From Gemmatimonadota bacterium (GTDB lineage: Bacteria; JAAXHH01), in contig JAPOYX010000289.1 in assembly GCA_026706345.1 (NCBI GenBank), forward strand, positions 1 through 39,039: a stretch of DNA of 39,039 nt, in the 5' to 3' direction. The notes below the pieces were generated by a model, which saw only the letters and a program-made list of their open reading frames with translations, was not told where the DNA came from and searched no databases. Numbering within the stretch: position 1 is the first letter of the stretch; every line of letters begins with the position of its first letter. Position numbers and translations under genes: made by a program. Positions 1 through 39,039 of the stretch are shown here, one piece after another.

Positions 1-2135
1 GTGTGCAGCACCCGTTCCGTGTAGCCGTTCGGTTCCTCGCGCCCGCAGAAGACCAGGTCCAGCGCCGCCTGGAACGGGATGCTCCGGTCGAAATCGGGGG
101 CCATATTGACGTAACGGGGGTCTTCGGCATTCTGGTAATCCACCAGCGGCGCCATCTTCCTGAAGGCTTCCACCACCTGGCTCCTGTTCACGAGACCGTG
201 GTGGAGCCAGTTGGCGATGTGCTGGCTGGAGATGCGCAGGGTTGCCCGGTCCTCCATGAGGTTGACGTTGTTCACGTCCGGCACCTTGGAACAACCTATT
301 CCCTGCTCAATCCAGCGCACCACGTAGCCCAGGATGCCCTGGGCATTGTTTTCCAGTTCCCTCCTGATCTCGAAATCGTTGAGCGCGTCCCCGTCAAGCA
401 GGGGGACCGCCAGCAAGTCGTCCGGATCGACCCGCCTCAGCCGGATCAGTTCGCGCTGGCGCGTGCCGACGTTGATACGGTGGTAATGCATGGCATGCAG
501 CGTGGCGGCGGTGGGCGAAGGCACCCAGGCGCTGGTGGCCCCGGCGCGGGGATGGTTCACCTTGACGTCCATCATGGCCGCCATATTGTCCGGTTCGGGC
601 CACATGCCCTTGCCGATCTGCGCATGTCTCGGCAACCCGGTGACCATGCCCGTATCCACGTTCCAGTCTTCATAAGCCAGCAGCCACGGCGCAGTCTTCA
701 ACCTGGCCTTGGGCATCATCGGGCCGGCTTCCATGCTGGTATGGATCTCATCGGCGGTGCGGTCGAGAAAACCCGTATTGATGAATATCACCCGGTTCTC
801 CGCGACGCGGATACATTCTTTCAGGTTGACCGTGGTCCTGCGTTCCTCATCCATTATGCCGATCTTGATGGTGAGCCGCTCCAGCCCCAGGGCGTCCTCC
901 ACCCGTTCGAACAGTTCCACGGTGGCGGCCGCCTCTTCCGGACCATGCAGTTTCGGCTTGACGATGTAGATGGAGCCGGTGCGGCTGTTCCTGAACCTGC
1001 CGTTGCCCAGCAAATCATGTTTTGCCGCCAGCGTGGTCACCATGGCGTCGAGGAACCCCTCCGGTATTTCCCGGCCGCCGGCCGTGGTCACGGCATCGGT
1101 GTACATGTGCAGGCCCACGTTACGCAACAGCATCAGGGCGCGGCCCGGCAACGTAAGAGTCCTGCCGCCCGGCGACTTGTACCTGCGGTCCCCGTTCAGG
1201 GTGCGCTCAATAACCCCGTCATCCTTCACTACTCTCCGGGTCAGGTCGCCTTTCATCAGGCCCAGCCAGTTGCGGTACACCGCGACCTTGTCGTCCGCGT
1301 CCACCGCCGCCACCGAATCCTCGCAATCCATGATGGCGCTGACAGCCGCTTCCAACTGGATGTCGTAAATGCCGGCCAGGTCGTTGCGGCCTATGTAGTA
1401 GCCTTCCCCAAGCTTGAGTTCTATGTGCAGGGCATTATGGCGCAACAGGATGCTGTCCGGGTTCTCCGGGTCGCCGGTGTAGCCGGCAAAACGCTCGCGC
1501 TTGCCCAGGCCGTGCTCGCTGCCGTCGCCCATAATGCCCACCAACTGGCCCGATTTCACCTTGTACTTCACCACGTAGTCGTGGCTGCCCACGGCCATGG
1601 GCGTTGCCCGGTCCAGGAAGCGGCGCGCATATTCTATGACCTTGCGTCCGCGCACGGGATTGTACCTTGCGGTACGCTTGCAGCCTTCGGTCTCCGGGAT
1701 CACGTCGGTACTGTACAGCGCATCGTACAGGCTGCCCCAGCGGGCGTTCGACGCGTTCAGGGCATAGCGGGAATTATCCACGGGCACCACCAGTTGCGGC
1801 CCCGCGATGCGGGTGATCTCGGCGTCGGCGTTGGTGACGCTCACCTTGAAAGGCTCACCCTCGGGCTGGATATATCCAATCTCTTTCAGGAACGCCTTGT
1901 ACTCCCCGGCCTGGAGCTCCGGGTTGTTCCGGTGCCAGCGGTCGATCTTCTCCTGGAGTTCGTCGCGCCGGTCCAGCAATGCCCGGTTCTTCGGTCCCAG
2001 GTCGGCGACGATGCCGGACAGCGCTTTCCAGAACCGGTCCGGTTCGACGCCCGTACCCGGCATGATCTCGTCATTGACCAGGTCGTACAGTTGTCTTGCT
2101 ATGGAGAGTCCGTGTAATTCGATTCGTTCGTTCAT
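1..2135 (-). CDS. glcB: Malate synthase G (3' end cut by window)
   Basis: This enzyme condenses glyoxylate with acetyl-CoA to malate in the cytoplasm, as the second step of the glyoxylate shunt or of glycolate use. My minus-strand translation from the ATG at 2135 starts [18 protein letters not shown] and gives about 711 residues before the left edge. It carries family G landmarks: [36 protein letters not shown], and near the C-terminus [19 protein letters not shown]. It ends at NGYTERVLH, so only roughly the last dozen residues of this ~720-aa family should be missing. The gene is divergent from the parvulin gene, with a 56-bp gap. No glc operon genes are adjacent in the window. A long plus-strand reading frame over the same DNA is an antisense artefact of high GC. 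Confidence 0.95.
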
Positions 2136-2153
2136 TTTCAGATACTGGTTTTT

Positions 2154-2183
2154 TTTAGAAAACAGGGTTATACCTCTTATACA
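2154..2183 (+). promoter_or_regulatory. Candidate promoter for the parvulin gene, possibly leaderless
   Basis: A TATACA box at 2178-2183 lies 8 bases before the ATG at 2192, with TTTAGA at 2154-2159 as a weak -35 box (18-base spacer). No Shine-Dalgarno-like sequence precedes the ATG. If this box is used, transcription would begin at or very near the start codon. This is inferred from sequence only. Confidence 0.3.
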
Positions 2184-2191
2184 ATACATCA

Positions 2192-3043
2192 ATGAGAAAG
2201 ATACTGCATGAGCCCCTGGCACATTTTTTCCTGGCCGGCGGCCTGATTTTCCTCCTGTATGCCCTGGTTGGCCCGGACGACGCCTCCGACCGGCGGATCG
2301 TCATTGACAACGGGGTTATAGAGCGCCTGGAGTCCGCCTGGCAACTGCGGACGAACCGGGAACCGGGGCCGGATGAGCTGGACGGCCTGGTAGCCGACTA
2401 CCTGTATGAAGAACTGTTCTCGAGGGAAGCCAGGGCGCTGGGACTGGAACTGGACGACCCGGTTATCCGGCGCCGGCTGGCGCAGAAAATGAACCTGCTG
2501 GCAGAAAGCGCGGCGCAGCAGGCCGAACCCGGGGAGGAGGAACTGCTGGCCTGGTATGAGGCGCATCCTGAACTGTACCGCACGGAAGCCAGGCTCGGGT
2601 TCAGACATGTTTATTTCAGCCACGACCGTCCCGGCGGCAGCGCAGCGGATGACGCGGCCGCGCTGTTGTCCCGTCTTGAAGGAACCGATGAAACCGCCGG
2701 AAAGGATATGGGGGACGCATTCATGCTGCCCCGCGACTTCACCGACATCGGCCGGTCGCAACTGGGCAGGCTGTTCGGCGATGACTTCGCGTCAAGGCTG
2801 TTCACGCTCGGGACCGGGAGCTGGCAGGGGCCGGTCCCGTCCGGATACGGGTACCACCTGGTCTACCTGTACGGGGTGCAGGACGCCGAACCCATCCCGT
2901 TCAACGGAAGCAGGGACCGGGTATTGCAGGACTGGCAAAGGAACAGGTACGAACAGACAGAAAAAGCCCTGCTGGAGGAGTTGAAAAGCAGGTACGAGAT
3001 CATCTACACAAACGAAGCCCTTTTACTCCTGGGGTCAGAGTAA
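2192..3043 (+). CDS. Membrane-anchored parvulin-type peptidyl-prolyl isomerase
   Basis: The 283-aa protein is probably a periplasmic folding helper that isomerises X-Pro bonds. It has one N-terminal membrane segment (about residues 9-26) after a short basic end. Next comes a helical region (about 35-125) like the SurA/PpiD chaperone part. A rotamase-like domain follows at about 137-229, starting FRHVYFSHD and ending [12 protein letters not shown], the usual last strand of the PpiC fold. The hydrophobic start supports the ATG at 2192. The gene ends inside palindromic element A1: its last residues GSE and its TAA stop come from the repeat, so the C-terminus may have been altered by repeat insertion. 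It converges on argS. The specific client is unknown. Confidence 0.85.
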
Positions 3044-3073
3044 GAATTTCGCCAGAAATTTTACTCTGACCCC
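3031..3073. repeat. Palindromic element A1
   Basis: This 43-bp near-palindrome has outer arms GGGGTCAGAGTAA and TTACTCTGACCCC and an AT-rich centre. It overlaps the end of the parvulin gene, supplying its stop codon, and separates that gene from convergent argS. It is one of nine copies in the window. It has no run of T, so it is not a textbook terminator, although a bidirectional terminator role is possible. Confidence 0.9.
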
Positions 3074-3084
3074 TTAATTATTTC

Positions 3085-4908
3085 TCACATCCTCTCAACC
3101 ACCTCGATGCCCAGCAACGACAACCCCAGCTCCAGGCGGGCGGCTACGGCCCGGCTCAATACCAGCCGTGTATGCTTCACCTCATCGCCGGCCGTGAGGA
3201 TGGGGCAGTCTTTCCAGAACCGGCTGTAACAGCCGGCCAGTTCATACAGGTAGCTGCAGATGTTGTGGGACGTCAGTTCCTCCTCGTAACCGGAAAAGAG
3301 TTCGGGGAAGGACACTACCTGCACCAGCAGTTCCCGCTCCAGTTCATGGGAAAGGGTAATGGAGCCGGGGTTTTGCGCCAGCGCGTCCCTATCCAGGCCG
3401 GATTTGCCGAACAGGCTGGCAATACGGACATAACAGTAGAGGATATAAATGCCCGTGTTGCCCTGGTTGGCGAGCATCTGGTCCCAGTTGAAGGTGTAGT
3501 CGGACTCCGGACGCTGTTTCAGGTCCGCGTACTTGAGCGCAGCAATGGTCAGCTTCGCGGCTATCCCGTTCAGTTCATCCCCGCTTATGTCCGGGTTCCT
3601 CTCCAGCGTAAGCCTCTCGCTGCGCCGGCGTCCCTCGGCAAGCAAGTCCCTTATCTTTACCGTACCCCCGTCGCGGGTCCTGAACCTGACCTTTTTGGTC
3701 TGCCCGTTCTCCGTGACCTCCTGCAGTATCACGCCGTAACCGAGATGTCTTAACGGCACCGCGTCCGGCAACCAGCCCGCCTTCTGCGCCAGCGCCCGGA
3801 GCATGCGGAAATGCAACTCCTGGCCGCGGTCGGTCACGACGATGATCTGCTGCGCCTGCAACCTGCCGACCCGGTGCCTGATCCCGGCCAGGTCGGTGGT
3901 CGAATAGTTATACCCTTCATCGCTTTTCTGCACGATCACGGGGAGCGGGTCTCCGTCAACGTTATGGAATCCGTCCAGGTAGGCGCACCTGGCGTTATTG
4001 TCATTAACCAGCAGGTTCTTTTCCGCCAGTTCACTGACGACCCGGGGCAAATCATCCCGGTAGAAACTCTCCGGACAATCATGGGAGGCATCCAGGCTGA
4101 CGTTGAACGTCCGGTACAGCCCGTGGCAGTTGCGCAAGGTCTTGTCCATCAGTACCTCCCAGACCGCAAGGGACTCCGGGTTGCCGGCCTGCAGTTCGTT
4201 CACTTCCGCGGCGGCCCTGGCCGCAAACTCCTGGCTGTCCGCCTTCAACCGGCTTCCCTTTGCATACAATTCTTCCACCGCCTCCAGCGGCGCGGTCTTC
4301 AGCTCATCCAGGCCGGAATCGTATTCCTGCTTGATCATCGCCACCAGCACGCCGAAATTGGCGCCCCAATCCCCGTAATGGTTCTGGCGCAGCACCTCGT
4401 GGCCCAGGAATTCCAGCACCCTGGCAATCGAATCGCCGATGACCGTCGAGCGCATGGTGCCCACGTGCAGGTCCTTGGCCAGGTTGGGACTGGAATAGTC
4501 CACCACAATGCGCTGCGGGCGCGCCGTCCGCTCCACGCCGCAGCGCGGGTCTGCAAGGGTGCGCGCCAGTTCCGAGAGCAGCGCCGTATCCTTCAGCCGG
4601 ACGTTGATAAAACCGGGGCCGGCAACCTCAACGGATTCAATGAGGGATCGGGCACTGGCCGTTCCGGCATCTTCCACTGCCGCCGGCTGCGCCATTTCAG
4701 CCTGCACCGTTTCGGCAACAGCTTCGGCAATATTGCGCGGGCCGGTCTTCTCCCGCTTCGCCAGTTGCAACGCCAGGTTGGACTGGTAGTCACCGAACTG
4801 CTTGTCCTGGCACGGCGCCACCTGGCACTCGAACGCCGGCCCGGAGCCGGGAAAACAGTCCGCAACGGCCATGTTCAATATATGCCTGATCGATTCGATG
4901 AAACTCAT
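3085..4908 (-). CDS. argS: Arginyl-tRNA synthetase
   Basis: The 607-aa class I aminoacyl-tRNA synthetase charges tRNA-Arg in the cytoplasm. The N-terminal ArgRS-specific domain covers about residues 1-110. The catalytic signature follows as SSPNLAKDLHVGT with HVGT (the HIGH box) at 148-151. The stretch RTRDGGTVKIRDLL stands where other class I enzymes carry KMSKS, as is normal for bacterial ArgRS. The C-terminal anticodon-binding domain ends in LELGLSLLGIEVVERM, typical of the family. The length is close to family norms. The gene is divergent from the LysR gene with a 72-bp gap and convergent with the parvulin gene across element A1. Confidence 0.97.
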   Translation of the reverse strand: MSFIESIRHILNMAVADCFPGSGPAFECQVAPCQDKQFGDYQSNLALQLAKREKTGPRNIAEAVAETVQAEMAQPAAVEDAGTASARSLIESVEVAGPGFINVRLKDTALLSELARTLADPRCGVERTARPQRIVVDYSSPNLAKDLHVGTMRSTVIGDSIARVLEFLGHEVLRQNHYGDWGANFGVLVAMIKQEYDSGLDELKTAPLEAVEELYAKGSRLKADSQEFAARAAAEVNELQAGNPESLAVWEVLMDKTLRNCHGLYRTFNVSLDASHDCPESFYRDDLPRVVSELAEKNLLVNDNNARCAYLDGFHNVDGDPLPVIVQKSDEGYNYSTTDLAGIRHRVGRLQAQQIIVVTDRGQELHFRMLRALAQKAGWLPDAVPLRHLGYGVILQEVTENGQTKKVRFRTRDGGTVKIRDLLAEGRRRSERLTLERNPDISGDELNGIAAKLTIAALKYADLKQRPESDYTFNWDQMLANQGNTGIYILYCYVRIASLFGKSGLDRDALAQNPGSITLSHELERELLVQVVSFPELFSGYEEELTSHNICSYLYELAGCYSRFWKDCPILTAGDEVKHTRLVLSRAVAARLELGLSLLGIEVVERM

Positions 4909-4980
4909 GTGACTGACGCCATTTCAATCCATACCGTTCCTATTGTACTATGAGTGGCAGCGATCAATACGTAACCCGTT

Positions 4981-5892
4981 ATGTCAGTCACTAACCGCAA
5001 TGTAAACCTTAACCTGCTCAAGGTGTTTGACGCGGTGATGAGAGAGCGCAACATCACCCGGGCAGCGGAGAGATTGTGCGTATCGCAGCCGGCAATAAGC
5101 AATGCCCTCGGCAGTTTGCGCGCGCTGTACGGCGATGAACTGTTCATACGCACGCCCAAGGGCGTCGCGCCCACGGCAAAAGCCCTGGAGATTGCCGATC
5201 CCATCCGGGACTCCCTGAAACTGGTTGACAGTACGCTGGAAAGCGATTTCGAGTTTCGTCCCGAGTCCCTGCATCGCGAGTTTACCGTGGCATTGACCGA
5301 CTACGGCGAACTGCACTTCCTGCCCTACCTGATCAGTGAATTGAACGTCACCGCGCCGGGCGTGGAAGTCACCTGCCTGCCCGAACCCGGCGCAACACTG
5401 ATGCCCGAGATGAGATCCGGAACGGTCGACCTGGTCTGGGACTGGGTCAGGATCGACGATCCCCAGTTCCATGTGGAACTGGTCTTCGAGGACCGGAGTT
5501 ACTGCGTGGCCCGTACCGGCCACCCGAAAGTGAACGGCGGCTTGTCCGTGGACGACTTCCTGGAACTGGAATACGTGGCCCTGCGACCCACGCGTACACA
5601 TATCCCCATGATCGAACGGGAACTCGAAAAACAGGGACTGGAGCGCAAGGTGGTCACCGAGGTGTCGCACCTGCTGGCGATGCCCGGCATAGTCGCCAAC
5701 ACCGACCTGGTAGCCTGCCTGCCTGAACGGCTGGCAAAAATCTACGCCAGGCAAATGGGGCTTGCGATCTGCCCCAACCCGGTGTTCTCGCACCCGGTCC
5801 CGGTGTACCAGATGTGGCACAAGCACCTGGACGACGATGCCGGCCACGCCTGGTTGCGCGGCCTGCTCCAGCAGCTTGCGCATAGCGTCTGA
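4981..5892 (+). CDS. LysR-family transcriptional regulator
   Basis: This 303-aa DNA-binding regulator has an N-terminal winged helix-turn-helix (about residues 12-70, with NITRAAERLCVSQPAISNAL) and a periplasmic-binding-protein-like effector domain (about 95-300). The opening NLNLLKVFDAVMRERN and the linker (EFTVALTDYGELHFLPYL) resemble the NodD/LeuO/ToxR-type branch of LysR proteins. The gene lies just upstream of and co-directional with the acyl-CoA ligase operon, so it is a candidate regulator of that operon. It is divergent from argS, an arrangement LysR genes often have with targets, but argS is an unlikely target. The effector cannot be predicted. Confidence 0.93.
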   Translation: MSVTNRNVNLNLLKVFDAVMRERNITRAAERLCVSQPAISNALGSLRALYGDELFIRTPKGVAPTAKALEIADPIRDSLKLVDSTLESDFEFRPESLHREFTVALTDYGELHFLPYLISELNVTAPGVEVTCLPEPGATLMPEMRSGTVDLVWDWVRIDDPQFHVELVFEDRSYCVARTGHPKVNGGLSVDDFLELEYVALRPTRTHIPMIERELEKQGLERKVVTEVSHLLAMPGIVANTDLVACLPERLAKIYARQMGLAICPNPVFSHPVPVYQMWHKHLDDDAGHAWLRGLLQQLAHSV

Positions 5893-5916
5893 AATAGCTT
5901 CTGATGATGATTCAAT

Positions 5917-5980
5917 ATCACTATATGTGATTAGAATGTCGCCATGAGGATTGCTAGTTTCATAAAACCACGATAGCAAT
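5917..5980 (+). promoter_or_regulatory. Dyad symmetries upstream of the acyl-CoA ligase operon
   Basis: Two symmetric sites lie in the 104-bp gap after the LysR gene. At 5917-5931 ATCAC and GTGAT flank TATAT. At 5950-5980 a perfect 7-bp inverted repeat (ATTGCTA, TAGCAAT) encloses a smaller GTTT/AAAC pair. A 10-codon frame starts at the ATG at 5944 and stops at 5974-5976 inside the second dyad. These could be an operator and a leader hairpin. They are inferred from symmetry only. Confidence 0.35.
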
Positions 5981-5996
5981 AAGGAACCGGTTTTTT

Positions 5997-7589
5997 TTGA
6001 GCATTCAACAGGCCAGAACATTCCCCTACACCAGCCGGACGCTGCCCGGGATCCTCAAGCGCCAGGCGGCGCGTTACGGGGACAAGCCTTTGATAGCCTC
6101 GCCGGCCCGTCCAATCGCCTATGCCGAAGCGCCGGATATCGCCGCGTGCTGCGCGGGAAGGCTCGCGGCTGCCGGCGTGAAGGCCGGGGACCGCATCGTC
6201 GCGTACCTGTCGAACAGCATGGAATTTATCGAGCTCTGGTTCGGCGCGGCCTGGCTGGGCGCCGTGCTCACGCCCGTCAATACCGCGTTCCGCGGCGCGC
6301 AGCTACGCCACGCCCTGGCCCTGGTTGACCCCGTGCTCATCGTCACCGAACGCGAACAGCTTGCGTACCTGGCCGCCCCGGAGATTATGCCGGCATCCGG
6401 CGCACGGGTCTGGGTTACCGACTGCGCGGGCGGCGCGGAGCCGGATCACGGCCTGGAGGCCGGTCCCGTACCGGCGTTCGGGGCGCCCGTTGCCGCCCAT
6501 GAGGCGCAGCCGGGGGACACGGCAGCCATCCTGTTCACTTCCGGCACCAGCGGACCGTCCAAGGGCGTGATCTGCCCCCATGCCCAGTTCTTCTGGTGGG
6601 GCGTGCTGACCGGCGAGGCCCTGGAGATCACGCCGGACGACGTGCTGTTCACCGCCCTGCCGCTGTTTCATACCAATGCCCTGAATACCATCTGGCAGGC
6701 CTTGCTGGCCGGCGCCACCTATGCGTTCGAACGGAGGTTCTCCGCGTCGCGGTTCTGGTCCCAGGCAAGGCAGGCCGGCGCAACCGTCACCTACCTGCTG
6801 GGGGCGATGGTGCACATCCTGCTCAAACAAGCGCCGGGACCAGCCGACCGGGCGCACCGGGTACGCATCTGCCTGTCGCCGGCAACATCAAGGGAACTCG
6901 TGGAGCAGTTCCGCCGGCGCTTCGGCATTCGGTCTGTCGACGGCTACGGATCCACGGAGACCAACCTGGTCATGTCGAACGCGCTGAACGGCTACGCGCC
7001 GGGGACCATGGGCCGCGCCCACCCCGGTTTCGAGGTGCGGATAGTCGATGAAAACGACTGCGAAGTCCCCGCCGGCGCGCCCGGAGAACTGCTGGTGCGC
7101 CACACCGAACCGCACAGCATGGCCGGCGGGTATTTCGGCAATCCCGAGGCGACCGCGGACGCCTGGCGCAACCAGTGGTTCCATACCGGCGACCGGGTGA
7201 TGCGCGACGAACAGGGGATCTACCACTATCTCGACCGCATCAAGGACGCCATCAGGCGGCGCGGCGAAAATATATCGTCCTGGGAGGTGGAACAGGCGCT
7301 GCTGTCCCACCCGGACGTGGAGAACGCCGCCGCCATCGGTGTCCCCGCCGAGGTGGGTGAAGAAGACGTCATGGCGTTCATCGTCCCGCGCCGCGGCTGC
7401 AGGCCGCAGCCGGACGCCGTGACCCGGTTCCTTGAAGACCGGCTGGCACGGTTCGCCATCCCGCGCTACCTGGAATTCGTGGACGAACTGCCGATGACGG
7501 AGAACGGAAAAGTAAAAAAGTATATGCTAAGGGAATGGGGAGTAGGGGCTAAGACATGGGATCGCGATCGATGGACGGGGTCAGAGTAA
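5997..7589 (+). CDS. ATP-dependent acyl-CoA ligase (ANL superfamily)
   Basis: The 530-aa enzyme should activate a carboxylic acid to its CoA thioester through an acyl-adenylate. Adenylation motifs appear in order: TSGTSGPSKGV at 181-191, GYGSTE, WFHTGDRV, YLDRIKDAIRRRGENISSWEVE (the hinge region) and the C-terminal ENGKVKKY with the catalytic lysine. Overall it resembles the crotonobetaine/carnitine-CoA ligase (CaiC-like) group, but the substrate cannot be assigned. The likely start is TTG at 5997, 11 bases after AAGGA at 5981. The gene ends inside element A2, whose sequence encodes the final GSE and the TAA stop. It opens the cluster that runs through hyuB. Confidence 0.9.
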   Translation: MSIQQARTFPYTSRTLPGILKRQAARYGDKPLIASPARPIAYAEAPDIAACCAGRLAAAGVKAGDRIVAYLSNSMEFIELWFGAAWLGAVLTPVNTAFRGAQLRHALALVDPVLIVTEREQLAYLAAPEIMPASGARVWVTDCAGGAEPDHGLEAGPVPAFGAPVAAHEAQPGDTAAILFTSGTSGPSKGVICPHAQFFWWGVLTGEALEITPDDVLFTALPLFHTNALNTIWQALLAGATYAFERRFSASRFWSQARQAGATVTYLLGAMVHILLKQAPGPADRAHRVRICLSPATSRELVEQFRRRFGIRSVDGYGSTETNLVMSNALNGYAPGTMGRAHPGFEVRIVDENDCEVPAGAPGELLVRHTEPHSMAGGYFGNPEATADAWRNQWFHTGDRVMRDEQGIYHYLDRIKDAIRRRGENISSWEVEQALLSHPDVENAAAIGVPAEVGEEDVMAFIVPRRGCRPQPDAVTRFLEDRLARFAIPRYLEFVDELPMTENGKVKKYMLREWGVGAKTWDRDRWTGSE

Positions 7590-7643
7590 AATCATGACTA
7601 TCGTGGTCTATGGCAGGAATCGAGATGATTTTACTCTGACCCC
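7577..7643. repeat. Palindromic element A2 (long-loop variant)
   Basis: A perfect 19-bp inverted repeat (7577-7595 and 7625-7643) has outer arms GGGGTCAGAGTAA like the other copies. Its inner arm is AATCAT instead of the usual AATTTC type, and its loop is 29 bases instead of a few. It overlaps the end of the acyl-CoA ligase gene and provides its stop codon. Confidence 0.9.
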
Positions 7644-7673
7644 ACGATCAGACAAAAACAGGAGGGCATGAAA

Positions 7674-7952
7674 ATGACCCGTGATGAATTTGCAGAACGA
7701 ATACACTGGCCGGTTATCATCTGGAGCATGGGCATAATCAACGTGTCGGCGATGCTCCCGCAACTGGTAAGACTGGTTCAGACCCAGGTGACCGAGGGCC
7801 TGGCTATCCAGATGTTCGTCATTTACGCGGCGGTGCAGGCTGCTTTCGCCGTGGAAGGCTATTTCAAACGCAGCACCGTGCTGATGATCTGCATGACGTT
7901 GAGCGCCATAATCAGCGTGACGGTGATCGCATTGATAATCGCCTATAGATAA
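7674..7952 (+). CDS. Small 3-TM PQ-loop protein, SemiSWEET-like
   Basis: This protein of about 92 aa has three predicted membrane helices and the sequence GIINVSAMLPQLVRLVQ, a good match to the PQ-loop signature with Pro-Gln at the end of the first helix. A further helix around VIYAAVQAAFAVEGYF and a third hydrophobic stretch follow. The size and topology match SemiSWEETs, which dimerise to move sugars or other small solutes by facilitated diffusion. Two ATGs are possible (7668, 7674); GGAGG at 7661-7665 is 8 bases from the second, which I prefer. It follows element A2 and precedes the 111-aa gene by 11 bases. The substrate may be linked to the surrounding catabolic genes, but that is inference. 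Confidence 0.75.
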   Translation: MTRDEFAERIHWPVIIWSMGIINVSAMLPQLVRLVQTQVTEGLAIQMFVIYAAVQAAFAVEGYFKRSTVLMICMTLSAIISVTVIALIIAYR

Positions 7953-7963
7953 GGAGCAAGGCA

Positions 7964-8299
7964 ATGATACGAGTTCTGGTTTGCGCCGGGGTACAGCCGG
8001 CATTTTTCGAGGCTACGGCCGACGAGCGCAGGTACGTGTTCGACAAGTGCCGGGAAGTGTTCGGCAGCTGGAAGGAGCGCTACGGCATAGAAGTGCTCTC
8101 ATCAATGGACGACGATCAAATCCAGATAGGACCGACATTCGGCTATCCGTGGACGTTTTACGTGATGTGCGACGCCCCCAGCCATGAAGTCATGATAGAC
8201 GTCGTCGATCAACTGCGGCGCGGAGACAAGCCGCTGTTCAAATATATCAAGGTGGACGTGCGCATGGGCCGCCCCCTGTCCGACCTGGGGTTGCCGTAA
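7964..8299 (+). CDS. Conserved-looking 111-aa protein of unknown function
   Basis: I do not recognise this family. The protein is soluble, 111 aa, with no signal peptide. Its pattern (strand MIRVLVCAG, helix ERRYVFDKCREVFGSWKERY, strand, then YPWTFYVMCDAPS and a helix EVMIDVVDQLRRG) suggests an alpha/beta ferredoxin-like fold of the small dimeric enzyme or binding-protein kind. It has an AAGGAG ribosome site 7 bases before the ATG. Its TAA overlaps the ATG of the SDR gene by one base, so the two are probably translationally coupled and work in the same pathway. Confidence 0.75.
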   Translation: MIRVLVCAGVQPAFFEATADERRYVFDKCREVFGSWKERYGIEVLSSMDDDQIQIGPTFGYPWTFYVMCDAPSHEVMIDVVDQLRRGDKPLFKYIKVDVRMGRPLSDLGLP

Positions 8300-9021
8300 T
8301 GGCCGACCTAGCAGGACGCGTCGCCCTGGTTACCGGCGCCGCACGGGGTCTCGGCCTGCACGTCGCCGCGGAACTTGCGCGCGCGGGAATGAAGATCGCA
8401 GGCCTTGATACCCGCAAGGAAGAACTGGAAGCGGCCCTTGAAGACCTGCAAAACCGCTACGGCGTAGCGACCCTGCCGCTGCCCGCAAGCGTCGCCTCCG
8501 AGCAGGACGTCATCAGCGCCGTGGATCAGACCGTGGTGACCTTCGGCCGCATACATGCGCTCGTAAACAACGCCGGCATCCGCATGGTGGCGCCCGTGTG
8601 GGAGACCGACACGGAAACCTGGGACGGCATGATGGCCGTCAACCTGCGCGGCGAATTTCTCTGCACCCGGGAAGTGCTGCGGCAAAGCATGCTGGAGCAC
8701 GATGAGGGCCGGCTCATCTTCATCTCCTCCATAGCGGGCCGGCGCGGCGCCCCGCACAGTTGCGCCTACAGCGCCACCAAGTGGGGCATCCTGGGTCTCG
8801 CCCATTCCACGGCGCAGGACCTGAAGGACACATCCATCAGGGTGACCGCGATCACGCCGGGGCGCATCGAGACTCCCATGGCGCACGAGTCCGAACAATG
8901 GGACCCGGAACGGGGCTGGCTGGGCCCCGATGCGGTGGCGCGCGCGGTCGCCTTCTGCCTGAGCCAGGACCCGGACACCATCATCCCCGAATTCCACCTG
9001 CACCACCAGGCTGAGTTGTAA
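8299..9021 (+). CDS. Short-chain dehydrogenase/reductase
   Basis: The 240-aa classical SDR is an NAD(P)-dependent alcohol/ketone oxidoreductase. It shows the cofactor motif TGAARGLG at 12-19, NNAG at 90-93, Asn115, and the catalytic set Ser144, Tyr157, Lys161 (YSATK). The sequence AGLDTRKEE after beta-2, with an Asp, favours NAD over NADP. The C-terminus is shorter than many SDRs and ends in HLHHQAEL instead of the common DGG-containing end, so the substrate pocket may be unusual. Its start overlaps the previous stop and its stop overlaps the hyuA start (TAATG at both junctions), placing it firmly in the operon. Confidence 0.92.
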   Translation: MADLAGRVALVTGAARGLGLHVAAELARAGMKIAGLDTRKEELEAALEDLQNRYGVATLPLPASVASEQDVISAVDQTVVTFGRIHALVNNAGIRMVAPVWETDTETWDGMMAVNLRGEFLCTREVLRQSMLEHDEGRLIFISSIAGRRGAPHSCAYSATKWGILGLAHSTAQDLKDTSIRVTAITPGRIETPMAHESEQWDPERGWLGPDAVARAVAFCLSQDPDTIIPEFHLHHQAEL

Positions 9022-11108
9022 TGGCGGCCCGCCTGACCTTCGCGGCAGACACCGGCGGCACTTTTACGGACCTGGTCGTCAACAGCGCCGGCGGCGCGGC
9101 GCGCCTGTACAAGCGCCCCACCACGCCGGCCGACCCGGTGATCGGCCTGTTCGATACGCTCGGCGCGGCAGCGGACGACATGAACAGTTCCGTCACGGAC
9201 CTGCTGGAACGCAGCGACCTGTTCGTGTTCGGCACCACCCTGGCAACCAACGCCATCGTCACCAGCAGTACCGCCCGCACCGCGCTGCTTATCTCCGAGG
9301 GCCACCCGGACATCCTGCTGCTGCGCGAGGGCGGCGGGCGCCGCACCCTGTTCGACTACAGCCAGGAGTACCCGGAACCCTATATCCCGCGGGCGCTGAC
9401 GTTCGAGATCCGCGAACGCCTTTCCGCGGAAGGCGAAGTGCTCACCGCGCTGGATGAACGGCAGGTGCTGGAAGTGATCGCCCGCCTGCGCGAGAGTGGG
9501 GTTGAAGCCGTCGCCGTGTGCCTGTTGTGGTCGATAATCAACGACGAACATGAGACCCGGATCGGCGAACTGCTCGCCGGGGAGTTGCCGGACGTGCCCT
9601 ATACCCTGTCCAGCCGGCTCAACCCATCGGTTCGCGAATACCGGCGCGCCTCGTCGACCGCCATAGACGCCTCGCTGAAACCGCTGATGAGCCGTTTCTT
9701 CCGCCACCTGGAAGAAGAACTGAGGAGCAACGGCTTTACCGGGCGGCTGCTGATCATGACGTCATCCGGCGGCGTGCTCGATGCAGGGCACGTGGCGGAG
9801 ACCCCCATCCATTCCATCGGGTCGGGGCCGGCCGGGGCGCCGGTCGCCGGGCGGCATTTTGCCGCGCTGGACGGCGGAGGAATGACGACGGCCATCGTCA
9901 CCGACGCCGGCGGCACTACTTTCGACGTCAGCGTGCTGCGCGGCGGCGAGATCCCGACGACGCGCGAGACCATGGTCGGCGACCAGAAGGCCGGCTACAT
10001 CACCGGTTTTCCGTCCGTGGACGTGCGCAGCGTCGGCGCCGGCGGCGGCAGCATCGCCTGGGTGGACTCGGGCGGCATGTTGCACGTCGGGCCCATCAGC
10101 GCGGGGGCCGATCCCGGTCCTGCCTGTTACAAACGCGGCGGCGACCGGCCGACGGTGACCGACGCCTGTCTCGTGCTGGGGTACCTGGACCCGGATTACT
10201 TCCTGGGCGGCGAGATTGAAGTGGCAATCGAACCGGCCGCCGATGTTATCACCCGCCACGTTGTAGAACCGCTGGGGCTGAACCTGAACGAGGCAGCTTC
10301 CGCGATCCTGACCCTGGCGACGGAACGCATGGTCACCGCCATCGAGGAAATCACCCTCAACCAGGGCATCGACCCGCGCCAGGGACTGCTGATCGGCGGG
10401 GGCGGGGGCGGGGGTCTTTACTGTACCGGCATCGCGCACCGGCTCGGCTGTTGGCCGGTGCTGATCCCCAGCGCTTCCGCGGCGCTGAGCGCCACCGGCG
10501 CAATGCTGTCGGACCTGCGCGCCACCTACACCGCGACCGAACTCATGTCCGCCAGGGTATTCGACCGTGAACGGGCCAATGCCGTGCTGGACGGCCTGCA
10601 CGCCCAGTGCCGGGAGTTCTGCGACGGACCGGGCGCCGGTTCGATTCGTTCCGAAATCAGTTTCTCCGTGGAAGCCCGTTACCAGGAACAGGTGTGGGAA
10701 ATCGAAGTGCCGCTGGCGCGCCCGGAATTCAACTCCGATGAGGATATCACCGCCCTGGTGGAGAGCTTCCACGACACCCATGACGCGCTGTTCGCGGTAC
10801 GCGACACGGGCTCGGACGTAGAGGTATTGACCTGGGTGGCGCACGTCAGTTGCGCCCTGCAGGATGCGGATGCCCTGAAACCGCCTTCGGCGCCGGGGCG
10901 AAGCGGCGCAGGAGGCACACGCAAGGCCTATTTCCCGGTCCAGGGCGTCATCGACACGCCGGTATACCAGGTGCAGGACCTGGAAACAGGGCGCCGTTAC
11001 CCCGGTCCGTTGCTGGTCGAGTCGCCGGTAACGACACTGGTGGTCGATGCCCGGTCGGAGGTGGCTCGCAGCGCCAACGAATCCCTGCTGATTTATCCCC
11101 TGGAGTGA
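9021..11108 (+). CDS. Hydantoinase/oxoprolinase family protein, subunit A
   Basis: The 695-aa protein belongs to the HyuA/oxoprolinase family: ATP-dependent hydrolases of cyclic amides such as N-methylhydantoin and 5-oxoproline, and also the beta subunit of acetone carboxylase. It begins with the phosphate-binding signature ADTGGTFTDLVV, followed by FGTTLATNAI, DAGGTTFDVSVLRGG and SAALSATGAMLSDLRATY, all expected in this family. The length is normal for HyuA. The ATG overlaps the SDR stop, and hyuB follows 13 bases downstream, so A and B form the usual two-subunit enzyme. The substrate could be a hydantoin, a lactam or a ketone; sequence alone does not decide. Confidence 0.93.
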   Translation: MAARLTFAADTGGTFTDLVVNSAGGAARLYKRPTTPADPVIGLFDTLGAAADDMNSSVTDLLERSDLFVFGTTLATNAIVTSSTARTALLISEGHPDILLLREGGGRRTLFDYSQEYPEPYIPRALTFEIRERLSAEGEVLTALDERQVLEVIARLRESGVEAVAVCLLWSIINDEHETRIGELLAGELPDVPYTLSSRLNPSVREYRRASSTAIDASLKPLMSRFFRHLEEELRSNGFTGRLLIMTSSGGVLDAGHVAETPIHSIGSGPAGAPVAGRHFAALDGGGMTTAIVTDAGGTTFDVSVLRGGEIPTTRETMVGDQKAGYITGFPSVDVRSVGAGGGSIAWVDSGGMLHVGPISAGADPGPACYKRGGDRPTVTDACLVLGYLDPDYFLGGEIEVAIEPAADVITRHVVEPLGLNLNEAASAILTLATERMVTAIEEITLNQGIDPRQGLLIGGGGGGGLYCTGIAHRLGCWPVLIPSASAALSATGAMLSDLRATYTATELMSARVFDRERANAVLDGLHAQCREFCDGPGAGSIRSEISFSVEARYQEQVWEIEVPLARPEFNSDEDITALVESFHDTHDALFAVRDTGSDVEVLTWVAHVSCALQDADALKPPSAPGRSGAGGTRKAYFPVQGVIDTPVYQVQDLETGRRYPGPLLVESPVTTLVVDARSEVARSANESLLIYPLE

Positions 11109-11121
11109 AGAGAGCCCATCG

Positions 11122-12891
11122 ATGAACAGAAAAACCAGTATTCTTGACGGGCACCAGCTCGCACTGCTGAACAACCGTTTCGACGGCATCGTGCGGGCGA
11201 TGACCAATACCCTGTTGCGTACCGCCCGTTCCGCCATCCTGAACACGGCGCGGGACTTTTCCTGCTGTATCCTGACCGCCGATCATGAGATGCTGGCCAT
11301 GGCCGAGAGCCTGCCGATCCACGTCATGAGCGGCCCGGACCTGATGGCGCAATGGATGGTGCGCTTCAACCCGGAACTCAGGCGCGGCGACGCCTTCCTG
11401 CACAACTCTCCCTACCACGGAAATTCCCATGCGGCCGACTGGACCATACTCGTCCCGGTCATGGATGACTCCGGCCGGCACCGCTTCACCGTCATCGCCA
11501 AGGCGCACCTGGCCGATTGCGGGAACGCGATACCCACCACCTACTCGGCGGCGGCGCGGGACGTTTACGAAGAAGGCGCGCTGATATTTCCCTGCGTGAA
11601 GGTACAGGAAGACTACCGGGACCGGGAGGACGTGCTGCGCATGGCGCAGGTCCGGATCCGGGTGCCCGAGCTGTGGCACGGCGACTTCCTCGCCCTGCTG
11701 GGCGCGGTCCGGATCGGCGAACGCAAACTGCTGGAACTGCTGCAGGAGATGGACGGGGAAGAACTCGCCGCATACCCTGCCGAATGGTTCGATTACAGCG
11801 AGCGCCTGATGATCGATGCGATCCGGCGCCTGCCCTCGGGGGAAACGACCACCTCCGGCTGGCACGATCCTATCCCGGGCGCCTTGCCGGACGGTCTTGA
11901 AGTGAGGGCGCATCTCAAGGTCGACAGCGACGCCGCGCGCATCGAGGTGGACCTGACCGACAACCCGGATTGCCAGCCCTGCGGCCTGAACCTGACCGAA
12001 TCGACCGCGCGCACCGCGGCGATGATGGGCGTGTTCACCGGGCTGGGCTCCGTGGTGCCGTCCAACGCGGGCAGCTTCCGCCGCCTGCGCGTGCACCTGC
12101 GCGAGAACTGCGTGGTCGGGATTCCGAAACACCCGTACAGTTGCTCGGTGGCGACCACCAACCTCTCCGAACTGCTCGCCAACTGCGTGGTACGCGCCCT
12201 TGCCGGACTCGGTGACGGCCACGGCATGGCCGCGACGGGCAAGGCCTCGCCGGCGGCCACGGCGGTGATATCGGGCACCGACAACCGTCCCGGGCGCGGA
12301 CCGTTCGTGAACCAGTTGTGGCTCGGCTTCACGGCCGGGGCCGCCGGACCCGTTGCCGACGGCTGGCTGACCATCCTCGGACTGGGCGCCGCCGGGTTCC
12401 TGCGCCGCGACAGCATCGAGATACTGGAAATGAAATATCCCGTGCTGATCCACTCCGAACACATCCTGCGCGACAGCGAGGGCGCCGGACGCTACTGTGG
12501 CTCACCGGCCCTGCAGGTCGAGTTCGGCTCGCTGGACTGTGAACTCACGGCCGTGTGGCTGAGCGAGGGCACCAATTACGAGGCCATCGGCGTGCAGGGC
12601 GGGGAAAACGGTTGCCTGGCGCGCCAGTACGTGCGCTACAGCGAAGGAGAAGTGTCGGATCCACTGGGCACCTATGAACAGGTCACGGTCAAACCGGGAG
12701 AACGCGTCGTCTCGATAGGCAGCGGCGGGGCCGGTTACGGACCACCCGGAACACGCGATCCCGACCGGGTCGCCCGCGACGTACAGCGCGGCTGGGTATC
12801 ACCGGAACGGGCGCGGGAAACCTACCGGGTGGCGCTCAATGAAGACGGCGCCATCGACGCGGCGCAAACCGCGGCGCTGCGTAACGGCTGA
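11122..12891 (+). CDS. Hydantoinase/oxoprolinase family protein, subunit B
   Basis: The 589-aa protein is the partner of the preceding subunit. Typical HyuB features are LNNRFDGIVRAMTNTLLRTA at the start, SLPIHVMSGPDLMAQWM, and the segment GDAFLHNSPYHGNSHAADW, equivalent to the metal-site region (NDPYxGGTHxxD) in relatives. Note HNSPYHGNSHAAD in place of the commoner NDPY-GGTHLPD: the first Asp is replaced by Ser. The glycine-rich end (SIGSGGAGYGPP) followed by RDPDRVARDVQRGWVSPERARETY is characteristic of the family. It is the last gene of the plus-strand operon and converges on the dehalogenase-like gene with only 13 bases between. Confidence 0.92.
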   Translation: MNRKTSILDGHQLALLNNRFDGIVRAMTNTLLRTARSAILNTARDFSCCILTADHEMLAMAESLPIHVMSGPDLMAQWMVRFNPELRRGDAFLHNSPYHGNSHAADWTILVPVMDDSGRHRFTVIAKAHLADCGNAIPTTYSAAARDVYEEGALIFPCVKVQEDYRDREDVLRMAQVRIRVPELWHGDFLALLGAVRIGERKLLELLQEMDGEELAAYPAEWFDYSERLMIDAIRRLPSGETTTSGWHDPIPGALPDGLEVRAHLKVDSDAARIEVDLTDNPDCQPCGLNLTESTARTAAMMGVFTGLGSVVPSNAGSFRRLRVHLRENCVVGIPKHPYSCSVATTNLSELLANCVVRALAGLGDGHGMAATGKASPAATAVISGTDNRPGRGPFVNQLWLGFTAGAAGPVADGWLTILGLGAAGFLRRDSIEILEMKYPVLIHSEHILRDSEGAGRYCGSPALQVEFGSLDCELTAVWLSEGTNYEAIGVQGGENGCLARQYVRYSEGEVSDPLGTYEQVTVKPGERVVSIGSGGAGYGPPGTRDPDRVARDVQRGWVSPERARETYRVALNEDGAIDAAQTAALRNG

Positions 12892-12904
12892 TACCCACCC
12901 CTCG

Positions 12905-13888
12905 TCAGGCCGGCGCCTGCCTTTCTTTTTTATCCCTCTTCGCCAACAGCATCTGCGACAGCTTCGGCCCGCGGCCCGGTTCCGACCAGGGACAGACTTC
13001 TATGCAGATCGCGCAACCGAAAGTCGTGCTGAAATAAGGCACGCACTTGTCGAAATCCACGTACCAGCGGTATTCGCCGCGTACCCATTGCTTGTCATCG
13101 AGGATGGCGTCCGGCGGGCAATCGATGGTGCAGCGCCGGCACCCCAGGCACAGGTCATCCACCCCGATATCAACGGGTCCGTCCAGACTGAGAGGGATGT
13201 CAGTGGCAACGGCAGACAGGCGGAAGTTGGAGCCGTATTCCTTCGAGATCATCGAGCCGTGCTTGCCCAACTCGCCCAGGCCGGCGCGGACCGCCATGGG
13301 TATCTGCAATGCTTCCGTGCTGCGCGGGTCGCCGTAAGCGTGGGCCGGCCAGCCCATGGCGCGTATGTATTCGGCCAGTTCGACGGCCACCCGGGCCACC
13401 TCCCCGTACACGCGCTGGACCTCCAGCCCGGAGCGTTCGTGGGGAACGTGCAGCATCTCCTCCCGGCGCATGGGGATGCCGATACAGATGGCGTACTTGT
13501 ACTTCAACTCCATGTCACCGTAGAGGTCGTTGGGTTCCATTTCGGTAATCCCGACAATGCCCGCGCCCAGTTCCTGCGCCTTTTGCTTCAATTTCCGGGC
13601 CATCTCAACCGGATCATCCACTTCAACCCGGCGTTTTGCGACCGGCCCGGCGCACCGGCGCATCAGCCAGCGGTTCCTGAGGGCCTGGAGCATGATCGAC
13701 CAGGAATTGTTCATCAGGAAAAAGTCGTTCATGCCGGTCCAGGGCAACTCCCTGATCCAGGTGGCATGGAACACCCGCCTGGGGCGCACCTTCTCCTTCA
13801 GGCCCCGGCCGTTGATGTCATTGCCGGAAACGGGCCGGGCCTGGTAGGCCGGCAGGTTTTCCGCCGAAGGCGTGTCGTACAGCTTCAC
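12905..13888 (-). CDS. Reductive-dehalogenase-like double [4Fe-4S] protein
   Basis: From a GTG at 13888 the protein has 327 aa. The C-terminal half contains RAGLGELGKHGSMISKEYGS then LSAVATDIPL, the arrangement seen in RdhA and more distantly QueG corrinoid enzymes. Two cluster motifs follow: Cys247, 250, 253, 257 (CLGCRRCTIDCP) and Cys282, 292, 295, 299 (GCAICIEVCPW). The N-terminal half would be the nitroreductase-like, cobalamin-binding part. There is no twin-arginine signal, so it is probably cytoplasmic, and no fused reductase domain as in some catabolic RdhAs. The start overlaps the stop of the 77-aa gene as GTGA; a longer frame to 13987 only overlaps that gene. Substrate unknown: dehalogenation, epoxide reduction or another corrinoid reduction are all possible. 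Confidence 0.82.
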   Translation of the reverse strand: MKLYDTPSAENLPAYQARPVSGNDINGRGLKEKVRPRRVFHATWIRELPWTGMNDFFLMNNSWSIMLQALRNRWLMRRCAGPVAKRRVEVDDPVEMARKLKQKAQELGAGIVGITEMEPNDLYGDMELKYKYAICIGIPMRREEMLHVPHERSGLEVQRVYGEVARVAVELAEYIRAMGWPAHAYGDPRSTEALQIPMAVRAGLGELGKHGSMISKEYGSNFRLSAVATDIPLSLDGPVDIGVDDLCLGCRRCTIDCPPDAILDDKQWVRGEYRWYVDFDKCVPYFSTTFGCAICIEVCPWSEPGRGPKLSQMLLAKRDKKERQAPA

Positions 13889-14118
13889 AGCTTCCCCCCC
13901 GGCGGCGTAAACCGGTCCACGTAATAGCGCCTGCCCTCCTCCCGGAAACGCCTGAATTCCGACCGGACCTTGCCGGCCCTGGTCCACATCACGATGGTAT
14001 TGAGGAGATACACCAGGAGACGCGCGTCACGTTTCAGCCGCCGGAAAAAACCGGCTTCCTCGAGATAAAACTGCTCGGCAAATGTCTTGTATCGGTTCCC
14101 CATGGCGGCACCTGCCAT
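13885..14118 (-). CDS. 77-aa basic protein coupled to the dehalogenase-like gene
   Basis: I do not recognise this protein. It is short, strongly basic, and has one moderately hydrophobic stretch, LLVYLLNTIVMW, flanked by Arg/Lys. It could be a membrane-associating or amphipathic helix. Two starts are possible: ATG at 14118, with GGAG almost touching it, or ATG at 14103 with the same GGAG 16 bases away. Its TGA overlaps the GTG of the following gene by 4 bases, which argues that it is real and cotranslated. It could be a small partner or anchor, the position that RdhB proteins hold beside RdhA, but it lacks the multiple TM helices of RdhB. Confidence 0.55.
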   Translation of the reverse strand: MAGAAMGNRYKTFAEQFYLEEAGFFRRLKRDARLLVYLLNTIVMWTRAGKVRSEFRRFREEGRRYYVDRFTPPGGKL

Positions 14119-14178
14119 ACTCCGTTATGGTTATGGAAACTCTTGCTTAATCAGGGGCTCCTTCAGGCCGTTATCCGG

Positions 14179-15249
14179 TCACTTCAAGGAGCAGAGTCTC
14201 GTCACACGCGGCATGACTTCCTCTGCGAAACGCCGCATCTCCCGCTCGAACGGCTGGAATTCGAGCAGGATTATTTCAACACCGGCATTATGGAAGGCGG
14301 TGATGCGTCTTGCAACTTCATCGTAGGAGCCGGTGAACCCGCAACCGGTGCCGTTGCCGACGCCTATCCCCGGCGCCTTGGCTATCACCTTGGAGGTGAC
14401 GACTTCCGGGTCGGCATTCCTGTGCAGCGCCTCATAGACTTCCCTGTCCTTTTCACGGAGTTCGAAGGCATAAGCCAGCGCCTCCTCTGCCTCGGACTGT
14501 GTCGGACGGGCAAAAGGAAAAGCTGAAACCCCGTAGCTGAGCGGCGTACCGTTGCGCGGGCGCTTGCGCATGCCGTTAATCTTCCCGGCGACATCTTCCA
14601 GCGGTTGCCCGAACATGAACCAGGTGTCGCACAACTCGACAGTGAGGTTAAGCGCCGCCTCCGACTCGCCGCCCGAGTAAAGTAAAGGTCGCGGCCGCCA
14701 CTTCGATGCGGGTTTGAACTGGTAGCCATCCAGCTTGAAGTTGTCCCCGTCCACGGTCACCCGTTCACCTGATATGAGCTTCCTGACAACGCGCAGCCAT
14801 TCACCACCATAGGTGTAGCGTTCGTCGTGTGGCGGGAAAGGAATCCCCGCTTTGCGGAACTCAGGGAGATACCACGCGTTGACGAAATTGAGTGAAAAAC
14901 GTCCCTGGCTGATCTCTTCCAGTTGCAGCGCCATTTTCGCCAGCACCGCCGGGTGGAACAGGTATGGTTTGATTGCCGCGATAATTTCGATATCTTTCGT
15001 GATTGCTGCGAGCGCCCCGCAGGAAGTCAGGGTCTCCAGTTGATCGAAGTCATCTCCAAAGGGGTTGATGATGTGCTGGGCAACCAGCACGGAGTCTATG
15101 CCGAGAGCTTCAGCTTCCAGCACCAGATCCCGGTTACGCGCCCATGATGCGTCAGGCGGGTCCTCCGGATGGTGGAGTGATGCAGCAGTACCGTAAACAA
15201 CTGCCCAGATGCCGAACCGGGGGCCAATGCGTTTCATTGCTGAAGTCAT
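14179..15249 (-). CDS. LLM-class flavin-dependent monooxygenase
   Basis: The 356-aa member of the bacterial-luciferase-like TIM-barrel family uses reduced FMN and oxygen to oxidise a substrate. Family signs include LVLEAEALGIDSVLVAQH, the segment ISQGRFSLNFVNAWYLPEF with the following ERYTYGGEWLRVVRKL, and KWRPRPLLYSGGESEAAL for flavin phosphate binding. Overall it looks closer to the alkanesulfonate/dimethyl-sulfone/pyrimidine (SsuD, SfnG, RutA) monooxygenases than to true luciferases. No flavin reductase gene is in the window, so FMNH2 must come from elsewhere. It is divergent from the TonB receptor gene with about 230 bp between, and may serve the same substrate. The ATG at 15249 is followed in frame by a second ATG (codon 5). 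Confidence 0.9.
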   Translation of the reverse strand: MTSAMKRIGPRFGIWAVVYGTAASLHHPEDPPDASWARNRDLVLEAEALGIDSVLVAQHIINPFGDDFDQLETLTSCGALAAITKDIEIIAAIKPYLFHPAVLAKMALQLEEISQGRFSLNFVNAWYLPEFRKAGIPFPPHDERYTYGGEWLRVVRKLISGERVTVDGDNFKLDGYQFKPASKWRPRPLLYSGGESEAALNLTVELCDTWFMFGQPLEDVAGKINGMRKRPRNGTPLSYGVSAFPFARPTQSEAEEALAYAFELREKDREVYEALHRNADPEVVTSKVIAKAPGIGVGNGTGCGFTGSYDEVARRITAFHNAGVEIILLEFQPFEREMRRFAEEVMPRVTRLCSLK

Positions 15250-15483
15250 AGACTGCTTCTGCTTCGTAATGCTTTATGTTATCAAGCGCGCATAACTTAA
15301 ACAATTGTCACGAACCGGCGCAGACTGTTAACCCGAGACCGCGGGGACCAGAACCGGCGCTCCGGTCAAGCTGCAATAATAAGCCCGGATGATATAGCTG
15401 TATTCATTATTCTGATTACTTTTTGTCCCGAAACTTTTCTATACTTCCTGATTCGTATATGGGGGAAAATCGGGAGCAAGCCT
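15250..15483. promoter_or_regulatory. Divergent promoter region, monooxygenase and TonB receptor
   Basis: This 234-bp gap lies between the two divergent genes. A TATACT box at 15440-15445 is a reasonable -10 for the receptor gene, 38 bases before its ATG; no convincing -35 is at the right distance. GGGAG near 15471-15475 is the likely ribosome site. I saw no palindromic repeat or small gene in it. Confidence 0.35.
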
Positions 15484-17652
15484 ATGAAAACAACACTCGT
15501 TCGGCTGTTCATTACCTGTCTTGTCGCATCACTCGTCCCAGTCCATGCCGCCACGGTCCTCGAAGAAGTCGTTGTCACTGCGCAAAAACGCGAGCAGAGC
15601 CTGCAGGACGTCGCCATTTCGATCACCGCGCTGGACAGCGGGCAAATACGGGATTTCCGCTTCGTCGCCAGTACCGACGTGGTCGCCCAGGCCCCGAACG
15701 TGTACAACTTCTCGACCCAGGGACGGGGCGCCAACTCCGCCACCTATATCCGGGGTATCGGCCTGAGCGATTTCGGCGACGCCCATGAAACCCCGGTCGC
15801 CGGGTATGTCGACGAGTTCTACATGCTGCCGCCCGCGGGACTGGATTTCGCGCTGTACGACCTGGAGCGGGTCGAAGTGCTGCGCGGGCCGCAGGGCACC
15901 CTGTTCGGGAGGAACACCACCGGCGGGCTCATCCACTTCATCACGAAAAAACCGACGCGCGAAGCCGAGGGCTACGTCGACGCCACCTACGCATCCTACG
16001 ATGAGGTGCGGATCGAGGGAATGATCAACGCGCCTGCCACCGAAAACCTGGCAGTGCGCGCCTCGCTCCTTTACCACGACAGCGACGGCTACGTGAAAAA
16101 CCTGAACCCGGAGTTCAAGGACGGCACCGATTACGGCACCAAGACCGGGCGCGTGCAACTGCTGTATACGCCGACCGAAGACATCTCGATACTGGCCAAG
16201 GTGCAGTACGGCGATATCAACGTGATCCCCTTGTATACCGACCATGAAATCGCCTACCTCGACCCCGCTACCGGACTGCAGCACCTGGACCTGGACGGGG
16301 TCGACACGTTCGGGTTCAACGAGCGCCAGGTCGGGGCGGAGAAACCCCGTACCGTGTACACCGACAACCCCCAGGTGGTGGAATCCGAGGTATTCAACTG
16401 GCTGGTCAGGGTGGATTGGGACATGCCCAACAACATCACCCTCACCTCGCTCACCGGCTACGCCTGGGTAACCCGGGACAATCTTGAGGACTGCGACGGC
16501 GCGCCCCACAACATGTGCACCGCGGGGTTCCCGGTGGATCAGCATATCTGGACCCAGGAAGCCAGGTTGTTCCAGGATAACGAGAATTTCCGCTGGACCG
16601 CGGGTTTCTATTACCTGAACCAGGATGCCGAGGCGCATCCCACCGCCGCATTTTTCGGCTTCCCGGCAGCCCTCGATGCCCCGTGGGAACTGAACCTCGA
16701 TTCGTGGTCGATCTTCGGCCATATCGAATACGATATTTCGCCGCAGGTGGCAGTCCTGGCCGGGGTCCGCTATACCAACGACAACAAGAAATATGAAGCG
16801 GTCAACACATTTTTCGGTATGTTCCGCAATGCAGCAGGTAATTTTGTCGAGGAAAACGTCGGCGACCTGGTCAACCGCACCGATGAACTGGTCTCGGCAA
16901 ACCTTGAACTCCACTTCAAGCCCACGGAGAACTGGCTGATCTACGGCAAGGTCGTGCGCGGAACCAAGGCCGGCGGCTTCAACAACGGCTTTTACAATGT
17001 CCCCACACCGGAGGACGTCCAGTTCGGGGACGAGACCCTCTGGGCTTATGAAGGCGGCTTCAAGATCGACATCCTCGATCGCCGTGCGCGGGTGAACACG
17101 GCCGTCTTCTATTACGATTACAACGATTTCCAGGCATTCAACTGGACCGGGCTGGCCGGGTCGGTAACCAACGCCGATGCGGAGAACTACGGCGCAGAGA
17201 TCGAGATACAGGCCAATCCCACGGAGCCTCTCGAACTCTCACTGGGCGTCGCCCTGCTGGAGACGAACCTCAAGGATATCAACAACGGCACCATCACCAG
17301 GAACGTGGACATGGGTTTCGCGCCGAACGTCGCGTTCAACGGGTCGGCGAGTTTCACCCAGCCGATGATGGACGGCACCATCACCCTGCACTGGGATTTC
17401 ATGTGGTCGGACAACCAGTTTCGGGACAACTTCAACAACCCGTCCTCCGACATGGGCGAGCACTTCGTCACCAACGCCCGCCTGACCTACGCGCCCGGCA
17501 ACGGCAGGTGGGAGGCGAGTTTCTTCGCCCAGAACTTCACGGACGAGACCAACCTGATCAAGGCGGACGGATTTCTCGGTTTCAAATTCCGCCAGGGCGT
17601 GTACAACCCGCCGCGCTGGTTCGGGGGAACGATACGGGTGAACTTCCTGTAG
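15484..17652 (+). CDS. TonB-dependent outer membrane receptor
   Basis: The 722-aa protein has a signal peptide (about residues 1-22, ending VHA) and the TonB box/plug entry EEVVVTAQKREQSLQDV, seen in many receptors of marine and sphingomonad-like bacteria. The plug continues with TYIRGIG and the block VEVLRGPQGTLFGRNTTGG. The beta-barrel follows and ends in a strand (RWFGGTIRVNFL) next to the stop. It imports a scarce or bulky substrate across the outer membrane using TonB-ExbBD energy. That substrate cannot be read from sequence; this class ranges from siderophores to aromatic and glycan compounds. An exported amidohydrolase starts 4 bases after its stop, suggesting joint processing of the imported compound. 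Confidence 0.94.
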   Translation: MKTTLVRLFITCLVASLVPVHAATVLEEVVVTAQKREQSLQDVAISITALDSGQIRDFRFVASTDVVAQAPNVYNFSTQGRGANSATYIRGIGLSDFGDAHETPVAGYVDEFYMLPPAGLDFALYDLERVEVLRGPQGTLFGRNTTGGLIHFITKKPTREAEGYVDATYASYDEVRIEGMINAPATENLAVRASLLYHDSDGYVKNLNPEFKDGTDYGTKTGRVQLLYTPTEDISILAKVQYGDINVIPLYTDHEIAYLDPATGLQHLDLDGVDTFGFNERQVGAEKPRTVYTDNPQVVESEVFNWLVRVDWDMPNNITLTSLTGYAWVTRDNLEDCDGAPHNMCTAGFPVDQHIWTQEARLFQDNENFRWTAGFYYLNQDAEAHPTAAFFGFPAALDAPWELNLDSWSIFGHIEYDISPQVAVLAGVRYTNDNKKYEAVNTFFGMFRNAAGNFVEENVGDLVNRTDELVSANLELHFKPTENWLIYGKVVRGTKAGGFNNGFYNVPTPEDVQFGDETLWAYEGGFKIDILDRRARVNTAVFYYDYNDFQAFNWTGLAGSVTNADAENYGAEIEIQANPTEPLELSLGVALLETNLKDINNGTITRNVDMGFAPNVAFNGSASFTQPMMDGTITLHWDFMWSDNQFRDNFNNPSSDMGEHFVTNARLTYAPGNGRWEASFFAQNFTDETNLIKADGFLGFKFRQGVYNPPRWFGGTIRVNFL

Positions 17653-17656
17653 AAAT

Positions 17657-18943
17657 TTGAGAAATTTCCTTGCAGTAATACTCGCATGCCTGCCGGCGGC
17701 AGGCGCTGGCCTTGCAGTAGCGGCGCAACAGGCTGAAAGCCCGGCGCGGATATTCATCGACGGCGGCATGCTCATAGACGGCAGCGGATCGGAGCCCGAA
17801 GAAAACCCCGGAATCCTTATTGAGGGAGAGCGGATACGCAGCCTCGGCGGGGAGGCAGCCGGTGAACCCGGCACGGAGGTTATCTCCGCAGCCGGGAAAT
17901 GGGTCCTGCCCGGCCTGTTCGACCTGCACGTCCACGTCACTTTCATGCTGGACGGCCCCAGGCGCCTGGATGACGACATCGTCAACGCGATCCGCTCGGA
18001 ACGGTTCCTGGAACGCTACCAGGAAATCGGCGTTACCACGGTGCGCGACGTGGGGGCGCGCGAATGGATCGGGTATTCGTTGAAACGTACCCAGCGCGCC
18101 GGCCTGATGGGCGGGGCGCGCTACTACACCTCGGGTCCTATTATCACCGTCACGGGCGGCCATGGATCGGAGTTTCAGCCGCTGCATCCCCCCCTCTGGG
18201 CGGTGGAAGCCGACGGACCCTGGGAACTGCGGGAACGGGTACGGGAAGCGATCAAGCTGGAAGCCGACCTGATAAAAGTCGCCCCGTTCCTGACGCAGGA
18301 GGAAATGGCCGCGGTAGTCGATGAGGCACACATCTACCACCTGCGGGTCACCGCCCACATCGGCGGCACCCATGATCTTGACAAGCAGTCGGGCCGCATC
18401 GCGGTAGAGGCCGGCGTGGACAGCACCGAACACATGTATCCCTATGGCGGCCCGGACGTGATCAACGCCATGGTGGAGAAAGGCATCTACGTCATACCGA
18501 CACTGGGTTTTCACCTGCGCGAGCTGAATGACGAATACGCCGCCAACGCGGAGAAGCAGAGCGCCGGGTGGTTATCGGAAAACCTGGGGCACACCTACGA
18601 GACCATGATGGCCCAGTTCCGCGAGATGAAGGCGGCCGGGGTGCGCTTCGCGGTCGGGACGGACTCCAACGTAAAAGACCTGGAAACCATCGACAAGCTT
18701 TACCTGCAGGAACTGCAGGCCTTCCACACGGCAGGCATGAGCAACGATGAAATCATCCAGGCGGCGACGCTGCGCGCCGCGGAGGCCATGGGTCTCGATG
18801 ATGAACTGGGCAGTATCACCGCCGGAAAGCGCGCCGACCTTATCCTGCTCAGCGCCGACCCGCTGCAGGACATCAGCGCCCTGGTCTACCCGGAACTGGT
18901 GATCCAGGACGGCAAGGTTGTCTGCTGCGGGCAACGCAGGTAA
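17657..18943 (+). CDS. Exported amidohydrolase (imidazolonepropionase/prolidase-like)
   Basis: The 428-aa metal-dependent hydrolase of the amidohydrolase superfamily has a signal peptide (about residues 1-23) and should act in the periplasm. Metal ligands are visible: His91 and His93 (LHVHV), Lys206 (IKVAPF, probably carboxylated), His233, His258 and Asp335 (GTDSN). The C-terminal end (TAGKRADLILLSADPL) is typical of the group. Relatives cleave cyclic amides or Xaa-Pro/Arg dipeptides. The start is TTG at 17657, four bases after the receptor stop, with no clear ribosome site, so coupled translation is likely. Together with the TonB receptor it looks like an uptake-and-hydrolysis pair. Confidence 0.88.
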   Translation: MRNFLAVILACLPAAGAGLAVAAQQAESPARIFIDGGMLIDGSGSEPEENPGILIEGERIRSLGGEAAGEPGTEVISAAGKWVLPGLFDLHVHVTFMLDGPRRLDDDIVNAIRSERFLERYQEIGVTTVRDVGAREWIGYSLKRTQRAGLMGGARYYTSGPIITVTGGHGSEFQPLHPPLWAVEADGPWELRERVREAIKLEADLIKVAPFLTQEEMAAVVDEAHIYHLRVTAHIGGTHDLDKQSGRIAVEAGVDSTEHMYPYGGPDVINAMVEKGIYVIPTLGFHLRELNDEYAANAEKQSAGWLSENLGHTYETMMAQFREMKAAGVRFAVGTDSNVKDLETIDKLYLQELQAFHTAGMSNDEIIQAATLRAAEAMGLDDELGSITAGKRADLILLSADPLQDISALVYPELVIQDGKVVCCGQRR

Positions 18944-19054
18944 TACCCACATTCGCTGAAAAAGGCCCGGGCGTTTACTTGTTATATGCCGGCCCCGGAC
19001 ATATACTTGGCCGGCATATTTTCAAGTCTGCAACTACCTCTATCACGAACTCCC

Positions 19055-20038
19055 ATGCGCTTTCTGACACAAATCGGTCTTGTCCTCGGGCTGGGGCTGC
19101 TCATCGGCCTGCTGGTCTGGCAGGGCTTCATGGAGGTGCTGCAACTCCTGCTGGATTCGGGCTGGTACCTGCTGTTGCTGCCCCTGGCCTGGTTCCCGAC
19201 ACTGCTGCCGGCGGCGCAGGGCTGGCGGCATTTGTTCAGGGCCGATCAAAAGCCCACGTTCAGCCATGCGCTGGTGGCGCTGTGGATGGGGCGCGCGGTC
19301 AACAACCTGCTGCCGGTGGCGTCTATCGGCGGGGAGGTGGTGAAGGCCAGGCTGCTGGCGATCTGGGGCGCCGGCGGGGCGCACGCCGCGGCCTCGGTGA
19401 TGGCGGACAAGACGGTGCAGGCCCTGGCGCTGGCCTGCTGGGCGCTGGTCGGTGTCCTGCTGTTGTTGTTCCTGCCCGGCGCCGGCGACCTGGTCCCGTA
19501 CGCGATCGCCGCCATCCTGTTCCTGCTGTTCAGCGCCGCCGGCCTCATTATCATCCAGCGCCTCGGTATGCTGGGCGCCCTGGCGAAACTGGCCGGCAGG
19601 CTGGTAAAGCACGAAGCCTGGGAGGGCGTGAAGTTCTCCGCAACCGAAGCGGACCGGCTGGTGCGGGAGTTGTACGGCAACAAGCGCAAAATCCTGCTCG
19701 CCACGCTGTACCGGCTGGCCGCGCTGGCGCTGCACACCTTCGAACTGTGGCTGGCATGCTACCTGCTGGGACAACCCATAACCGTGCTCGAAGCCCTGCT
19801 GCTGCGCAGCCTGACGGCCACCCTCAGCGATATCGCGTTCATCATCCCCAACGCCTACGGCGTGCAGGAAGGCGCGTTCATACTCATCGGCGCCCTGGTC
19901 GGTTTCGACCCCGGCTTCTCCCTGGCCGTGTCCCTGTCCCTGCGCATCCGCGACCTGGTATTCGACCCGGCGGGGCTGCTCACCCTGCAACAGGTGGAGA
20001 GCCGGCGTTATTTCAGGAAAAATCCAGGACACCCATAA
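19055..20038 (+). CDS. HpnL-like lysylphosphatidylglycerol synthase-type membrane protein
   Basis: This polytopic inner membrane protein (about 327 aa, roughly eight hydrophobic segments) resembles the HpnL / flippase-like family. Signs include the conserved WMGRAVNNLLPVASIGGEVVKARLL, the segment SVMADKTVQALAL, and near the C-terminus IPNAYGVQEGAFILIGALVG. HpnL proteins occur in hopanoid clusters and are proposed to handle hopanoid lipids, though their biochemistry is poorly defined. I prefer the ATG at 19055 (MRFLTQIGLVLGLGL); a longer frame begins at 18986 without a better ribosome site. The gene ends inside a family B motif, which encodes its last residues GHP and the TAA stop. The squalene synthase gene starts 44 bases later. 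Confidence 0.8.
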   Translation: MRFLTQIGLVLGLGLLIGLLVWQGFMEVLQLLLDSGWYLLLLPLAWFPTLLPAAQGWRHLFRADQKPTFSHALVALWMGRAVNNLLPVASIGGEVVKARLLAIWGAGGAHAAASVMADKTVQALALACWALVGVLLLLFLPGAGDLVPYAIAAILFLLFSAAGLIIIQRLGMLGALAKLAGRLVKHEAWEGVKFSATEADRLVRELYGNKRKILLATLYRLAALALHTFELWLACYLLGQPITVLEALLLRSLTATLSDIAFIIPNAYGVQEGAFILIGALVGFDPGFSLAVSLSLRIRDLVFDPAGLLTLQQVESRRYFRKNPGHP

Positions 20039-20040
20039 AT
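20026..20040. repeat. Family B motif, single arm
   Basis: AGGACACCCATAAAT matches the arms of the inverted repeats near 25.3 kb and 32.5-32.7 kb. It lies at the very end of the HpnL-like gene and contains its stop codon. No opposing arm was seen nearby. Confidence 0.75.
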
Positions 20041-20082
20041 ACCCTTGCCATCGCCTCCGATACTTGGCATATTCGCGGGGTG

Positions 20083-21102
20083 ATGAATTCACCCGCGCCG
20101 GCAGACCTTACCTACCAGGATGAAATTCTCCAGGGCGTCTCGCGCACTTTTGCCCTGACCATTCCGCAGCTCCCGGATGCCCTGGAACAGGTGGTCGGCA
20201 ACGCCTACCTGTTGTGCCGCATCGCCGACACCATCGAGGACGACAAGCACCTGCCCTATGCCGACAAGCGGGAATTCTCCGAGCGGTTCATCAAGGTGGT
20301 GAACGGCGGGGAGGACGCGCAGCAGTTCGCCGGGGACCTTTTCCCGCGGCTGTCACCGACTGCGACCGCTGACGAACACGACCTGATACGGAATACCCCC
20401 GCGGTCATCCGCATCACCCACAGCTTCAACGAGCGCCAGCAGGCGGCGCTGCAGCGCTGTATCAGGATCATGGCCGACGGCATGTCCCGGTACCAGGAGG
20501 CGGACGTGACGAAGGGCCTGAAAGACCAGCAGGACATGGACAACTACTGTTATTACGTGGCGGGCGTCGTGGGCGAGATGCTCACCGAGCTGTTCTGCGA
20601 CTATTCCAGCGCCATCGATCAAAACCACGATGAGCTGATGCAACTGGCGGTCTCGTTCGGCCAGGGCCTGCAGATGACCAACATCCTCAAGGACATCTGG
20701 GACGACCAGAAACGCGATATGTGCTGGCTGCCGCAATCGGTGCTGGAGAGCTACGGCGTGTCCCTGGACGGCGCCCCCCTGCGCAACGGCAGGGAATTCC
20801 AGCAGGCTCTGGGGCACCTTATCGGCGTCGCCCGCATGCACCTGGGCAACGCGTTGAAGTACACGCTGCTGCTGCCCGGCAACGAGACCGGGATCAGGCG
20901 CTTCTGCCTGTGGGCGCTGGGCATGGCGGTGCTGACCTTGCGCAACATCAACAGGCGCCGCGGCTTCACTTCCGGGGACGAGGTCAAGATCTCGCGCCGC
21001 TCCGTCCGGGCGACGATTATTTCCACGAACCTGCTCACCCGTCACGACTTCATGCTGAGATGGCTGTTCAACCGGCTCGCGGCGGGATTGCCCGCGGCTT
21101 GA
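20083..21102 (+). CDS. Squalene synthase (farnesyl-diphosphate farnesyltransferase type)
   Basis: The 339-aa enzyme should join two farnesyl diphosphates to squalene, the precursor of hopanoids. The two Asp-rich Mg/diphosphate motifs are present: DTIED at 49-53 and DIWDD at 204-208 followed by QKRD. Flanking sequence (SRTFALTIPQLPDALEQVVGNAYLLCRIAD, split by position 21-49) and NILKDIWDDQKRDMCWLP fit the single-protein squalene synthase seen in eukaryotes and methanotrophs such as Methylococcus, in contrast to the HpnC/HpnD/HpnE route. No HpnC, HpnD or HpnE-like partner is in the window. The ATG at 20083 begins the conserved part; upstream residues in the same frame overlap the HpnL-like gene and are not real. 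Confidence 0.9.
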   Translation: MNSPAPADLTYQDEILQGVSRTFALTIPQLPDALEQVVGNAYLLCRIADTIEDDKHLPYADKREFSERFIKVVNGGEDAQQFAGDLFPRLSPTATADEHDLIRNTPAVIRITHSFNERQQAALQRCIRIMADGMSRYQEADVTKGLKDQQDMDNYCYYVAGVVGEMLTELFCDYSSAIDQNHDELMQLAVSFGQGLQMTNILKDIWDDQKRDMCWLPQSVLESYGVSLDGAPLRNGREFQQALGHLIGVARMHLGNALKYTLLLPGNETGIRRFCLWALGMAVLTLRNINRRRGFTSGDEVKISRRSVRATIISTNLLTRHDFMLRWLFNRLAAGLPAA

Positions 21103-21114
21103 GCGGATGTACCG

Positions 21115-21136
21115 GGGACGGACTTAAGTCCGTCCC
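21115..21136. repeat. Perfect 22-bp palindrome
   Basis: The half-site GGGACGGACTT is followed directly by its exact reverse complement. It sits in the 43-bp gap between the squalene synthase stop and the phosphorylase ATG, leaving 9 bases before that ATG. It is the only copy in the window. It could be an operator, an mRNA processing hairpin, or one member of another dispersed repeat. Confidence 0.85.
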
Positions 21137-21145
21137 TGATTCATC

Positions 21146-21859
21146 ATGGACAAGCTCGGCATAATCTGCGCACTCCATTCCGAGGCGCGCTGCTTCACGT
21201 CCGGGGAACTGCCGGCGCAACAGCCTGTCGAACTCAATGAGAAGGCGCTGCTGATCGTGTCCGGCATGGGCCGGGAACGGGCGCGGCAGGCAGGGCAGAA
21301 GCTGGCCGAGGCGGGCGCGGACTGCCTGGTTGGTTTCGGTACCGCAGGCGCATTGGCCCCCGCGCTCCGGCCGGGGGACCTGGTGCTTGCGGCAGAAGTC
21401 CATGAAGCAGGAAGAAACTTCACCGTGAACGCCGGCCTGACCGAATCGGTGATGAAGTGGTTGTCCCGCAATGGCTTCACCGTTCATAACGGGCCGCTGG
21501 CCTGCGCGGCGCAACCGGTTGCAACCGTTGAGGACAAGCAGGAAGTGTTCGCTCAGACCGGGGCCATGGCTGTCGACATGGAAAGCGGCGGTGTGTTCGA
21601 CGCGGCTCGGCGCAACGGCCTGCCGGCGTTCGTCCTGCGCGTCATTATCGATGCCGCGCATGTCGCGCTGCCGGATGCCGTGCTGCAGCGGGTCGATGAG
21701 TTCGGCGAGATCGATACGCGGGGGCTGGCTCTCGACCTGGCAAGGTCGCCCGCACAAATTCCGGCAGTCATACGCCTGGCCTGCGCCGCGCGCCGCGCCG
21801 ACAGGACCATGAAGCGAGTCGCCGGACTTGTCAAAAACGCCGAAGTAGTTTATAAATAA
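21146..21859 (+). CDS. hpnG: HpnG-like nucleoside phosphorylase
   Basis: This 237-aa phosphorylase-superfamily protein is related to MTA/SAH nucleosidase and purine phosphorylase. In hopanoid synthesis HpnG removes adenine from adenosylhopane to start the ribosyl side chain. Visible motifs are IICALHSEARCF at the N-terminus, LVGFGTAGAL in the base/phosphate site, and MAVDMESGGVFDAA, carrying the catalytic Glu of the nucleoside site. The assignment to HpnG rests on family resemblance plus position between squalene synthase and HpnN. The matching adenosylhopane-forming radical SAM enzyme HpnH is not in the window. There is no clear ribosome site before the ATG, and a 22-bp palindrome stands just upstream. 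Confidence 0.78.
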   Translation: MDKLGIICALHSEARCFTSGELPAQQPVELNEKALLIVSGMGRERARQAGQKLAEAGADCLVGFGTAGALAPALRPGDLVLAAEVHEAGRNFTVNAGLTESVMKWLSRNGFTVHNGPLACAAQPVATVEDKQEVFAQTGAMAVDMESGGVFDAARRNGLPAFVLRVIIDAAHVALPDAVLQRVDEFGEIDTRGLALDLARSPAQIPAVIRLACAARRADRTMKRVAGLVKNAEVVYK

Positions 21860-21890
21860 CGTTTTTTAAGCATATCCAAGTCTGAACAAA

Positions 21891-22631
21891 ATGCTCACAG
21901 ATCAACAGGTGGAAGATTTTCGCCGGGACGGGTTCCTGGTCTGCCGGAGGCTGTTCGACCCTGGCGAGATCCGGGAGTTGACCCGCTGGACCGACGAGGT
22001 CATGGCATACCCCGAACAAGCGGGGAAATACATGATGTATTTCGAGCAAAGCTGCCTGACCGGCGAGCGTATCCTGAGCCGGGTGGAAGACATAGAACCC
22101 TACCATGACCGGTTCAGCGATGTCTTCAACGGCGCCAAGTTAAGAGGCGTCTGCACTCGCCTGTTCGGTTCGGATGCCGTCCTGTACAAGGACAAGATAA
22201 ACTTCAAGCTGCCGGGCGGCGCCGGTTTCAAGGCCCACCAGGACGTGCAGGCGGGCTGGGACAGCTACGCCAGCCTGCATATCACGGCCCTGGTCAGCAT
22301 CGACGCCACCACCATAGAGAACGGCTGCATGGAAATGGCCCCCGGCCAGCACGACCGGGGACTGATCGGCGAGAAATGGACGCCGTTGGAAGAAAACGGC
22401 CTGGATTATACCCCCATTCCGACCAAACCCGGCGATACCATCTTCTTCGATTCCTTCGCGCCGCACCGCTCCAGGGAAAACCGGACCGAAGCGCCCAGGA
22501 GAGTGCTCTACGTCACTTACAACAGGTTGTCTGAAGGCGACCACAGGCGCCAGTACTACATCGACAAGCGCAAAAGCTACCCGCCGGACTGCGAAAGGGA
22601 ACCGGGTAGGGAATACGTATTCCGCGTCTGA
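21891..22631 (+). CDS. Phytanoyl-CoA dioxygenase family (Fe(II)/2-oxoglutarate) protein
   Basis: The 246-aa enzyme has the double-stranded beta-helix fold of the PhyH family, which hydroxylates substrates using Fe(II), 2-oxoglutarate and oxygen. The iron triad is visible as His116-x-Asp118 (AHQDVQAGW) and His192 (FFDSFAPHRS), with Arg203 or Arg204 a likely 2-oxoglutarate ligand. The body of the protein (KDKINFKLPGGAGFKAHQD and ENGCMEMAPGQH) resembles the branch that includes 2-aminoethylphosphonate dioxygenase PhnY, but no phosphonate genes are near. Placement between HpnG-like and HpnN-like genes instead hints at tailoring of a hopanoid or other lipid. The function is therefore open. Confidence 0.88.
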   Translation: MLTDQQVEDFRRDGFLVCRRLFDPGEIRELTRWTDEVMAYPEQAGKYMMYFEQSCLTGERILSRVEDIEPYHDRFSDVFNGAKLRGVCTRLFGSDAVLYKDKINFKLPGGAGFKAHQDVQAGWDSYASLHITALVSIDATTIENGCMEMAPGQHDRGLIGEKWTPLEENGLDYTPIPTKPGDTIFFDSFAPHRSRENRTEAPRRVLYVTYNRLSEGDHRRQYYIDKRKSYPPDCEREPGREYVFRV

Positions 22632-22672
22632 AACAACTCTCCTCCACGTTACTGCTCAGGTGGGTACGCCTC

Positions 22673-25264
22673 GTGCGCAGGTACGCGCCTGTGGTCCTGG
22701 TCGCGGCCTTCGCCCTCGCCTTTCTTGCCGTGCGCTACACCGCGCACAATATCAGCATGAACACCGACACCGAGCACATGCTGTCGGCAGAACTCGCCTG
22801 GCGCAAGCTGGACCAGGAATATGAACGGCTGTTTCCGCAGTACGACAACAACATCCTGATCGTCCTGGAAGCCGCCACGCCGGACCAGGCCCGGGACGCC
22901 GCATCGCTGTTGTACGGGCGGCTGCAGGCGGAGCGGGACCTGTTCGAATTCGTGTACTACCCGAACGCCCTGCCGGTATTCCGGGAATCCGGGCTGCTGT
23001 ATCTCGATGGCGCGGAACTGCAGGACCTGTCCGACAATCTCGCCGAAGTGCAGCCGTTCCTGGCGAGACTGGCCCGGGACCCCACCCTCCGGGGCCTGTT
23101 CGACGTGCTGGGTGACGCCCTGGACGCCGCCGATGACGGTGATGAGGTGGACATCGAACCCGTCCTGACCCGCATCAACGCCGCGCTGGAGGCGTTGCGG
23201 GACGGCCGCCCGTACCGCCTATCGTGGCAGCAACTCATGTCGGGGGACGGCGATGACGGCGGGAACAGCGGCACAGACGGCGGCCGGGACGGCGCGGATG
23301 ACGACCGGTACCGCGAGTTCATCCTCACGCAGCCGAAACTGGACTACGCCGGCTTTTTCCCGGCGACCCCGGCCATCGACAGTATCCGCGGGGCCTATGA
23401 TGAACTCGGTATCGCCGCCTCCCCGGGCGCGGAACTGCGCCTGACCGGGGCCACCATGCTGGCGCACGAGGAAATGCTGAGCGTGATGAAAGGCACGGAA
23501 ACCGCCATCCTGCTGGCCCTGTGCCTGGTCACCGTGATCATGGTGACCGGCCTCAGTTCCCTCAGGCTGGCGCTGGTCACCGTGATCAGCCTGGTCACCG
23601 GCCTGGCATACACCGCCGCCTTCGCCATACTCACGGTGGGCGAACTGAACCTGATCTCCGTGGCGTTCGCGGTGTTGTACATCGGCCTGGGGGTGGATTT
23701 CGCGATCCACTATTGCCTGCGTTACCGGGAACACCTCATCGACGGCGCGGACCGCGGCGCCGCCCTGGATCAGACCTCGGTCAACATCGGCGGTTCCCTG
23801 TTCCTGTGCGCGGTCAGCACCGCCATCGGGTTCTTCGCCTTCATCCCCACCGACTACACGGGCGTTGCCGAACTGGGCTGGATCTCCGGTTTCGGCATGT
23901 TCATCAGTTTCGCGGTCACTATCACGGTCATCCCGGCGCTGTTGTCCCTGCTGCCCTATACACCCGGCGCATCACCTGGCAAGGAATCCGGGGCGGGCGG
24001 CGGGCGCCTGGTCGAACGGCACGCGGGGAAGGTCCTCGGCGCCACCGCCTGCCTGGCGCTGGCTTCCGCGGTGGTCCTGGGCGGCCTGCGCTTCGACCAC
24101 AACCCGCTCAACCTGCACGCCCAGGACGGCGCCGCGCTGACCACGTACCGGGAACTGCTGGCGGACAACGACCTGACGCCCTGGACCGCCATCATGATCG
24201 CGGCCGGCGCAGAACAGGCAGAGGGCTACCGGGCCGCGCTCAGCCGCTCCGGCCTGGTGGACAAGGTCGTTACGGTGGCGGACTTCATACCTGCCGGCCA
24301 GGACGAGAAACTGTTCATCATCGACGAGATGGGCCTGCTGCTGGGCGACCTGACGCTCGCGCCGCCGGACCCCGCGGCGCAGACAGTGGGGGGGCGCCTG
24401 GGCGCGCTGCGCGGGTTCCTGGAAAAATTGCGGGAAACCGGGGCAGACGATTCGGCACATGAGAGGCTTCTCGGCAACCTGGAAGGATTGCTGGAGGATC
24501 AGGACGCAACGGCACAGGCGGTGCAACTGGAACGGATGCTGCTGGCGTCGCTTCCCGGCCGCCTGGAGGCATTGAATGCGTCCCTGGACGCCGACTATAT
24601 TTCCCTGGAAACCCTGCCGGACCAGATCAAACGGCTCTGGGTCAGCGCCGGCGGCGAGCGCCGCGTCGAGATCTATCCGAAACAGGACATGCAGGACAAC
24701 AAGGCGTTGAGGGAATTCGTGCGCGGGATCCAGTCCGTCTCACCTGAGGTCACCGGCGCGCCGGTCAACAACCTGGAGGCCAGCGACGCGGTAGCCGCGG
24801 CTTTCGGGCAGGCGTTCCTGTACGCGTTCATCGCCATCACGCTCATGCTGTTCATACTCCTGACCCGCAAAAGAGACGTGTTCCTGGTGCTGGTTCCGCT
24901 GCTCACAGCGGCCCTGGTCACGGGCGGCGTTGCCGTGCTGGCCGGACTGCCGCTGAACTTCGCCAACGTCATCGCCCTGCCCCTGCTGCTGGGCATAGGC
25001 GTGGACAGCGGCATCCACATCATCCACCGATTCCGCACGGACCTGCCGGCCGGGAAAAACATCCTGACCACCAGTTCCGCGCGCGCGGTCATCGTCAGTT
25101 CACTCACCACCATGGGCGGGGTCGGCAACCTCGCCCTGTCACCGCACGCAGGCACTGCAAGTATGGGCCTGCTGCTCACCCTGGGCATCGGCGTCACCCT
25201 GGCCTGCATGCTCCTCGTTCTGCCGGCGCTGCTGACGGTAATCGGCAGACCGCGGAGAGAATAG
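22673..25264 (+). CDS. hpnN: HpnN-like RND/MMPL-family lipid exporter
   Basis: The 863-aa inner membrane transporter of the RND superfamily resembles HpnN, which moves hopanoids to the outer membrane. It has an N-terminal membrane helix, a large periplasmic loop (about residues 30-270), and a block of six helices with the MMPL signature around YIGLGVDFAIHYCLRYREHL. A second periplasmic loop and a second block with PLLLGIGVDSGIHIIHRFR follow: two symmetric halves, as expected. The first loop contains a low-complexity Gly/Asp-rich insert around SGDGDDGGNSGTDGGRDGAD. No ATG is available near the start; GTG at 22673 is the listed start, and translation may begin slightly upstream (CTG at 22652). 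It is followed by repeats A3 and B. Confidence 0.85.
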   Translation: MRRYAPVVLVAAFALAFLAVRYTAHNISMNTDTEHMLSAELAWRKLDQEYERLFPQYDNNILIVLEAATPDQARDAASLLYGRLQAERDLFEFVYYPNALPVFRESGLLYLDGAELQDLSDNLAEVQPFLARLARDPTLRGLFDVLGDALDAADDGDEVDIEPVLTRINAALEALRDGRPYRLSWQQLMSGDGDDGGNSGTDGGRDGADDDRYREFILTQPKLDYAGFFPATPAIDSIRGAYDELGIAASPGAELRLTGATMLAHEEMLSVMKGTETAILLALCLVTVIMVTGLSSLRLALVTVISLVTGLAYTAAFAILTVGELNLISVAFAVLYIGLGVDFAIHYCLRYREHLIDGADRGAALDQTSVNIGGSLFLCAVSTAIGFFAFIPTDYTGVAELGWISGFGMFISFAVTITVIPALLSLLPYTPGASPGKESGAGGGRLVERHAGKVLGATACLALASAVVLGGLRFDHNPLNLHAQDGAALTTYRELLADNDLTPWTAIMIAAGAEQAEGYRAALSRSGLVDKVVTVADFIPAGQDEKLFIIDEMGLLLGDLTLAPPDPAAQTVGGRLGALRGFLEKLRETGADDSAHERLLGNLEGLLEDQDATAQAVQLERMLLASLPGRLEALNASLDADYISLETLPDQIKRLWVSAGGERRVEIYPKQDMQDNKALREFVRGIQSVSPEVTGAPVNNLEASDAVAAAFGQAFLYAFIAITLMLFILLTRKRDVFLVLVPLLTAALVTGGVAVLAGLPLNFANVIALPLLLGIGVDSGIHIIHRFRTDLPAGKNILTTSSARAVIVSSLTTMGGVGNLALSPHAGTASMGLLLTLGIGVTLACMLLVLPALLTVIGRPRRE

Positions 25265-25265
25265 T

Positions 25266-25308
25266 GGGGTCAGAGTAAGAAATTCGCCAGAATTTTTACT
25301 CTGACCCC
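25266..25308. repeat. Palindromic element A3
   Basis: This 43-bp near-palindrome with GGGGTCAGAGTAA / TTACTCTGACCCC arms begins one base after the HpnN stop codon. Its centre is in the reverse orientation compared with A1, showing that the family inserts or inverts either way. Confidence 0.9.
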
Positions 25309-25320
25309 AAACATCTAACG

Positions 25321-25409
25321 TTAATTCAGGACACCCATAATTTGGTGGGGCGTATAAACTTTATGGGTGTCCTGAATTAATGCTGAAATTTGTGGGTGTC
25401 CTGAAATTT
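25321..25409. repeat. Family B inverted repeat plus an extra half copy
   Basis: A perfect 20-bp inverted repeat (25321-25340 and 25361-25380, core AGGACACCCATAA) surrounds a 20-base loop. A third, slightly diverged half copy (GTGGGTGTCCTGAAATT) follows around 25392-25408. The block fills the gap between hpnN and the CDP-alcohol phosphatidyltransferase gene. I saw no gene in 25265-25458. Confidence 0.88.
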
Positions 25410-25458
25410 GTGAACAGGATATAATTCCGGGTTATGGAAGCCTGCGGGAAGCAACCTT

Positions 25459-26070
25459 ATGTACAATGACAAACCACTGGACGCAAGGCTGGCGGCCTGG
25501 CTGGTTTATCCGTTGCGCGATACCGCGGTTACCCCCAACCACCTTACCTCTGCGCGGCTGCTCGCCGGCATCGTCGCCTGCGCGCTGCTCGCCACCGGGG
25601 AGCCGGGCCCGGCCAATGCCGGCGCACTGTTCCTGGTGCTTTCGAACTTCCTCGACCACACCGACGGAGAACTGGCCAGGATCACCGGCAAGACCAGCAA
25701 ATTCGGCCATTACTACGACCTTGCCAGTGACGCCGTCGTCGATATCCTGCTGTTCGCAGGCATCGGCTTCGGCCTGATGCACGGCCCGCTGGGAACCGGG
25801 GCGCTGTTCATGGGAATACTCGCCGGTGTCTCGGTGGCCGCGATATTCCAGCTCCGCCTCATGATCAGCAACATCACCGGCAAGTTCCAGATCGAGCAAC
25901 CCAACATCGGACTGTTCGAGATCGAGGACGTCTTCTACCTGATGCCGCTGATCACGTTCTTCGGGTTGCTGCAACCGTTCCTGGTAATTGCCGTCATAGG
26001 CGCGCCGGTGTTTGCCCTGTGGACGCTGCGCCAATACCTGAGGTGCAAGAAGGGACACACCGGTTCATGA
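25459..26070 (+). CDS. CDP-alcohol phosphatidyltransferase family protein
   Basis: This 203-aa integral membrane enzyme should transfer a phosphatidyl or similar group from a CDP-activated lipid to an alcohol. The complete CDP-OH signature is present: Asp66, Asp69, Gly70, Ala73, Arg74, Gly83, Asp87, Asp91 (DHTDGELARITGKTS, then FGHYYDLASD). About five or six hydrophobic helices follow the amphipathic N-terminus. The acceptor cannot be inferred; the family makes phosphatidylglycerol phosphate, phosphatidylserine, phosphatidylinositol phosphate and cardiolipin. The stop overlaps the ATG of hpnA (ATGA), indicating a two-gene coupled unit that may decorate a lipid headgroup in the hopanoid context. 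Confidence 0.88.
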   Translation: MYNDKPLDARLAAWLVYPLRDTAVTPNHLTSARLLAGIVACALLATGEPGPANAGALFLVLSNFLDHTDGELARITGKTSKFGHYYDLASDAVVDILLFAGIGFGLMHGPLGTGALFMGILAGVSVAAIFQLRLMISNITGKFQIEQPNIGLFEIEDVFYLMPLITFFGLLQPFLVIAVIGAPVFALWTLRQYLRCKKGHTGS

Positions 26071-27050
26071 CTACGCTGGTTACCGGAGGCAACGGCTTTG
26101 TCGGGTCCGCGCTGGTACGGGCACTGCTGGGACAAGGCCACCAGGTAAGGGCGCTGGTCAGGCCCGGCAGCGACCGGCGCAACCTGGAACAACTGGACAT
26201 TGACCTGGTCGAAGGCGACCTGACCGACGTTGCCTCGCTGAAACGGGCGGTCGGCGGTTGCAGTCACCTGTTCCACGCCGCTGCGGATTACCGCCTGTGG
26301 ATACCCGACCCGGAGCGCATGTACAAGACCAACGTGGACGGCACCCGGGACCTGCTGTGCGCGGCCGCCGACGCGGGCGCCGGCAGGATGGTCTATACCA
26401 GCAGCGTGGCTACCCTGGGCATCAACCGGGACCGCAGCCCCGCCGGCGAGACCACGCCGGTGAGCCTGGGGGACATGGTCGGCCACTACAAGCGCTCGAA
26501 GTTCCTGGCCGAACAGGCGGTGCGTGAACTGGTCGCGGATCAGGGGCTGCCTGTCGTCATCGTCAACCCGTCCACGCCGGTCGGCCCGCGGGACGTCAAG
26601 CCCACGCCCACCGGCCGCATCATCCTTGATATGCTGAAGAGAAAAATGCCGGCTTACGTGGATACGGGCCTCAACATCGCCCACGTGGACGACGTGGCGG
26701 CCGGCCACTTGCTGGCTTTCGAACGGGGCGAACCGGGTAAACGTTACATCCTGGGCGGGGAAAACCTGTCGTTGAAGAGCATCCTCGGCATGATATGCGA
26801 CTACGCGGACCTGGCGCCGCCGCGCCTGCGCTTGCCGCACAATGCTGTGTACCCCTTCGCCTGGCTGGCGGAAAACTGGGCGCGGGTCAGTGGAAAAGAA
26901 CCGTTCGCGACGGTGGACGGCGTAAAGATGGCGAAGAAATTCATGTATTTCTCATCGTCCCTGGCGCAACAGGCGCTGGGCTACGAAGCGCGCCCTGCGC
27001 GCCTGGCCATAGAAGACGCGATTGATTGGTTCAGGGAGAACGGGTACTGA
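26067..27050 (+). CDS. hpnA: Hopanoid-associated NAD-dependent sugar epimerase
   Basis: This 327-aa extended SDR of the HpnA type has a Rossmann motif at the N-terminus (TGGNGFVGSALVRALL) and the DLTDVASL, HAAADYRLW and YTSSVATLG segments. It also has the catalytic Tyr-x3-Lys pair (HYKRSKF). The stretch NPSTPVGPRDVKPTPTGRIILD is highly characteristic of HpnA. HpnA is linked to hopanoid clusters but its exact reaction is not settled; a role in side-chain sugar chemistry is usually proposed. The ATG at 26067 overlaps the previous stop, so the longer frame from 26019 is unlikely. Its 3' end overlaps the convergent phaC gene by 20 bp. Confidence 0.9.
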   Translation: MTTLVTGGNGFVGSALVRALLGQGHQVRALVRPGSDRRNLEQLDIDLVEGDLTDVASLKRAVGGCSHLFHAAADYRLWIPDPERMYKTNVDGTRDLLCAAADAGAGRMVYTSSVATLGINRDRSPAGETTPVSLGDMVGHYKRSKFLAEQAVRELVADQGLPVVIVNPSTPVGPRDVKPTPTGRIILDMLKRKMPAYVDTGLNIAHVDDVAAGHLLAFERGEPGKRYILGGENLSLKSILGMICDYADLAPPRLRLPHNAVYPFAWLAENWARVSGKEPFATVDGVKMAKKFMYFSSSLAQQALGYEARPARLAIEDAIDWFRENGY

Positions 27051-28209
27051 TCCAGTCGTTGATGGCGGCGGGTAGCGTCTCCCGGGTGCCGGCGCCGACG
27101 TAGATGCCGATGTGGCCGCCGGGCAGTTCCAGTTCGGTGTAATCCTCGCTGCTGATGCAACCGGCCAGGGCCTTTGAGGCATCGACCGGGACCAGGTGGT
27201 CGTTGGCGGCGAAGATGTTGAGGACCGGGATGTTGATCGCCTCCAGGTCCACCCGGTTGCCGCCGATTTCGACTTCGCCCTTCACCAGTTTATTGCCCTG
27301 GTAAAAATCCCGGGCGAACTGGCGGCAGGCCGCGCCGGCCTGGTCCGGGCTGTCGAAGATCCATTTCTCCATGCGCATGAAGGTGGCGAGCCGGTCGCTG
27401 TCGTCCAGGATATCCAGCGCGTCCAGGTACTTCTTCCCGGTCAGCTTGTAGGGCCTCAGCATCAGGAACAGCCAGTTCAGGAACTCCCCCGGTATGTTGC
27501 CCAGCGTGTCCACGGCCAGGTCCATGTCCACGTGGCGGACCAGGTGGCTGAGCAGGTCGCGGGGAGTATGGAAATCCACGGGTGTGACGCTGGTCACCAG
27601 GTTGGCGACCTTGTCCTGGTGCAGGGCGGTGTAGCAAAGGCAGAAGGTGCCGCCCTGGCACACGCCCAGCAGGTTGATGCGGTCCAGGCCGTGGCGCTGC
27701 CGGATGGCGTCCACCGAGTTGTCCAGGTAGCGGTTGATGTAATCATCCAGCGTCAGGCCCGTATCGCCCTCGTCGGGACAACCCCAGTCGAGCAGGTACA
27801 CGTCCAGGCCGGCCTTGAGCAGCCCCTGGATCAGTGACCGGCCGTCCTGCAGGTCCATGATATACGGCCTGTTGACCAAGGCGTACACGATCAGGACGGG
27901 GACGGCGTGAGGTTCATCGGCCAGCGGCCGGTAGCGGTATAACCGGACCTTGTCCTCCCGGTGCACCTCGTCCCTGGCCGACGGTCCCACCTCCACGGGG
28001 ACTGTATCGGACAAGCCGCCAAAGCCTGGGGGCATCGGCAGGATATTTGGGGCATTCTGCTCGCGGCGCATGGCAATGGACGCATTCACCAGGCCGCCAA
28101 AGTTGCGGGAATACTCCTCGGTAAAGGCGACCTCCGCGTACGCCTTCTCGCCGGCCTCCAGCCAGAGGTTGAAGTACTCCTTCAGGGCTGTGATGTTTTC
28201 AACGGTCAT
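27031..28209 (-). CDS. phaC: Class III poly(3-hydroxyalkanoate) synthase subunit PhaC
   Basis: The 392-aa alpha/beta hydrolase-fold polymerase joins 3-hydroxyacyl-CoA units into storage polyester. The active-site box GVCQGG carries nucleophile Cys184; Asp337 (AANDHLVP) and His366 (GGHIGIYVG) complete the triad. The length (below 400 aa) and the opening match class III PhaC, which normally needs a second subunit, PhaE, encoded next door. No phaE, phaA, phaB or phasin gene is adjacent here. Its ATG directly follows the acs stop (TAAATG), so the two genes are surely cotranscribed. The 3' end overlaps hpnA tail to tail. Confidence 0.9.
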   Translation of the reverse strand: MTVENITALKEYFNLWLEAGEKAYAEVAFTEEYSRNFGGLVNASIAMRREQNAPNILPMPPGFGGLSDTVPVEVGPSARDEVHREDKVRLYRYRPLADEPHAVPVLIVYALVNRPYIMDLQDGRSLIQGLLKAGLDVYLLDWGCPDEGDTGLTLDDYINRYLDNSVDAIRQRHGLDRINLLGVCQGGTFCLCYTALHQDKVANLVTSVTPVDFHTPRDLLSHLVRHVDMDLAVDTLGNIPGEFLNWLFLMLRPYKLTGKKYLDALDILDDSDRLATFMRMEKWIFDSPDQAGAACRQFARDFYQGNKLVKGEVEIGGNRVDLEAINIPVLNIFAANDHLVPVDASKALAGCISSEDYTELELPGGHIGIYVGAGTRETLPAAINDWISTRSP

Positions 28210-30147
<1,938 letters not shown>

Positions 30148-30304
30148 ACTGTTCCTCTCCGGTCTTGTTATTGTCGATAAGGGTGTAGTGTACATGATTC
30201 GCTGTCACTTTTTCGCACCTTATTTGTTAAAAAACAACCATTTCCGGCAGTTTACGGCGCGGTAAAAAAAAGAACGAAAAAAAGTTCGCCTTGCCGCTTT
30301 ATTT

Positions 30305-30335
30305 TTGTTCCTTTACGCTTTTTATATGCTATAGT
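30305..30335 (+). promoter_or_regulatory. Candidate promoter for the small membrane protein pair
   Basis: This lies in the AT-rich part of the acs/small-protein gap (30148-30431). TTGTTC at 30305-30310 and TATAGT at 30330-30335, spaced 19 bases, are the best -35/-10 pair I found. It would give a leader of about 90 bases that could fold, since AGTGGC at 30341-30346 pairs with GCCACT at 30380-30385. It is inferred from sequence only. Confidence 0.3.
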
Positions 30336-30431
30336 TTCCAAGTGGCTTGCCGTTGAATCCATGTCAAGGACAAGCGTGGGCCACTCGGCGGCGGGCCCTT
30401 CACGTAATAATAACCGTAGGAGGGAATAAGT

Positions 30432-30749
30432 ATGACTAGAATCGTCGTTGGATTAATCTTACTGGCAGCGATTGTCGAGGGTCTGGCTCCCGGCGCTGTT
30501 CCATCAGATCTGCTTCCACTGGCTATCGCAATTCTCGGCCTGGTCTATGGCTGGACTGCGGTTGATGCTGAAGATCCCGTCGCTTACCTGGCAGTCGCTA
30601 TTGCTGTAGGAGCAGCAGCGGGCGCTCTGGGCGCTATTCCCGCGATAGGTGCTTACATCGATGCTATCGTCGCTCAGGTCAGCAACGCACTTTATGCCGG
30701 TGTAATCAGTGTCCTGGTAGCGAGGACAATGAACCGGTTAAAAGGCTGA
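30432..30749 (+). CDS. Small hydrophobic protein, first tandem paralogue
   Basis: I do not recognise this family. The 105-aa protein starts MTRIVVGLILLAAIVEGLAP and has about three hydrophobic stretches: residues 4-20, 27-42 and 52-70. A further amphipathic region (GAYIDAIVAQVSNALYAGVISVLVART) ends in a short basic tail. It may be an integral membrane or self-associating protein. A strong ribosome site (TAGGAGGG, about 8 bases before the ATG) suggests high expression. A second copy lies 104 bases downstream with its own ribosome site and terminator. The first 23 residues of the two proteins are almost identical (one change). No neighbour suggests a function: acs is divergent, ispG convergent. 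Confidence 0.8.
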   Translation: MTRIVVGLILLAAIVEGLAPGAVPSDLLPLAIAILGLVYGWTAVDAEDPVAYLAVAIAVGAAAGALGAIPAIGAYIDAIVAQVSNALYAGVISVLVARTMNRLKG

Positions 30750-30772
30750 TATTCAGTCTGATCTACGCATTT

Positions 30773-30802
30773 GCCTCACCCGTCATGGGGGGCGGGTGAG
30801 GC
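30773..30802 (+). terminator. Terminator-like hairpin after first paralogue
   Basis: Perfect 10-bp arms (GCCTCACCCG and CGGGTGAGGC) enclose a 10-base loop and are followed by a short T-rich run (GTTTGTGTT). A near-copy follows the second paralogue, so the hairpin was duplicated together with the gene. Confidence 0.7.
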
Positions 30803-30853
30803 GTTTGTGTTAATGAAGCGCTGTACCGATAATAACAGTAGGAGTGAAATGAT

Positions 30854-31204
30854 ATGACTAGAATCGTCGTTGGATTAATCTTGCTGGCAGCTATCATCGA
30901 GGGTCTGGCTCCCGGGGCCGTACCGATGGACCTGCTTCCTCTGGCTCTCGTCGTTCTTGGCCTGGTCTATGGCTGGACCGCGGTCGATGCTGACGATCCG
31001 AGCGCTTACCTGATAGTCACCCTCGCTGTTGCCGCTGCTGCAACGATGCCGGGCGGTGGAGCAGGAGACGGAAACGGCGTGTTGGGGCTTATTCCCGCGG
31101 TAGGCGGACACCTCGACGCGATACTCGACCAGGGAGCCTCGGCGCTGTTAGCCGGTGTCGTCAGTGTTTTCGTTGCGAGGACTATAAGCCTGTTGCAAGG
31201 CTGA
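30854..31204 (+). CDS. Small hydrophobic protein, second tandem paralogue
   Basis: The 116-aa paralogue of the preceding gene has the same start (MTRIVVGLILLAAI), the same GLVYGWTAVDA centre and a matching end (VVSVFVARTISLLQG). It differs mainly by an 11-residue Gly-rich insert (around TMPGGGAGDGNG) between the third hydrophobic stretch and the conserved IPAVGG segment. The ribosome site TAGGAG lies before the ATG. DNA identity is very high over the first 20 or so codons and the upstream leader (ATAATAAC-GTAGGAG), then falls, which indicates an old duplication with a constrained N-terminus. The function is unknown; the membrane location is predicted from hydrophobicity only. Confidence 0.8.
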   Translation: MTRIVVGLILLAAIIEGLAPGAVPMDLLPLALVVLGLVYGWTAVDADDPSAYLIVTLAVAAAATMPGGGAGDGNGVLGLIPAVGGHLDAILDQGASALLAGVVSVFVARTISLLQG

Positions 31205-31230
31205 CATCCGGCCGGATATTTGATGTATTT

Positions 31231-31260
31231 ACCTCACCCGTCCCGGGGGGCGGGTGAGGT
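31231..31260 (+). terminator. Terminator-like hairpin after second paralogue
   Basis: Perfect 10-bp arms (ACCTCACCCG and CGGGTGAGGT) enclose a 10-base GC-rich loop. The hairpin matches the one after the first paralogue apart from compensating end bases and loop changes. It also lies just past the 3' end of convergent ispG, so it may stop transcription from both sides. Confidence 0.7.
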
Positions 31261-31284
31261 GTATTACGTTATGTCGCCCCGTGC

Positions 31285-32511
31285 TCACCCAAAGCGGTTT
31301 TCGATGTAATCATCCACTATGGCCTGGAACTCGGCGGCGATATTATCGCCGCGCAGGGTGACGGTCTTTTTGCCGTCAACAAAGACAGGAGCCGAAGGGG
31401 CCTCGCCGGTGCCCGGCAGGCTGATGCCGATGTCCGCATGCTTGCTCTCTCCCGGCCCGTTCACCACGCAACCCATCACCGCCAGGTTCAGTTCCTCCAC
31501 GCCCGGGTATTTCTCGCGCCAGATCGGCATTTTGGTCCTGATGTAAGCCTGGATATTGTCCGCCAGTTCCTGGAACACGGTGCTGGTAGTGCGGCCGCAA
31601 CCGGGACAGGCGGTGACCAGGGGGGTGAATGAACGCAGGCCCATGGTCTGAAGCAGTTCCTGGGCCACGATCACCTCGGTAGCGCGGTCGCCGCCCGGTT
31701 CGGGCGTCAGGGAAATCCGGATCGTATCGCCAATGCCTTCCTGCAACAGGACACCCAGGGCCGCGGTGGAAGCAACAATCCCCTTGGAGCCCATCCCGGC
31801 CTCCGTCAGGCCCAGGTGCAGGGCATAGTCACAGCGCCCGGCCAGGTCCCGGTATACCGAGATCAGCTTCTGCACACCGCTCACCTTGCAGGACAGGATG
31901 ATCCTGTCCCGGGGCAGACCGATCTCTTCGGCTTTCTGCGCGCTGTTCAGGGCGGAGACGATGAGGGCTTCCTGCATGACGCTGTCGGCGTCCCGGGGTT
32001 CCGCCAGCTTCGCGTTCTCGTCCATCATGTGGGTGGCGAGTTCCTGGTCCAGGCTGCCCCAGTTCACGCCGATGCGTATCGGCTTGCCATACTCGATGGC
32101 CTTCTCGATGAGGGTGGCGAACTGGCTGTCGCGCTTCCTGCCGAAACCCACGTTGCCCGGATTGACGCGGTACTTGGCGAGCGCCTCGGCGCAATCGGGG
32201 TATTTCGTCAGCAACAGGTGGCCGTTATAGTGGAAATCCCCGATCAGGGGCACGTCGCAGCCCAGCGCATCCAGCCGTTCACGGATACGGGCAACCTGGC
32301 GCGCCGCATCCTCGTTATTCACCGTGATGCGCACCAGCTCCGACCCGGCGGCAGCCAGTTGCTGCACCTGCTTCACCGTCGCCACCACATCGGCAGTGTC
32401 GGTATTCGTCATGGACTGCACGACCACGGGCGCACCGCCGCCCACCGTAACCGGCCCGATACCAACCGGCACACTACGCCGCCTGCCAGAAATCTCCAAC
32501 TGATTAGTCAT
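31285..32511 (-). CDS. ispG: 4-hydroxy-3-methylbut-2-enyl diphosphate synthase (flavodoxin/ferredoxin)
   Basis: The 408-aa [4Fe-4S] enzyme of the methylerythritol phosphate (DXP) pathway reduces MEcPP to HMBPP on the way to IPP and DMAPP. The N-terminal TIM barrel starts with [23 protein letters not shown]. The three cluster cysteines are visible: Cys302 and Cys305 (ACPGCGRT) and Cys348 (GCVVNGPGE), plus the conserved Glu after them. It is slightly longer than E. coli IspG through an internal segment. It provides precursors for the squalene/hopanoid genes upstream, though it is not in their operon. Its promoter must lie in or beyond the nested repeat block at 32530-32670. Confidence 0.96.
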
Positions 32512-32529
32512 ACCAGGATTCTAGCATTA

Positions 32530-32670
32530 AATGAGGACACCCATGGGGTCAGAGTAAGAATTTCGTCAGAAATTTTACTCTGACCCCTGCATTTCGGGAT
32601 AGATGGGGTCAGAGTAAAAATTCTCCGAATTTCTTACTCTGACCCCTGGATTATCATGGGTGTCCCCATT
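32530..32670. repeat. Nested repeat block: A4 and A5 inside a family B inverted repeat
   Basis: Outer arms AATGAGGACACCCATG (32530-32545) and CATGGGTGTCCCCATT (32655-32670) are inverted copies with one mismatch and match family B. Between them lie two family A palindromes, A4 at 32545-32587 and A5 at 32605-32646, with centres of the two different subtypes. The block occupies most of the ~200-bp gap between divergent ispG and fabA, so the promoters of these two essential lipid genes must work around or within it. Confidence 0.88.
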
Positions 32671-32715
32671 TTGTGGATATGCAATCCGGGGCAAACATGC
32701 GATACTGTGTGACTT

Positions 32716-33225
32716 ATGTTCAAAGGAAAAAGTTCTTATTCCAAAGAGGAATTGATGGCCTGCGGTCGGGGTGAGTTGTTCGGGGAAGGCAATGCCCAGT
32801 TGCCGCTGCACAATATGTTGATGGTTGACCGGATAACGGAGATCAGCGATTGCGGGGGCAGGAAGGGTAAAGGATATGTGCTCGCCGAGCTGGATATTCA
32901 TCCGCAATTATGGTTTTTCGATTGCCACTTTCAGGGCGACCCGGTCATGCCGGGCTGCCTGGGCCTCGATGCGATGTGGCAACTGGTCGGGTTTTACCTG
33001 GGCTGGACCGGCGCGCCGGGCCGCGGCCGGGCGCTGGGCGCGGGCAAAATCAAATTCTCCGGACAGGTCACCCCCGATTGCAAGCTGGTAAAATACGAGA
33101 TTGATGTAAAAAAAGTCGTCTCCCGGAGCCTGGTAATGGGAGTCGCCGACGGCTGCATGTACGTCGATGACAGGGAGACCTATTCGGCGAAAGACCTGCG
33201 GGTGGGGTTATTCCAGGAATTGTGA
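32716..33225 (+). CDS. fabA: 3-hydroxydecanoyl-ACP dehydratase/isomerase
   Basis: The 169-aa hotdog-fold enzyme dehydrates 3-hydroxydecanoyl-ACP and isomerises trans-2- to cis-3-decenoyl-ACP, the branch point to unsaturated fatty acids. Catalytic His71 and Asp85 are in place ([19 protein letters not shown]), with the same numbering as the E. coli protein, which supports the ATG at 32716. Length is normal. The gene is followed by fabB after 22 bases, forming the usual gammaproteobacterial fabAB unit. No strong ribosome site is seen, and the upstream gap is filled by the nested A/B repeats. Confidence 0.97.
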
Positions 33226-33247
33226 CAGTTTGAAGAAACTTTAGAAT

Positions 33248-34465
33248 ATGTTGAAACGTGTAGTCATTACCGGTCTCGGTATCAAATCCAGTATAGGAAA
33301 CAGTCAGGCGGAAGTCCTCAACGCATTGAAAACGGCAGCGGGCGGCGTGGCCTATTCACAGGAATATGCCGACCTGGGCTTCCGGTCCCACCTGTACGCC
33401 CCCATCAATCTTGACCTGGAAGCGCTGATCGGCCGGAAACAGAAACGGTTTATGGGCGATGCCGCCGCTTATGCCCACCTGGCGATGCAGGAGGCGATCT
33501 CGGACGCAGACCTGGGCGAAGAATATACTTCCAATCCCCGCACCGGCCTGATCGTAGGCACCGGCGGCACCTCCACCGAGAACATGGTTGCCGCGGCGGA
33601 CATATTGCGCAGCCGGGGCGCCCGCAAAGTCGGGCCGACCATGGTGCCCCGGGTCATGGCGAACACGGCCAGCGCCTGCCTGGCGGTGGCCTACAGGATT
33701 CAGGGAGTCAATTATTCAATTGCCTCCGCCTGCGCCACCAGCGCCCATTGCATAGGCAACGGTTATGAGCTGATCCAGTCCGGCAAGCAGGACATCATCT
33801 TTGCCGGCGGCGGCGATGAGATCCACTGGACCGGCACCCTGCTGTTCGACGCCATGGGTGCGCTGTCGTCAAAGTATAACGATGACCCGGCGAACGCGTC
33901 CCGGCCTTTCGACGCGGACCGGGACGGGTTCGTCATCTCCGGCGGCGGCGGTATCATCGTGCTGGAGGAGTATGAACACGCGCTGAAGCGGAACGCGAAG
34001 ATCTACGCGGAGATCACCGGCTACGGCGCTACCTCGGACGGATTCGACATGGTCAAGCCCTCGGGCGAAGGCGCGGTGCGCTGCATGGAAATGGCGCTGG
34101 CAAACGTCACGGGCCCGGTTGACTACATCAACGCCCATGCAACCAGCACGCCGGCAGGCGACACGGGCGAACTGGGCGCCATCCGGTCGGTGTTCGGGGA
34201 CGGCATCCCGCCGGTCAGTTCGACCAAGGCACTGTCAGGCCACGGCCTCGGCGCGGCGGGCGTTAACGAGGCCATCTTCAGCCTGCTGATGCTCAAGCAC
34301 GATTTTGTGTGCAAGTCCGCTAATATCCGCAACCTGGACCCGGATGCGGAAGGCGTGCCCATTGCGCTGGAGCGGATCGATAATGCCGGGTTGAACACGG
34401 TGATGTCCAACAGCTTCGGGTTCGGTGGAACGAACGCGACCCTCGTTTTTTCAAAGGTTGGGTAA
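33248..34465 (+). CDS. fabB: 3-oxoacyl-ACP synthase I
   Basis: The 405-aa condensing enzyme elongates cis-3-decenoyl-ACP and other acyl-ACPs with malonyl-ACP. The thiolase-fold catalytic triad is visible: Cys162 ([10 protein letters not shown]), His297 ([11 protein letters not shown]) and His332 ([10 protein letters not shown]), matching E. coli FabB within one residue. The end [15 protein letters not shown] is typical. Together with FabA it gives the oxygen-independent route to unsaturated fatty acids, a mark of Gammaproteobacteria and some relatives. It is convergent with the TolC-type gene; the gap contains palindromes A6 and A7. Confidence 0.97.
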
Positions 34466-34472
34466 GATAGAT

Positions 34473-34585
34473 GGGGTCAGAGTAAAAATTCTTCGAATTT
34501 CTTACTCTGACCCCTGAGCTTGGCGGGATAGACGGAACTCTCGGGGTCGGAGTAAGAATTTCGCCAGAAATTTTACTCTGACCCC
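34473..34585. repeat. Paired palindromes A6 and A7
   Basis: A6 (34473-34514, centre TTCTTCGAA) and A7 (34543-34585, centre AATTTCGCCAGAAATT) are separated by a 28-base spacer containing GGATAGACGGAACTC. The same two subtypes in the same order, with a similar spacer, recur at 37395-37506, so the pair behaves as one mosaic unit. It lies between convergent fabB and the TolC-type gene. Confidence 0.9.
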
Positions 34586-34599
34586 TTTAATTCAAGAAC

Positions 34600-35877
34600 T
34601 CAGGGATTAAGTTGCGCCAGGATGCGCAGCAGTTCTATGCGGGTCTCTTCCAGGCGCAGGCGGCTGTTCAGCAGTTCGTATTCCACGTCCAGGGCGTCCT
34701 GGCGGGCTTCGATGTGCTGTACGAAGGTGGCCCGGCCCACGTCGAGCTTGTCGCCGGTCAATTCCACCACCTCTTTCATGTCGGCGACCGCGGCATCGAA
34801 CTCCTGCAGGGATTGAATCAAGCCCTGCAGCAGGTCCCAGTTGGAGCGCACGTCGATATCGACCATCTCCCGTTCCGCGGCCAGTTCACGGCGCGCGGTC
34901 TCCACCGCCAGCCTGGCCCCGCGCATCTGGGAGCGCTTGAGTCCGCCTTCATACACCGGCACCGACAGGTTGACGCCGCCAACGATGTCGCGGGTATCGA
35001 TCTGCCCGAAGTGGCCGGCGCTGGCGTTGACCTCCAGGCTCAGGGTCGGCCAGAGTTCGGCCTTGCGGTAATCCAGCTCACCCTCCGCGGCCTCCAGGCG
35101 CATGCGCGCCCGCAGCAGGGAGGGCGACCAGTCCTCCGCCCGGTTCAGCGCGTATTCGAGATTGGCCGGGGTCGCCAGTTCCATGCCGGCCAGGGAGGTG
35201 GGCGCCAAGTCGTCATGATCAGAGCCCGTCAGCCGCGCCAACTGGGCGCGGGCCACCCGGTAACGGGAATGCGCCTCGATGCGTTGGGCCCTGGCCTGGT
35301 GCAGACGGCGCAGCACTTCAAACAGCTCGGTGCGGTCCAGGGTGCCCAGTTCGATGCGGCTGCGCGCGGTACCCTCCAGGTCCCCCAGCAAGTTCTCGAA
35401 GTCGCGGCGGCTCTCGTAGATGCGTTCCCGGAACAACTGCTCCGAAAAGGCGCGGGCTACTTCAGCCAGGACTTCCTGGCGCGTTTGTTCAAAGGCGTAT
35501 TCCGCCTCGGCGATCTCGGCCTCGGCGCGCCGCTGGCGGCCTGCCAGGCGGCCGAAGGTGTACAGGTTCTGGGCGAAATTCAGCCTGCCCCGGTATGACT
35601 CGCCCTCGTAAACCTGTGTAAAGCGCGCCTCGCTGCGATTATGGCTGTACCCGCCGATGCCGGACACAGTGAGCGAGGGGCGCCGCATGCTGTTGGCTTC
35701 CGTCAGGCGCTCGCGCGCCTCGGCCACGCGGTTCTGCGCAGCGTGTATGCGGGCATCCCGCGCCTGGGTGTCAAGGAATGCCCCGGAGAGGGTGTACCCG
35801 TCTGCGCTGTCGGCGGCCGTGGCGGGAGGGGCGATGAAGAGGGGCAGGATGAGTAAATAAAGTGCGCTTCTAATCAT
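34600..35877 (-). CDS. TolC-family outer membrane channel of a type I secretion system
   Basis: The 425-aa protein has a signal peptide (about residues 1-22, cleaved after ATAA) and the two-repeat, long-helix pattern of outer membrane efflux proteins. Examples are RIHAAQNRVAEARERLTEA and LRARMRLEAAEGELDYRKAE, the starts of the two coiled-coil hairpins, and NLSVPVYEGG in the second half. It should form the trimeric channel-tunnel for export straight out of the cell. Its start overlaps the HlyD-type gene stop by 4 bases, so it is the last gene of the ABC-adaptor-channel operon. No obvious RTX-type substrate is in the window. Confidence 0.9.
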   Translation of the reverse strand: MIRSALYLLILPLFIAPPATAADSADGYTLSGAFLDTQARDARIHAAQNRVAEARERLTEANSMRRPSLTVSGIGGYSHNRSEARFTQVYEGESYRGRLNFAQNLYTFGRLAGRQRRAEAEIAEAEYAFEQTRQEVLAEVARAFSEQLFRERIYESRRDFENLLGDLEGTARSRIELGTLDRTELFEVLRRLHQARAQRIEAHSRYRVARAQLARLTGSDHDDLAPTSLAGMELATPANLEYALNRAEDWSPSLLRARMRLEAAEGELDYRKAELWPTLSLEVNASAGHFGQIDTRDIVGGVNLSVPVYEGGLKRSQMRGARLAVETARRELAAEREMVDIDVRSNWDLLQGLIQSLQEFDAAVADMKEVVELTGDKLDVGRATFVQHIEARQDALDVEYELLNSRLRLEETRIELLRILAQLNP

Positions 35878-37166
35878 TCTTCAACCATGGCCTTGTCCAG
35901 CATGTCGGTCAGGGGCTGGGTCAGGTACGACAAGGCGGTGCGGTCGCCGCCGGTGAACATGATGTCGACCGGCATGCCCGGGCCGATGGTGACGTCGCCC
36001 ATCTTCGCCATCTCTTCCTCGGGCACCACGATGCGGGCGATGTAGTAGGCCGTGCCGGCCTCCTGGTCGCTGAACGCGTCCGCGGAGACGCGCTCGACCT
36101 TGCCTTCCACCTGCGGCGTGGTGCGCCAACTGAAGGCGGAGAAGCGCAACCGGGCGGTCTGGCCGGGATACACGTTATCGACGTCGAGGGGGCGCACCTG
36201 CCCCTCCACCATGAGCCGGTCCTCGCTGGGGACGATGTTCATGATGGGGTTGCCCGGCGGGATCACCCCGCCCAGGGTGTGCACCGACAGGCCGATGACC
36301 TTGCCGTCCTGGGGCGCGACGATGGTGGTGCGGTCCAGCACGTCCGACACCGCGTTGATGCGCTCGCGGGTCTCGAACCATTGCTGCTGCGCCGCGGCGA
36401 TCTGGTCGGACGCCTCCGTCACCCAGCCGTTCTCGATCTGGAGGATCTCCTGGCGGGTCTCGCCGATCTTCACCCGGGTCGCGGCGATGTCCGCGACAAT
36501 GCTGCCGAGCCTGCCGACGTTCTGTTCGTATTCACGCTGCCGGCCGATGAGCACACCCTCGTCCACCAGTTGCTGTTCCTTCAGGGCAACCAGGCTTTCC
36601 AGGTCCTGCTCGATCAGGCCCTGCTCGCGCAGCAGCGCCCCCCGGCTCGCGTCCTGGCCGCGCACCTGTTCCTCAAGCTGGCTGATACGGTGGCGCAGGA
36701 TCTCGATCTGGCCGTGGTACTGGCGGCGCCGCACCTCGAACAGGTTCTGCTGCTCGGTGAGGATTTTCTCGATCACCGGGTCATCGCGCAGCGCCAGCAG
36801 TTCGCCGGAGAAAGTGATCTCCTCCTGTAACAGGCGTTCGGCATTGAGCCGGTCGATCTCCGCCAGCCGGCCGTAATAGCGGCTTTCCAGGAGTTCGAGC
36901 TGGGCGCGGTTCTGGGTCTCGCTCAATTCGATGAGGACGTCGCCGGCCTTGACCTCGCTGCCCTCGCGCACGTACAGTTTCTCCACGATGCCGCCTTCCA
37001 GGTGCTGGATGGTCTTGTGTTCCGTGTCCACCACCACCGTGCCCATGGCGACCACGCCCTCGGTCAGCGGCGCCAGCGTGGACCAGGCGAGGAACCCGCC
37101 CAGGGCAATGACGATGACGATGATGCCCCGGCGCATTACCACGTCGCGGGACATCAGGGCCTGCAA
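35874..37166 (-). CDS. HlyD-type membrane fusion protein of type I secretion (N-terminus frameshifted)
   Basis: As read, this 430-aa adaptor links the inner membrane ABC exporter to the TolC channel. It has one membrane helix (about residues 14-32, RRGIIVIVIALGGFLAW), a lipoyl-like half motif EGGIVEKLYVREGSEVKAGDVLIEL, a long coiled coil and a beta-barrel ending. The listed start is TTG at 37166. The natural start is probably ATG at 37374 (MATEAKQSPVNLALGTVTDW), but a 52-bp tandem duplication at 37213-37316 shifts the frame by one, so that start no longer reads into the body. A functional protein would need internal initiation (TTG at 37166 or the ATG four codons on). The missing piece is only the short cytoplasmic tail. 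Confidence 0.8.
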   Translation of the reverse strand: MQALMSRDVVMRRGIIVIVIALGGFLAWSTLAPLTEGVVAMGTVVVDTEHKTIQHLEGGIVEKLYVREGSEVKAGDVLIELSETQNRAQLELLESRYYGRLAEIDRLNAERLLQEEITFSGELLALRDDPVIEKILTEQQNLFEVRRRQYHGQIEILRHRISQLEEQVRGQDASRGALLREQGLIEQDLESLVALKEQQLVDEGVLIGRQREYEQNVGRLGSIVADIAATRVKIGETRQEILQIENGWVTEASDQIAAAQQQWFETRERINAVSDVLDRTTIVAPQDGKVIGLSVHTLGGVIPPGNPIMNIVPSEDRLMVEGQVRPLDVDNVYPGQTARLRFSAFSWRTTPQVEGKVERVSADAFSDQEAGTAYYIARIVVPEEEMAKMGDVTIGPGMPVDIMFTGGDRTALSYLTQPLTDMLDKAMVEE

Positions 37167-37212
37167 TTCCTTCTTCTCGTCCGCGGCGTCCTGGGACAGG
37201 CGGACTTCGTCT

Positions 37213-37316
37213 TCCTTCGGCCCGCGCAGCAGGGCGGCGGCGTAGCCGTACAGGCGCTGCAGCCTCCTTCGGCCCGCGCAGCAGGGAAGCGGCGTAGCCG
37301 TACAGGCGCTGCAGCC
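37213..37316. repeat. 52-bp tandem duplication causing a +1 frameshift
   Basis: Two direct copies (37213-37264 and 37265-37316) differ only at two adjacent bases (CG versus AA). Since 52 is one more than a multiple of three, the second copy throws the HlyD-type gene out of frame. With either copy removed, the ATG at 37374 would read through LYGYAA-LLRGPKEDEVRLSQ into the membrane helix and the rest of the protein. Confidence 0.9.
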
Positions 37317-37374
37317 AGTCGGTTACCGTACCGAGCGCCAGGTTAACAGGTGATTGTTTTGCTTCTGTTGCCAT
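37317..37374 (-). pseudogene. Detached 5' end of the HlyD-type gene
   Basis: The ATG at 37374 starts MATEAKQSPVNLALGTVTDW, a plausible cytoplasmic N-terminus for a PrtE/HlyD-type adaptor, and an A-rich ribosome site region precedes it. It reads into the duplication and then into a wrong frame. It should be joined to 35874-37166 if the duplication is a sequencing or assembly error or a recent mutation. Confidence 0.6.
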
Positions 37375-37394
37375 TGTTTGTTTCTTGGATATGT

Positions 37395-37506
37395 GGGGCC
37401 AGAGTAAAAATTCTTCGAATTTCTTACTCTGACCCCTGTGCTTCACGGATAGACAGGACTCGCGGGGTCGGAGTAAGAATTTCGTTAGAAATTTTACTCT
37501 GACCCC
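37395..37506. repeat. Paired palindromes A8 and A9
   Basis: A8 (37395-37436, first arm with one change, GGGGCCAGAG) and A9 (37464-37506, first arm GGGGTCGGAG) are separated by 27 bases with GGATAGACAGGACTC. Order, subtypes and spacer match the A6/A7 pair. The pair fills most of the 163-bp gap between the ABC exporter gene and the adaptor gene, inside one operon, so it may weaken or stabilise the downstream transcript. Confidence 0.9.
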
Positions 37507-37537
37507 AGGTATATCCAGGCAAATCCAGGTATTTCAA

Positions 37538-39039
37538 CTATTGTGCCTGCGCTGTCTTCTCGGCGGCGGCCGGGGCCGGGCGCATGAAGCGCTTCAGGAC
37601 TTCTTCGCGGGGGCCGCTCTCCAGCAGGACGCCTTCCTTCAGGACCAGTACGTTTTTGACCATCTGCAGCAGGCGGAAGTTGTGGGTCACAATCAGGGTT
37701 GTGACGCCGCGCTTGGACAAGGCAAGCAAGGTATTCCTGAGCGCCATCTCGCCGTCCGTGTCCAGGTTCGCGTCCGGTTCATCCAGTATTATCAGCGCCG
37801 GGTCGCCGTACAAGGCCCGGGCCAGGGCCACGCGCTGGCGCTGCCCGGCGGACAGGTTGGCGCCGCCGGCCGCGATGGGCGTATTGTAGTTCTCCGGCAG
37901 GCGCATGACCATGTCGTGGCAATTCGACTGCTGCGCGGCGGCGAGCACCGCGTCGTTGTCCGGTTCGGACAGGCGGGCGATGTTCTCGGCAACCGTGCCT
38001 TCGAACAGTTCCACCTCCTGGGGCAGGTAGCCCACGTGGCGGAAACGGCTCTCGGTGGGCCAATCGCCGATGGCGGCCCCGTCCAGGCGCACCACCCCGC
38101 CCTGCGGGCTCCACACACCCACCATGAGGCGGGCCAGGGTGCTCTTGCCGCTGCCGCTGGGGCCGATGAGCCCGGTGGAAGAACCCGGTTCCAGGGTAAA
38201 TTGCACGCGCTTCAATGTCAGCTTGGTCGTTCCGGGGGGCGCAGCAGACACGCCCTCCACTTCCAGTTTGCCGGTGGGCCGGGGCAGGCTCGTGGCGCCT
38301 CCGTGCCGTTCCGGCGGCGCGTTCGTGAGCAGGTTATTGAGGCGGCGCCAGGACTGGCGGGCGGACATGAACCCGCGCCAGGCCGATATGCCCTGCTCGA
38401 TGGGGGCCAGGGCGCGGCCCAGGATAATGGAGGCGGCGATCATCATGCCCGGCGTGATCTGCTGCTTGAGCACCAGCCAGGCGCCCATGCCGAGGATGCC
38501 CACCTGCACGATCTGGCGGCCGGACTTGGACGCAGCCAGCAGCATGCTGATGCGGGAGCCGCCGCGGGCCTGGAACGCGACGCCGCGGTCGTGCTTGTCG
38601 CGCCAGCGCCTGCGGAAACCCTCGAACATGCCCATGGCCTCCAGTACGTCCGCATGGCGCAGGCTGCTCTCGACGAAACGGTGGGATTCGGCGGTGTGCT
38701 CGGAGGCATTGCGCAAGGGTCCGCGCGAAGTCCATTCCGTCAACAGGGCAATGAACAGGATCAGCAACGCGGCGAAGGTCGCAAAGAAACCCAGCCAGGG
38801 GTGGATGATGAAAATCGCGGCGATGAATACCGGCGCCCAGGGGGCGTCGAAAAAGGCAATCGCGGGCGGGCTGGAGATGAACTGGCGCACCGTATCCAGG
38901 TCGCGCACGGGCTGGTTGGCGCTCTGCCGGAAGCGCTGCAGGCTGCCGCGGAACACGCCGGACAGCACGTCGTCCAGCACTTCATAGTTCAGGAACAGGG
39001 CGATGCGCGCCATCAGGCGCTGGCGCACCCAGTCCAGCA
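37538..39039 (-). CDS. Type I secretion ABC transporter, PrtD-like (5' end cut by window)
   Basis: About 500 residues of an inner membrane exporter with fused membrane and ATPase domains are present. The transmembrane part includes DAPWAPVFIAAIFIIHPWLG, highly typical of PrtD-type exporters. The ATPase has Walker A (GPSGSGKST), the Q-loop YLPQ, the signature LSAGQRQRVALARAL, Walker B (LIILDEPDANLD) and the His switch (THN). The frame is open to the right edge (LLDWVRQRLMARIA), so the first membrane helices, perhaps 70-90 residues, lie outside. There is no N-terminal C39 peptidase visible, matching exporters of proteases, lipases or S-layer proteins with C-terminal signals. It heads the secretion operon with the adaptor and channel. 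Confidence 0.94.
   Translation of the reverse strand, partial: LDWVRQRLMARIALFLNYEVLDDVLSGVFRGSLQRFRQSANQPVRDLDTVRQFISSPPAIAFFDAPWAPVFIAAIFIIHPWLGFFATFAALLILFIALLTEWTSRGPLRNASEHTAESHRFVESSLRHADVLEAMGMFEGFRRRWRDKHDRGVAFQARGGSRISMLLAASKSGRQIVQVGILGMGAWLVLKQQITPGMMIAASIILGRALAPIEQGISAWRGFMSARQSWRRLNNLLTNAPPERHGGATSLPRPTGKLEVEGVSAAPPGTTKLTLKRVQFTLEPGSSTGLIGPSGSGKSTLARLMVGVWSPQGGVVRLDGAAIGDWPTESRFRHVGYLPQEVELFEGTVAENIARLSEPDNDAVLAAAQQSNCHDMVMRLPENYNTPIAAGGANLSAGQRQRVALARALYGDPALIILDEPDANLDTDGEMALRNTLLALSKRGVTTLIVTHNFRLLQMVKNVLVLKEGVLLESGPREEVLKRFMRPAPAAAEKTAQAQ

Follow-up and report, generated by a model that had tools for sequence, protein, structure and literature searches.

A conserved tandem pair of genes for paralogous small membrane proteins behind a conserved leader RNA, possibly encoding a two-subunit complex

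Introduction

Among the small multi-helix membrane proteins, Fluc (CrcB) proteins are at times found as tandem pairs behind a fluoride riboswitch. The paired SMR proteins form heterodimers, some of them behind guanidine riboswitches, and where the paired SMR subunits are antiparallel they carry opposite Lys/Arg bias (PMC9574504).

Here, we report on a tandem pair of genes for small hydrophobic proteins in a stretch of bacterial DNA of 39,039 nucleotides, which is referred to as a whole as the window. In our judgement there is an even chance that the pair forms one dicistronic operon, that its two paralogous products are subunits of a small complex in the inner membrane, and that the leader controls its output.

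Results

A preliminary description of the window had reported two genes at this place, with products of 105 and 116 residues, and our analysis bears this out (Table 1). Both copies start with ATG and have good Shine-Dalgarno sites, and comparison of the orthologues in L030, L031 and the window gives dN/dS values of 0.11–0.23 for copy 1 and 0.09–0.14 for copy 2. By these sequence-based measures, both ORFs are genuine genes under purifying selection. Their products are 72% identical and very hydrophobic, with a mean hydropathy of 1.2–1.3 (1.1–1.4 at the widest), and dN between the two copies within one genome is 0.20–0.22. The other surrounding genes are fabA and that of a beta-ketoacyl synthase. 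Farther along the window, at 34600–39028 on the minus strand, genes for an outer membrane efflux protein, an HlyD-type protein and an ABC transporter are arranged like a type I secretion operon.

Table 1. Positions of the gene pair, its signals and its flanking genes in the window
Feature	Position	Strand	Remarks
acs	28210-30195	minus	flank of the gene pair; named by Pfam
Extended -10 promoter-like box	30327..30335	+	TGC-TATAGT; TGTGCTATAGT in other genomes; no clear -35
Conserved 5' leader hairpin RNA, 56 nt	30342..30397	+	begins near the inferred transcription start; covariance model R1
Shine-Dalgarno AGGAGG, copy 1	30418..30423	+	sequence and alignment with relatives
Copy 1 gene	30432..30749	+	105-aa hydrophobic membrane protein; predicted N-in/C-in
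Intercistronic hairpin	30772..30803	+	13 pairs, tail TTTGTGTT; weak terminator or attenuator
Shine-Dalgarno AGGAG, copy 2	30840..30844	+	sequence and alignment with relatives
Copy 2 gene	30854..31204	+	116-aa paralogue; Gly-rich loop at about residues 65-77
Hairpin 3' of copy 2	31231..31260	+	between convergent copy 2 and ispG; arms 93% complementary; without U-run
ispG	31285-32511	minus	other flank, convergent with copy 2; named by Pfam

The assembly that contains the window has an ispG and an argS of its own, which are only 38% and 34% identical, respectively, to those on the window contig, and its genus relatives carry only ispG of the 36–38% type. The window DNA, on the other hand, is about 97% identical to L029, from the MAG RHO3_bin_19, which is named Gammaproteobacteria. 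The presence of a second, diverged ispG and argS, together with this identity to L029, indicates that the contig was misbinned, and caution is required in that it is foreign to its assembly. Judging from these sequences, it probably comes from a sponge-dwelling gammaproteobacterium. The link to sponges is drawn from the MAG name prefixes, with RHO, CAR and APA fitting the species sampled in PMC8163846.

Within L029's order, the family is present in 6 of 53 genomes with one or two copies each. The pair of the window recurs in L029, L030 and L031, and a single copy is present in L028, L032 and L047; the genes lie beside acs and/or ispG. In L028 (positions 5906–6351), the copy 1 leader is directly joined to a copy 2-like gene, a recombination-like single-copy state unless the assembly is chimeric. 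L029's genome holds exactly two family copies; that genome aside, the class sample yielded only four weak matches among 369 genomes. Two of these (L068 and L071) were rejected, as they lie inside a longer membrane protein of 194 residues with a different layout. In the assembly's own small phylum, the family occurs in 12 of 16 genomes, all of one genus and with two adjacent copies each, the assembly's own genome being scored without the misbinned contig; this pair, which differs from that of the window, is flanked by phoR and ppk in each of the 12. The preliminary description had also raised the prospect of three or more copies in relatives. Three or more were not found in any relative, and the four copies apparent in the assembly are an artefact of the misbinned contig.

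Outside the pairs, L074 (G001, from the assembly's own phylum) is likely to be a distant relative on its sequence scores (E 2.5e-9 with a broader profile; hhalign probability 96%), and L069 and L070, from two genomes of the gammaproteobacterial class, are possible ones (E 1.4e-4; hhalign probability 52% over 44 columns). All three resemble the family in length, in hydrophobic layout and in an LG(L/V)VxG ... FL...A(L/I) core, but identity is only about 30%, a second copy was not seen in those loci, and the L069 link spans only the middle of the protein, with weak scores. Similar short proteins may occur in archaea as well.

The pair in the window had been described as a duplicated expression cassette. 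A direct repeat of 213 nt (81% identical, spacing 422) does start at 30407, just 5' of the ribosome site, and again at 30829, and a hairpin repeat of 36 nt (89% identical) follows at a spacing of 458, such that ribosome site, gene and hairpin are all repeated; the leader and the extended -10 box, however, stand before copy 1 only. From the ATG on, the first 29 bases are identical in both window copies. In the gammaproteobacterial pair, pS over codons 1–24 is 0.25–0.31, compared with 0.44–0.53 in the remainder. Since the likeness of the 5' ends extends to synonymous sites, protein function alone explains it less well than would gene conversion, a recent exchange or a constraint on the RNA. This likeness is absent from the pairs of the other phylum, with pN of 0.35–0.43 over the same part. 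Thus, the conservation of the first 23 residues noted earlier is real in this duplication, where they are near-identical, but is not a trait of the family. Similarly, the Gly-rich insert said to separate the copies is indeed present in copy 2, but it is a variable loop, with intermediate inserts in some first or single copies.

In the phylogenetic tree, the rooting of which is arbitrary, the first copies and the second copies of each lineage form groups, several of the forks being moderately supported. The gammaproteobacterial copy 2 forms a clade of its own (support 100/100), and in the other phylum the two clades are maintained in 12 of 12 genomes; the gammaproteobacterial copy 1 does not separate cleanly, as the jk copy 1 groups with the single-copy CAR2 gene with modest support. 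Given that the copies fall into separate clades in each lineage, the duplications look independent in the two phyla, and an independent duplication in two lineages is the simplest reading of the sequences.

These data bear on whether copy 2 could be a plain spare of a homo-oligomeric protein, kept for output and without any partnership, which we regard as rather unlikely. Such a role would agree with the existence of single-copy relatives (L032, L047 and L033), and with L028, where recombination within the 29 identical starting bases seems to have removed one copy. Selection for dosage alone, however, would be expected to leave homogenised copies, and these differ by 28% of residues, stay distinct between species, and hold to the clades described above. 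We therefore favor two distinct subunits, although L047, L032 and L028 manage with one copy each, which speaks against an obligatory partner in the gammaproteobacterial lineage.

The statement that the family cannot be placed is upheld, in that searches of Pfam, NCBIfam, PHROGs and PDB sequences gave no credible family match, and no published work on the family was found in the literature. MerC reached 13.9 bits against a Pfam gathering cut-off of 27.6, and neither window protein has a cysteine. The best PHROG match to phage holins (copy 2, E 0.034) is weak. Together with the small size, the hydrophobicity, the structured leader and the tandem copies, it is what would recommend a hydrophobic toxin or holin-type pore, derived from a type I toxin-antitoxin system or a prophage remnant. 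We consider this very improbable: the surroundings are not those of a phage, the neighbors are core chromosomal genes (acs and ispG; phoR and ppk), viral contigs contain no family relative that we could find, and for the distant relative L069 none were found among phages or plasmids. The strong purifying selection and the stable position also speak against a toxin or holin, as does the result of the promoter scan described below.

All 68 Lys/Arg residues of 19 family members are located within the first 8 or the last 14 residues, and both copies are alike in this regard. By the positive-inside rule, both ends would thus be cytoplasmic and the number of membrane crossings even. Four helices per protein are most likely, which fits the low-confidence models. 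The AlphaFold models are poor (mean pLDDT of 55 and 52), which leaves both the helix count and the assembly without structural backing; the earlier suggestion of two subunits of a membrane assembly draws its support indirectly, from the diverged yet conserved pairs in two phyla.

The charge pattern also bears on a further alternative, namely an antiparallel heterodimeric small transporter like the paired SMR exporters or Fluc, for which the leader would act as a riboswitch switch. The proteins are of similar size, the tandem pairs arose by repeated duplication, and the leader is structured. SMR subunits all conserve a membrane-embedded glutamate in their first helix; of the proteins compared here, both window copies have a Glu in this helix (E16), and the copy 1 proteins of the other phylum carry Gln there. 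Overall, we find this alternative improbable. The same terminal Lys/Arg bias is seen in all copies, rather than the opposite bias of paired SMR subunits or the lack of bias of single ones, making an SMR-type antiparallel pairing unlikely. There was no hit to Pfam SMR (PF00893) up to E 1, and none to Pfam Fluc/CrcB (PF02537); with hhalign, the probability of a relation is 0.1% for EmrE and 0.2% for E. coli CrcB. In Rfam 15, the leaders match neither the fluoride (crcB) nor the guanidine riboswitch.

The extended -10 box is kept 5' of copy 1 or of the single copy in the window, L028, L030, L031, L032 and L047, and is absent 5' of copy 2. A general promoter scan, covering sigma-70 consensus sites only, does not list this box and finds no sigma-70-type promoter on either strand; given that coverage, a promoter inside copy 1 is possible. 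Since the promoter box and the leader stand 5' of copy 1 only, copy 2 is probably expressed by read-through from the copy 1 transcript. The independent terminators and cassettes proposed earlier are not supported, given that the hairpin 3' of copy 2 fails the terminator scan and that copy 2 has neither promoter box nor leader. The intercistronic hairpin, with a modest T-rich tail, passes the scan and has equivalents in L030 and L031. Terminator-like matches are no more frequent in this region than expected by chance (2 versus 1.4).

The 56-nt leader, with variable flanks, precedes copy 1 and the single-copy genes of L032 and L047. Model R1 gives one strong match per genome, just 5' of the gene, in all six gene-carrying genomes; elsewhere among the order's 53 genomes, searched with stricter filters that may lose weak matches, there is a single near-threshold match (L087, E 0.0095). 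Pairing is kept in 97.8% of cells, compared with 37–50% for slid controls. Because the changes are one-sided, covariation proper is not demonstrated for this leader; its folding energy is modest (z -1.7), and it has no match in Rfam 15. A leader peptide, read from an ATG at 30361 over a frame of 22 codons that closes upstream of copy 1, was rejected as it lacks a ribosome site, and in the aligned sequences of L030, L032 and L047 the frame is shifted or ends elsewhere.

In the other phylum, copy 1 of the phoR/ppk pair is preceded by a -35-like TTGACA and by a conserved leader RNA of about 245 nt (L003:1242-1492), and copy 2 by a short intergenic region only. Pairing in this leader is kept in 97.4% of cells, four pairs are changed on both sides, and the covariation score exceeds that of all 500 shuffles. 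It ends in CTCCTC(T/C)AGGAGG, a sequence that allows pairing between the ribosome site and the preceding CTCC; as read from this sequence, the terminal hairpin can mask the ribosome site. The model of the gammaproteobacterial leader does not match it, the two leaders being unrelated, and neither does any family in Rfam 15.

Discussion

The reading as a dicistronic operon for two subunits starts from what is demonstrated, namely the genes, their purifying selection, the conserved pair with its leader, and the charge pattern. Transcription would begin just 3' of the extended -10 box, which is about 90 bases upstream of the copy 1 gene, and the stability or translation of the transcript would be set by the conserved hairpin leader at its 5' end. 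Copy 1 would be made first, and the intergenic hairpin would let only part of the transcripts pass, such that copy 2 becomes the minor partner. Each protein would have both ends in the cytoplasm and a last long helix that reaches the C-terminus, and its acidic residues would lie in loops or at the ends of helices. The copies would then come together in parallel orientation to form a hetero-oligomer, in which the Gly-rich loop would give copy 2 its special role. Of these steps, we infer co-transcription, partial termination, hetero-assembly and the helix number.

A broader and more doubtful proposition is that of an uncatalogued membrane system, in which an orphan family twice independently became a two-subunit complex and twice gained a leader, possibly a new riboswitch that senses what the complex handles. 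To date, most of its occurrences are in a single small phylum and in MAGs whose names are of the sponge type. It is rare for an orphan membrane protein to offer a functional clue such as a well-conserved leader RNA linked to its gene alone, which can be tested with ligands; should the leaders sense a small molecule, the substrate of the family would be named. That two phyla keep the same pairing behind unrelated leaders suggests that a controlled output is important to these bacteria.

Compared with known systems, the family is like Fluc/CrcB in its small size, its tandem pairing and its leader, but not in sequence or in a match to Rfam crcB. Unlike the paired SMR proteins, to which it has no sequence relation, its two copies share the same charge bias; what it has in common with them is a length of about 105–115 residues, several predicted helices, tandem and probably co-expressed pairs and repeated duplications (PMC9574504).
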